This document shows, piece after piece, positions 1 through 40,525 of a DNA stretch of 40,525 nucleotides; within the stretch, counting starts at the first letter, position 1, and each line of letters opens with the position of its first letter. The notes under the pieces are model-generated. The model was given only the letters and a program-made list of their open reading frames with translations, searched no databases and was not told where the DNA came from. The translations under genes and the position numbers were made by a program. This DNA is from Fibrobacter sp. UWB5 (lineage in GTDB: Bacteria; Fibrobacterota; Fibrobacteria; Fibrobacterales; Fibrobacteraceae). The stretch covers positions 1 to 40,525 of the forward strand of contig NZ_MWQH01000013.1 in NCBI RefSeq assembly GCF_002210295.1. Reading direction: 5' to 3'.

Positions 1-54
1 CGTCAACGCGTGCAACGCGTTGCTAGTATCCTAGGGCTATGCCCGTATATGAAG

Positions 55-86
55 AACCGCCGGCTATGCCGGCGGGTCACTTTTTT
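55..86 (+). terminator. GC-rich hairpin with T-run
   Basis: CCGCCGGC (57-64) and GCCGGCGG (68-75) form a perfect 8-bp stem with a TAT loop, and a run of six T follows at 81-86. It could end a plus-strand transcript entering from outside the window. On the minus strand it lies just past the serA stop but lacks a clear U-run there. The 10-bp TAG-loop hairpin at the right edge of the window has a similar form, so it may instead be a REP-like repeat. Confidence 0.5.
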
Positions 87-128
87 CAATAAAATTGAAC
101 GGTCTTCGTGAGCCTCAAGCGACTCGTA

Positions 129-1295
129 TTAAAAATGAATGACGCGGACCTTGATGACCTTGTCGAGCTTGGAGAGCTTCTCGACGATAGAATCATCAAC
201 CTTGCTTTCCACGTCAACGAGGTTGTAGCCGATCTTGCCATTGCTCTTGTTGCTGAAAGAAGCAATGTTGATGCCTTCGGCGCCGAACACCTTCGTGATT
301 TCAGAAATCATGTTCGGAACGTCCTGGTTGATGACCACCACGCGGCTCTTGACGCCGGAATGCGGGTGATCAACGAGGGCCGGGAAGTTCACGGAATTGC
401 GGACGCAACCGTATTCGATGTAGTCCTTCAATTCTTCGACGGCCATCACGGCGCAGTTTTCTTCGGCTTCTTCGGTAGAAGCACCGAGGTGCGGGAAGCA
501 GGTGACCTTGTCGTTCTTGATGAGGTCTGCATCCGGGAAGTCGCAGAGGTAGCCCTGGAGAGAGCCAGAAGCGAGCATGTCGTTGACCGGAGCCATTTCC
601 ACGATACCGCCGCGGGCGAAGTTCATGATGTAGCTGCCCTTGAAGCCGGCGAGGTTCTTGCGGTTGAGCAAGTTTTCGGTCACGCCCTTGATGAACGGAA
701 CGTGCACGGTGAGGAAGTCGGAATTTGCAATCACGGTGTCGAGGTCGGCAATTTCAACCTTGTTGGAAAGTTCGTGCATGTTGGCGGCGTTCGGATACGG
801 TTCGTAAGCGAGCACGCGCATGTTCTTCCAACGGGCATAGTTGGCGACGAGCACGCCGATCTTGCCGAGACCGATCACGCCGAGAGTCTTACCGGCAAGT
901 TCCATACCGGCAAACTTCTTCTTACCGCTTTCAACGGTCTTGGCGAGGTCCGGATCGTTGGTGTCGAGGCCCTTGACCCATGCGGCAGCCTTGTCCACGT
1001 TACGGACGGCCATGCCGAGCACGGTCATCACGAGTTCGGCAACGGCGTTGGCGTTTGCACCCGGAGTGTTGAACACGCAAATACCCTTTGCAGAAGCCTT
1101 GTCGATGGTGATGTTGTTCACGCCAGCGCCGGCGCGGGCGACAGCCAGCAGGCCGTCAAAGTTGTCGGTATCAACCTGGGCGGAACGCACCAAGATGGCA
1201 TCCGGTTTTTCGATAGAATCGGAAACCTGGTAGAACGAGCCAAACAGGCTCAGGCCTTTCTTGGAAATGTTGTTCATCGTCTTAATAGTTGCCAT
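129..1295 (-). CDS. serA: D-3-phosphoglycerate dehydrogenase
   Basis: This enzyme oxidises 3-phosphoglycerate to 3-phosphohydroxypyruvate with NAD, the first step of serine biosynthesis in the cytosol. The 388-residue protein has an N-terminal substrate-binding half, a Rossmann NAD site (GVIGLGKIG near residue 140) and a C-terminal ACT domain from about residue 318 (INQDVPNMISEITKVF), the part that usually senses serine. The length fits the short ACT-only form without the extra intervening domain of long SerA proteins. The start is supported by AAAGGA about 9 nt upstream of ATG. It follows ispG on the same strand by 42 nt with no obvious promoter between them, so the two are probably co-transcribed. 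Confidence 0.93.
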   Translation of the reverse strand: MATIKTMNNISKKGLSLFGSFYQVSDSIEKPDAILVRSAQVDTDNFDGLLAVARAGAGVNNITIDKASAKGICVFNTPGANANAVAELVMTVLGMAVRNVDKAAAWVKGLDTNDPDLAKTVESGKKKFAGMELAGKTLGVIGLGKIGVLVANYARWKNMRVLAYEPYPNAANMHELSNKVEIADLDTVIANSDFLTVHVPFIKGVTENLLNRKNLAGFKGSYIMNFARGGIVEMAPVNDMLASGSLQGYLCDFPDADLIKNDKVTCFPHLGASTEEAEENCAVMAVEELKDYIEYGCVRNSVNFPALVDHPHSGVKSRVVVINQDVPNMISEITKVFGAEGINIASFSNKSNGKIGYNLVDVESKVDDSIVEKLSKLDKVIKVRVIHF

Positions 1296-1337
1296 TGTAT
1301 TGTCCTTTGTTAATGTTTAAAACTTTTGCGTGATTCG

Positions 1338-3077
1338 TTACGGTTCTACCCAGCGACCGCGATCCTTGATGAGGTTCACCAATTCTTCGATGGCGTCTTC
1401 TTCGGGGATGTTCTTCTTGACGGCCGTCTTGCCTTCGAACAGGGTAATGCGGCCGGGGCCACCGCCCACGTAACCGAAGTCGGCGTCGGCCATTTCGCCC
1501 GGGCCGTTCACGATGCAGCCCATGATGCCGATGGAAATGTCCGAGAGGTGACCAAAGCGGGCCTTGATCTTGCCCATGACTTGCTGGATGTCGTAGAGGG
1601 TGCGGCCGCAGCTCGGGCAGCTGATAAAGTTCGTCTTGCTGCGGCGGCAGTAGGCAGCCTGCAGAATGTCGAAGGCCAGAAGAACGCTTTCCTTGGCGCC
1701 CTTGTAACCGTCGATCACGACGGCGTCGCCAAGACCGTCGGTGACGAGACTTCCGATGTCGGCGGAAACGCGGAGCGTTTCACGTTCGTTGTCATTAATC
1801 TTGGCGTAAAGTAAAATCGGGTCTTTGCGACCTGCCGCTTCCAAAGCGGCGGCAAGGGCGCGCACGCCGGAAACCATCTCGGCTCCCGTGTAGCAGAATA
1901 CGGAACCGGCAGGCACGGCAGCTGGATTCGCTGCAAAGCCCGCGATATCCATGGCGTCCTTGAATTCTACAATCGGTTTTTCGTTCAAGCAGGGGAGAGC
2001 GAATTCCGCATTGCGGCGTTCGCCGGTGAGTGCAATCGCATCGGCTTTCACGCCGACCTTCACCGGGTTAGAACCACCGATTTCCACGCCCGACACCTTC
2101 ACGACTTCGGTCTCGCGGCGTTCGTAGTGGTACGGGTCTTTTTCGAGAACGGGCACCGCGTAGCTCACCGGCTTTGTCGGGAGAGCGCATGCCTTGATAA
2201 GTTCCTGAGCCACCGGGACTTCGGCCACCGGATCTTCGGTGAGCGATACGCGGATCGTGTCGGCAAGACCGTCAAGCAACAGAGCGCCGATGCCCGCGGC
2301 CGACTTCAGTCGTCCGTCGGCACCCGCGCCCGCTTCCGTGACGCCCACGTGGAACGGGTACGGCTTGAAACCTTCTTGCTTAATGCGGGCGGCGAGCATG
2401 CGGTAGGCGGCAATGGCTATGCGCGGGTTGCTGCTCTTGAGGCTCAAAACCACCTGGTCAAAATGTTCGGCTTCGCACACGGCCAAATATTCCATGGCGC
2501 TTTCCACCATGCCTTCCACCGTGTCGCCGTAGCGGTAAATCATACGGGCGGCAAGGGAACCGTGGTTCACGCCGATGCGGATGGCGCGACCGAGGCGCTT
2601 GGCCTCTTGCACAAACGGCGTAAAGGCTTCGGCCACCTTTTCCTTGCCTTCGTCAAAAGACTTGTCCGTCTGCTGGTCGAGTGTCAAAATACCTGTGTCG
2701 ACAAAGTTACCCGGATTGATGCGGACCTTTTCGACCCACTTGAGGGCTTCGAAAGCGGCCTTCGGCTGGAAATGGATGTCGGCAGAAACCGGCACCTTGC
2801 AACCGGCGGCACGCACCTGCTTCATCACTTCTTCGAGACCCTGGGCGTCTGCAAATGTCGGGGCGGTAATGCGAACCAGTCCGCAACCTACCTTGGCAAG
2901 TGCCAAAGTTTCGGCCACCGTGCGCTCCACATCTTTGGGCTTGGTGGTGGTCATGGACTGAACTAAAATGGGGGCATTGCCCCCGATAAGTGCGTCGCCA
3001 ACGCGAACCTGTACAGTTTCCCTGCGGACTGCGTTAAAGCGGTCGGCAACATAGGGGAATTCGCTAAACTTTGTCAT
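1338..3077 (-). CDS. ispG: 4-hydroxy-3-methylbut-2-enyl diphosphate synthase, long form
   Basis: IspG (GcpE) is the [4Fe-4S] enzyme that converts methylerythritol cyclodiphosphate to HMBPP in the MEP isoprenoid pathway. The N-terminal TIM barrel starts with the typical VRVGDALIGG and PILVQSMTTT stretches. The C-terminal iron-sulfur domain has CPSCGRT and MGCIVNGPGE, which supply the cluster cysteines and the NGPGE signature. At 579 residues it is the long form with an extra middle domain, as in plants, Chlamydia and Bacteroidetes, rather than the roughly 370-residue E. coli form. An upstream in-frame ATG at 3104 exists, but a TATCTT -10 box at 3085-3090 lies 7 nt before the ATG at 3077, so I place the start there (leaderless). 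Confidence 0.93.
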   Translation of the reverse strand: MTKFSEFPYVADRFNAVRRETVQVRVGDALIGGNAPILVQSMTTTKPKDVERTVAETLALAKVGCGLVRITAPTFADAQGLEEVMKQVRAAGCKVPVSADIHFQPKAAFEALKWVEKVRINPGNFVDTGILTLDQQTDKSFDEGKEKVAEAFTPFVQEAKRLGRAIRIGVNHGSLAARMIYRYGDTVEGMVESAMEYLAVCEAEHFDQVVLSLKSSNPRIAIAAYRMLAARIKQEGFKPYPFHVGVTEAGAGADGRLKSAAGIGALLLDGLADTIRVSLTEDPVAEVPVAQELIKACALPTKPVSYAVPVLEKDPYHYERRETEVVKVSGVEIGGSNPVKVGVKADAIALTGERRNAEFALPCLNEKPIVEFKDAMDIAGFAANPAAVPAGSVFCYTGAEMVSGVRALAAALEAAGRKDPILLYAKINDNERETLRVSADIGSLVTDGLGDAVVIDGYKGAKESVLLAFDILQAAYCRRSKTNFISCPSCGRTLYDIQQVMGKIKARFGHLSDISIGIMGCIVNGPGEMADADFGYVGGGPGRITLFEGKTAVKKNIPEEDAIEELVNLIKDRGRWVEP

Positions 3078-3083
3078 GCGCCC

Positions 3084-3090
3084 AAAGATA
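3084..3090 (-). promoter_or_regulatory. ispG leaderless promoter (-10 TATCTT)
   Basis: On the minus strand TATCTT (3090-3085) is followed by exactly 7 nt and then the ispG ATG. The predicted transcription start therefore falls on or next to the start codon. It lies in the 28-nt gap after the HD-GYP gene. Confidence 0.6.
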
Positions 3091-3105
3091 GCATTTTTTC
3101 GCAAT

Positions 3106-4806
3106 TTAGGCTTCGTCTTCGCTCAAGCTTTGATAATATTCTTCAAGTTTTTTGCGGCAGGCGATAAAGCAATCCTTTAGTGCCGGGTCAAACTGCGTGC
3201 CCATGCCTTCGATAATGATATCGTAGGCTTCGCTGAACGACATTTCGGCCTTGTAGCAACGCTTGGACACCAAGGCGTCGTACACGTCGGCAATGGCCAT
3301 GATGCGGGCTTCGAACGGAATTTCGGTCCCTTTGAGTTTCTTGGGGTAGCCGAAACCGTCGAAACGTTCGTGGTGGTATCGGGCGACGTTCTTTGCGATT
3401 TTCACAAAGTCCGGAGATTCCACTGCCGTGAGCAAGTTTTCGACAATCATGGCTCCCTTCTCGGGGTGTTCCTTCATTTCTTCGTATTCCTGCGGAGTAA
3501 AGCGGCCGGGCTTTCTCAAAATGCGGTCATCGATTGCGATCTTGCCGATATCATGCATCGGGGCTGCCGAAACCAGGCTGTCGTAGAAGAATTCGGACTG
3601 TCCAAGAGTCGGGTCCTTGCGCAGGTATTCGACCAGAATTTGCACCACGCGGCTTGTACGCTTGATATGGCTACCGGTGTTGCTGTCGCGGCTTTCGACC
3701 ATGTGGGCCATACCCACGACCATTTGTTCCTGAATCGAACGAATCTGCGTGTCGTTTTCCTTGAGCATCAATTCAAGGCGCACGTTGTTCGTACCCAACA
3801 TGTTGATGTAATTGTGCATGCTGGTTTCGTCTTCGATTCGGAACATGTTGATTTTTTCGGAACCCGAAAGCGGAAGCTGGCGAAGCAGAATCTTGTAGTA
3901 TTTTCCGTCTTGCTCAAACTTCTTTTCTATAGTCTCGTCGCCTTGTTTCAGTTCCTTGTTCCAGGCAATCAGCAAATGGTTCAGTTCAGAATTGTCGGGG
4001 GTGGAGTGGTCAATACGGCAATTTTTCAGGTCAGGGAAGGTCTCGTAGGCCACCGCGTTACAACCGAGGAACTTGTTTTTCGTAGAAATGAGAAGGTAAC
4101 TGTCGGTGTTCTGGGTTTCGAGAACCTGCGAAATAATATCTTCCACGTCGTAGCGTTTGACTCTAAAGCAAATATACAGGAGCGCAAACTGGTCGAACAC
4201 GTACACCGCGGGCATGACCAAGGTGTCGGTTTCGACCACGCGTGAAATAAAGAACGAAAGAATAGATACGGCTTCAATCGAAGACAGCGCCACTAGACTC
4301 TTGAACGAGACGTTTTTCTTTTTAATAAAGGCGAACACAATGAGGCTTACGTTGATGATGACAAAGCCCACCATGACGAAATTGAATATGTCGTGCCCGA
4401 TTGCGTATTCGGCGCTAAAATTGCCTACGCCGTTAGTCTGGATGAACTTGATGGTCTTGTAATAGAATCCATTGAATCCGACCGTCATCGATAGAGCCAA
4501 GACGACAAAGACAATCAACAGGAGTATATCGTAGCTCCATGCCGGAAACTTGATCTTGCAAATAGAAAGGCATGCCTTAAAGGTCAGAACGGGCAAGAAC
4601 ATCGAACCAAGATAAATCATCTTGTTCGAAAGAATCGCCTGGTCCACGTTGGTCGAAAAAGCAAGTAACAGATGGCCTAAACAAGCGATAAAGGCGCAGA
4701 AAAAGAGCAGCGGGTACGGGCCAGTCTGCTTTGGATTGACTCGGTATTGCAGACAAAAGTTAAGCGCTGCGACAACAGTTAAAAACGTCAAAAAAATAAT
4801 GACCAT
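3106..4806 (-). CDS. membrane-bound HD-GYP domain phosphodiesterase
   Basis: This is probably a cyclic-di-GMP phosphodiesterase anchored in the inner membrane. The N-terminal ~220 residues hold about seven hydrophobic segments (a 7TM sensor-like region). A PAS-like or linker region follows, then a C-terminal HD-GYP domain with ESRDSNTGSH, HDIGKIAID, ARYHHERFDGFGYP and the ADVYDAL region. All the metal-binding His/Asp motifs and the GYP signature are present, so the domain should be active. There is no GGDEF domain. An ATG at 4839 would lie only 4 nt after a TATATT box (4849-4844), too close for translation from that promoter. I therefore prefer ATG 4806, which opens directly into the first membrane segment (MVIIFLTFL). 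The ligand is unknown. Confidence 0.82.
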   Translation of the reverse strand: MVIIFLTFLTVVAALNFCLQYRVNPKQTGPYPLLFFCAFIACLGHLLLAFSTNVDQAILSNKMIYLGSMFLPVLTFKACLSICKIKFPAWSYDILLLIVFVVLALSMTVGFNGFYYKTIKFIQTNGVGNFSAEYAIGHDIFNFVMVGFVIINVSLIVFAFIKKKNVSFKSLVALSSIEAVSILSFFISRVVETDTLVMPAVYVFDQFALLYICFRVKRYDVEDIISQVLETQNTDSYLLISTKNKFLGCNAVAYETFPDLKNCRIDHSTPDNSELNHLLIAWNKELKQGDETIEKKFEQDGKYYKILLRQLPLSGSEKINMFRIEDETSMHNYINMLGTNNVRLELMLKENDTQIRSIQEQMVVGMAHMVESRDSNTGSHIKRTSRVVQILVEYLRKDPTLGQSEFFYDSLVSAAPMHDIGKIAIDDRILRKPGRFTPQEYEEMKEHPEKGAMIVENLLTAVESPDFVKIAKNVARYHHERFDGFGYPKKLKGTEIPFEARIMAIADVYDALVSKRCYKAEMSFSEAYDIIIEGMGTQFDPALKDCFIACRKKLEEYYQSLSEDEA

Positions 4807-4904
4807 ACAAATCCCATCTATTTGTACAACACACCCCATATTAAATATAAATTAAAATTTACTCGTGCGAGTGGGGGACCAAAAAGAAATCTGTCTAAAA
4901 AGCG

Positions 4905-4943
4905 TGTAAAAGATACAGCCGCCAATCTTTTGATTGACGACTG
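4905..4943 (-). terminator. terminator of the rpsO-pnp operon
   Basis: Read on the minus strand, a 12-bp stem (4943-4932 pairing with 4927-4916, with two G-U pairs) closes an AAAA loop. It is followed by the U-rich stretch TATCTTTTA. It begins about 30 nt past the pnp stop. Confidence 0.65.
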
Positions 4944-4974
4944 CAACAATCTGTATTACAGAATTTGTTCTGAA

Positions 4975-7230
4975 TTAGGCTTCAGCCGGTGCTTCAGGTG
5001 CAGCCGGAGCTTCTGCAACAGGAGCTTCAGCGGCCGGTGCTTCGGCAGCGGGCTTCGGAGGGAGCAAAGCCTTCATGGAAAGCTTCACCTTGCCCTTCGG
5101 GTCAACACCGAGGCAGAGCACTTCGACTTCGTCACCCACGTGAACGACGTCTTCGACCTTATCGACGCGGTGGTCGGCAAGTTCGGAGATGTGCACGAGG
5201 CCGTCGCGACCCGGGAGGATTTCGACGAACGCGCCAAACGGCTGGATCGTCTTGACCTTGCCCTTGTACTTGCGGCCCGGTTCGGGTTCGGCAGTGAGTT
5301 CTTCGATCATGCGGCGGCAAACTGCAGCGGCCTTGCCACTCGGGGCGGCAATGTCGATGTTGCCATCGTCGTCGATGTTGATCGTGCAACCCGTCTGAGA
5401 CTGCATGCCCTTGATCACGGAGCCACCGGAACCGATGACGTCGCGAATCTTGTTGGTCGGGATGCGCATCTTGATCATGGTCGGAGCCTTCTCGGAAACC
5501 TTCGGACGCGGAGCGGCGAGGCCGAGTTCAGCCATCTTGCCGAGAATGTGCAGACGGCCTTGGCGAGCCTGTTCCAGAGCTTCGCGCATGAGTTCCGGCG
5601 TAATGCCGCGGATCTTGATATCCATCTGGAAGGCAGTGATACCTTCGGCAGTACCCGTCACCTTGAAGTCCATATCGCCGAGGTGGTCTTCCGTACCGGT
5701 GATGTCGGTCAAGATCTTGATCTTGCCGCCTTCCTTCACGGAACCCTTTTCGGAGATGAGGCCCATGGCGACACCTGCGACCGGAGCCTTGATAGGAACG
5801 CCAGCGTCCATCAAGCTGAGGCAGCCACCGCAAACAGAGGCCATGGAAGAAGAACCGTTGGATTCCTGAATTTCGGAAACCACGCGGATGGTGTACGGGA
5901 AGTCTTCCGGCAGCGGAAGAACGGCGGCGAGAGAGCGTTCGGCCAAGTGACCGTGACCGATTTCGCGGCGGCTCATGCCGAGGCGCTTGCATTCACCCAC
6001 GCAGTACGGCGGGAAGTTGTAATGCAGCATGTAGCTCTTGGAGCCTTCGCCCTGCAGGCTTTCGTAGCGCTGTTCGTCGGCCTTGGAGCCGAGCGTGCAG
6101 ACCACGAGACCCTGGGTTTCGCCACGCTGGAAGATTGCAGAACCGTGGGCGCTCGGGAGAACGCCGAGTTCGATTTCGATCGGGCGGACTTCGGTCGTAG
6201 TACGGCCGTCGAGACGCACGTCTTCGTTCAGGATCATTTCGCGCATGGCTGTGCGTTCGTAGTCGCTGAAGATTGCCTTAGCGTCTGCAACGAGAGCAGG
6301 ATCCTGTTCTTCGTCCTTGCCGATGATGGCGAGAATGCGTTCGTCTTCGAGCATCTTCGCGCAGAGGTCTGCCATAGCCGGATAGAAGTCGGTCTTCACC
6401 ATGTTGGAGTGGACGTCCTTGTTCAGTTCGTCCCACACGACTTCCTTCACCGTGGCGAGAAGCTTTTCGTGGGCTTCGCCAACGTGCTGCGGCTTGAGCT
6501 CCATCTTCGGCTTGGCGCAGCGGTCCACCAGTTCCTGTTGGGCCTTGCACATGGCCTTGATAGCTTCGTGGCCAGCGAGAATTGCGTTGATCATCGTGTC
6601 TTCGGACACTTCGTAGGCACCGCCTTCCACCATGCAGACGGAATCTTCGGTACCGGCGACCACCAGGTCCAGATCGGCGCAGGCCATCTGTTCGTAGGTG
6701 GGCATCACGATGTTCTGGCCATCGACCACGGCCACGCGTACGGCGGCAACCTGCTGTTCGAAGGGCAGTTCAGAAAGACCGATAGAGAGGGATGCTGCAG
6801 ACACGCCGAGCACATCCGGTGCAAACTTGCGGTCAGCAGAAAGAACCTGCACAATTACCTGGACTTCGCGCGTGAAGTTCTCGGGGAACATCGGGCGAAT
6901 CGGGCGGTCAATGATACGGGCAGAAAGAGTTTCTTCGTCAGAGGGACGACCAGCTTCACGCTTGCTGTAGCCACCCGGGAGGCGACCAGCGGCGTAAGCC
7001 TTTTCGCGATATTCCACAGTGAGAGGGAAGAAATCACCTTCTTTTTCTTCGCCGTAGCAGACAGTGGAAAGCACGAATGCATCGCCCATCTTGGCGACTG
7101 CAGCACCGCGTGCCTGCTTGGCAATACGGCCCGTTTCAAACGTGATGACGCGGCCATCGGGAAGCGTTACGGACACTTCCTTCGGGTCGAGCATCTTGCC
7201 GTATTTTTGATGGTATGCGTCAATAGACAT
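4975..7230 (-). CDS. pnp: polyribonucleotide nucleotidyltransferase (PNPase)
   Basis: PNPase degrades RNA 3' to 5' with phosphate and takes part in mRNA turnover. The 751 residues contain two RNase PH-like domains (an early one with FPLTVEYREK, and the second with GETQGLVVCTLG and the HYNFPPYCVGE stretch), then a KH domain (IRDVIGSGGSVIKG) and an S1 domain (KGKVKTIQPFGAFVEILPG). The C-terminus is a low-complexity Ala/Pro/Glu tail of about 25 residues. The start is supported by GGAGA 5 nt upstream of ATG. It sits 21 nt after rpsO, the classic rpsO-pnp order, and ends at a hairpin terminator. Confidence 0.96.
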   Translation of the reverse strand: MSIDAYHQKYGKMLDPKEVSVTLPDGRVITFETGRIAKQARGAAVAKMGDAFVLSTVCYGEEKEGDFFPLTVEYREKAYAAGRLPGGYSKREAGRPSDEETLSARIIDRPIRPMFPENFTREVQVIVQVLSADRKFAPDVLGVSAASLSIGLSELPFEQQVAAVRVAVVDGQNIVMPTYEQMACADLDLVVAGTEDSVCMVEGGAYEVSEDTMINAILAGHEAIKAMCKAQQELVDRCAKPKMELKPQHVGEAHEKLLATVKEVVWDELNKDVHSNMVKTDFYPAMADLCAKMLEDERILAIIGKDEEQDPALVADAKAIFSDYERTAMREMILNEDVRLDGRTTTEVRPIEIELGVLPSAHGSAIFQRGETQGLVVCTLGSKADEQRYESLQGEGSKSYMLHYNFPPYCVGECKRLGMSRREIGHGHLAERSLAAVLPLPEDFPYTIRVVSEIQESNGSSSMASVCGGCLSLMDAGVPIKAPVAGVAMGLISEKGSVKEGGKIKILTDITGTEDHLGDMDFKVTGTAEGITAFQMDIKIRGITPELMREALEQARQGRLHILGKMAELGLAAPRPKVSEKAPTMIKMRIPTNKIRDVIGSGGSVIKGMQSQTGCTINIDDDGNIDIAAPSGKAAAVCRRMIEELTAEPEPGRKYKGKVKTIQPFGAFVEILPGRDGLVHISELADHRVDKVEDVVHVGDEVEVLCLGVDPKGKVKLSMKALLPPKPAAEAPAAEAPVAEAPAAPEAPAEA

Positions 7231-7251
7231 AAATTTCTCCAGTCTGAAGAA

Positions 7252-7524
7252 TTAGCCGCGCAGACCGAGTTCCTTGATCAAGGCACGCTGGGCGATAATG
7301 TCCTTTTCGCCGTAGTACTTGAGGAGGTTCTTGCGCTTAGAAACCATCATGGACAGACCGCGCAGGGAGTGGAAGTCCTTCTTGTGGGTCTTTGCATGTT
7401 CGGTGAGGTTCTTGATCTTCTCGGTGAGGAGAGCGATCTGAACGCGGACGTTACCGGTGTCCTTTTCGTTTGCTCCGAACTTAGCGGTGATTTCTGCAGC
7501 CTTTTCTTTAGTGATAGTAGCCAT
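7252..7524 (-). CDS. rpsO: 30S ribosomal protein S15
   Basis: S15 binds the central domain of 16S rRNA early in 30S assembly. The 90-residue product has the family's typical length and the conserved stretches TGNVRVQIALLTEKI, HKKDFHSLRGL and KRKNLLKYY. The reading frame stays open far upstream, but AAAGGA lies about 9 nt before the ATG at 7524 and the protein aligns from MATITKEK, so that start is chosen over the ATG 9 nt upstream. It leads the operon with pnp and is preceded by a leader of about 120 nt. Confidence 0.95.
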   Translation of the reverse strand: MATITKEKAAEITAKFGANEKDTGNVRVQIALLTEKIKNLTEHAKTHKKDFHSLRGLSMMVSKRKNLLKYYGEKDIIAQRALIKELGLRG

Positions 7525-7656
7525 TATAGCCATTCCTTTTTTTGTGTTTGTTGTTTCATTACATGTTTTTGTCCGAGTTTCTCTGCTCTTGCACCAGTGG
7601 AATTGGCGAATCTGGTCACAGGACCCAGGCAAAAATGCAATTTGCGCGTAAATATA
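7525..7656 (-). promoter_or_regulatory. rpsO promoter and long 5' leader
   Basis: TATATT on the minus strand (7656-7651) is the likely -10 box, giving a leader of roughly 118 nt. The leader can form a GGTC/GACC hairpin and an ACCAG/CTGGT stem before the AAAGGA ribosome site. S15 represses its own mRNA through structured leaders in several bacteria, so a similar role is possible here but not shown. Confidence 0.45.
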
Positions 7657-7672
7657 GGTAAAAAAGCGGATT

Positions 7673-7708
7673 TGTCATTCCCGGCTTGACCGGGAATCTC
7701 CTTTTTTA
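7673..7708. repeat. palindromic REP-like repeat, copy 1
   Basis: ATTCCCGG and CCGGGAAT pair around a CTTGA loop and are followed by CTCC and a T-run. A nearly identical copy of about 35 nt lies at 23808-23842. As a hairpin with a T-run it could also act as a terminator. It sits between the divergent rpsO and thiH promoters. Confidence 0.75.
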
Positions 7709-7780
7709 GGGCTAAAATAGAGCAAAAAAGGGAAAAATTTTAGGAAAAAACGACTTCTAGCAAGATTTGGGCATCTTTTC

Positions 7781-7794
7781 TATATTTTCGCGCC
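7781..7794 (+). promoter_or_regulatory. thiH leaderless promoter
   Basis: TATATT at 7781-7786 is followed by 8 nt and then the GTG start of thiH. No ribosome-binding site fits in this space, and there is no room for a TPP riboswitch between promoter and gene. Confidence 0.6.
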
Positions 7795-9054
7795 GTGGAA
7801 AGAAAAGACAACAACTATCTGTTTGATTCAGGCAACCTTTCCGAAGGGGCGCTTGCGAAAAAGCACCGCATCGAAAACGACCCTAGTGCACGTACTAATA
7901 TAATGGACTACCTGCCCGGCATGGAAGTGATCCAGTCGGACATCGCTGACAAGGTCCTTTCCGAATCCGAGAACTACGATTACAGCAAGTACACCGGCAA
8001 GGACGTCAAGCGCGCTCTGGAACATGAACGCTGCTCGCTCGAGGATTTTAAGGCGCTCCTTTCTCCGGCGGCCGCTCCGTACCTGGAGCAGATGGCCGCG
8101 AAGGCGAAAATCGAGACGAGCAAGCACTTTGGCAATAACGTCTATTTCTTCACGCCGCTCTACATCGCGAACTACTGCGAAAACTACTGTGTCTATTGCG
8201 GGTTCAACTGCTACAACCACATCAAGCGTATGCAGCTCACCATGGAGCAGATCGAGCACGAGATGAAGGTCATCGCCGACAGCGGCATGGAAGAAATCCT
8301 GATTCTCACCGGCGAAAGCCGCGCCAAAAGCAGCGTGGAATACATCGGCGAGGCCTGCAAACTGGCCCGCAAGTATTTCCGCATGGTGGGCATTGAAGTC
8401 TACCCGGTCAACGTCGACGAATACCGCTACCTGCACGAATGCGGGGTAGACTACGTGACGGTTTTCCAGGAAACCTACGACAAGGTTCGTTTCGAACAAC
8501 TTCACCTGATGGGTCACAAGCGCGTGTTCCCGTACCGATTCGATTCGCAGGAACGCGCCCTGATGGCGGGCATGCGCGGCGTGGCGTTCTCTGCATTGCT
8601 TGGTCTTTCGGACTTCCGCCGCGACGCGCTCGCCTCGGCACTGCACGTGTATTACTTACAAAAGAAGTATCCGCATGCCGAAATGAGCTTGAGCTGCCCG
8701 CGACTCCGCCCCATTATCAATAACGACAAAATCGACCCGCTGGATGTTCACGAAAAGGAACTCTGCCAGGTGCTTTGCGCTTACCGCATCTTCTTGCCGT
8801 ACGTGGGCATTACGGTTTCCAGCCGCGAAAGCAAGGAATTCCGCAACGGCATCGTGAAGATTGCGGCGACGAAGGTTTCTGCAGGTGTTTCTACGGGCAT
8901 TGGCGACCACGAAAGCAAGTACAGCGGTCACGACGACGGCGAAGGCGGCGACGAGCAGTTTGAAATAAATGATGGCCGCAGCTTCAACGCCATGTACAGC
9001 GACATTTCGGGCGAAGGCCTGCAGCCAGTATTGAACGATTACTTGTATGTATAA
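7795..9054 (+). CDS. thiH: 2-iminoacetate synthase (thiazole synthesis)
   Basis: ThiH is a radical SAM enzyme that cleaves tyrosine to dehydroglycine (2-iminoacetate) and p-cresol, and dehydroglycine feeds ThiG. The 419-residue protein has the CxxxCxxC cluster motif as CENYCVYC (about residues 136-143) followed by GF, then the conserved LTGESR and the FQETYD region. The C-terminal part contains SCPRLRP and a late VSAGVSTGIGDH segment typical of the ThiH C-terminal domain. HydG is a relative but would carry an extra C-terminal cluster motif that I do not see. The gene starts with GTG directly after a -10 box. It stands alone, about 30 kb from thiS-thiF-thiG. Its stop lies 3 nt from that of the convergent pseudopilin gene. 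Confidence 0.92.
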   Translation: MERKDNNYLFDSGNLSEGALAKKHRIENDPSARTNIMDYLPGMEVIQSDIADKVLSESENYDYSKYTGKDVKRALEHERCSLEDFKALLSPAAAPYLEQMAAKAKIETSKHFGNNVYFFTPLYIANYCENYCVYCGFNCYNHIKRMQLTMEQIEHEMKVIADSGMEEILILTGESRAKSSVEYIGEACKLARKYFRMVGIEVYPVNVDEYRYLHECGVDYVTVFQETYDKVRFEQLHLMGHKRVFPYRFDSQERALMAGMRGVAFSALLGLSDFRRDALASALHVYYLQKKYPHAEMSLSCPRLRPIINNDKIDPLDVHEKELCQVLCAYRIFLPYVGITVSSRESKEFRNGIVKIAATKVSAGVSTGIGDHESKYSGHDDGEGGDEQFEINDGRSFNAMYSDISGEGLQPVLNDYLYV

Positions 9055-9057
9055 CGG

Positions 9058-9900
9058 TTAATAATAGTAGTCCGCGCAACCTATATCTCCATAGGTTGAG
9101 AAGCAGACTCCGTTATCGGACATAAGAGCTCCGCCTTTTTTAGTTTTATTGGCGCGCATTTTGGCCTTGGCGGGAAGCAACGCGACTTCTACAGAGTGGT
9201 TGCTTTCTTTTCTATCAGTCCACTGGAAACTCATTGTCAGACGGTAATTCGTGGTGTTATCACCTTGACTTGTTATATTCTTCAAATCGTCGTTTTTTCC
9301 TCTATTCAACAATTTGCTCATGAAAATGGGATTTCTGGGGGTGGTTCGATATTGAGTTTTCCCATTATCATCTGTATAGGAATATGCACGGTAGGTTTCA
9401 CCATCTTTATCCAAACTGCCTTTGACGGTACCATTTCTTAATGCGACAATATCTGCAACTCCTTCAAATCCGGCATCTCTCAAAGCATCATACCAAACTC
9501 CAGTGCTCCCAATAATTTTGCTCATTTCGGAACCACTATTAATGCTAGGGTGGTTATGCTGAATATTTTGTTCCCTATTCGGGTGCATTTCTATAACGAA
9601 TAAATCAACACCCTTTTCGCTTGCCAGTTTGTCTTTTAATTTTTTGAGGTTGGCTATTGCTGCGCTGTCTCCGCCGGATACAAAAGAACTTTGGTATAAG
9701 GCTTCTTCATTTTCTATTAGGGCCCTGTTCAAGGCATCTCGCAGATAATACAACTTCATCATATCTGCTTTTTCCTTGACTCTTTCGGTATAACCAATAA
9801 GCTTAGGGGCGCCAACTCCGGCGAGAACTCCTAGTATCACGATGACCACCATGATTTCAATCATGGTAAAACCATGTTTCAGATGGATTTTTTCCTTCAT
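9058..9900 (-). CDS. type IV pilin / type II pseudopilin-like protein
   Basis: The 280-residue product has a short leader ending in KHG, followed by the N-methylated pilin helix FTMIEIMVVIVILGVLAG. The prepilin peptidase would cut after the Gly and leave Phe at position 1 with the conserved Glu at position 5. The long C-terminal domain has no relative I recognise and ends in CADYYY. Such proteins assemble into pili or secretion pseudopili in the envelope. No other pil or gsp gene is near, so it is an orphan. The reading frame extends upstream, but TATATT ending 7 nt before the ATG at 9900 and the short leader fix the start. Confidence 0.8.
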   Translation of the reverse strand: MKEKIHLKHGFTMIEIMVVIVILGVLAGVGAPKLIGYTERVKEKADMMKLYYLRDALNRALIENEEALYQSSFVSGGDSAAIANLKKLKDKLASEKGVDLFVIEMHPNREQNIQHNHPSINSGSEMSKIIGSTGVWYDALRDAGFEGVADIVALRNGTVKGSLDKDGETYRAYSYTDDNGKTQYRTTPRNPIFMSKLLNRGKNDDLKNITSQGDNTTNYRLTMSFQWTDRKESNHSVEVALLPAKAKMRANKTKKGGALMSDNGVCFSTYGDIGCADYYY

Positions 9901-9913
9901 GTGCCAAAATATA
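9901..9913 (-). promoter_or_regulatory. pseudopilin leaderless promoter
   Basis: On the minus strand TATATT (9913-9908) is followed by 7 nt (TTGGCAC) and then ATG at 9900. Confidence 0.6.
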
Positions 9914-9935
9914 GCTGTTTTTCTATTTTTGGCAC

Positions 9936-9949
9936 TAAATTTTTGCATT
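9936..9949 (+). promoter_or_regulatory. antiporter putative leaderless promoter
   Basis: TAAATT at 9936-9941 is followed by 8 nt and the ATG at 9950. It fits the spacing seen at neighbouring genes but is a weaker match to the -10 box. The 49-nt gap to the pseudopilin gene holds both divergent promoters. Confidence 0.4.
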
Positions 9950-11143
9950 ATGTTGACTTCTCTCGCTCTTATTTTCTTGTTAGGGTTACTTTTAGGCTCG
10001 ATTTTCGTCAAGCTGAAGCTCCCGAGCATTCTAGGGATGATTCTGACGGGGATTATTCTCGGACCTCATGCACTGAACCTGCTTCGGCCGGCTTTTTTGG
10101 ATATTTCGGCGGATTTACGGCAGTTGGCACTGGTGATTATCTTGACGCGAGCGGGGTTGACTTTAGATATGCGGGAATTCAAGCGGATTGGCCGCGCAGC
10201 CCTCTTGATGTGCTTTGTACCCGCTTCTATTGAAATTGTGGGTGTCGTTTTGCTTGCGCCGCCGCTGATGGGGGTGTCTTATTGGGAGGCCGCCCTCATG
10301 GGTTCCGCCATAGCGGCGGTGTCGCCGGCGGTGGTGGTGCCGCGAATGCTCAAAATGCGCGAGGAACGGCGCGGGCTGAAGCATGGTATTCCCCAGATGC
10401 TTCTGGCCGGAGCCTCCTTGGATGATGTGTATGTGCTGGTGACTTTCGCGGCGTTCTTGGCGCTTTTGAAGGGCGAATCCGTCTCGGCGACGAGTTTTCT
10501 TTCGGTGCCTGTGTCCATAACCCTCGGTGCGGCGGTGGGAGTGGCCTGCGGTTATGCCTTGGTGTGGTTCTTCAAGCACAAGCACATGCGCGATACGGTG
10601 AAGGTGCTGATTATCTTGAGTTTCGCCTTCTTGTTGAACGAGTTGGAACATGACATTAGCCATGTGGTGCCGTTCAGCGGCATGATTGCGGTGGTCGCCA
10701 TTGCGGCCTGCATTTACGGCAAGCATCCGGAACTTGCAAAACGCATTAGCGGCAAGTTCACCAAGTTCTGGGTGGCGGCCGAAATCATCTTGTTTGTGTT
10801 GGTGGGTAGCACCTTGGATGTGGCTTATGCGTTTACGGCGGGAATCGGCGCGATTTTCGTGGTGCTCGGGGCCATGTTCTTTCGAATGGCGGGCGTGGCC
10901 ATTTGCATGTGGCGCACTCCGCTGAATTACAAGGAACGCCTGTTCTGCATGCTGGCCTATGTACCCAAGGCGACGGTGCAGGCGGCCATCGGTGGCGTGC
11001 CCCTGAGTTTTGGGCTTGCCTGCGGCAACAACGTGCTCACGCTTGCGGCCGTGGCGATTATGGTGACGGCCCCGCTCGGAGCCATCTTTATAGATAAAAC
11101 CTATAAGCGGCTGGTACCGGTGGATTCGGCCGAGAACGGCTAA
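9950..11143 (+). CDS. cation/proton antiporter, CPA family
   Basis: This is a 397-residue inner-membrane protein with about 11-12 hydrophobic segments. The stretches LPSILGMILTGIILGPH, LALVIILTRAGLTLDM and SPAVVVPRML, with the paired acidic residues in GASLDDVYVLVTF, match sodium/proton or potassium/proton exchangers of the cation:proton antiporter superfamily. It lacks the cytoplasmic TrkA-N domain of Kef-type proteins. An earlier in-frame ATG at 9842 would add residues encoded over the opposite-strand pseudopilin gene, and the protein aligns naturally from MLTSLALIF. Ion specificity cannot be read from the sequence. Its stop TAA overlaps the stop of dus on the other strand. Confidence 0.85.
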   Translation: MLTSLALIFLLGLLLGSIFVKLKLPSILGMILTGIILGPHALNLLRPAFLDISADLRQLALVIILTRAGLTLDMREFKRIGRAALLMCFVPASIEIVGVVLLAPPLMGVSYWEAALMGSAIAAVSPAVVVPRMLKMREERRGLKHGIPQMLLAGASLDDVYVLVTFAAFLALLKGESVSATSFLSVPVSITLGAAVGVACGYALVWFFKHKHMRDTVKVLIILSFAFLLNELEHDISHVVPFSGMIAVVAIAACIYGKHPELAKRISGKFTKFWVAAEIILFVLVGSTLDVAYAFTAGIGAIFVVLGAMFFRMAGVAICMWRTPLNYKERLFCMLAYVPKATVQAAIGGVPLSFGLACGNNVLTLAAVAIMVTAPLGAIFIDKTYKRLVPVDSAENG

Positions 11144-12054
11144 GCTAACTCGTTGACGGCTTCGAGGTATTCCTCGAGGGTCTTGGATTTCTCGATTTTC
11201 TTACGTGTCTTCTTCGGAAGGTCCGCATACGTCCAGAAAGGGCGGATTTTGTCTAAAATTTGGGCGTTTCCTTGCAAGTGGCGGGCGTAGTCGGCAGCGA
11301 TGTCGGCGTGGATTCTGAGCAAGGTTTCGGTCGCGGAGCTGCAGGGGAGTCCGGCGTACTGGGCGGCGAGAACCGGGTTTGCGAGGAGGCCCCTGCCGAT
11401 CATGATTCCCGCGATCTTCGGGTAGCGGGTCTCGATGAATTTCATTTGTTCTAGGTCGGTGATGTCGCCGTTAAAAATCAGCGGTTGTTTACAATCTCTG
11501 TAAAATTTGTCGAACGTCTCGAAGTCAAGAGCCCCCTTGTACTGCTGGATTCCGACCCGCGGGTGAAGGGTGATGTGGGCGAGGGGTGCTTCGTTTAGGA
11601 GCGGTAGCAGTTGCAGGCATTCCTCCGGGGAGGTGTGTCCGAGGCGCATCTTGATGCTGAACTTGGGGGCGCTTGCTGCTCGGCTTAGCTGGCTTATGGC
11701 GTCAAGGATTTCGCGGACTTTTTCGGGGTGCGGGAGGATTCCGGAGCCGCGGCCCGACTTGGTCTGCATGGGGTAGGGGCAACCCATGTTGATGTCGATT
11801 TCCTGGAAACCGAGTTCCGTAACGGCTTTGGTCAGAAGGTTGAATTCCTCGACATCGCGTACGATGATTTGTGGCACGAGATGGTAAGGGTGCTCCGTCT
11901 GCAAATCGCGGAGGTCCTTGGCCCGGACTTCGCCTTTTTCCAACCTGAGAAACGGGGTGTAATAGGTATGGATTCCAGGGGCGAACTTGCTGTGGGCTAG
12001 TCGGTAGGCCGATTCGGTAAATCCCTGGAGTGGGGCAAAGTGAATGGGGAGCAT
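11140..12054 (-). CDS. dus: tRNA-dihydrouridine synthase
   Basis: This FMN enzyme reduces uridine to dihydrouridine in tRNA. The 304-residue protein has the TIM-barrel motifs of the Dus family: APLQGFTE at the N-terminus, DINMGCPYPMQTKSGRGSG with the catalytic Cys of GCP, IKMRLG, then HPRVGIQQYKG, IFNGDI and the phosphate-binding IMIGRGLLANP. Which Dus subfamily and which tRNA position it serves cannot be judged. It starts 18 nt after the M23 lipoprotein gene on the same strand without a clear promoter, so the two are likely co-transcribed. Its stop overlaps that of the convergent antiporter gene. Confidence 0.9.
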   Translation of the reverse strand: MLPIHFAPLQGFTESAYRLAHSKFAPGIHTYYTPFLRLEKGEVRAKDLRDLQTEHPYHLVPQIIVRDVEEFNLLTKAVTELGFQEIDINMGCPYPMQTKSGRGSGILPHPEKVREILDAISQLSRAASAPKFSIKMRLGHTSPEECLQLLPLLNEAPLAHITLHPRVGIQQYKGALDFETFDKFYRDCKQPLIFNGDITDLEQMKFIETRYPKIAGIMIGRGLLANPVLAAQYAGLPCSSATETLLRIHADIAADYARHLQGNAQILDKIRPFWTYADLPKKTRKKIEKSKTLEEYLEAVNELA

Positions 12055-12072
12055 GGTTACGAACTGCGCGAT

Positions 12073-13032
12073 TTACGAGCAGCGGAGCACTTGACCCGGG
12101 CGAATGGTGTTGCCCTTGATGCCGTTCAGCTGCTTGAGTCGCGTTACAGAAATGCCGTACTTGCGGGCGATTTTGCCGAGGCAGTCGCCGCTTTTCACCT
12201 TGTAGTAGCGGTGCTTGGAAAGTTCCTTCTGGTAGCCGTCTTCGACCGCGAGCATTTCCTTCGGTTCAATCGTAATGAGGGCGCTCTGGAAGGTGCCTTC
12301 TTCGAAGTTGAAAATCGTGGACGGGTCGATGTAGTTGCCGTGATACTTCATCTCGAAGTGCAGATGGGCGCCGAAGGAACGGCCCGTGTTGCCGCCTACG
12401 CCGATCGTATCGCCGGCTTGCAGGGTGTCGCCGACATGGACTTGCCAGCTGGCAAGATGGGCGTAGAGCGTGGTGAGCCCGTTGCCGTGGTCCAGAATGA
12501 CGTACTTGCCGTAGCCCTTGCGTCGGCCTTGGTTACGGACCTTGGTGACAACTCCTGTAAAGGCGGCCACAATGGTGCGGTCTTCGCCGTGGCAAAGACC
12601 CATATCGACGCCGCGGTGCATACGGTAGGTGCGAATGCCGTAAGGGGCCGAAATACGGCGGCTTGCGGTGGGCACAAAGGCGGTGGTCATGTCAAGCGTC
12701 AGCTTGGGGAGCGTTTCGAGCGATGCGGAATCGCCTTCAGCCATATCGGCGGCGAGTTCGGCGTCCGCTTCTTCCTGGCTCATTTCGGATTCACCGTCGG
12801 GGCCTTCTATGTCGGAGTCGGCTGCGGTAACGTCGTTGGCGGCGATTTCGGAATTGCCGGCGTCGGCTTCGTCAAGAATCGGGTTGCCGGTAAATTCGCT
12901 TTCCGTTTCAGAAGGTGCTAAAATCTGTGTTTCAGGCTCGGTAGTGGGCTGAATATCTTGGGCTGTGTTTTTGTTTGAAGCACAGGCTGTAAAAAACAAT
13001 ACAATAGACAGTAGAAAACCAAACATTCGCAT
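12073..13032 (-). CDS. M23 peptidase / LysM lipoprotein
   Basis: This is a periplasmic lipoprotein that probably cuts or remodels peptidoglycan. The signal ends in FTAC (Cys17), followed by an acidic, low-complexity linker to about residue 130. The M23 (LytM) domain has both zinc motifs, HRGVDMG and HLHFE, so it is likely active, unlike degenerate EnvC/NlpD domains. A LysM module lies at the C-terminus (YYKVKSGDCLGKIARKYGIS). The domain order is the reverse of NlpD, where LysM comes first. The longer start at 13044 would lie inside a TATATT -10 box (13048-13043), so ATG 13032, 10 nt after the box, is preferred. Confidence 0.88.
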   Translation of the reverse strand: MRMFGFLLSIVLFFTACASNKNTAQDIQPTTEPETQILAPSETESEFTGNPILDEADAGNSEIAANDVTAADSDIEGPDGESEMSQEEADAELAADMAEGDSASLETLPKLTLDMTTAFVPTASRRISAPYGIRTYRMHRGVDMGLCHGEDRTIVAAFTGVVTKVRNQGRRKGYGKYVILDHGNGLTTLYAHLASWQVHVGDTLQAGDTIGVGGNTGRSFGAHLHFEMKYHGNYIDPSTIFNFEEGTFQSALITIEPKEMLAVEDGYQKELSKHRYYKVKSGDCLGKIARKYGISVTRLKQLNGIKGNTIRPGQVLRCS

Positions 13033-13042
13033 AGATTTCAGC

Positions 13043-13048
13043 AATATA
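13043..13048 (-). promoter_or_regulatory. -10 box of the M23-dus operon
   Basis: TATATT on the minus strand ends 10 nt before ATG 13032, so the predicted leader is only a few nucleotides. Confidence 0.5.
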
Positions 13049-13155
13049 ATATATTTCTAGGGATTCTAAAACTTTTATTTTCCTTGCGTCATCCTGAATG
13101 TAAGTAGTTATATACATATATCGCTTTTTTGAGGAATTAGGCTTTATTGGTGTTG

Positions 13156-13242
13156 TATAATTTTCTAAATTATGCCCCCGTCAGGGCCTATCATCCAGGT
13201 AGGTTCCTAGTCCGGCTAGATTAGCCGATAAAGGATTATATA
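13156..13242 (+). promoter_or_regulatory. glyS promoter and structured leader
   Basis: TATAAT at 13156-13161 is a good -10 box; I see no convincing -35. The leader of about 75 nt can form GCCC/GGGC (13174-13187), a CCTA/TAGG pair around 13187-13203, and CGGCTA-GAT-TAGCCG (13213-13227). The last lies right before the AAAGGA ribosome site (about 13229). No T-box sequence is present. Confidence 0.45.
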
Positions 13243-14655
13243 ATGGCAAAGAAAGTTCAGGATGCCCTCAAGGACATCATCTCCCTCTGCAAGCGCCGCG
13301 GTTTCATTTTCCCCGGCTCCGAAATCTACGACGGCCTCGCCAATACTTGGGACTACGGTCCGTATGGCGTGGAACTGAAGCGCAACATCAAGAACCTCTG
13401 GTGGAAGAAGTTCGTGACCAGCCGCCAGGATGTGCTTGGTCTCGACAGCTCTATTCTCTTGAACCCCCGCGTTTGGAAGGCCTCTGGCCACGTGGGCAAC
13501 TTCTCTGACCCGCTGGTCGACTGCCTCGCTTGCCACGAACGTTTCCGTGCCGACCAACTTTTGGAAGACAAGCTCGGCGAAGGCTGCTGCGCCGGCAAGA
13601 ACTTTGACGAAGTCCACCAGATGATGATGGACAACAAGATCGAATGCCCGACCTGCGGCAAGACCGATTGGACCAAGCCCCGCGCATTCAACCTGATGTT
13701 CCAGACCGAAATCGGCGTGATCGAAGGCGAAGGCAACAAGGTTTACCTCCGTCCGGAAACGGCTCAGGGTATCTTCGTTGACTTCAAGAACATTGTCGAT
13801 AACGTCCGCCCGCGCATTCCGTTCGGTGTGGGCCAGATCGGTAAGTCCTTCCGTAACGAAATCACTCCGGGTAACTTCATCTTCCGTACCCGCGAATTCG
13901 AACAGATGGAACTGGAATTCTTCTGCGAACCGGGCACCGAACTTGACTGGTACAACTTCTGGCGCAAGTACTGCTTCGACTGGCTCGTGAACGATCTCGG
14001 CGTGAACAAGGAAAAGCTCCGTCTCCGCGAACATGCCAAGGAAGAACTTTCTCACTACTCCAACGGTACCACCGACGTCGAATACGAATTCCCGTTCGGT
14101 TGGGGCGAACTCTGGGGCATTGCATCTCGTACGAACTACGACTTGACGCAGCACCAGAACGAATCCAAGGTCAAGCAGGAATACATTGACCCTGTCCAGA
14201 ACAAGCGCTATATTCCGTACGTGGTGGAACCGTCCCTCGGTGTGGAACGTCTGCTCCTCGTGCTCCTCTGCGACGCTTATGAAGTCGAAAAGCTCGAAAA
14301 CGACGAACGTACCGTGCTCCACTTCGACCCGAAGATTGCTCCGGTGAAGGTTGCCGTTCTCCCGCTCGTGAAGAAGGGCCAGGTGAAGGCCAAGGCCGAA
14401 GAACTCTACCAGAAGCTTCTCAACCGCTGGAACGTGGAATACGATGAAACGCAGTCCATCGGTAAGCGCTACCGCCGTCAGGACGAACTCGGCACGCCGT
14501 TCTGCGTGACCGTTGACTTCGACACGGTGGGCGAAGGTGAATCCGATCCGGCAAAGCTCGGCTTCGTGACGGTCCGCGAACGCGACTCCATGAAGCAGGA
14601 ACTGGTGAAAATCGACGAACTCGAAGCTTACCTGTCCGCAAAGCTCGGCTGCTGA
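13243..14655 (+). CDS. glyS: glycyl-tRNA synthetase, homodimeric type
   Basis: This class II synthetase charges tRNA-Gly. The 470-residue protein is the alpha2 form (as in Thermus, Archaea and eukaryotes), not the alpha2-beta2 GlyQ/GlyS pair. Visible motifs are the N-terminal KRRGFIFPGSEIYDGL and WDYGPYGVELK, four Cys in two CxxC pairs (CLAC, CPTC) in the insertion, motif 2 (FRNEITPGNFIFRTREFEQME) and motif 3 (EPSLGVERLLL), then a C-terminal anticodon-binding domain (KVAVLPLVKKGQ). AAAGGA precedes ATG by about 8 nt. Codon use is strongly biased, as expected for a highly expressed gene. Confidence 0.95.
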   Translation: MAKKVQDALKDIISLCKRRGFIFPGSEIYDGLANTWDYGPYGVELKRNIKNLWWKKFVTSRQDVLGLDSSILLNPRVWKASGHVGNFSDPLVDCLACHERFRADQLLEDKLGEGCCAGKNFDEVHQMMMDNKIECPTCGKTDWTKPRAFNLMFQTEIGVIEGEGNKVYLRPETAQGIFVDFKNIVDNVRPRIPFGVGQIGKSFRNEITPGNFIFRTREFEQMELEFFCEPGTELDWYNFWRKYCFDWLVNDLGVNKEKLRLREHAKEELSHYSNGTTDVEYEFPFGWGELWGIASRTNYDLTQHQNESKVKQEYIDPVQNKRYIPYVVEPSLGVERLLLVLLCDAYEVEKLENDERTVLHFDPKIAPVKVAVLPLVKKGQVKAKAEELYQKLLNRWNVEYDETQSIGKRYRRQDELGTPFCVTVDFDTVGEGESDPAKLGFVTVRERDSMKQELVKIDELEAYLSAKLGC

Positions 14656-14663
14656 TTAATAAG

Positions 14664-14725
14664 AATGAGTAATGTGTAATGAGAAATGAGTAATTTTACA
14701 TTTCTCATATAACATCTCGCATTCC
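14664..14725. repeat. long imperfect inverted repeat
   Basis: A perfect 10-bp inverted repeat, ATGAGAAATG (14679-14688) and CATTTCTCAT (14699-14708), is extended on both sides by imperfect pairing (GAATG...ATGT against ACAT...CATTC). The arms are themselves made of short ATGAG/AATG units. It lies between glyS and its terminator; its function is unknown. Confidence 0.6.
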
Positions 14726-14749
14726 ACATATCACATTTGTTCATGTAAC

Positions 14750-14781
14750 ACAAAAAGGATCCGCTCGCGGGTTCCTTTTTG
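14750..14781 (+). terminator. glyS terminator
   Basis: AAAAAGGA-T-CCGC pairs with GCGGG-TTCCTTTTT (one small internal mismatch) around a 2-nt TC spacer, ending in a run of five T. It lies about 100 nt past the glyS stop. Confidence 0.75.
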
Positions 14782-14783
14782 TT

Positions 14784-14816
14784 TATATTTAGAACGTAAA
14801 GTTTTGAGAAAGGAGG
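14784..14816 (+). promoter_or_regulatory. FISUMP operon promoter and strong ribosome site
   Basis: TATATT at 14784-14789 is a likely -10 box. A strong ribosome site, AAAGGAGG (14809-14816), lies 4 nt before ATG 14821. Confidence 0.5.
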
Positions 14817-14820
14817 ATAT

Positions 14821-16104
14821 ATGAAAAGACTCGTTCTTTCATTGGCTTGTTTGGCGTGGTTTGTGGCTTGCGATGATGAGTCGGCCAATTACGATTGGAA
14901 TGATTCGGCGACTTTGTCGGTAAAGTTGACCAATGGTAAGTTTACGGATGATCGAGACGGTCAAAAGTATTCCGTGGTTCAGGTAAATGGTCAACTTTGG
15001 ATGGCCGAAAACCTACGTTATGCCGATAGCTCCAAGACTCCCAATTTGAAAGGCAACATGTGGTGCCACGAAGACGACGGCGATTGTGAAAAATATGGGC
15101 CGTTGTATTCCTGGACTGCCGCAATGAATTTGGAATCGAAATACAATTCCAGCTCTGCAACGTACACATATGACTATACGTATGGAGTGCATGGGATTTG
15201 TCCCGAAAACTGGAGACTTCCTACGGTTGATGATTGGCAAAACCTTGCTCAATATCTCATGTTCATGAATGGTGGGGATCCGATTGGAGCCGATATGAAG
15301 GCAGTCGAGGGCTGGGAAGAAGAACTCAATATTCCCAAGGCACTCAATCGTTCTGGCTTTGCGGCACTCCCGGCTGGCCGTCGTAACAGCGAAGGCGGCT
15401 TTATGAGTGCAGGCAAGTATGCGTTCTTCTGGTCAAGTGCCCAGGTAGATGCGGCTACAAGTTCCGGATGGACACTCCGTTACGACAACGCTCATTTGGA
15501 TAATGGAAATTATTACAAAGACCACGGAATGTCTGTTCGCTGTGTTCTCGCCATGGGTACCGAGAGTGCAAAAATCGAAGGCGACGTGGATTCGTCTTAC
15601 CTCGATAATATTCCTTTTGATTATGGTCAAATGGAGATTGACGGAAAGTCCTATAAGACGATTAAAATCGGAACTCAAAACTGGATGGCCGAAAATGCGG
15701 CGGTGAAGACCGATGATAGCTGGTGCTACAACGATGACGAAAAGAATTGCGACAAGTATGGCCGTCTGTATTCTTTCGAGGCTGCACAAACGGTTTGCCC
15801 TGCAGGTTGGCGCCTTCCGACAAAGAGTGATTTCCAGACTATTTATGGTGCCGTCGGCTTTGGAAGCTCTTTGCGTTCTCGTGATGGTTGGACGGATAAG
15901 GGCTCTCGTGGAACGAATTATATGGGCTTTAACGCCATGCCTGCGGGTGGACGCGAATCGGGAGATTACTTCGATGTGACTTACAGTTCCTATATGTGGG
16001 GGAGCGACAAGTCGGTGCTTTGGCTGCGTTATTACGATGAGAAAATCTCGATAGAGGAGAAGGATGCCAAAAATGCCTTCTCGGTCAGGTGCATCGAAGA
16101 ATAG
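14821..16104 (+). CDS. lipoprotein with two FISUMP domains
   Basis: The product is a 427-residue probable lipoprotein (Cys17, after FVA) with two copies of the Fibrobacter succinogenes major paralogous domain, at about residues 43-245 and 275-425. Each copy shows DGQKY or DGKSY, WMAEN, YGxLYSW/F, CPxxWRLPT, a FxAxPAGxR segment and a terminal SVRC. The fold resembles the C-type-lectin/formylglycine-enzyme superfamily, but the role of FISUMP proteins is unknown; surface display or binding is an inference. The second copy is shorter. A strong ribosome site and its own promoter suggest good expression. It opens a run of five same-strand envelope genes. Confidence 0.85.
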   Translation: MKRLVLSLACLAWFVACDDESANYDWNDSATLSVKLTNGKFTDDRDGQKYSVVQVNGQLWMAENLRYADSSKTPNLKGNMWCHEDDGDCEKYGPLYSWTAAMNLESKYNSSSATYTYDYTYGVHGICPENWRLPTVDDWQNLAQYLMFMNGGDPIGADMKAVEGWEEELNIPKALNRSGFAALPAGRRNSEGGFMSAGKYAFFWSSAQVDAATSSGWTLRYDNAHLDNGNYYKDHGMSVRCVLAMGTESAKIEGDVDSSYLDNIPFDYGQMEIDGKSYKTIKIGTQNWMAENAAVKTDDSWCYNDDEKNCDKYGRLYSFEAAQTVCPAGWRLPTKSDFQTIYGAVGFGSSLRSRDGWTDKGSRGTNYMGFNAMPAGGRESGDYFDVTYSSYMWGSDKSVLWLRYYDEKISIEEKDAKNAFSVRCIEE

Positions 16105-16127
16105 TTTTTTTTAAAACTCGCTTATTC

Positions 16128-16141
16128 TATATATAATCACG
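16128..16141 (+). promoter_or_regulatory. leaderless promoter of the second FISUMP gene
   Basis: TATATA at 16128-16133 is followed by 8 nt and ATG 16142. Overlapping TATA steps make the exact hexamer uncertain, and no ribosome site is visible. Confidence 0.45.
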
Positions 16142-17017
16142 ATGAAGAAATTACGTTATCTCCTGTTCTCTTCGCTAGTTTCTTTGTTGGGGGCTTGCAC
16201 AACAGATGTGGGCAGTGCTCCCAAGGAAAATTACGATGATCGGTCTCCTTCGTACAATGCCCAGGCAAGAGGCGATCTTCCCGATTGCACCGACGATCGA
16301 GAAGGTCTTGTCGTTCATGTGAATGAACATGGGAAGGATTATGCCTGCAGTAAAGGGTACTGGGTGGCCTTGCGTAGTGCAGACACAGACAAGAAATTGT
16401 ACGATGTCAACGAAGATACGGAAGCCATGAAAGCCCTCCATGAAAAGTTCAAGAGGGTAAAATCTGAAAAAATCACTGATAGCCGCGATGGAAAAGTATA
16501 TAAAGTGATTATTCTAAAAGATTTGGTATGGATGGCGGAGAACCTGGATTACGAAACAGAATATAGTCGCACCAATCCTAAATGTGATGATTATGGAATC
16601 AAGTGCGGACGTTACTACAGGTGGGATGATGCTGCGTATGGTGGCGACAATTATTCGAGTGTGTGCCCCGAAGGAATGCGCATGCCTACAGAAGAAGATG
16701 TGGAAAAGCTTGTTGCATTTATCGGCGGCATTGATTACGGCTATGTCCTGAAATCGAAAGATTATTGGGATTACTCGGATGATGCCCCGCAAGGGACCGA
16801 CGAACTCGGCTTTAATGCCTACCCGGCTGGTTACAAGGAATACCTTAATAACTACATCAGCTATTTTGGCGTGGAAGCTGCTTTCTGGACGGGTGAAAAG
16901 TACGGCTATCATTCCTCGTATGCGATAACCTTGTATTACCATAACTCAATTATTGGCACAACTTGGGGCCCAGACTGGGACAACTATATGAACGTACGTT
17001 GCGTGGGGGATTGGTGA
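16142..17017 (+). CDS. lipoprotein with one FISUMP domain
   Basis: The product is a 291-residue lipoprotein with a clear lipobox LGAC (Cys19). A region of about 85 residues follows, containing a short Cys-bounded stretch (CTDDREGLVVHVNEHGKDYAC). A single FISUMP domain then runs from about residue 110 to the end: DGKVYKVIILKDLVWMAENL, GRYYRWDDA, CPEGMRMPT (in place of the usual WRLPT), LGFNAYPAG and NVRCV. It shares the domain with the preceding gene but not its double arrangement. The next gene starts 1 nt after its stop, so transcription continues. Role unknown; probably at the cell surface. Confidence 0.85.
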   Translation: MKKLRYLLFSSLVSLLGACTTDVGSAPKENYDDRSPSYNAQARGDLPDCTDDREGLVVHVNEHGKDYACSKGYWVALRSADTDKKLYDVNEDTEAMKALHEKFKRVKSEKITDSRDGKVYKVIILKDLVWMAENLDYETEYSRTNPKCDDYGIKCGRYYRWDDAAYGGDNYSSVCPEGMRMPTEEDVEKLVAFIGGIDYGYVLKSKDYWDYSDDAPQGTDELGFNAYPAGYKEYLNNYISYFGVEAAFWTGEKYGYHSSYAITLYYHNSIIGTTWGPDWDNYMNVRCVGDW

Positions 17018-17018
17018 T

Positions 17019-17453
17019 ATGAGATATATCGGACTTGTTTTTCTTGTTTTCTTTGCGCTGTCCCTTTCGGCATGTTTTGGCCCTCCGCGTCATTCTATCG
17101 GCTTGCCTGAAAACCCGACTCCGCTTGATTCCTTATCCGAGATCGTTTTCGTGAATGCTGGCGCGATTCCTGTCTTGCCGCCCGAATTCAATTATCTCGG
17201 AACAATCCAGACGGAAGCCTCTTCGGGTTGTTCCGATGTGGGTACGATCGGATTTTTACGCCAAGAGGCTAGACGTGTTGGCGCAAACATTGTGTACGTC
17301 AAGAATGCCGAGACAAAGACTGCTTATCTTTATACGCAGTATATGACGTCGATTTCGCACTGCCTGACTTTGCATGTTGACTTATTGTACGCCGAAGCTC
17401 CGCTGATTACCAAGTGGCAGGAGGAAATTAAGGCGGCAAAGGCAAAGGAATAG
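17019..17453 (+). CDS. small lipoprotein of unknown function
   Basis: The product is a 144-residue lipoprotein with lipobox LSAC (Cys19). The mature part has a pattern of a Pro-rich stretch, YLGTIQTEASSGC, then RQEARRVGANIVYVKN. This loosely recalls small outer-membrane lipoproteins of the DUF4156/RcsF type, in which a Cys-containing strand precedes an 'A..GAN.v' helix-strand unit; this is only a resemblance by eye. It is embedded in the five-gene envelope cluster, 1 nt after the FISUMP gene and 11 nt before the next. Confidence 0.75.
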   Translation: MRYIGLVFLVFFALSLSACFGPPRHSIGLPENPTPLDSLSEIVFVNAGAIPVLPPEFNYLGTIQTEASSGCSDVGTIGFLRQEARRVGANIVYVKNAETKTAYLYTQYMTSISHCLTLHVDLLYAEAPLITKWQEEIKAAKAKE

Positions 17454-17464
17454 GGGAGGTGCTT

Positions 17465-18814
17465 GTGATTATTCGTAAATTGAATTTCTTGCTAGTTGTT
17501 GCGTTGTTGACGGCTCCTTTTGCCTTCGCGGGCGAATTTGATGATTTTGAAAAATCCCTGCTGCAGGAACCGGAGAATGCGGAGGCCACGGACTCTGCGA
17601 CTTCGATGTCGGCGAACGAAGCGTTTGAACAATCGCTCATGGCGGAATCGGGGACGGAAATGGAAAAGGTTTACCAATTGCGTGAATCACTCCTCGAGTC
17701 CATAAAGCAAGGAGATACGGCGCAGATTTCGCAAGGTATTGAAGAACTGCATGCCATGAGGAATGAAAACTTTGTTGGCTTGGCGGATGTCGAGGCCGAG
17801 GCTGTGCTGATTGTCAAAAAGATGTGGCCCCAGTTGCTAAAGTATGAGGTGAATCAGTACAAGCAATTCTATCATGAGGTAATCAGTGACCAGGCTCGCT
17901 TTGCCCAAAACGACGCTCTCACGCAGTACCTTAAGAATTCCTTGAGTTCTTTGGATACGTCAAAGACGCTTCTTGCCTATGTAGAAACGGATATTGACAA
18001 TTGTACCTCGATGCCCGAAAGCGATAAGCTTGAACTCAAGATTCTCTTACTCTTGAGCGATGCCTACCATGACCAAAGGGTCAACGACCGTATCGTAAGA
18101 CTCTCGCAAATGTACCTCAATAAGTATCCGGACCACCCCGATGCAAAATGGATTGAAAATAGTGTTGCCGGGCCTTTCTTCCGTAATGATTTTACGGCGC
18201 TCATGTTCAAGGATCGTGCGGAACACAAGGAAGAAAATATCGCCAAGAAATTCTACACCGGCGGTCTCGGGGCCAATTTGTTCCTGGTCTCGGGCGGTCT
18301 TGCCTTCGGGATGGACGATTTGTACCGTTCCGATTTGTTTGAATATGAAGACCCGTCTATCTATCTTGAAATCTACTTGCAATTTAGCCGAATTTCGTTC
18401 TCCTTTGAATTGTTGCCTTCCGGTGCGTCTGGCGTTGCAACCTATTCGCTCGGATTAGGTTACGTTGTTTATGATAGCCGCTATTTAAAGGTTCGCCCCT
18501 ATATTGGGCTTGGTATGCCAGCCATGATTCTTGAAGCCAAGAAAGACTGCTATGTGGCTAAGCCTGGTGAAGAAAAGGAATACATCAGTGCGGGCAGCAA
18601 TGATATGTATTCCGAAGGCGGAGCATACACCTTGGCAGTGAATGTCGATTACAAATTCGGCACGGCGTATTTCCTGTTTTCGAACTCCATGTTCACGAGT
18701 TTCTCGCTGGTCGGCAAGTTCGGTATTTCGTATATGGAGTTTGACGACACGTTCCTCAAGGGTTCCGGTGTAACGCCCTTCTTTGCTTTCGGCCTGGGAT
18801 TGTATCTATGGTAA
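17465..18814 (+). CDS. exported helical plus beta-barrel-like protein (family member 1)
   Basis: This is an exported protein of about 449 residues with a signal peptide ending in AFAG. The N-terminal two thirds look helical and TPR-like, with LNKYPDHPDAKWIEN, a motif like the YPxxP repeats of BamD/TPR proteins. The last ~170 residues, from KKFYTGGLGANLFL, alternate polar and hydrophobic residues like an outer-membrane barrel and end in a terminal aromatic (YLW). Two GTG codons compete: the one at 17459 overlaps AGGGGAGG, while 17465 lies 5 nt after it, so 17465 is chosen. It overlaps the next gene by 7 nt. Related to the proteins at 18808-20082 and 29560-30813. Function unknown. Confidence 0.75.
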   Translation: MIIRKLNFLLVVALLTAPFAFAGEFDDFEKSLLQEPENAEATDSATSMSANEAFEQSLMAESGTEMEKVYQLRESLLESIKQGDTAQISQGIEELHAMRNENFVGLADVEAEAVLIVKKMWPQLLKYEVNQYKQFYHEVISDQARFAQNDALTQYLKNSLSSLDTSKTLLAYVETDIDNCTSMPESDKLELKILLLLSDAYHDQRVNDRIVRLSQMYLNKYPDHPDAKWIENSVAGPFFRNDFTALMFKDRAEHKEENIAKKFYTGGLGANLFLVSGGLAFGMDDLYRSDLFEYEDPSIYLEIYLQFSRISFSFELLPSGASGVATYSLGLGYVVYDSRYLKVRPYIGLGMPAMILEAKKDCYVAKPGEEKEYISAGSNDMYSEGGAYTLAVNVDYKFGTAYFLFSNSMFTSFSLVGKFGISYMEFDDTFLKGSGVTPFFAFGLGLYLW

Positions 18815-20082
18815 GATTTTCAGCTCTCGTTTTTATTGTCCTTTTGTTGCTTGGCGTTTCTCAGCCTTTGGCACAGGAATCGTCTGTGCAACCTTCGAAG
18901 AGAACGCTTTACTTGCGCGCCCGCGATGTCCTGAAAACTTCGCTCGAGACGGGTGATAGCGAACGTGCGGACCAGGCATTCAATTACTTGAAATCCAATG
19001 CGAAAGAGGGAGCTCCTCTCACTCGTTTCGAGGAATACCTCATCAACATGGAACTTAATCATTTTGCGCAAGGAATCGATATCTATGCTGACTTGCGCCG
19101 TATCATGCTTGATTCGACGTACAAACCGGAACTCGAAAATCGCGTTGCAGAAAAGGATCCCCTTGCGGTTTACCTGTACCGTGATTTGTACCCGTTCACG
19201 TTACAGAAAGCCGATTCGTTGAGTGCACGTGTAGATAGCTCGGATGTTTCTGATGAGTATAAAAAGTTATACCGAGTGCTCCTCTATTCAGAAATTGCGA
19301 TTGTCTGGATGTCGGATAATTTTTTTGGTCGCACCATCCATTGGAAACAGGTCAATGATACGACTAGTGCAGGCTTGCTTCTGGATCACGGCAAGAAATT
19401 CGTCGATACTTATCCCGTTTCGCCTTATGCGAGGGTCCTTGACGAACAGACTCTTCCGTATGTCGAAAAGGTGATGAAACCCCTTCGCGATTTCCGTGTC
19501 GATCCGTTTAAGCACAAGTACTATACGGGCGGTTTGGGCTTGTATCTTTATAAGTGGCTAGGATTCTTGAGCGGAGAGATAACGGATTATATGGATGATA
19601 AAATGGGATCTTCGTTCATGGGTGAATTAACTGCCCGATATAGGCGAATCAGTTTGAATCTCTTTTGGGCGTATGGAATAATTTCTGTTCCCAAGGCATA
19701 TTCGATAGCCGATTCCGATATGGAAAGAACTTATATGAGTGATGAAACGGAGGACGAATCGTGGGGACTTTCGATTGGCGTTACTGTGTTTGACTCTAGA
19801 TACGTGCGAGTTGAGCCTTTCCTGGGTATTTCAGAAACGGATTACGTGACAGCCGATGTCGTATCGGATATGGAATACCTTGTAGGAAATAATTTGGATG
19901 TTCGTTTGCTGGCATCGACTCCTAAAGATTTGTCGTCTTCTTCTTATGTCTTGAACTTACGCTTGAAATATATGCTCCAATTTGGAACCGCATACGATCG
20001 TGTGATTTATAATGGTAACAAAAAGACGGTTAATGCGCTTCGCCATACGTTCGGTCTCGGTCTTGGATTTGAATTCTGGTAA
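18808..20082 (+). CDS. exported helical plus beta-barrel-like protein (family member 2)
   Basis: The product is a 424-residue exported protein with a signal peptide ending in PLAQ. It has the same plan as the preceding gene: a helical region with VDTYPVSPYARVLDE, then KYYTGGLGLYLYKWLG leading into alternating strands and a C-terminal FEFW typical of outer-membrane proteins. Similar order, similar length, the shared YTGGLG junction and the 7-nt overlap with its neighbour suggest a duplicated pair whose products may work together in the outer membrane. It closes the operon at a strong hairpin terminator. Function unknown. Confidence 0.75.
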   Translation: MVRFSALVFIVLLLLGVSQPLAQESSVQPSKRTLYLRARDVLKTSLETGDSERADQAFNYLKSNAKEGAPLTRFEEYLINMELNHFAQGIDIYADLRRIMLDSTYKPELENRVAEKDPLAVYLYRDLYPFTLQKADSLSARVDSSDVSDEYKKLYRVLLYSEIAIVWMSDNFFGRTIHWKQVNDTTSAGLLLDHGKKFVDTYPVSPYARVLDEQTLPYVEKVMKPLRDFRVDPFKHKYYTGGLGLYLYKWLGFLSGEITDYMDDKMGSSFMGELTARYRRISLNLFWAYGIISVPKAYSIADSDMERTYMSDETEDESWGLSIGVTVFDSRYVRVEPFLGISETDYVTADVVSDMEYLVGNNLDVRLLASTPKDLSSSSYVLNLRLKYMLQFGTAYDRVIYNGNKKTVNALRHTFGLGLGFEFW

Positions 20083-20085
20083 TGA

Positions 20086-20111
20086 AAAAGCCTCTCGTTC
20101 GAGAGGCTTTT
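20086..20111. terminator. bidirectional terminator between envelope operon and argH
   Basis: GCCTCTCG (20090-20097) and CGAGAGGC (20100-20107) form a perfect stem. It has A-run and T-run flanks on both sides, so it can stop transcription from both converging units. Confidence 0.9.
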
Positions 20112-20139
20112 CTAATTGCTGTTGAATCGCGGCTGAAGC

Positions 20140-21576
20140 TTACTTCTTGAACTTCTTGAGGATCGCTTCGGCCTTGCCGAACTGCTGTTTCACGGACTTG
20201 GGGCCCGTGCCGCCTTCGATGTTACGGCGGGACACGCTGTATTCGAATGTGAGAGTCTTTTTCATCTGCTTGACGTTCGGGACGCCGGCGCTGGCCCAGG
20301 CCTCATCGCTAAGGTCCGTGAATTCGAGGCCTTGGCGGGCGGCTTCGCCGACCAGGCTACCGACCACGTGGTGGGCGTCGCGGAACGGCACGCCGGATTC
20401 GACCAGCAAGTCAGCGAGGTCGGTAGCCAGCAGCGCCGGCAGCATCTTCGCGTGCATCTTGTCGAAATTAAAGCGAGCGCTTTCCAAGGCTTCTTTCATG
20501 ACGCGGAGAATCACCTTTACGTTATGGACAGAGTCGAAAACCGGTTCCTTGTCTTCTTGCAGGTCGCGGCTGTAGCTGAGCGGAGCTCCCTTCACCAGCG
20601 TGTAGAGGGCGCTGAAGTTACCGAGCATGCGGCCGGACTTTCCGCGGATGAGTTCCATGGAATCCGGGTTCTTCTTCTGCGGCATCATCGAGGATCCGCT
20701 GGAGAAGGCGTCGTGCAGGGTGAGGTAGCCGAATTCGCTGGTGCTCCAGTTCACAAAGTCTTCGGCATAGCGGCTCATGGTGTTCGCGATGATGGCGAGG
20801 TCGGCTTCGAATTCGAGCATCATGTCGCGGTGGCTCACGGCGTCAATGCTGTTCGGGCTAACACCGTTAAATCCGAGTTCCTTTGCAACGAGGGCACGGT
20901 GGTACGGGAATGCGGAACCGGCCATGGCACCGCTACCGAGCGGGAGTTCGCTATGCAGTTCCAGGAAGTTGTCGAGGCGCTTCACGTCGCGGCTCACGGC
21001 AAAGAACATGCTCATCAGGTAATGGCTGAAGTAGATGGGCTGTGCCTGCTGCAGGTGGGTGTAACCCGGCATCATCTTGCCGAAGTATTTCTTGGCGAGG
21101 TCGAGAACCGTTTCCATCAAAGAAACTTCAAGGGCGCGGATTTCGGCGGCGCGGTGGCGCATGTAAAGCTTGAAGTCCGTGCAGACCTGGTCGTTACGGC
21201 TACGGCCCGTGTGAATCTTCTTGCCGAGGGCGCCGATGCGTTCGGTGAGCACCCGTTCCACGGCCATGTGGATATCTTCGTCGGATTCCTGCCACAGGTT
21301 CTTGCCGGCCTTGTAGTCCTTGAGGATGCTGGCCAAGCCGTCGCAAATCTTCTTGTAGTCGGCCTTGCTGAGCACGCCGGATTCCACCAGGCCCTTGCCG
21401 TGGCCGATGCTGCCTTCGATGTCTTCTTCGATGAGTTCAGCGTCAAACTGCAAGCTAAAGCTCAGGTCCACCATGCTCTGCGCCATGCCGCTAGCAAAAC
21501 GGCCGGTCCACATGTTGGTCTGAGTTCCCTTCTTGTCACCAGATTTCGTTTTCACGTTGCTCTTGTTCTGTGCCAT
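20140..21576 (-). CDS. argH: argininosuccinate lyase
   Basis: This enzyme splits argininosuccinate into arginine and fumarate, the last step of arginine synthesis. The 478-residue protein has the fumarase/aspartase superfamily signature GSSMMPQKKNPD with the catalytic-loop serines, and the conserved MWTGRF, TGRSRNDQV and GYTHLQQAQP stretches. A Lys/Asn-rich extension of about 20 residues precedes MWTGRF. The start at 21576 is supported by AAAAGGA about 9 nt upstream and a TATATT -10 box at 21612-21607; an earlier in-frame ATG at 21633 lies upstream of that promoter. No other arg gene is nearby. Confidence 0.95.
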   Translation of the reverse strand: MAQNKSNVKTKSGDKKGTQTNMWTGRFASGMAQSMVDLSFSLQFDAELIEEDIEGSIGHGKGLVESGVLSKADYKKICDGLASILKDYKAGKNLWQESDEDIHMAVERVLTERIGALGKKIHTGRSRNDQVCTDFKLYMRHRAAEIRALEVSLMETVLDLAKKYFGKMMPGYTHLQQAQPIYFSHYLMSMFFAVSRDVKRLDNFLELHSELPLGSGAMAGSAFPYHRALVAKELGFNGVSPNSIDAVSHRDMMLEFEADLAIIANTMSRYAEDFVNWSTSEFGYLTLHDAFSSGSSMMPQKKNPDSMELIRGKSGRMLGNFSALYTLVKGAPLSYSRDLQEDKEPVFDSVHNVKVILRVMKEALESARFNFDKMHAKMLPALLATDLADLLVESGVPFRDAHHVVGSLVGEAARQGLEFTDLSDEAWASAGVPNVKQMKKTLTFEYSVSRRNIEGGTGPKSVKQQFGKAEAILKKFKK

Positions 21577-21606
21577 TTGCAAATCCTTTTGTTTTTTTCG
21601 CGTGCA

Positions 21607-21612
21607 AATATA
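21607..21612 (-). promoter_or_regulatory. argH -10 box
   Basis: TATATT on the minus strand, followed by a leader of about 25 nt that carries the AAAAGGA ribosome site. Confidence 0.5.
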
Positions 21613-21653
21613 AAATTTTCTAAGCTCAACCAACTAAGCTCTAAGTTCTGTTT

Positions 21654-23141
21654 CTACATCAAAGCGTACTTGAGCAAGAATATCACGGTGAGCACAATCA
21701 TGACCCAGTGTACATTCTTGATCTTGCCGGTGAGAGCGTTTATCAAGGTGTAAGAAATGACGCCGAACATGATGCCGTCCGAAATGGAATAGGTGAGCGG
21801 CATGGCAATCATGCAGATAAAGGCGGGGATCGATTCTCTCGGGTTGGTCCAGTCAATTTTAGCGATGGATGTCATCATGAAGTAGGCGACCATGATGAGC
21901 GCGGGAGCTGTTGCAAAGCCCGGAATCGCCATGAAGACAGGGGCAAAAAAGAGCGACAGCAAGAAGAAGAGGGCGACCGAGACGGCGGTGAGGCCAGTCT
22001 TTCCGCCGTAGGCGACACCGGCGGCGCTTTCCACGTAGGTGGTCGTGGTCGAGGTGCCGCAAATGGCTCCGATCGAGGTGGCGATTGCGTCGCAGCTGAG
22101 CGCTTGAGAAATGCGGGGGAGCTTGCCGTCTTCTTTCAGGAATCCGCCTCGGAACGAAACGCCAATCAGGGTGCCCAGCGTATCGAACAGGTCTACAAAG
22201 AAGAAAGCGAAAATCACGACAAAGAAATCGAGTGACTTGAAGAGCGAAAATCCTTGGCCGACAATCGCATCGCCTTGGGTGAGCGTCCAGGATTCCGGAT
22301 GGAAAAGCGCACCGCAGGTGATTCCGAATTCGCGGAAGGAACGGTCCAAAGTCTGCAGGTAATCGCCGAACTGCGGAATTACGGAATGGAATCCGGCTTC
22401 CGGGTTCGGAACGTAGATTCCAACAAATTCGGTGACAATGCCGAGCAGCCAGGTCGCAAAAATTCCAAGCAGGATGGCGCCGCGGATTCCTTTAATCAAG
22501 AAGGCCGAGGTAACGATAATGCCCAACAGGGTAAGAATCGCCCAGATGCCATTCGTGTGCATGTCGACCATGTGGAAGTTGATGAGGCTTACGATGGTGG
22601 AATTGTTGGCGATGACGATTTTACCGCCCTGCAAAGCGATAAAGGCGATGAATATGCCGATGCCGACGGCGACGCCCGATTTAAGCGAAAGGGGGATGCT
22701 GTTAAAGAGTTTTTCGCGGATGGGAACAATCGAGAGAATCAGGAACAGGATGCCTTCGACAAAGACGGCTAGCAAGGCGAATTGCCAGCTGTAGCCCATG
22801 CTCAGCACCACGGTGTAGGCAAAGAAGGCGTTAATGCCAAGGCCCGGGGCAAGTGCAAAGGGGTATTTCGCGACAAAGCCCATGAGGGCAGAACCGACGG
22901 CGGCCGCAATGACGGTGGCAATGAAGATGCCGCCCTTGGGCATTCCAGAGGCCGAAAGAATTTCGGGGTTCACCGCCAGAATGTAGGCCATGGTCATGAA
23001 GGTCATGAGGCCTGCGAAAATTTCGGTGTGGATGTTGGTCTGGTTTTCGCTCAGTTTGAAGAACTTCTCGAGAAAGAAAAATTCTTTCTTGAGTTCACGA
23101 CCGGCCTTGTACATGAATGTTTTTTTCTTGTTCTCTTTCAT
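21654..23141 (-). CDS. purine (adenine/guanine/hypoxanthine) permease, AzgA type
   Basis: The product is a 495-residue inner-membrane transporter of the NCS2 family, AzgA/PbuG branch, importing purine bases with protons. Diagnostic stretches are FAGLMTFMTMAYILAVNP, ALAPGLGINAFFAYTVV, the acidic DLFDTLGTLIGV segment and CGTSTTTTYVESAAG. The reading frame opens upstream at 23189, but that extension would translate hairpin DNA. ATG 23141, after a purine-rich AAGAAGAG stretch, gives a normal cytoplasmic N-terminus. It lies 111 nt after apt on the same strand, making a salvage pair: import of the base, then its conversion to AMP. Confidence 0.9.
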   Translation of the reverse strand: MKENKKKTFMYKAGRELKKEFFFLEKFFKLSENQTNIHTEIFAGLMTFMTMAYILAVNPEILSASGMPKGGIFIATVIAAAVGSALMGFVAKYPFALAPGLGINAFFAYTVVLSMGYSWQFALLAVFVEGILFLILSIVPIREKLFNSIPLSLKSGVAVGIGIFIAFIALQGGKIVIANNSTIVSLINFHMVDMHTNGIWAILTLLGIIVTSAFLIKGIRGAILLGIFATWLLGIVTEFVGIYVPNPEAGFHSVIPQFGDYLQTLDRSFREFGITCGALFHPESWTLTQGDAIVGQGFSLFKSLDFFVVIFAFFFVDLFDTLGTLIGVSFRGGFLKEDGKLPRISQALSCDAIATSIGAICGTSTTTTYVESAAGVAYGGKTGLTAVSVALFFLLSLFFAPVFMAIPGFATAPALIMVAYFMMTSIAKIDWTNPRESIPAFICMIAMPLTYSISDGIMFGVISYTLINALTGKIKNVHWVMIVLTVIFLLKYALM

Positions 23142-23157
23142 TTTCTCTTCTTCTTTT

Positions 23158-23252
23158 GCCCGCGAAGGCGGGCGGACAGCACTTAGCACTTTTAGTGCTT
23201 TGTGCGCATGGCCACCAAGGTGGGGATCTCCTTTTCAACTAAAACCGATTAT
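23158..23252 (-). repeat. hairpin-rich spacer between apt and the purine permease
   Basis: Three stems lie in tandem: GCCCGC-GAAG-GCGGGC (23158-23173), AGCAC-TTTTA-GTGCT (near 23187-23201) and CCACC-AA-GGTGG (near 23211-23222). The last is followed by GGGATCTCCTTTT, which resembles the tail of the REP-like repeat. No purine-riboswitch consensus was recognised. Confidence 0.5.
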
Positions 23253-23777
23253 TTAGTGCCCCGGGAACCTGGTGAGCGTTTCCACTCGGTAACCCTTGAG
23301 CACTTCGCGCCCATGCAAGTCAAAAAGTTCAATCACAAACGCGAAAAGTTCCACTTTCCCTCCAAGCTTTTCGATGAGTGCCGCGGCCGCTTTCGCTGTC
23401 CCTCCAGTTGCAAGCAGATCGTCGACAATGAGAACCCGCTGTCCCGGCTTTATGGCGTCCTTGTGAATTTCCATGCATGCTTTCCCGTATTCCAGGTCGT
23501 ATTCTACGTCGACCGTTTCGCGGGGGAGCTTGCCTTTTTTGCGTTCAGGCACGAACGGCTTGTGAAAATGTTCCGCAATCGAGACCCCAAAAAGGAATCC
23601 GCGAGCTTCCAGCCCGACAACGACATCGAATTCGACATTTTCAAGCATTTTGTAGAACGCTTCGAGCGTAAGCTTCAGACCGTCGGCGTCACTGAGAATC
23701 CCTGTGATATCGCGAAAAAGAATCCCCGGCTTCGGAAAATCCGGAACAGAGATAATGTAGTCCTCAATTCGTTTCAT
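23253..23777 (-). CDS. apt: adenine phosphoribosyltransferase
   Basis: Apt makes AMP from adenine and PRPP in the cytosol. The 174-residue protein has the family's usual length, the N-terminal PDFPKPGILFRDIT, GLEARGFLFG and the PRPP-binding loop RVLIVDDLLATGGTA. An open frame extends to 23852, but its first residues (RRFPVKPGMT) are the translation of a REP-like palindrome. TATATT ends 8 nt before the ATG at 23777, so MKRIEDYI is the real start and the mRNA is leaderless. It is followed by a purine permease. Confidence 0.95.
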   Translation of the reverse strand: MKRIEDYIISVPDFPKPGILFRDITGILSDADGLKLTLEAFYKMLENVEFDVVVGLEARGFLFGVSIAEHFHKPFVPERKKGKLPRETVDVEYDLEYGKACMEIHKDAIKPGQRVLIVDDLLATGGTAKAAAALIEKLGGKVELFAFVIELFDLHGREVLKGYRVETLTRFPGH

Positions 23778-23791
23778 TCTTTTGTAATATA
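23778..23791 (-). promoter_or_regulatory. apt leaderless promoter
   Basis: On the minus strand TATATT (23791-23786) plus 8 nt reaches the ATG at 23777. Confidence 0.6.
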
Positions 23792-23807
23792 AGAATTTCT
23801 CGTGACA

Positions 23808-23842
23808 TGTCATTCCCGGCTTGACCGGGAATCTCCTTTTTA
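23808..23842. repeat. palindromic REP-like repeat, copy 2
   Basis: This is the same palindrome as at 7673-7708 (ATTCCCGG, CTTGA loop, CCGGGAAT, then CTCCTTTTT), differing only in T-run length. It lies between the yhcC stop and the apt promoter. Confidence 0.75.
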
Positions 23843-23848
23843 AACTAG

Positions 23849-24736
23849 TCAATCAGCTTTGTTTAGCAACTTTTCTACAGTAGCGATAATCTTGTCTCTT
23901 TCGCCGCACCAGTTGGGGGCAATGAGCATGTCGCTCGGGCTTTCGCCGCTAAAACGTTCGATGGCGATCTCAAAGCCGATAATCTTGATCATTTCGGCCA
24001 CCGCTTCGCAGTATTCCTCGAAGGTCAGGAGCTTGATTTCTCCGTTGGCGTAGTCCTGTGCCATCACGGTGCCTGCCACAATGTGCAGCGGGTGAATCTT
24101 GACGGCGGCAAGCTTCAAGTCGCGAACCACTTGTGCGGTATGCTTGAAATCTTCCATGGTTTCGCCGGGGAGGCCCACAATCACGTGCGTGGTCACAGTG
24201 AGTCCTGCCGCCTGGCAACGCTTGACGGCGTCCGTGAATTCGGCGAGGGTATGCCTGCGGTTGATGGCGGCAAGTGTCAAATCGTTTGCGGTTTGCAGGC
24301 CGATTTCTACGATAATCGGCTTTTTGCGGTTAAGTTCCGCGAGGTAGGCGACCTTGTCTTCTTCGAGGCAGTCCGGGCGCGTGCCGATGGCAAGGCCCGC
24401 AATTTCCTTATGCTTGATAATCGGGTCGATGATTCCCTTCAGGTGTTCCAGCGGCGCGTGCGTATTCGTGTACGGCTGCAAGTAGGCCAAAATGCCTGCG
24501 TTCGGGTACTTTTCGCGGAGCCTCGGCACAAATTTGTCGAGCTGTTCCTGAATCGAGACCTTCGCCTGGTCAAATACCGGGCTAAAGCTGCGGTTATTGC
24601 AGTAGCTGCAACCCGAAAAACTCTTGGTGCCGTCCAGATTCGGGCAACTCATGCCGCCGTTCAGGGGGAGCTTGCGCACCTTCAGGTAATTCGGGAAAAC
24701 CTTCAGCAGTAAGTCTCGGTAGGGAGTGTAATGCAT
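23849..24736 (-). CDS. radical SAM protein, YhcC/TIGR01212 type
   Basis: The product is a 295-residue radical SAM protein. The N-terminus has the family's unusual cluster motif: CPNLDGT, then GCSYCNNRSFSP, that is C-x12-C-x2-C. Further conserved stretches are AYLQPYTNTHAPLEHL, the GTRPDCL segment, VEIGLQTAN and HVIVGLPGET. The family is widespread (E. coli YhcC) but its reaction is not settled. TATATT ends 7 nt before ATG 24736, giving a leaderless mRNA. The downstream neighbour apt has its own promoter, so the pairing with purine salvage is probably coincidental. Confidence 0.88.
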   Translation of the reverse strand: MHYTPYRDLLLKVFPNYLKVRKLPLNGGMSCPNLDGTKSFSGCSYCNNRSFSPVFDQAKVSIQEQLDKFVPRLREKYPNAGILAYLQPYTNTHAPLEHLKGIIDPIIKHKEIAGLAIGTRPDCLEEDKVAYLAELNRKKPIIVEIGLQTANDLTLAAINRRHTLAEFTDAVKRCQAAGLTVTTHVIVGLPGETMEDFKHTAQVVRDLKLAAVKIHPLHIVAGTVMAQDYANGEIKLLTFEEYCEAVAEMIKIIGFEIAIERFSGESPSDMLIAPNWCGERDKIIATVEKLLNKAD

Positions 24737-24749
24737 ATGTCATAATATA
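24737..24749 (-). promoter_or_regulatory. yhcC-type gene leaderless promoter
   Basis: On the minus strand TATATT (24749-24744) plus 7 nt (ATGACAT) reaches ATG 24736. Confidence 0.6.
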
Positions 24750-24785
24750 GCATTTAATGAAACCAAGCCGAATGTAAATATTAAT

Positions 24786-24799
24786 TATATTTAGCCACT
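24786..24799 (+). promoter_or_regulatory. leaderless promoter of the barrel/PCMD pair
   Basis: TATATT at 24786-24791 is followed by 8 nt (TAGCCACT) and ATG 24800. Confidence 0.6.
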
Positions 24800-25540
24800 A
24801 TGATGTATAGGTTTCTTTTTCTCTTTTTAGCCTTGGTTTTGGCGTCCCATGCTTTTGCTGAAAAAGGGGGACTTCTGGGTAACCTTCATGCCGTTCAAGA
24901 AGACGAAGCGATTCACCGTGGAAACTTCTTGACGGGTGCTACCTTGTTCTTGCTGCAGGGAGAATCCGATGAAGATGCCCTGAATATCATTTTCGGCGAT
25001 ATTTACAAGGCCGAGGGGTACACGTTTACGGCCGAAGGCTTTGGCGGCTATTTTATCCGTGATGCCATGGCCATCGGTGCCCGAGTGGGGTATAGCCGAA
25101 CTTTTGTGGATATCGATTTCTCCATTCTCGAAGACATTGCCGATGTCAAGGAACATCGCAAGTACGTGAGCAACGGATTCTTTGTACAGCCGTTTCTCAA
25201 GAACTACTTGAAGGTTTTTGATTCCAGAACCATCTATTTCTTTAACGAAACTTCGCTCAAGGTGGAATATTCCTACGGCATTTCGCAATCCGATGACGGC
25301 GAAGAAATGTCCAAGACGAAAAATCACGGCTGGACATTCAATTTCGGCATCAATCCGGGCTTAAGCATTATGGTGCTGGACCGCTTGGCCTTTGAAACCT
25401 CGGTGGGCCTTTTGGGCTTGAGTTCGTCGTTTATGGAAATCGAAGAAAACGGGGAATCTCGCAGCGAGGTGCTGTACAATATCGTGAATTTCAAGATCAA
25501 TTTGTTGGCCTTGGATTTTTCGCTGGTTTATTTCTTCTAA
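24800..25540 (+). CDS. outer-membrane beta-barrel protein of unknown function
   Basis: The product is a 246-residue exported protein: a signal peptide ending in SHAFAE, then an amphipathic beta pattern with repeated aromatic-rich strands (FGGYFIRDAMAIGARVGY, NFGINPGLSIMVLDRL). The C-terminal strand ends in FSLVYFF, with the terminal Phe expected for insertion by the Bam machinery. The size fits an 8-10 stranded barrel of the OmpA/OmpW-like type. It is followed 18 nt later by a PCMD-like lipoprotein on the same strand, so the pair may form a surface unit. No enzyme motif was seen. Confidence 0.75.
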   Translation: MMYRFLFLFLALVLASHAFAEKGGLLGNLHAVQEDEAIHRGNFLTGATLFLLQGESDEDALNIIFGDIYKAEGYTFTAEGFGGYFIRDAMAIGARVGYSRTFVDIDFSILEDIADVKEHRKYVSNGFFVQPFLKNYLKVFDSRTIYFFNETSLKVEYSYGISQSDDGEEMSKTKNHGWTFNFGINPGLSIMVLDRLAFETSVGLLGLSSSFMEIEENGESRSEVLYNIVNFKINLLALDFSLVYFF

Positions 25541-25558
25541 TAAGTGGGGAGTGCTAAT

Positions 25559-27265
25559 ATGAAAAAATGGATTTTCCTTGCTTTGATGATGCTTCTTGGC
25601 GCATGTACCGCCGATTACGATACGTTTGATACCTCGGATTACCGTGAGCTCAAAGAAATCGCCGTTGCCGAACAAGATGGCTCGCCGGCGATATATTCGG
25701 AACAGCACCGCATTGAATTTGACCTGGTAGAAGTTCCCGATTCGCTTGACACTTGGGACTCGGTGACGCTTGAAGAACTCAATCTGAGCCATTTTGCAAC
25801 GCTTCATTTGGTGGACGGCGATATCGATGATTTTCCGACGGATTCTGCGGGGCTCGATTCGCTTGCCAAGAAGGTGAAGTATTCCAAAGAGACTATTGAA
25901 TCGGGCAAAACGATCCAAATTCCTTCTAGCCATGTACTTTATGTGGTTGTGGTTTCTGAAAGCGGTAAAAAATCTGTTTGGCAGTTGACTTTCAATATCC
26001 CGAATGTGGAACCTGAAAGTGGTTCTGAATCTAGCAGTTCTTCGGCCAAGTCCAGTAGCTCTGCAGAAAGTAAATCGAGCAGTTCCGAAAAGAGCGACAA
26101 GTCCAGCAGTTCGGAGTCCAAGGAATCTTCTAGCAGTTCTCAAAAAGCTGATGAATCGGGTAGTTCTGCAAGCACTTCAAGTTCGTCGGAATCTGACGAG
26201 CCCGAAAGCTCTGCTGCCACTTCAAGTTCTTCGGAATCCGAAGACCCTGGCACCGCCGAGGCTCCCAAGATTCTTTCGCTTTCGATTGCCGGTAAAGAAG
26301 CCGTTATCGATGAAGAAAGCAAGTCCATTCATGTAGACGACCTTGCTTTCCGTACGGACTTGACCGCCCTTGAACTTTCGGCGATGGAAGTTTCAGAAGG
26401 TGCTACGGCCAATGTGACGGTAGGAGAGTCTTACGATTTTGGCGCGGGTGTTCAGGTCAAGGTGACGAATGAAGACGAAAGCGTCATTTATTCGGTGAAG
26501 GCGGGCTACCAGTTACCAGGCGAAAATTTCAACTCCTGGAATAAGAATGATGTCACGCCGGATTCTATTTGGGGCAACGCCAATACGATTTTGACAACCA
26601 CCGAAAAGAAAACTTCGGGTTCTATGATTGGCGCAATGATTAAAACTGGTTCCGCGCTTACTAAGATTGCAAGCGGGAGCCTCTATACGGCCGACTTTAA
26701 TCCCAATGGCGTGGGCACGCTTTCGATGGCCAGTTCTTCGACTTGGCCCGATGGCAATGAACTTCTGGATTTTGGCAAGCCTTTTGCGGCAAGGCCCGAA
26801 TTCATGGAAGTCAAGTTCAGCTACGAAGGCAAGGGCGACAGCTGCGACATTTATATTCTGCTTGAAAACCGCACCGGCAACAAGAATGTGAACCGCAAGT
26901 CCACCGATGTCAACACGCTGGTGGCTTCGGCTTGGTTCCGCTCCACTAAGGCGGATAACTCCGGCCGCGAAAATCCGGACGTCGTAAGCGTTTCGGAACC
27001 CGACGAAAATGGCATGCGCACGCTTCGCCTGAAACTCAAGTATGGCGAACCTCTTGAAGGATCTCCCATCGAAAATTCTTCGACATTCGATACCAAGTTG
27101 AAATCTTCGAATAAGGCCGCTATCAATAACGGCCTCGTGCAGGGAACGGGCGAAGAACCCGTGACACACATTCGCGTGGTGTTCGCCTCCAGTGCCGACG
27201 GAAATCACTACAAGGGCGTATCAGGTGCTACGCTCATTGTAGATGATTTGAAATTGATTTATTAA
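25559..27265 (+). CDS. lipoprotein with Ser-rich linker and PCMD-like domain
   Basis: The product is a 568-residue lipoprotein with lipobox LGAC (Cys16). An N-terminal beta domain runs to about residue 145. A linker of about 80 residues made mostly of Ser with Glu, Lys and Asp follows, the kind common in Fibrobacter secreted proteins. After a short beta segment, the C-terminal ~250 residues resemble the 'putative carbohydrate metabolism domain' (PCMD): FNSWNKNDVTPDSIWGNAN, then SLYTADFNPN, DFGKPFAARP and a terminal VDDLKLIY. In Bacteroidetes such domains occur on glycan-related surface lipoproteins; binding of a glycan here is an inference. The start has GGGGAG 7 nt upstream. Confidence 0.75.
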   Translation: MKKWIFLALMMLLGACTADYDTFDTSDYRELKEIAVAEQDGSPAIYSEQHRIEFDLVEVPDSLDTWDSVTLEELNLSHFATLHLVDGDIDDFPTDSAGLDSLAKKVKYSKETIESGKTIQIPSSHVLYVVVVSESGKKSVWQLTFNIPNVEPESGSESSSSSAKSSSSAESKSSSSEKSDKSSSSESKESSSSSQKADESGSSASTSSSSESDEPESSAATSSSSESEDPGTAEAPKILSLSIAGKEAVIDEESKSIHVDDLAFRTDLTALELSAMEVSEGATANVTVGESYDFGAGVQVKVTNEDESVIYSVKAGYQLPGENFNSWNKNDVTPDSIWGNANTILTTTEKKTSGSMIGAMIKTGSALTKIASGSLYTADFNPNGVGTLSMASSSTWPDGNELLDFGKPFAARPEFMEVKFSYEGKGDSCDIYILLENRTGNKNVNRKSTDVNTLVASAWFRSTKADNSGRENPDVVSVSEPDENGMRTLRLKLKYGEPLEGSPIENSSTFDTKLKSSNKAAINNGLVQGTGEEPVTHIRVVFASSADGNHYKGVSGATLIVDDLKLIY

Positions 27266-27330
27266 ATAAAACTCACAAGGGGTTCCCAAATTACGGCCTT
27301 TTAACTACCTTTTGGACTAAGGTGAAAAAG

Positions 27331-28821
27331 ATGCGAAAATTCCTCCTCCCAATCCTCATCGCGCTTTATGCGCTCGCCCTGGTGTCTTGCGATAGCAAGC
27401 AGGCGGTAATCCCCAATAAAGTCCATTGTGTTAATGATCTCGGCCACAAGAAGGTGGGCGTGCAGATCGGCAATACCGCCGATATTTACGCATCCGATTT
27501 CGGGGGCGATACCGCGAAAATCGATGTGGACCGCTACACGAAACTCGCTGATGCCGTGCAGGCGCTCAAACAGGGGAAAATCGACGCGGTCTTGAGTGAT
27601 GACCAGCCCGCCAAGGCGTTCGTGCGTGAAAATCCGTCGCTCCGCATTCTAGATGAAGTCTTTGTCGAAGAAATGTACGCGGGCGTTGTCGCGAAGGGGA
27701 ACGAGGCGTTGCTCGATTCCGTGAACCAGGCGCTCGATGCCATGAAAAAGGATGGCGTCTACGATTCGCTCTTTAATACCTATATCTATCGTACCGGTAA
27801 CTATCATTATCAGAAGAAGGTAACCGAGGGGCGTAAGCTTGTGCTCTCTACGAACGCACAGTTTCCGCCGTACGAATACTACGAAAACGCCAAAATTACC
27901 GGTTTCGATATCGAAGTGGTCAACTATATTGCCGACTATCTGAACCGTACCGTCGAAATTCAGGACATCGAATTCGATGCGATTATCAATGCGGTTTCTT
28001 CGGGCAAGGCCGATGTCGGCTTCGCTGGCTTTACCGTGACCGAGGAACGCAAGAAGTCCATCAACTTCACGACACCGTATACGCTTTCGAAGATTGTCGT
28101 GATTGTCCGCGGCGACGAGGCGGTGGAAAGCGACGAGAGCTTTGCCGAACACTTCCGCAAGAATTTCGTGAAGGATTCCCGCTGGAAGTTTATCGCTCTG
28201 GGTCTTCGCAACACCCTCATCATTTCGCTCTTTGCGGCGCTGCTCGGCATTCTGATTGGCTTTATTGTGGCGCAGATTCGCACCGGCAATGAATTCAACG
28301 GTCGCTACAAGGTGCTGAACGCACTTGCTAAAGTGTACCTCGCCGTGATTCGTGGCACGCCGATGATGATTCAGTTGCTCATCATCTACTACATAGTCTT
28401 CTCGTCGGTGAACGTGAACAAGATCCTTGTGGCGATTGTGGCCTTCGGCGTGAACTCGGGTGCATACGTTTCTGAAATTATCCGTAGCGGCATCAAGGGC
28501 GTGGACCCGGGCCAGATTGAGGCGGGGCGCAGTCTCGGCCTCAAGTTCCGCACGGTCCTTTACCACATCGTTTACCCGCAGGCATTCAAGAACTCGCTCC
28601 CTGCGCTTACGAATGAATTTATCACGCTCATCAAGGAAACGTCCATTTGCGGCTACATCGGCCTGATGGACTTGACGCGCGGCGGTGACATTATCCGTAG
28701 CATGACCTACGAGGCGATGCTCCCGCTCCTTGCCGTGGCTGCCATTTACTTTGTCATTGTTGCCGGGCTTTCGGCCTGTGTTGCAAAGCTTGAAAAGAGG
28801 TTGAAGAAAAATGAACGCTAA
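27331..28821 (+). CDS. polar amino acid ABC importer: binding domain fused to permease
   Basis: The product is a 496-residue lipoprotein/permease fusion with lipobox LVSC (Cys20). A family-3 solute-binding domain follows, then an inner-membrane permease of the HisMQ/GlnP type from about residue 285 ([27 protein letters not shown], and the EAA-loop IEAGRSLGL). The binding domain is out of order. Residues ~33-155 hold the hinge and lobe 2 plus the C-terminal tail ([34 protein letters not shown]). Residues ~165-270 hold the N-terminal lobe ([44 protein letters not shown]). Together they make one domain, circularly permuted. The start at 27331, not GTG 27322, follows AAGGTG. The ATPase gene overlaps its 3' end by 11 nt. 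Substrate unknown, probably a polar amino acid. Confidence 0.85.
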
Positions 28822-29557
28822 TGCAGAAACTTTAATCCAGGTCAAGGACCTTTGCAAATCTTACGGCGACAAGCAGATTCTCAAGGGAATCTCGCTCGAC
28901 ATTCATCGCGGTGACGTGATTGCGATTATCGGACCTTCGGGTTGCGGCAAGTCCACTTTCTTGCGCCAGCTGAACCTGCTCGAAAAGCCGACGGGTGGCG
29001 ACATCCTGTTGGATGGCAAGAGCATTTTGGCGAAGGGCGTTTCGAAGCCGAGTATCCGTAGGCGCGTGGGCATGGTGTTCCAGCAGTTCAACCTGTTCAA
29101 GAACATGACCGCACTCAAGAATATCATGTTCGCTCCTGTGAAATTGGGGCTTTTGAACAAGGCGGATGCCGAAAAGCGTGCGAAGGAACTTCTGGACCGC
29201 ATCGGTCTCTTGGATAGGGCCGATCATTATCCTGCACAGCTCTCTGGCGGCCAGCAACAGCGTGTGGCGATTGCCCGCGCCATGGCCATGCAGCCCGAGG
29301 CAATTCTGTTTGACGAACCGACAAGTGCCTTGGACCCCGAAATGGTCGGCGAAGTTCTCAAGATCATGAAGGACTTGGCAAAATCTGGCATGACGATGAT
29401 TGTGGTGACGCACGAAATGAGCTTTGCCCGCGAAGTCGCCAACCGCGTGCTGTTCTTTGCCGATGGCGTGGTCAAGGAAGACGGCTCCCCCGAAGAAATC
29501 TTCGACAACCCGAAAGATTCCCGCCTCAAGGAATTTCTCTCGGCACTGAAGAAATAG
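28811..29557 (+). CDS. amino acid ABC transporter ATPase, GlnQ/ArtP type
   Basis: The product is a 248-residue cytoplasmic ATPase that drives the fused binding/permease protein encoded just upstream. All motifs are intact: Walker [11 protein letters not shown]-loop VFQQFNLF, signature LSGGQQQR, Walker [12 protein letters not shown] and the switch His in VVTHEM. The sequence is typical of the polar amino acid uptake family. It overlaps the permease gene by 11 nt, so translation is probably coupled. Its stop lies 2 nt from that of the convergent gene at 29560, leaving no room for a terminator. Confidence 0.93.
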
Positions 29558-29559
29558 GG

Positions 29560-30813
29560 CTATTTAAACGCGTTCAGACGTGAAAGCGGTTGTCGGCCTT
29601 CGAACGAAATGCCGATGCTGAATTGATTGATGAAGGCGCGGCGTTTGCGGTTCTTGACCGGGTCGTCAAAATGGACTGTCTTTAAAATCCACTGCAGTTT
29701 AGGGGTGATGTTTGCCATGTCGCCCAAGGGGAATCGTCTCATGGCCTGGACGCCACCCATGAATGCAAGATTCATGATGGAGTCTTGGCCCACATAGAAT
29801 TCATCGAAACCGATTCCCGCCAACACGTCGAAACCGTATTCGTCGAATTCGTAGGTGCGGCCGATCATGGCGTCCAGTCCTGCGGCAGAAATTCCGTCTG
29901 CAAACATCAGGTCAACTTGAAGCTGGAATACGAATCGGAATACCTGGATTCTTGCGTTCGGAACGCTGAAGGTGAAATTTTCGTTAACGGCTTCTAGGCC
30001 GGATGTCATGAGCGATTTTCCTACAGAAACTCCGACACAAAGGCCTAAAACTCCGCTATTCTTGTCCGCTTCGTGTAATTCGGTGACAATGTCCTGATTA
30101 ATCAAGGCTTGTAACGCGGTTCTATAGGGAGTATCGGGGTAACGCCTGAAAAAGTTGTCTCGGGCAAACAATAGCCAACTGTAGTCAAAATCGTAGTAGG
30201 TATCTCGTTCGTAAGGGCTTTCTTTTTGAATCCACAAGGTTGCCCAGGAGGTTGCCGCGTCAGCGGCGATTCCAGCCGGCGTCTTGGCGATTTCTATGGC
30301 GGCAGAGCCGACATCTTCGGGCTTTAGCCAATAAGTAAACATGTATTCGACGAACGCGCCTGTTTTCAGCTTAGAATTCTTTTGCAGGCTAGTCTTCTTG
30401 GCGAGCGCATAGAGCATGTCGTATTTCGAAATCATGTAGTCCATGACTAGGTTGTACACGGCGTTTTCTTCTTCAGTCAGAGTTCTCCCGTTTACTTCTT
30501 GACCGCCAAAATTCATGTACCTAGTGTAGGCGATAGGGACTGACACATGCCCGGGTCTATCTGTCCAGTAGAGTTTACCGGCCAAATGGGTGAGCTCGCT
30601 TTGCATTAATTCGTCTTTGCAGAGCTCGTTACGAATTTTTGGGGCATTTTCCTTGATGTAGTCCAATATGGCGGGGACTTCGGAAAGATCCCCACGGACA
30701 AAATGAACCATCAGGGTCGAGTCAAACGAACAGACGTTGACATCTTGCGCCAAAACCGGCGTACCCCAAAGCACGATTCCGAGAAAGAAGACGATTGCAA
30801 ATAGCTTTCGCAT
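29560..30813 (-). CDS. exported helical plus beta-barrel-like protein (family member 3)
   Basis: The product is a 417-residue exported protein with a signal peptide ending in VLAQ. It follows the same plan as the proteins at 17465-18814 and 18808-20082: a helical region with FFRRYPDTPYRTALQ, then, after NSGVLGLCVGVSVGKS, an alternating beta pattern (ARIQVFRFVFQLQVDLMF, YGFDVLAGIGFDEFYVG). Unlike the other two it lacks the YTGGLG motif and does not end in an aromatic residue. It begins 1 nt after the yfcE stop, so the two genes are co-transcribed. Function unknown. Confidence 0.7.
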   Translation of the reverse strand: MRKLFAIVFFLGIVLWGTPVLAQDVNVCSFDSTLMVHFVRGDLSEVPAILDYIKENAPKIRNELCKDELMQSELTHLAGKLYWTDRPGHVSVPIAYTRYMNFGGQEVNGRTLTEEENAVYNLVMDYMISKYDMLYALAKKTSLQKNSKLKTGAFVEYMFTYWLKPEDVGSAAIEIAKTPAGIAADAATSWATLWIQKESPYERDTYYDFDYSWLLFARDNFFRRYPDTPYRTALQALINQDIVTELHEADKNSGVLGLCVGVSVGKSLMTSGLEAVNENFTFSVPNARIQVFRFVFQLQVDLMFADGISAAGLDAMIGRTYEFDEYGFDVLAGIGFDEFYVGQDSIMNLAFMGGVQAMRRFPLGDMANITPKLQWILKTVHFDDPVKNRKRRAFINQFSIGISFEGRQPLSRLNAFK

Positions 30814-30814
30814 G

Positions 30815-31384
30815 TTATTTCACGATTTCGACGGCCGCGAGTTCCTTGCCGGTTTCCAGGTGGTGTACGCTGAATCGCGGGGGAGTGGTGCCGTCGAAGG
30901 TTTCGTAGAGTCCGAAGGTCGGCGGGTTTCCGCCCTTGGGCAGGCTCGTGGAGCCGGGGTTCAGGCAGTAGACTCCATCAGCGTTCTTTTCGGCGGTAAA
31001 GATATGTGTATGACCGGAAAAATACACGTCGGCCTTGTAGTGGCTGAACAGGTACGGGTCATACAGGTGACCGTGGCTCAAAAATAGGCGCAGTCCGTTT
31101 TCTTCGAATTCGGCGTAGTCCGCGAGGCAGGGGAATCCCAGCACCATCTGGTCCACTTCGGCGTCGCAGTTGCCGCGAACGGCGGTAATTTTCTCCTTAA
31201 GAGGGCTCAAGAGCTCGACAACGCCTTGCGGGTCGTGTCCGCCGGGCAGCGGGTTCCGGGGACCGTGATAAAGAAGGTCGCCCAAAAGGAAAATGCGGTC
31301 GCATTTGTGCTTGTCGAGGTAAGAAAGCGCCATCTTGCAGGCGAACGCAGAACCGTGGATATCAGAAAGAACAAGAGTACGCAT
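30815..31384 (-). CDS. yfcE: YfcE-type metallophosphoesterase
   Basis: The product is a 189-residue calcineurin-like phosphodiesterase of the YfcE/MJ0936 family. Metal ligands are all in place: LVLSDIHGS, LLGDLLYHGPRNP, RGNCD, LSHGH and FSGHTH. E. coli YfcE hydrolyses phosphodiester model substrates, and the natural substrate is unknown. TATATT on the minus strand (31412-31407) gives a leader of about 16 nt. It is divergent from the U32-like gene and followed 1 nt later by the helical/barrel gene, whose function gives no hint. Confidence 0.85.
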   Translation of the reverse strand: MRTLVLSDIHGSAFACKMALSYLDKHKCDRIFLLGDLLYHGPRNPLPGGHDPQGVVELLSPLKEKITAVRGNCDAEVDQMVLGFPCLADYAEFEENGLRLFLSHGHLYDPYLFSHYKADVYFSGHTHIFTAEKNADGVYCLNPGSTSLPKGGNPPTFGLYETFDGTTPPRFSVHHLETGKELAAVEIVK

Positions 31385-31406
31385 AAAAGAAAATCCCGTT
31401 TTCCAT

Positions 31407-31412
31407 AATATA
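31407..31412 (-). promoter_or_regulatory. -10 box of yfcE and the gene after it
   Basis: TATATT on the minus strand lies 22 nt before ATG 31384, so this transcript has a short leader of about 16 nt, unlike the leaderless genes nearby. Confidence 0.5.
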
Positions 31413-31446
31413 GCTATAAAATGGGGGAGATTTCATTCAAAATAGG

Positions 31447-31459
31447 TATATTTGGAGCG
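31447..31459 (+). promoter_or_regulatory. U32-like gene leaderless promoter
   Basis: TATATT at 31447-31452 is followed by 7 nt (TGGAGCG) and ATG 31460. This argues against the upstream in-frame ATG at 31421. Confidence 0.55.
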
Positions 31460-32353
31460 ATGAACGTTTTCTACCACCTTCCCGGCCTGTTCGAATTTTA
31501 CGACCTATACAAGGCTTTTTTGCCGCTGTTCCGCGAGCATCGGGAATACTTTTACGAGTGGTGCGAAATCGGTTCCATTTACGGTGCGCCCAGCGATTGC
31601 CTGTGGGGTGGTGGCCGTGTCGGATTTGGCGATGCAGATCCCGATGAGGTGGCTGCCTTCATGAAAGAATTTGGCATCTCGGCGCGCCTGACCTTCAGTA
31701 ACTCCCTTCTCCGGGAAGAACACCTTTCTGACAAGAAATGTAACGATTTGTGCGCCTTGTTCGAGAAAAATGGCGATGCGCCGAGCGGAATTATCGTCCA
31801 TTCGGACCTGTTGCTCGATTACCTTAAGGCGAAGTATCCGGGATTCTATTTCGTGTCATCCACGACGAAGGTCCTGACGGATTTTGGTCGATTCGAAGAG
31901 GAACTGGACCGCGATGATTTCAGTTACGTAGTGCCGGATTTCAGGCTCAACAAGCAGTTTGCCAAACTGAACTCTTTGTCGGCAACGCAAAAGCAGAAAG
32001 TCGAATTCCTGTGCAATGAATGCTGCTGGTTCGGGTGCCCCGACCGGAAAAATTGCTATGAGAACGTGAGCCGGAAGAACCTCGGCGAAAGCTGCGAAGA
32101 CCACGTTTGCGCCTCTCCGAACGCCCAAAGGGGTTACCGGTTTTCCGATGCCATGAAAAATCCCGGATTTATCGGAATTGAAGACATTCAAAAGGTTTAT
32201 GCCCCGCAAGGGTTCCGCCATTTCAAAATCGAGGGCCGCAGCCTGGGCAGTGCCCTCATCCTGGAATTCTTGCTTTTTTACATGGTCAAACCCGAATTCC
32301 AGCTCCCTGTTCGGGAAGAAATCTACCTGGATAGCACGTTGGACTTGTTTTAG
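31460..32353 (+). CDS. U32-peptidase-like Cys-rich protein
   Basis: The product is a 297-residue protein with no signal peptide. The N-terminal half reads like a TIM barrel (TFSNSLLREEHL; SGIIVHSDLLLDYLKAKYPG; VVPDFRLNKQF). Then comes a Cys-rich block, CNECCWFGCPDRKNCYENV, with further Cys at SCEDHVC, followed by HFKIEGRSLGS. The FKIEGR motif and a four-Cys cluster are hallmarks of U32 peptidase-like proteins such as TrhP or UbiU/V, which hold a [4Fe-4S] cluster and modify RNA or ubiquinone. The rest of the sequence is divergent, so the relationship is tentative and no reaction can be named. The in-frame ATG at 31421 would add 13 residues but lies upstream of the promoter box. Confidence 0.65.
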   Translation: MNVFYHLPGLFEFYDLYKAFLPLFREHREYFYEWCEIGSIYGAPSDCLWGGGRVGFGDADPDEVAAFMKEFGISARLTFSNSLLREEHLSDKKCNDLCALFEKNGDAPSGIIVHSDLLLDYLKAKYPGFYFVSSTTKVLTDFGRFEEELDRDDFSYVVPDFRLNKQFAKLNSLSATQKQKVEFLCNECCWFGCPDRKNCYENVSRKNLGESCEDHVCASPNAQRGYRFSDAMKNPGFIGIEDIQKVYAPQGFRHFKIEGRSLGSALILEFLLFYMVKPEFQLPVREEIYLDSTLDLF

Positions 32354-32406
32354 GGCGGGGCTAGCTTATTTTTTCCGTTTTTCGGCTTTGAGGGGCGTTT
32401 TTTCCA

Positions 32407-32435
32407 TTGTCTGAAACACGAAAAAGTGCTATATT
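32407..32435 (+). promoter_or_regulatory. mdh promoter
   Basis: TTGTCT (32407-32412), a 17-nt spacer and TATATT (32430-32435) form a near-consensus housekeeping promoter. The leader of about 36 nt ends in AAGGAAGG before ATG 32479. Confidence 0.7.
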
Positions 32436-32445
32436 TGATGCGTAA

Positions 32446-33420
<975 letters not shown>

Positions 33421-33450
33421 CCTTCGCGCCCAATTGTATTGGACTTGAAG

Positions 33451-33486
33451 AGCCTGCCCTGAGCTTGTTTCAGGGTGGGCTTTTTT
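33451..33486 (+). terminator. mdh terminator
   Basis: AGCCTGCCCTGA (33451-33462) pairs with TCAGGGTGGGCT (33470-33481), with a two-base internal mismatch, around a 7-nt loop, followed by a T-run. Confidence 0.85.
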
Positions 33487-33497
33487 GTAGTTACGCG

Positions 33498-33576
33498 AAG
33501 TGTGGACTTTTTATTTTGAAATTTTGATAAAACCTGCATAATTCTGTTTTATCTTACTAAAAGTGTGGACTTTTTA
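33498..33576 (+). promoter_or_regulatory. direct-repeat and inverted-repeat array upstream of GH43 genes
   Basis: Two perfect copies of AAGTGTGGACTTTTTA (33498-33513 and 33561-33576) lie 63 bp apart, six helical turns. Between them is a perfect inverted repeat, GATAAAAC (33526-33533) and GTTTTATC (33546-33553), with half-sites 20 bp apart. The second direct repeat ends 12 bp upstream of the -35 box. The layout suggests regulator binding, probably by an activator, but no regulator gene is in the window. Confidence 0.6.
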
Positions 33577-33588
33577 ATGAAAAATCTA

Positions 33589-33617
33589 TTGACTTTTGGA
33601 GGGTTTAAAGATATATT
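33589..33617 (+). promoter_or_regulatory. GH43 promoter
   Basis: TTGACT (33589-33594), a 17-nt spacer and TATATT (33612-33617) form a strong promoter. The leader of about 24 nt carries CAGGGAG before ATG 33648. Confidence 0.7.
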
Positions 33618-33647
33618 TAGATTAGACGTGTCGTCAGGGAGTTTATA

Positions 33648-35648
33648 ATGGTTATGGGCCTGGGAAAATCTTTTGGTTTCGTGGCGCTATTGGGAGCGTC
33701 GCTTGGTGTTGCAACGTCCTTCGCGGCCGATTGGTACGCGAAGGACAATTTGCAGCCAGGGCATGACCCGAGCATGATCCGCTTTGAGGACGGCTACGCC
33801 CTCATGAGCACGAACAACAATCTGCAACTGTGGACATCGGAAGATGCCTACACTTGGCGCGACCACAAGTCGACCGTGAGCGCCATTCCGCAGTGGGCCT
33901 ATACCTACGCGCCCAAGACCGAGGGCATCTGGGCTCCGGACCTTTTCTACATGAACGGCGAATACCGCGTTTACTATTGCGTGTCGGAATTCGGCGTGCG
34001 CAATTCGGCTATCGGTTACCAGTCGACGACCTCGATTATGCCGGGAAGCACTGGCTATGGCTGGAAGGACCATGGCCATGTTTTCCATACGAAGCAGGGG
34101 ACAGATTCGTATAACGCCATCGACGCCGACGTGGTCAAGGATACCGAGGGCAATTACTGGATGGCTTTCGGTTCGTTCGGACTCGGCATTCAGTTGATCA
34201 AGCTGGACGCGACTACGGGCTACCAGGCGAGCGACGACAAGACGGTCTACAACATTGCCCGCCGTACGAGCAAGGAAAGCGGCGGCGCCGAAGAAGGCCC
34301 GAGCCTGATTGAGCATAATGGGCAGTACTTCTTGTTCACGGCGTGGGACAAGTGTTGCCAGCAGGGCGCAAATATCGAGCAGACTACCTACAAGACGGCT
34401 TACGGCCGCGCGGACAAGGTGACGGGCCCGTACAAGGACCGCGCCGGTTACAATATGGCGACGGGCGGCGGCACGATTCTTTTGGAACGCTACGGACGCT
34501 ATGTGGGCCCGGGCGGTGGCGAGGCCTTCCAGGACTTGAACCGTGTGCGCTTTGTGCATCACTACTATGATTTGAATGGCGACAAGTACAACCATATTCA
34601 TATTCGTGATGTCGTGTTTACCGAGGATAACTGGGCTGAGATGGGACAGCCCTTCCTCGGGCGTTATTTGAGTGCCGAAGTCGAACATGGTGCGCTGACG
34701 CGTGCGGTGTCGGGCGACCTTGCAATCACGCGGAGCAATACGGCCTCGAATGGGGAATATCTCGCTTACGTGAATACCGCAGGTTCCAAGATTCGCTTGC
34801 CGATGAACATTATGCAAGCGGGTAACTACCTGCTGCGTTACCGCTACGCTAACGGTGGCGATGCTGCCGCGGAGCACAAGGTGACGGTGAATGGCAAGTC
34901 GCAGACGGTGGCGCTCCCGCCGACAGGTTCTTGGGGCACGTTCCCCGAAAAGTCTGTGGTGATGGTGCCTGCGACACTCAAGCGCGGCGGCAATTTCATT
35001 GAGATTGAACCTTCGCCGAACGGCAACTTTGCGGAACTCGATCGCATCGATTTCTTGCGCGTGATTCGCGATACGATTCCGGCGAACGGCTTTGACAACG
35101 GCATCCGTGTGCGCCTCACGAAGGACGACGAGTTCGCCATCAAGGATGGCGGCTACGCGATTTTCGAGAACGTGGTGACGGATTCCATCGTGGCTACGGA
35201 AGTGGCTGTCGAGGTGAAGAGCCTTACGGGCGGCAAGCTCAGCATTCGTGACGGTAAGAAGGATGGGACCGTTCTTTCTGAATGCGAACTGGTGGCGGCC
35301 AACGAGAAATTTACGTCTAAGGGCTGGACGACGGTGAACTGCTCGAATCTTAAGAGCATTGGCGGCGTGAAGGACTTTTACCTGACAGCATCCGGCGTTT
35401 CGGGCGAAGCGATTGTGAAGAACATCGTGTTTGCGAGTTCATCGGGAGAAATCGTTTGCAATCAGGAACCGTGCGGTGACCCGATTTCTAGCTCCAGCGG
35501 CAAAGACATTACCTCGAGTTCTTCGGGTACGACCGCGATTGCCCCGCGTGCTGTACGCCACGATTCTCCGGCATCCGCCCGCAAGGGCTACCGCGACCTC
35601 AAGGGCCGTAGCTTTGACAAGCAAATCCCGTACCGGGTGATGTTCTAG
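33648..35648 (+). CDS. secreted GH43 endo-arabinanase-like enzyme
   Basis: The product is a 666-residue exported enzyme that probably cuts alpha-1,5-arabinan in pectin. The signal peptide ends at about residue 26 (SFA). A five-bladed GH43 domain runs to about 340: catalytic base Asp40 in GHDPSMI, the IWAPDLFYMNGEYRVYY blade, AIDADVVKD with the third acidic residue, and Glu in EEGPSLIEH as the likely acid. CC at WDKCCQ and GGGT are arabinanase hallmarks. The GPGH loop is changed to GPGG. A CBM6/35-like domain (~350-480), a second CBM6-like domain (~485-610), a short Ser linker and a basic C-terminal tail ending QIPYRVMF follow. That tail is shared with other Fibrobacter secreted glycanases. 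The next gene is a paralogue. Confidence 0.87.
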   Translation: MVMGLGKSFGFVALLGASLGVATSFAADWYAKDNLQPGHDPSMIRFEDGYALMSTNNNLQLWTSEDAYTWRDHKSTVSAIPQWAYTYAPKTEGIWAPDLFYMNGEYRVYYCVSEFGVRNSAIGYQSTTSIMPGSTGYGWKDHGHVFHTKQGTDSYNAIDADVVKDTEGNYWMAFGSFGLGIQLIKLDATTGYQASDDKTVYNIARRTSKESGGAEEGPSLIEHNGQYFLFTAWDKCCQQGANIEQTTYKTAYGRADKVTGPYKDRAGYNMATGGGTILLERYGRYVGPGGGEAFQDLNRVRFVHHYYDLNGDKYNHIHIRDVVFTEDNWAEMGQPFLGRYLSAEVEHGALTRAVSGDLAITRSNTASNGEYLAYVNTAGSKIRLPMNIMQAGNYLLRYRYANGGDAAAEHKVTVNGKSQTVALPPTGSWGTFPEKSVVMVPATLKRGGNFIEIEPSPNGNFAELDRIDFLRVIRDTIPANGFDNGIRVRLTKDDEFAIKDGGYAIFENVVTDSIVATEVAVEVKSLTGGKLSIRDGKKDGTVLSECELVAANEKFTSKGWTTVNCSNLKSIGGVKDFYLTASGVSGEAIVKNIVFASSSGEIVCNQEPCGDPISSSSGKDITSSSSGTTAIAPRAVRHDSPASARKGYRDLKGRSFDKQIPYRVMF

Positions 35649-35659
35649 TTCTGCTAGAA
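35643..35659 (+). other. hairpin between the tandem GH43 genes
   Basis: TTCTAG, a TTCTG loop and CTAGAA form a perfect 6-bp stem that includes the first gene's stop codon. It has no T-run, so it may protect the upstream mRNA end or be a processing site rather than a terminator. Confidence 0.35.
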
Positions 35660-35729
35660 AATGTTTGCTTGCAAGGTGAAACTTTTTAGTGTATTTTTGA
35701 TTTGTGGTGTATGGGTAAAGCGAGGAAAA

Positions 35730-37619
35730 ATGAATTTCGGGATTGGCAAGGCGTCTGTCGTAACGACTGCGGCAATACTTACTTTGGTTTGTTCGGCTTT
35801 TGCGGCCGATTGGTACGCGAAGGAGACGCGCTGGGCAGGGCATGACCCGGACATCATCCGTTACGAGGACGGCTATGCGCTCGCGACGACGGACAACCAC
35901 ATGCTGATGCAGTTTTCCGAGGATGCGCTGAACTGGAAGAACGGCGATCCCGCCATGCCGGAATTTTCGAAGTGGCTTTACAAGTACGCGCCGAATATGA
36001 TTGACATCTGGGCGCCGGACATTCATTACATTGGCGGGGAATACCGCATGTACTATTGCGGTTCCGAGATGGGCATCCGTTCATCGGGCATGGGGTTCAT
36101 GGCGAGCAAGGAAATCGACCCGACCAAGCCCGGCTACGGCTGGACGGACATGGGCGAGGTGATTCACACGGTCAAGAGCGATGCCTACAACGCGATTGAC
36201 GCGGCGGTGCTGAAGGACAACGATGGCAAGGTCTGGATGGCGTTCGGTTCGTGGGGCACGGGTATCCACATTCTGGAACTGAACGAAGAAACAGGCAAAG
36301 TGAAAGACGGTGCGAAGATGATCAACATCGCGAACCGCGGCGGTTCGGGCATCGAGGGCGCAAGCCTCATCGAGCACGACGGCTACTACTACCTGTTTAC
36401 GGCGTGGGATAACTGCTGCAAGAAGGGCGCTGACCTCGAGAATAATTCCTACAAGACGACGGTGGGGCGCTCCAACCGCATTGACGGCGGGTATGTGGAC
36501 CGCAGCGGCAAGGCGCTCCTGAATGGCGGCGGCACGATTCTGTTGAGCCGATACGGACGCTACTACGGGCCTGCGGGCGGCGAGGCGTTCCAGGACGTGA
36601 ACCGCCAGCGTTTTGTAAACCATTACTACGACAAGAATGACGGCGGAAATTCCTACATACAAGTTCGCGACATCGTCTATACCGATGACGGTTGGCCGGA
36701 ACTCGGGCAACCGTTCCTCGGGCGTTACCTGAGCGCCGAAGCGGAACAAGGCGCTTTGACTCATGTGGATATTTCAAGCAGCTCGATGGCCTCGAACGGA
36801 GAATTCTGCGCCTATATCAATTACGAAGACAGCAAGATTCGTTTGCCGATGATTATCCCGCAGGCGGGCGACTACCTGATTCGCTACCGCTATGACAATA
36901 ACTGGACCGAAGACGGCGCGAACGGCAGTTCCCACTTTGTGAGCATCAACGGCAAGAACCAGGAAGTGGATCTGCCGCTGACAGGCGCGTGGAGCGCGTT
37001 CCCCGAGAAGTCGGTGGTGTACATTCCCGCGAAACTTAAGCGCGGTTCGAATTTTATCGAGATTACGAAGGGCAAGCATTATGCGGAACTTGACAGGCTT
37101 GATTTCTTGCGCATCATTCGCGATACGATTCCGGCGAACGGCTTCGATAACGGTATCCGCGTGCGACTCACCGAGAAAGATGAGTTCGCCATCAAGGATG
37201 GCGGCTATGCAATTTTCGAGAACGTGATTACGGATTCCATTGCGGGCCCGGGCGTGCTTGTGCAGGTGAAGAACGGCGCAGGCGGCATACTGAACATCCG
37301 CAAGGATAGCAAGAAGGGCGACGTGATTTCCAAGTGCGAATTACCCTCGGCGGGTGATGCGAGCAAGTGGATTGACGTGCGCTGCTCCAACCTGCCGGAG
37401 CTCAAGGGCGTGCAGGACTTCTACCTGACCGCAGAAGGCCTCGGCGGCGAAACTCTCCTCGGTAACATCAAGTTCGACGAAGGCTTGAAGGATTCGACGA
37501 CAGCCATCCGTCGCATTGCACCGCGCAACAATATGCAGTTGCCTGCTCAAAACAAAAAATACCGCGACCTCAAGGGCCGTCGGTATAATAAGCAAATTCC
37601 GTATAGGGTGATGTTCTAG
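35730..37619 (+). CDS. secreted GH43 endo-arabinanase-like enzyme, tandem paralogue
   Basis: The product is a 629-residue paralogue of the preceding gene, with the same order of signal peptide (ends AFA), GH43 domain, CBM6-like, second CBM6-like domain and basic tail (QIPYRVMF), but no Ser linker. The catalytic base is Asp39 in GHDPDII; the pKa-modulating Asp lies in NAIDAAVLKD and the acid Glu in GIEGASLIEH. The arabinanase loops WDNCCKK and GGGT are kept, and GPGH is again changed, to GPAG. The start is set by GAGG 5 nt before ATG 35730 and by a normal signal peptide; an upstream in-frame ATG at 35661 would give an odd extension. It lies 81 nt after its paralogue and is likely co-transcribed. 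Its stop is 2 nt from the convergent gene's stop. Confidence 0.87.
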   Translation: MNFGIGKASVVTTAAILTLVCSAFAADWYAKETRWAGHDPDIIRYEDGYALATTDNHMLMQFSEDALNWKNGDPAMPEFSKWLYKYAPNMIDIWAPDIHYIGGEYRMYYCGSEMGIRSSGMGFMASKEIDPTKPGYGWTDMGEVIHTVKSDAYNAIDAAVLKDNDGKVWMAFGSWGTGIHILELNEETGKVKDGAKMINIANRGGSGIEGASLIEHDGYYYLFTAWDNCCKKGADLENNSYKTTVGRSNRIDGGYVDRSGKALLNGGGTILLSRYGRYYGPAGGEAFQDVNRQRFVNHYYDKNDGGNSYIQVRDIVYTDDGWPELGQPFLGRYLSAEAEQGALTHVDISSSSMASNGEFCAYINYEDSKIRLPMIIPQAGDYLIRYRYDNNWTEDGANGSSHFVSINGKNQEVDLPLTGAWSAFPEKSVVYIPAKLKRGSNFIEITKGKHYAELDRLDFLRIIRDTIPANGFDNGIRVRLTEKDEFAIKDGGYAIFENVITDSIAGPGVLVQVKNGAGGILNIRKDSKKGDVISKCELPSAGDASKWIDVRCSNLPELKGVQDFYLTAEGLGGETLLGNIKFDEGLKDSTTAIRRIAPRNNMQLPAQNKKYRDLKGRRYNKQIPYRVMF

Positions 37620-37621
37620 GG

Positions 37622-38587
37622 TTACTTCAGCCAGTCCTTGTACTTGATCCAGATGTGCAGCCAGATTCGGGCGACGGAATCAATGGCATCGCTAAAAATC
37701 ATGGTGCTGTACATCTCGAAATATTTGCCCCATTCGGTTTCCGTTTCGAATTCCTTCATGGATTTCGTGTTTTCAAAATTTTCGGGAATCAAGAAATACG
37801 AGAACAGGTAGGAATACTGCGAAACGACGCTCATGTAGTCCCACACGTTATTGTTCTTGCCTCCCCAGCCGTGCATGTACTTGCGGGATGCAATGTCGTT
37901 TTCCACGTTCGTGGTAAACGAAGATGCTGTCAGCGGTAGCGGGTATCCGTCAGGGTCGTAGAAGAATCGGTTGTTGTCCTTGTCGATTTTGTATGCCTTG
38001 CTGATTGCGTCTTCCCATTTCTTTTCAATTCCGCCGTGAATGCCCTTGCCGTCGGAATAGGGGCGGCAGTCGCAGTGCAGGGGCATGTGGCAGTCGGCAA
38101 TGTAGTGGCTCAAGATAAAGAATCGCATGGCGATGTGGTTGCCGGAGGTGGCGATGGGACAGCCCTTTTCTTCGCGGTTGAGCATCTTGAAATTGTCGAT
38201 GATGCTGTGCGAAATAGCTTCGCAGCGGTCTGCGCAGTTGCCACCTTCAATTGTGTAGGGTTTGCCCTTGAGCGGCGATTCCTTGGACATCTTGGTGTAA
38301 ATGCTATGGGTCGAAGGCAAACTGCCGAAGGTGTTGTAGGTGCCGTCTTCGGCGGGGCGGTATTTGACGATGTGGCTCGTTGCCATGTCCTTGAAAACAT
38401 CGTCGGGGTACCAGGCTCCCTTGATAACGAAGTCGCGGTAGTTCTTGAACCATTTGACTAGTGCCTTGGCTTCGGTGCGGACTTTATCGGTGACGCCTGT
38501 AATCACATTTTCGTCGGTGGTGGTGGCGATAATTTCCAAACGCTTGATTGCCATAAAGGCAATCCATGCATGAGAATATTTTTTCAC
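37622..38587 (-). CDS. phospholipase C / P1 nuclease-like protein
   Basis: The product is a 321-residue protein resembling the zinc-dependent phospholipase C / S1-P1 nuclease superfamily, a helical fold with a three-zinc site. Visible elements are SHAWIAFMAI at the N-terminus, GAWYPDD, NCADRCEAISHSIIDN and a central RFFILSHYIADCHMPLHC, whose HxxxDxHxPLH pattern is the zinc core. Secreted members keep a ligand Trp at the mature N-terminus, but here no signal peptide is seen, so the protein may be cytoplasmic or differ in metal use. The start is a GTG, supported by AAGGAG 8 nt upstream and a TATATT box at 38618-38613. No partner gene is apparent. Confidence 0.65.
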   Translation of the reverse strand: MKKYSHAWIAFMAIKRLEIIATTTDENVITGVTDKVRTEAKALVKWFKNYRDFVIKGAWYPDDVFKDMATSHIVKYRPAEDGTYNTFGSLPSTHSIYTKMSKESPLKGKPYTIEGGNCADRCEAISHSIIDNFKMLNREEKGCPIATSGNHIAMRFFILSHYIADCHMPLHCDCRPYSDGKGIHGGIEKKWEDAISKAYKIDKDNNRFFYDPDGYPLPLTASSFTTNVENDIASRKYMHGWGGKNNNVWDYMSVVSQYSYLFSYFLIPENFENTKSMKEFETETEWGKYFEMYSTMIFSDAIDSVARIWLHIWIKYKDWLK

Positions 38588-38612
38588 GCTGGTGTCTCCT
38601 TGTTTGCCTGCA

Positions 38613-38618
38613 AATATA
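38613..38618 (-). promoter_or_regulatory. -10 box of the PLC/P1-like gene
   Basis: TATATT on the minus strand, followed by a leader of about 19 nt with AAGGAG. It is divergent from thiS. Confidence 0.5.
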
Positions 38619-38714
38619 AGTTTTAATTGCGAATGTATGACAGAATATGTTGTATAAATTACAAAACAAATATATTGCCTACAAACGAGGCATGATGATG
38701 GATTGTTGTTTTTT

Positions 38715-38727
38715 TATATTTGTTCAC
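38715..38727 (+). promoter_or_regulatory. thiS leaderless promoter
   Basis: TATATT at 38715-38720 is followed by 7 nt (TGTTCAC) and ATG 38728. No TPP riboswitch or ribosome site fits between promoter and gene. Confidence 0.6.
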
Positions 38728-38922
38728 ATGCTTACGATTAATGGACAGAGTGTCGATGCCGCCGGAAAGACGGTTGCCGAGTACCTGGCAGAAACCGGGT
38801 TCAATACCGTACGCATCGCGGTCGAACGGAACGAAGAAATTGTGCCCAAGGCAAAGTATGCCGAAACGGTGCTGGCCGACGGCGACGTCGTCGAGGTTGT
38901 GAATTTTGTAGGCGGCGGGTGA
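38728..38922 (+). CDS. thiS: sulfur carrier protein ThiS
   Basis: ThiS is a 64-residue ubiquitin-like sulfur carrier. Its C-terminal Gly-Gly is adenylated by ThiF and then thiocarboxylated to give sulfur to ThiG. The sequence has the expected beta-grasp length, MLTINGQ at the start, VAVERNEEIVPK-like core (VRIAVERNEEIVPK) and the terminal FVGGG. A longer frame upstream is open to 38647 but would translate the promoter region, and TATATT plus 7 nt marks ATG 38728 as the start. Its stop TGA overlaps the thiF start (TGATG), so translation is coupled. Confidence 0.93.
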   Translation: MLTINGQSVDAAGKTVAEYLAETGFNTVRIAVERNEEIVPKAKYAETVLADGDVVEVVNFVGGG

Positions 38923-39587
38923 TGACTGCTAATCTTTCGCAGATGCGCGAACCTTCTCGCATACCTTCGCAGAACGAGATGCACGCTGCGCTTGAAAAGC
39001 GGCAGGGTGCAGAAGCCGTGCGAAAGTTGCAGGCGGCAACGGTTGCTGTTTGCGGTTTGGGCGGCCTCGGTTCGAATATCGCGATTTCTTTGGCTCGTGC
39101 CGGTGTCGGTAAACTCATTCTGATTGATTTTGACTGTGTCGATGTGACGAATTTGCATCGCCAGCAGTACAAGGCGTGCCAAGTGGGCAGGCCGAAGCCG
39201 GAAGCATTGCTTACAAACTTGAAAGAGATTGCGCCGTATACGGAATACGAAACGCATTTCGAGAAGGTGACCGCCGAAAATGCGGAGGCGCTGCTTGGCA
39301 AGGCCGACGTGATTTGCGAGGCGTTTGACAATGCCGAGGCCAAGGCGATGCTTGTGAACACGGTGCTTGAAAACATGCCCGAAAAGTTCCTGGTTGCTGC
39401 TTCTGGCATGGCGGGCTACGATAGCGGTAATTTGATTACGACCCGCAAGGTGACCAAACGCTTTTACGTTTGCGGTGACGGCAAAAGTGACGTGAATGAC
39501 GGAATCGGGCTCATTGCGCCCCGCGTGATGCTTTGCGCCGCTCACCAGGCCCTGACTGTGATTCGCCTGATTCTTGGAATGGAATAA
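38922..39587 (+). CDS. thiF: ThiS adenylyltransferase ThiF
   Basis: ThiF activates the ThiS C-terminus with ATP. The protein is about 221 residues, the short ThiF type ('family 2'), with the nucleotide-binding VCGLGGLGSNIA, DFDCVDVTNLHRQQY and a GLIAPRVMLCAAHQA end. Classical E. coli ThiF and MoeB carry two CxxC zinc pairs that are not seen here. A GTG at 38919 and an ATG at 38922 are both possible starts; the ATG, which overlaps the thiS stop by one base, is preferred. thiG follows after 33 nt with its own -10 box. Confidence 0.9.
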   Translation: MTANLSQMREPSRIPSQNEMHAALEKRQGAEAVRKLQAATVAVCGLGGLGSNIAISLARAGVGKLILIDFDCVDVTNLHRQQYKACQVGRPKPEALLTNLKEIAPYTEYETHFEKVTAENAEALLGKADVICEAFDNAEAKAMLVNTVLENMPEKFLVAASGMAGYDSGNLITTRKVTKRFYVCGDGKSDVNDGIGLIAPRVMLCAAHQALTVIRLILGME

Positions 39588-39590
39588 TTC

Positions 39591-39616
39591 TATATTTACC
39601 TTCGCAAAAAAGAAGG
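39591..39616 (+). promoter_or_regulatory. thiG internal promoter and ribosome site
   Basis: TATATT at 39591-39596 overlaps the last codons/stop region of thiF and precedes AGAAGG (39611-39616) and ATG 39621. thiG can thus be transcribed on its own as well as with thiSF. Confidence 0.5.
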
Positions 39617-39620
39617 CTAT

Positions 39621-40397
39621 ATGGCAGACAAGAAAGATACTCTCGTTATCGGTGGTCACGAATTCAATTCCCGCTTTATTCTAGGTTCCGGAAAGTATTC
39701 CCTCAAGCTGATTGAGGCTGCTGTGCGCGATGCCGGGGCACAGATTGTGACCCTCGCGGTGCGCCGTGCGAACACCAAGGACCATGAAAACATTCTGGAC
39801 TATATTCCGAAGGGTGTGACGCTGTTGCCGAATACGTCCGGCGCACGCAACGCCGCTGAAGCGGTGCGCATCGCGCGTCTTTCCCGCGAACTCGGCTGCG
39901 GTGATTTCGTCAAGATCGAAATCATGCGCGACACCAAATACCTTTTGCCCGACAACTACGAAACCATCAAGGCGACTGAAACCTTGGCGAAAGAAGGTCT
40001 CGTCGTGATGCCGTATATGTACCCGGATCTGAACGTGGCGCGCGACCTCGCGAACGCGGGTGCCGCAGCCGTGATGCCGCTGGCGTCTCCGATTGGCTCT
40101 AACAAGGGTCTTTCGACTCGCGAATTCATCCAGATTCTCATCGATGAAATCGACCTCCCGATTATCGTGGATGCAGGTATCGGCAAACCGTCCGAAGCTT
40201 GTGCCGCCATGGAAATGGGTGCTGCCGCGATTATGGCGAATACCGCTCTTGCTACCGCCGGCGACTTGCCCATGATGGCCCAGAGTTTCAAGCTCGCCAT
40301 CGAAGCGGGTCGCAAGGCGTACCTCGCTGGCCTTGGCCGTGTGCTGACCCGCGGTGCCTCTGCCTCTGACCCGCTGACGGGTTTCTTGAGAGATTAA
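39621..40397 (+). CDS. thiG: thiazole synthase ThiG
   Basis: ThiG forms thiazole phosphate from deoxyxylulose 5-phosphate, dehydroglycine (from ThiH) and sulfur (from ThiS). The 258-residue TIM-barrel protein has the usual length and the conserved [36 protein letters not shown], the Schiff-base Lys in FVKIEIMRD, then [25 protein letters not shown] and [12 protein letters not shown]. The set thiS-thiF-thiG with thiH elsewhere gives the complete anaerobic thiazole branch. Hairpins and a terminator follow. Confidence 0.95.
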
Positions 40398-40408
40398 AAT
40401 CGGGGTTT

Positions 40409-40432
40409 TAGGGGCTTCGCCCCTAGGCGAAG
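40409..40432 (+). other. competing hairpins after thiG
   Basis: TAGGGGC-TTC-GCCCCTA (40409-40425) and CTTCGCC-CCTA-GGCGAAG (40415-40432) share bases, so only one can form at a time. They lie between the thiG stop and the terminator; function unknown. Confidence 0.4.
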
Positions 40433-40440
40433 GGGTAACG

Positions 40441-40473
40441 AAAAAAAGACGAGCTTTTCGCTCGTCCTTTTTG
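40441..40473 (+). terminator. terminator after thiG
   Basis: GACGAGC (40448-40454) and GCTCGTC (40460-40466) pair around TTTTC. A run of seven A precedes the stem and a T-run follows it, so it could also work on the opposite strand. Confidence 0.85.
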
Positions 40474-40483
40474 TAAGAACGAA

Positions 40484-40506
40484 AACCACCAGCTAGGCTG
40501 GTGGTT
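40484..40506. repeat. perfect 10-bp palindrome at window end
   Basis: AACCACCAGC (40484-40493), a TAG loop and GCTGGTGGTT (40497-40506). It resembles in form REP or IS200/IS605-type hairpins and the CCGCCGGC-TAT-GCCGGCGG hairpin at 57-75. No transposase is in view. Confidence 0.5.
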
Positions 40507-40525
40507 CTAAAGAAGCCTTCTGGCG

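Follow-up and report, generated by a model that had tools for sequence, protein, structure and literature searches.

Pectin degradation is controlled elsewhere by KdgR and, in Bacteroides, by hybrid two-component or SusR-like PUL regulators. Direct-repeat operators are exemplified by araI1-I2, where AraC binds asymmetric half-sites, the proximal one touching the -35 element, with upstream copies placed at whole helical turns. The TIGR02147 family, on which much of what follows turns, is named for Fibrobacter succinogenes. Although this lineage counts among the main fibre digesters of herbivore guts, in the literature searched we found no regulator, operator or regulon for its plant-wall degradation; in F. 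succinogenes S85, GH43 and PL1 genes respond to substrate and growth rate, in an expression paper that names no motif or regulator (PMC6204037). Here we analyse a direct repeat that precedes two GH43 genes in the window (the whole 40,525-nucleotide stretch of Fibrobacter sp. UWB5 DNA considered here), its counterparts in the genus, and the protein that may read it.

A direct repeat conserved upstream of pectinase genes

The 16-mer AAGTGTGGACTTTTTA occurs in two exact copies on the forward strand (33498-33513 and 33561-33576) whose starts are 63 bp apart, as a first-pass annotation of the window had reported. No 16-bp direct repeat arose in 5000 dinucleotide shuffles of the 141-bp region, and no third copy with at most one mismatch was found in the 3.36-Mb genome. 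The same annotation had placed the repeat before a TTGACT-17-TATATT promoter and a GH43 gene, and both are there: the promoter starts 12 bp past the second copy, and the ORF at 33648 encodes a GH43 protein with a CBM6 domain (Table 1). On the other side lies a malate/lactate-dehydrogenase-family gene (32479-33420), followed by a hairpin that a simple terminator scan missed and whose loop exceeds the limit of that scan. The GH43 genes are followed by a 321-aa minus-strand ORF (37622-38587) with no Pfam or NCBIfam match.

Table 1. Features around the repeat, and putative targets in the same genome (positions without a contig prefix are those of the window).
Feature	Position	Strand	Remarks
Terminator-like hairpin and T run	33449..33487	+	Read from the sequence; ends the upstream dehydrogenase-family gene
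Putative operator site 1, AAGTGTGGACTTTTTAT	33498..33514	+	Core TGTNGACTTTTNAT from 33501; core retained upstream of orthologues
8-bp inverted repeat, GATAAAAC/GTTTTATC	33526..33553	.	Judged incidental
Putative operator site 2, AAGTGTGGACTTTTTAA	33561..33577	+	Core from 33564; 63 bp past site 1
Sigma-70-like promoter, TTGACT-17-TATATT	33589..33617	+	Same distances in orthologues
Putative target gene 1, GH43 + CBM6 (PF04616, PF03422)	33648..35648	+	Domain matches
Putative target gene 2, GH43 + CBM6	35661..37619	+	Probable co-transcription; 12-bp gap from gene 1
Putative target: GH43 + CBM6 genes 1 and 2 above	C13:33498	+	R1 46 bits
Putative target: PL11-PL11-GDSL-GDSL operon	C3:60675		R1 45 bits
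Putative target: GH43-GH43-GH43-GH53-PL9-PL11 cluster	C4:48269		R1 34 bits
Putative target: PL10 pectate lyase + pectinesterase (CE8)	C1:642563		Divergent pair, 65 bp apart

In a DNA search covering 80 genomes of the genus, the region upstream of the GH43 orthologues proved to be conserved only in parts, and the aligned upstream regions yielded a core, TGTNGAC[TA]TTTNAT, present in two direct copies 63–65 bp apart. When the 80 genomes were scanned for two cores at any spacing from 48 to 78 bp, direct pairs of the core AAATGTNGACTTTTWAT appeared in 51 of them, at about 92 places, and the reversed-pattern control gave none, so that the motif lies upstream of orthologous genes above chance. Spacings of 63, 64, 65 and 66 bp accounted for 21, 22, 8 and 10 of the 92 (61 together), with lesser peaks at 53–54 and 76–78 bp; the 77-bp spacing arises, in at least one case, from a third site located 24 bp ahead of a 53-bp pair. 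Columns that the pattern did not force were also conserved (AAA preceding the core and WAT following it), and the N of the core was A, G or T but never C among 94 sites, whereas the spacers between paired sites were unconserved. In two other genera the pair again lies upstream of PL11. Read from these alignments, the element is an asymmetric 14–17-bp AAATGTNGACTTTTWAT, arranged in direct repeat at an interval of about six helical turns. Signals for regular intermediate copies at 21-bp intervals between the sites were weak (offsets -19 and +23) and clear in few loci (L194, L225 and L232). One GH43 group (L195, L197 and L227) carries an inverted copy of the site, AAATGTCTACAAAA, about 23–24 bp past site 1 (near 1520–1535 in L195 and L197), and the element may therefore also work in the other orientation.

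The first-pass annotation had proposed a second regulator bound to an 8-bp inverted repeat between the two copies, with 20-bp spacing. The arms are present (GATAAAAC at 33526-33533 and GTTTTATC at 33546-33553), although 20 bp is the distance from start to start and the loop is 12 nt. We set this repeat aside because inverted repeats of 8 bp with loops of 3–30 appeared in 11% of shuffles (P about 0.11) and because the arms are broken in all three of the closest relatives. Of the proposed layout, then, the conserved, phased putative regulator sites stood and the second regulator did not. A DNA hairpin or RNA element was likewise rejected (single-strand fold z only -1.7, no Rfam match), as was a palindromic reading, AAAGTNNNNACTTT, which occurs at seven places in the genome with no excess over its reversed control, only one of them being this locus. 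A 14-mer scan of public genomes, from which the lineage of the window was perhaps excluded, gave the scattered, unrelated matches expected of so short a word.

Rather than at random sites unrelated to promoters, which the annotation had named as evidence against its own reading, the other sites occupy promoters of genes for pectin degradation. Genes after non-coding pairs are nearly all secreted rhamnogalacturonan-I pectin enzymes (PL11 and GH43): among first genes, 35 ORF rows were PL11-like, 20 GH43-like and 3 of a further GH43 type, counts that include repeat matches at one locus. A few pair matches, mostly at other spacings, fall within coding sequence or ahead of genes with no such role and look fortuitous. 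For the genome of the window, targets were listed from pattern searches and searches with R1, a sequence profile built from 46 promoters. R1 matched positions 33498-33578 with 46.4 bits (E 1.7e-11 over the whole genome) and found three places far above the rest (C13:33498, C3:60675 and C4:48269); the exact core TGTNGACTTTTNAT occurs three times in this genome, always within the two strongest promoters. The Pfam names of the listed targets (RGL11, GH43, GH53, PL9-like, PL10, pectinesterase and GDSL) point to a shared function across PL11, GH43, GH53, PL9, PL10, CE8 and GDSL proteins, which jointly cover the rhamnogalacturonan I backbone and its arabinan and galactan side chains.

Two further structures accompany some of these sites. 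About 30–60 bp past the -10 element, PL11 leaders (L170, L182, L206, L245 and L254) contain another conserved dyad, close to TTGTCTTTGGACTACAA, which also occurs before PL10 in the genome of the window (L264) and may serve as an additional operator or form an RNA hairpin. In G025:C31 (L220, about 1000–1180), a site pair and TATATT adjoin a TIGR02147 gene other than the candidate described below and are followed by a GC-rich hairpin; no ORF is present over some 300 bp there, and the stretch may encode a small RNA that is controlled in the same way.

A candidate regulator from the TIGR02147 family

Two pairs that adjoin TIGR02147 genes prompted a search of this family, for which a literature search found no role (TIGR02147 was unnamed and DUF4423 merely listed). 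The gene with sites upstream of it in G074, encoding protein P0002, has one clear orthologue in the genome of the window (C2:400905) and one in the genus g7 (G103), each far above the paralogues, and the three copies form a single clade (support 100/99) among 43 paralogues. The candidate matches both TIGR02147 (Fsuc_second) and Pfam PF14394 (DUF4423): P0002 scores 350.7 bits (E 5.5e-105) for the former and E 1.9e-27 for the latter, and the copy at C2:400905 scores 348.8 bits for TIGR02147, both far beyond the curated cut-off of 50 bits. The orthologue is present as one copy per genome in 63 of the 80 genus genomes and in three others. Judged by its linkage, upstream sites and co-occurrence, the TIGR02147/DUF4423 orthologue at G000:C2:400905 (G000 being the genome of the window), hereafter the pectin-linked TIGR02147 protein, is the most likely regulator; the first-pass annotation had recognised no known regulator's motif here. 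The TIGR02147 genes beside the C4 cluster of the same genome (C4:49792-50598, L294, a paralogue about 1.5 kb from the GH43/GH53/PL9/PL11 genes) and beside the G025:C31 pair were considered and rejected, both falling outside the regulator clade.

In 23 genomes the regulator gene lies downstream of a pair, typically by 6–10 kb and at most by 16 kb, with gene and pair on the same strand for all 24 linked pairs; in G074 it comes right after the pair. Two sites 23–24 bp apart lie upstream of 26 of 31 orthologues, and in four of the other five another gene closely precedes. Locus L377 illustrates the order: site pair, PL11, GDSL, GDSL, two sites, regulator, lipoprotein. Such linkage might mean that the gene belongs to the pectin cluster and not that its product binds the sites; we disfavour that reading because unlinked regulators keep the sites at their own promoter, as in the clade of the window's genome, where the regulator gene lies outside the pectin cluster and two sites before its promoter are retained. 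Overlapping the regulator gene is the gene of a lipoprotein that has a pectate-lyase domain and carries the signature VAGGTEAESTIAL (L377:7245-9847; L352:1501-3924). Other TIGR02147 genes may be paired with lipoproteins of this kind.

Sites and regulator also share a distribution. Pairs spaced by 63–66 bp occur in 33 of the 63 genomes with the regulator versus 1 of the 17 without it (Fisher P 6e-4, too small a value because related genomes were treated as independent), the single exception being a genome that is 70% complete. Sites before GH43 homologues were found in 24 of 29 genomes with the regulator versus none of seven without (P 1e-4, again too small because kinship is ignored); both counts take genomes as independent, whatever their relatedness or the position of the operon. 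One genome, G096 (77% complete), has a PL11 pair and no detected orthologue, and two, G094 and G107, have the orthologue and no strict pair.

An AlphaFold model of the protein, of middling confidence (pLDDT 75, pTM 0.56), aligns over residues 8–90 to XRE-type helix-turn-helix proteins (3pxp_A, Z 8.4, rmsd 3.0, 81 aligned) and over residues 106–183 to winged-helix regulators (Z about 7); a Foldseek search of the PDB with this model returned nothing below E 0.05. A basic tail, RRGRKRR, is present in the regulator clade and absent from the aligned paralogues. Two unlike DNA-binding parts per chain, if the model is right, would suit an asymmetric site arranged in direct repeats.

Promoter geometry and the sign of control

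About half of the non-redundant promoters have a -10 element that starts 25–26 bp past the core of site 2, which makes site 2 overlap the -35; in most PL11 promoters, too, the promoter-proximal site sits on the -35. The GH43 class to which the window belongs has its -10 at 46–49 bp and a TTGACT of its own, with site 2 about two turns upstream of the -35 (in the window, measured from the core of site 2, the -35 starts at 25 bp and the -10 at 48 bp). Most loci fall into one or other of these two fixed geometries, and rare classes have the -10 at 16, 36 or 59 bp. The classes lie roughly one turn apart, with a mean resultant length of 0.87–0.92 at 10.5–11 bp, a suggestive sign of one-turn stepping given that there are few independent classes. 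The spacing peaks and these steps of about 10–11 bp support a phased arrangement of the sites, both relative to one another, as proposed earlier, and relative to the promoter.

This layout leads us to prefer activation, because stepwise -10 distances fit, although they do not prove, a protein that must face RNA polymerase. Placement of site 2 14–16 bp before TATATT, which we found in one set of regulator promoters and one GH43 group, counts against activation and is more typical of repression. The same regulator and regulon might accordingly be arranged for repression, with the protein covering the -35 or the spacer, co-operation or looping between two sites tightening its hold, and pectin fragments releasing it. 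The overlap with the -35 in most PL11 promoters speaks for such an arrangement, as do the position of site 2 between -35 and -10 in the regulator promoters of linked clusters and the fact that XRE-type proteins are often repressors. We nevertheless regard repression as rather unlikely, if deserving of serious weight: in the window class, a good -35 follows site 2 at a distance of about two turns and the start lies about 124 bp beyond site 1, a placement usual for activators, and stepping of the -10 distance is expected of a protein that faces polymerase.

Other readings question the protein or the sites themselves. The sites could be read by a different regulator (of the AraC, LytTR or another TIGR02147 type), the linked TIGR02147 gene being merely a regulated member of the cluster. 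Direct repeats with two-turn periodicity do resemble AraC or LytTR operators, and the genome of the window encodes 3 HTH_18 proteins and 24 TIGR02147 proteins. AraC-type regulators are unlikely, however, because G103, a 99% complete genome with the pair before PL11, has no HTH_18 (PF12833) match. A single TIGR02147 clade is both linked to the sites and shares their distribution. From these searches for HTH_18 and TIGR02147 proteins, we consider a different regulator unlikely overall. A further reading, which we find very improbable, takes the motif for a -35-like part of the promoter itself, extended or repeated and perhaps recognised by an alternative sigma factor, with no separate regulator. 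The motif TGTNGAC contains TNGAC, and roughly half of the non-redundant promoters have site 2 on the -35, but the window class has site 2 plus a separate TTGACT, no conserved -10 follows site 1, and a conserved spacing of 63–66 bp is unexpected for a -35 copy. To local duplication or chance we give practically no credence: short matches are common in AT-rich intergenic sequence, yet conservation of the repeats extends through the genus and to two further genera, with unforced columns kept and spacers not, which refutes such an origin.

The reading that we prefer is that the pectin-linked TIGR02147 protein is a site-binding activator of a rhamnogalacturonan-I pectin regulon, and taken as a whole we think it probable. 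Both repeats would be binding sites of this one transcription factor, which also has two sites before its own gene. The protein would occupy both sites on one face of the DNA and contact RNA polymerase from the promoter-proximal one, so that the pectinase genes would be switched on once pectin or its products are sensed. A broader proposal, possible but doubtful, is that TIGR02147/DUF4423 proteins are lineage-specific transcription factors of the Fibrobacter family, where each member has its own direct-repeat operator and each monomer two different DNA-binding domains, one XRE-like and one winged-helix; the present member would activate in response to pectin, in partnership with a pectate-lyase-domain lipoprotein that signals pectin at the cell surface. 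What is gained is a specific DNA site, a list of pectin-enzyme targets and one candidate from a family whose uncharacterised members number at least 24 per genome. Sites for other TIGR02147 paralogues could be assigned by the same approach.

Relation to known regulators

TIGR02147 has been named only as a paralogous family, and we propose a site, a regulon and a role for one of its members. Among described systems, XRE-family regulators such as HigA, DdrO and P22 c2 resemble the modelled N-terminal part of the candidate (residues 8–90 align with Z 6.6–8.6), and HigA profiles match residues 24–69 weakly (E 0.14–0.25). Unlike that family, the candidate has about 300 aa, a second, winged-helix-like part and the basic tail, and its putative sites are direct repeats, whereas XRE sites are usually palindromes. 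The element itself is closer to those of AraC-type activators, with which it shares asymmetric half-sites in direct repeat, contact with the -35 and copies at whole turns, but the candidate is not an HTH_18 protein and one genome with the site has none. With KdgR and the Bacteroides PUL regulators, the proposed system would share a dedicated regulator for pectin-degrading enzymes; those regulators belong to other protein families and use other operators, whereas here the putative targets are scattered over separate operons and the candidate belongs to TIGR02147.
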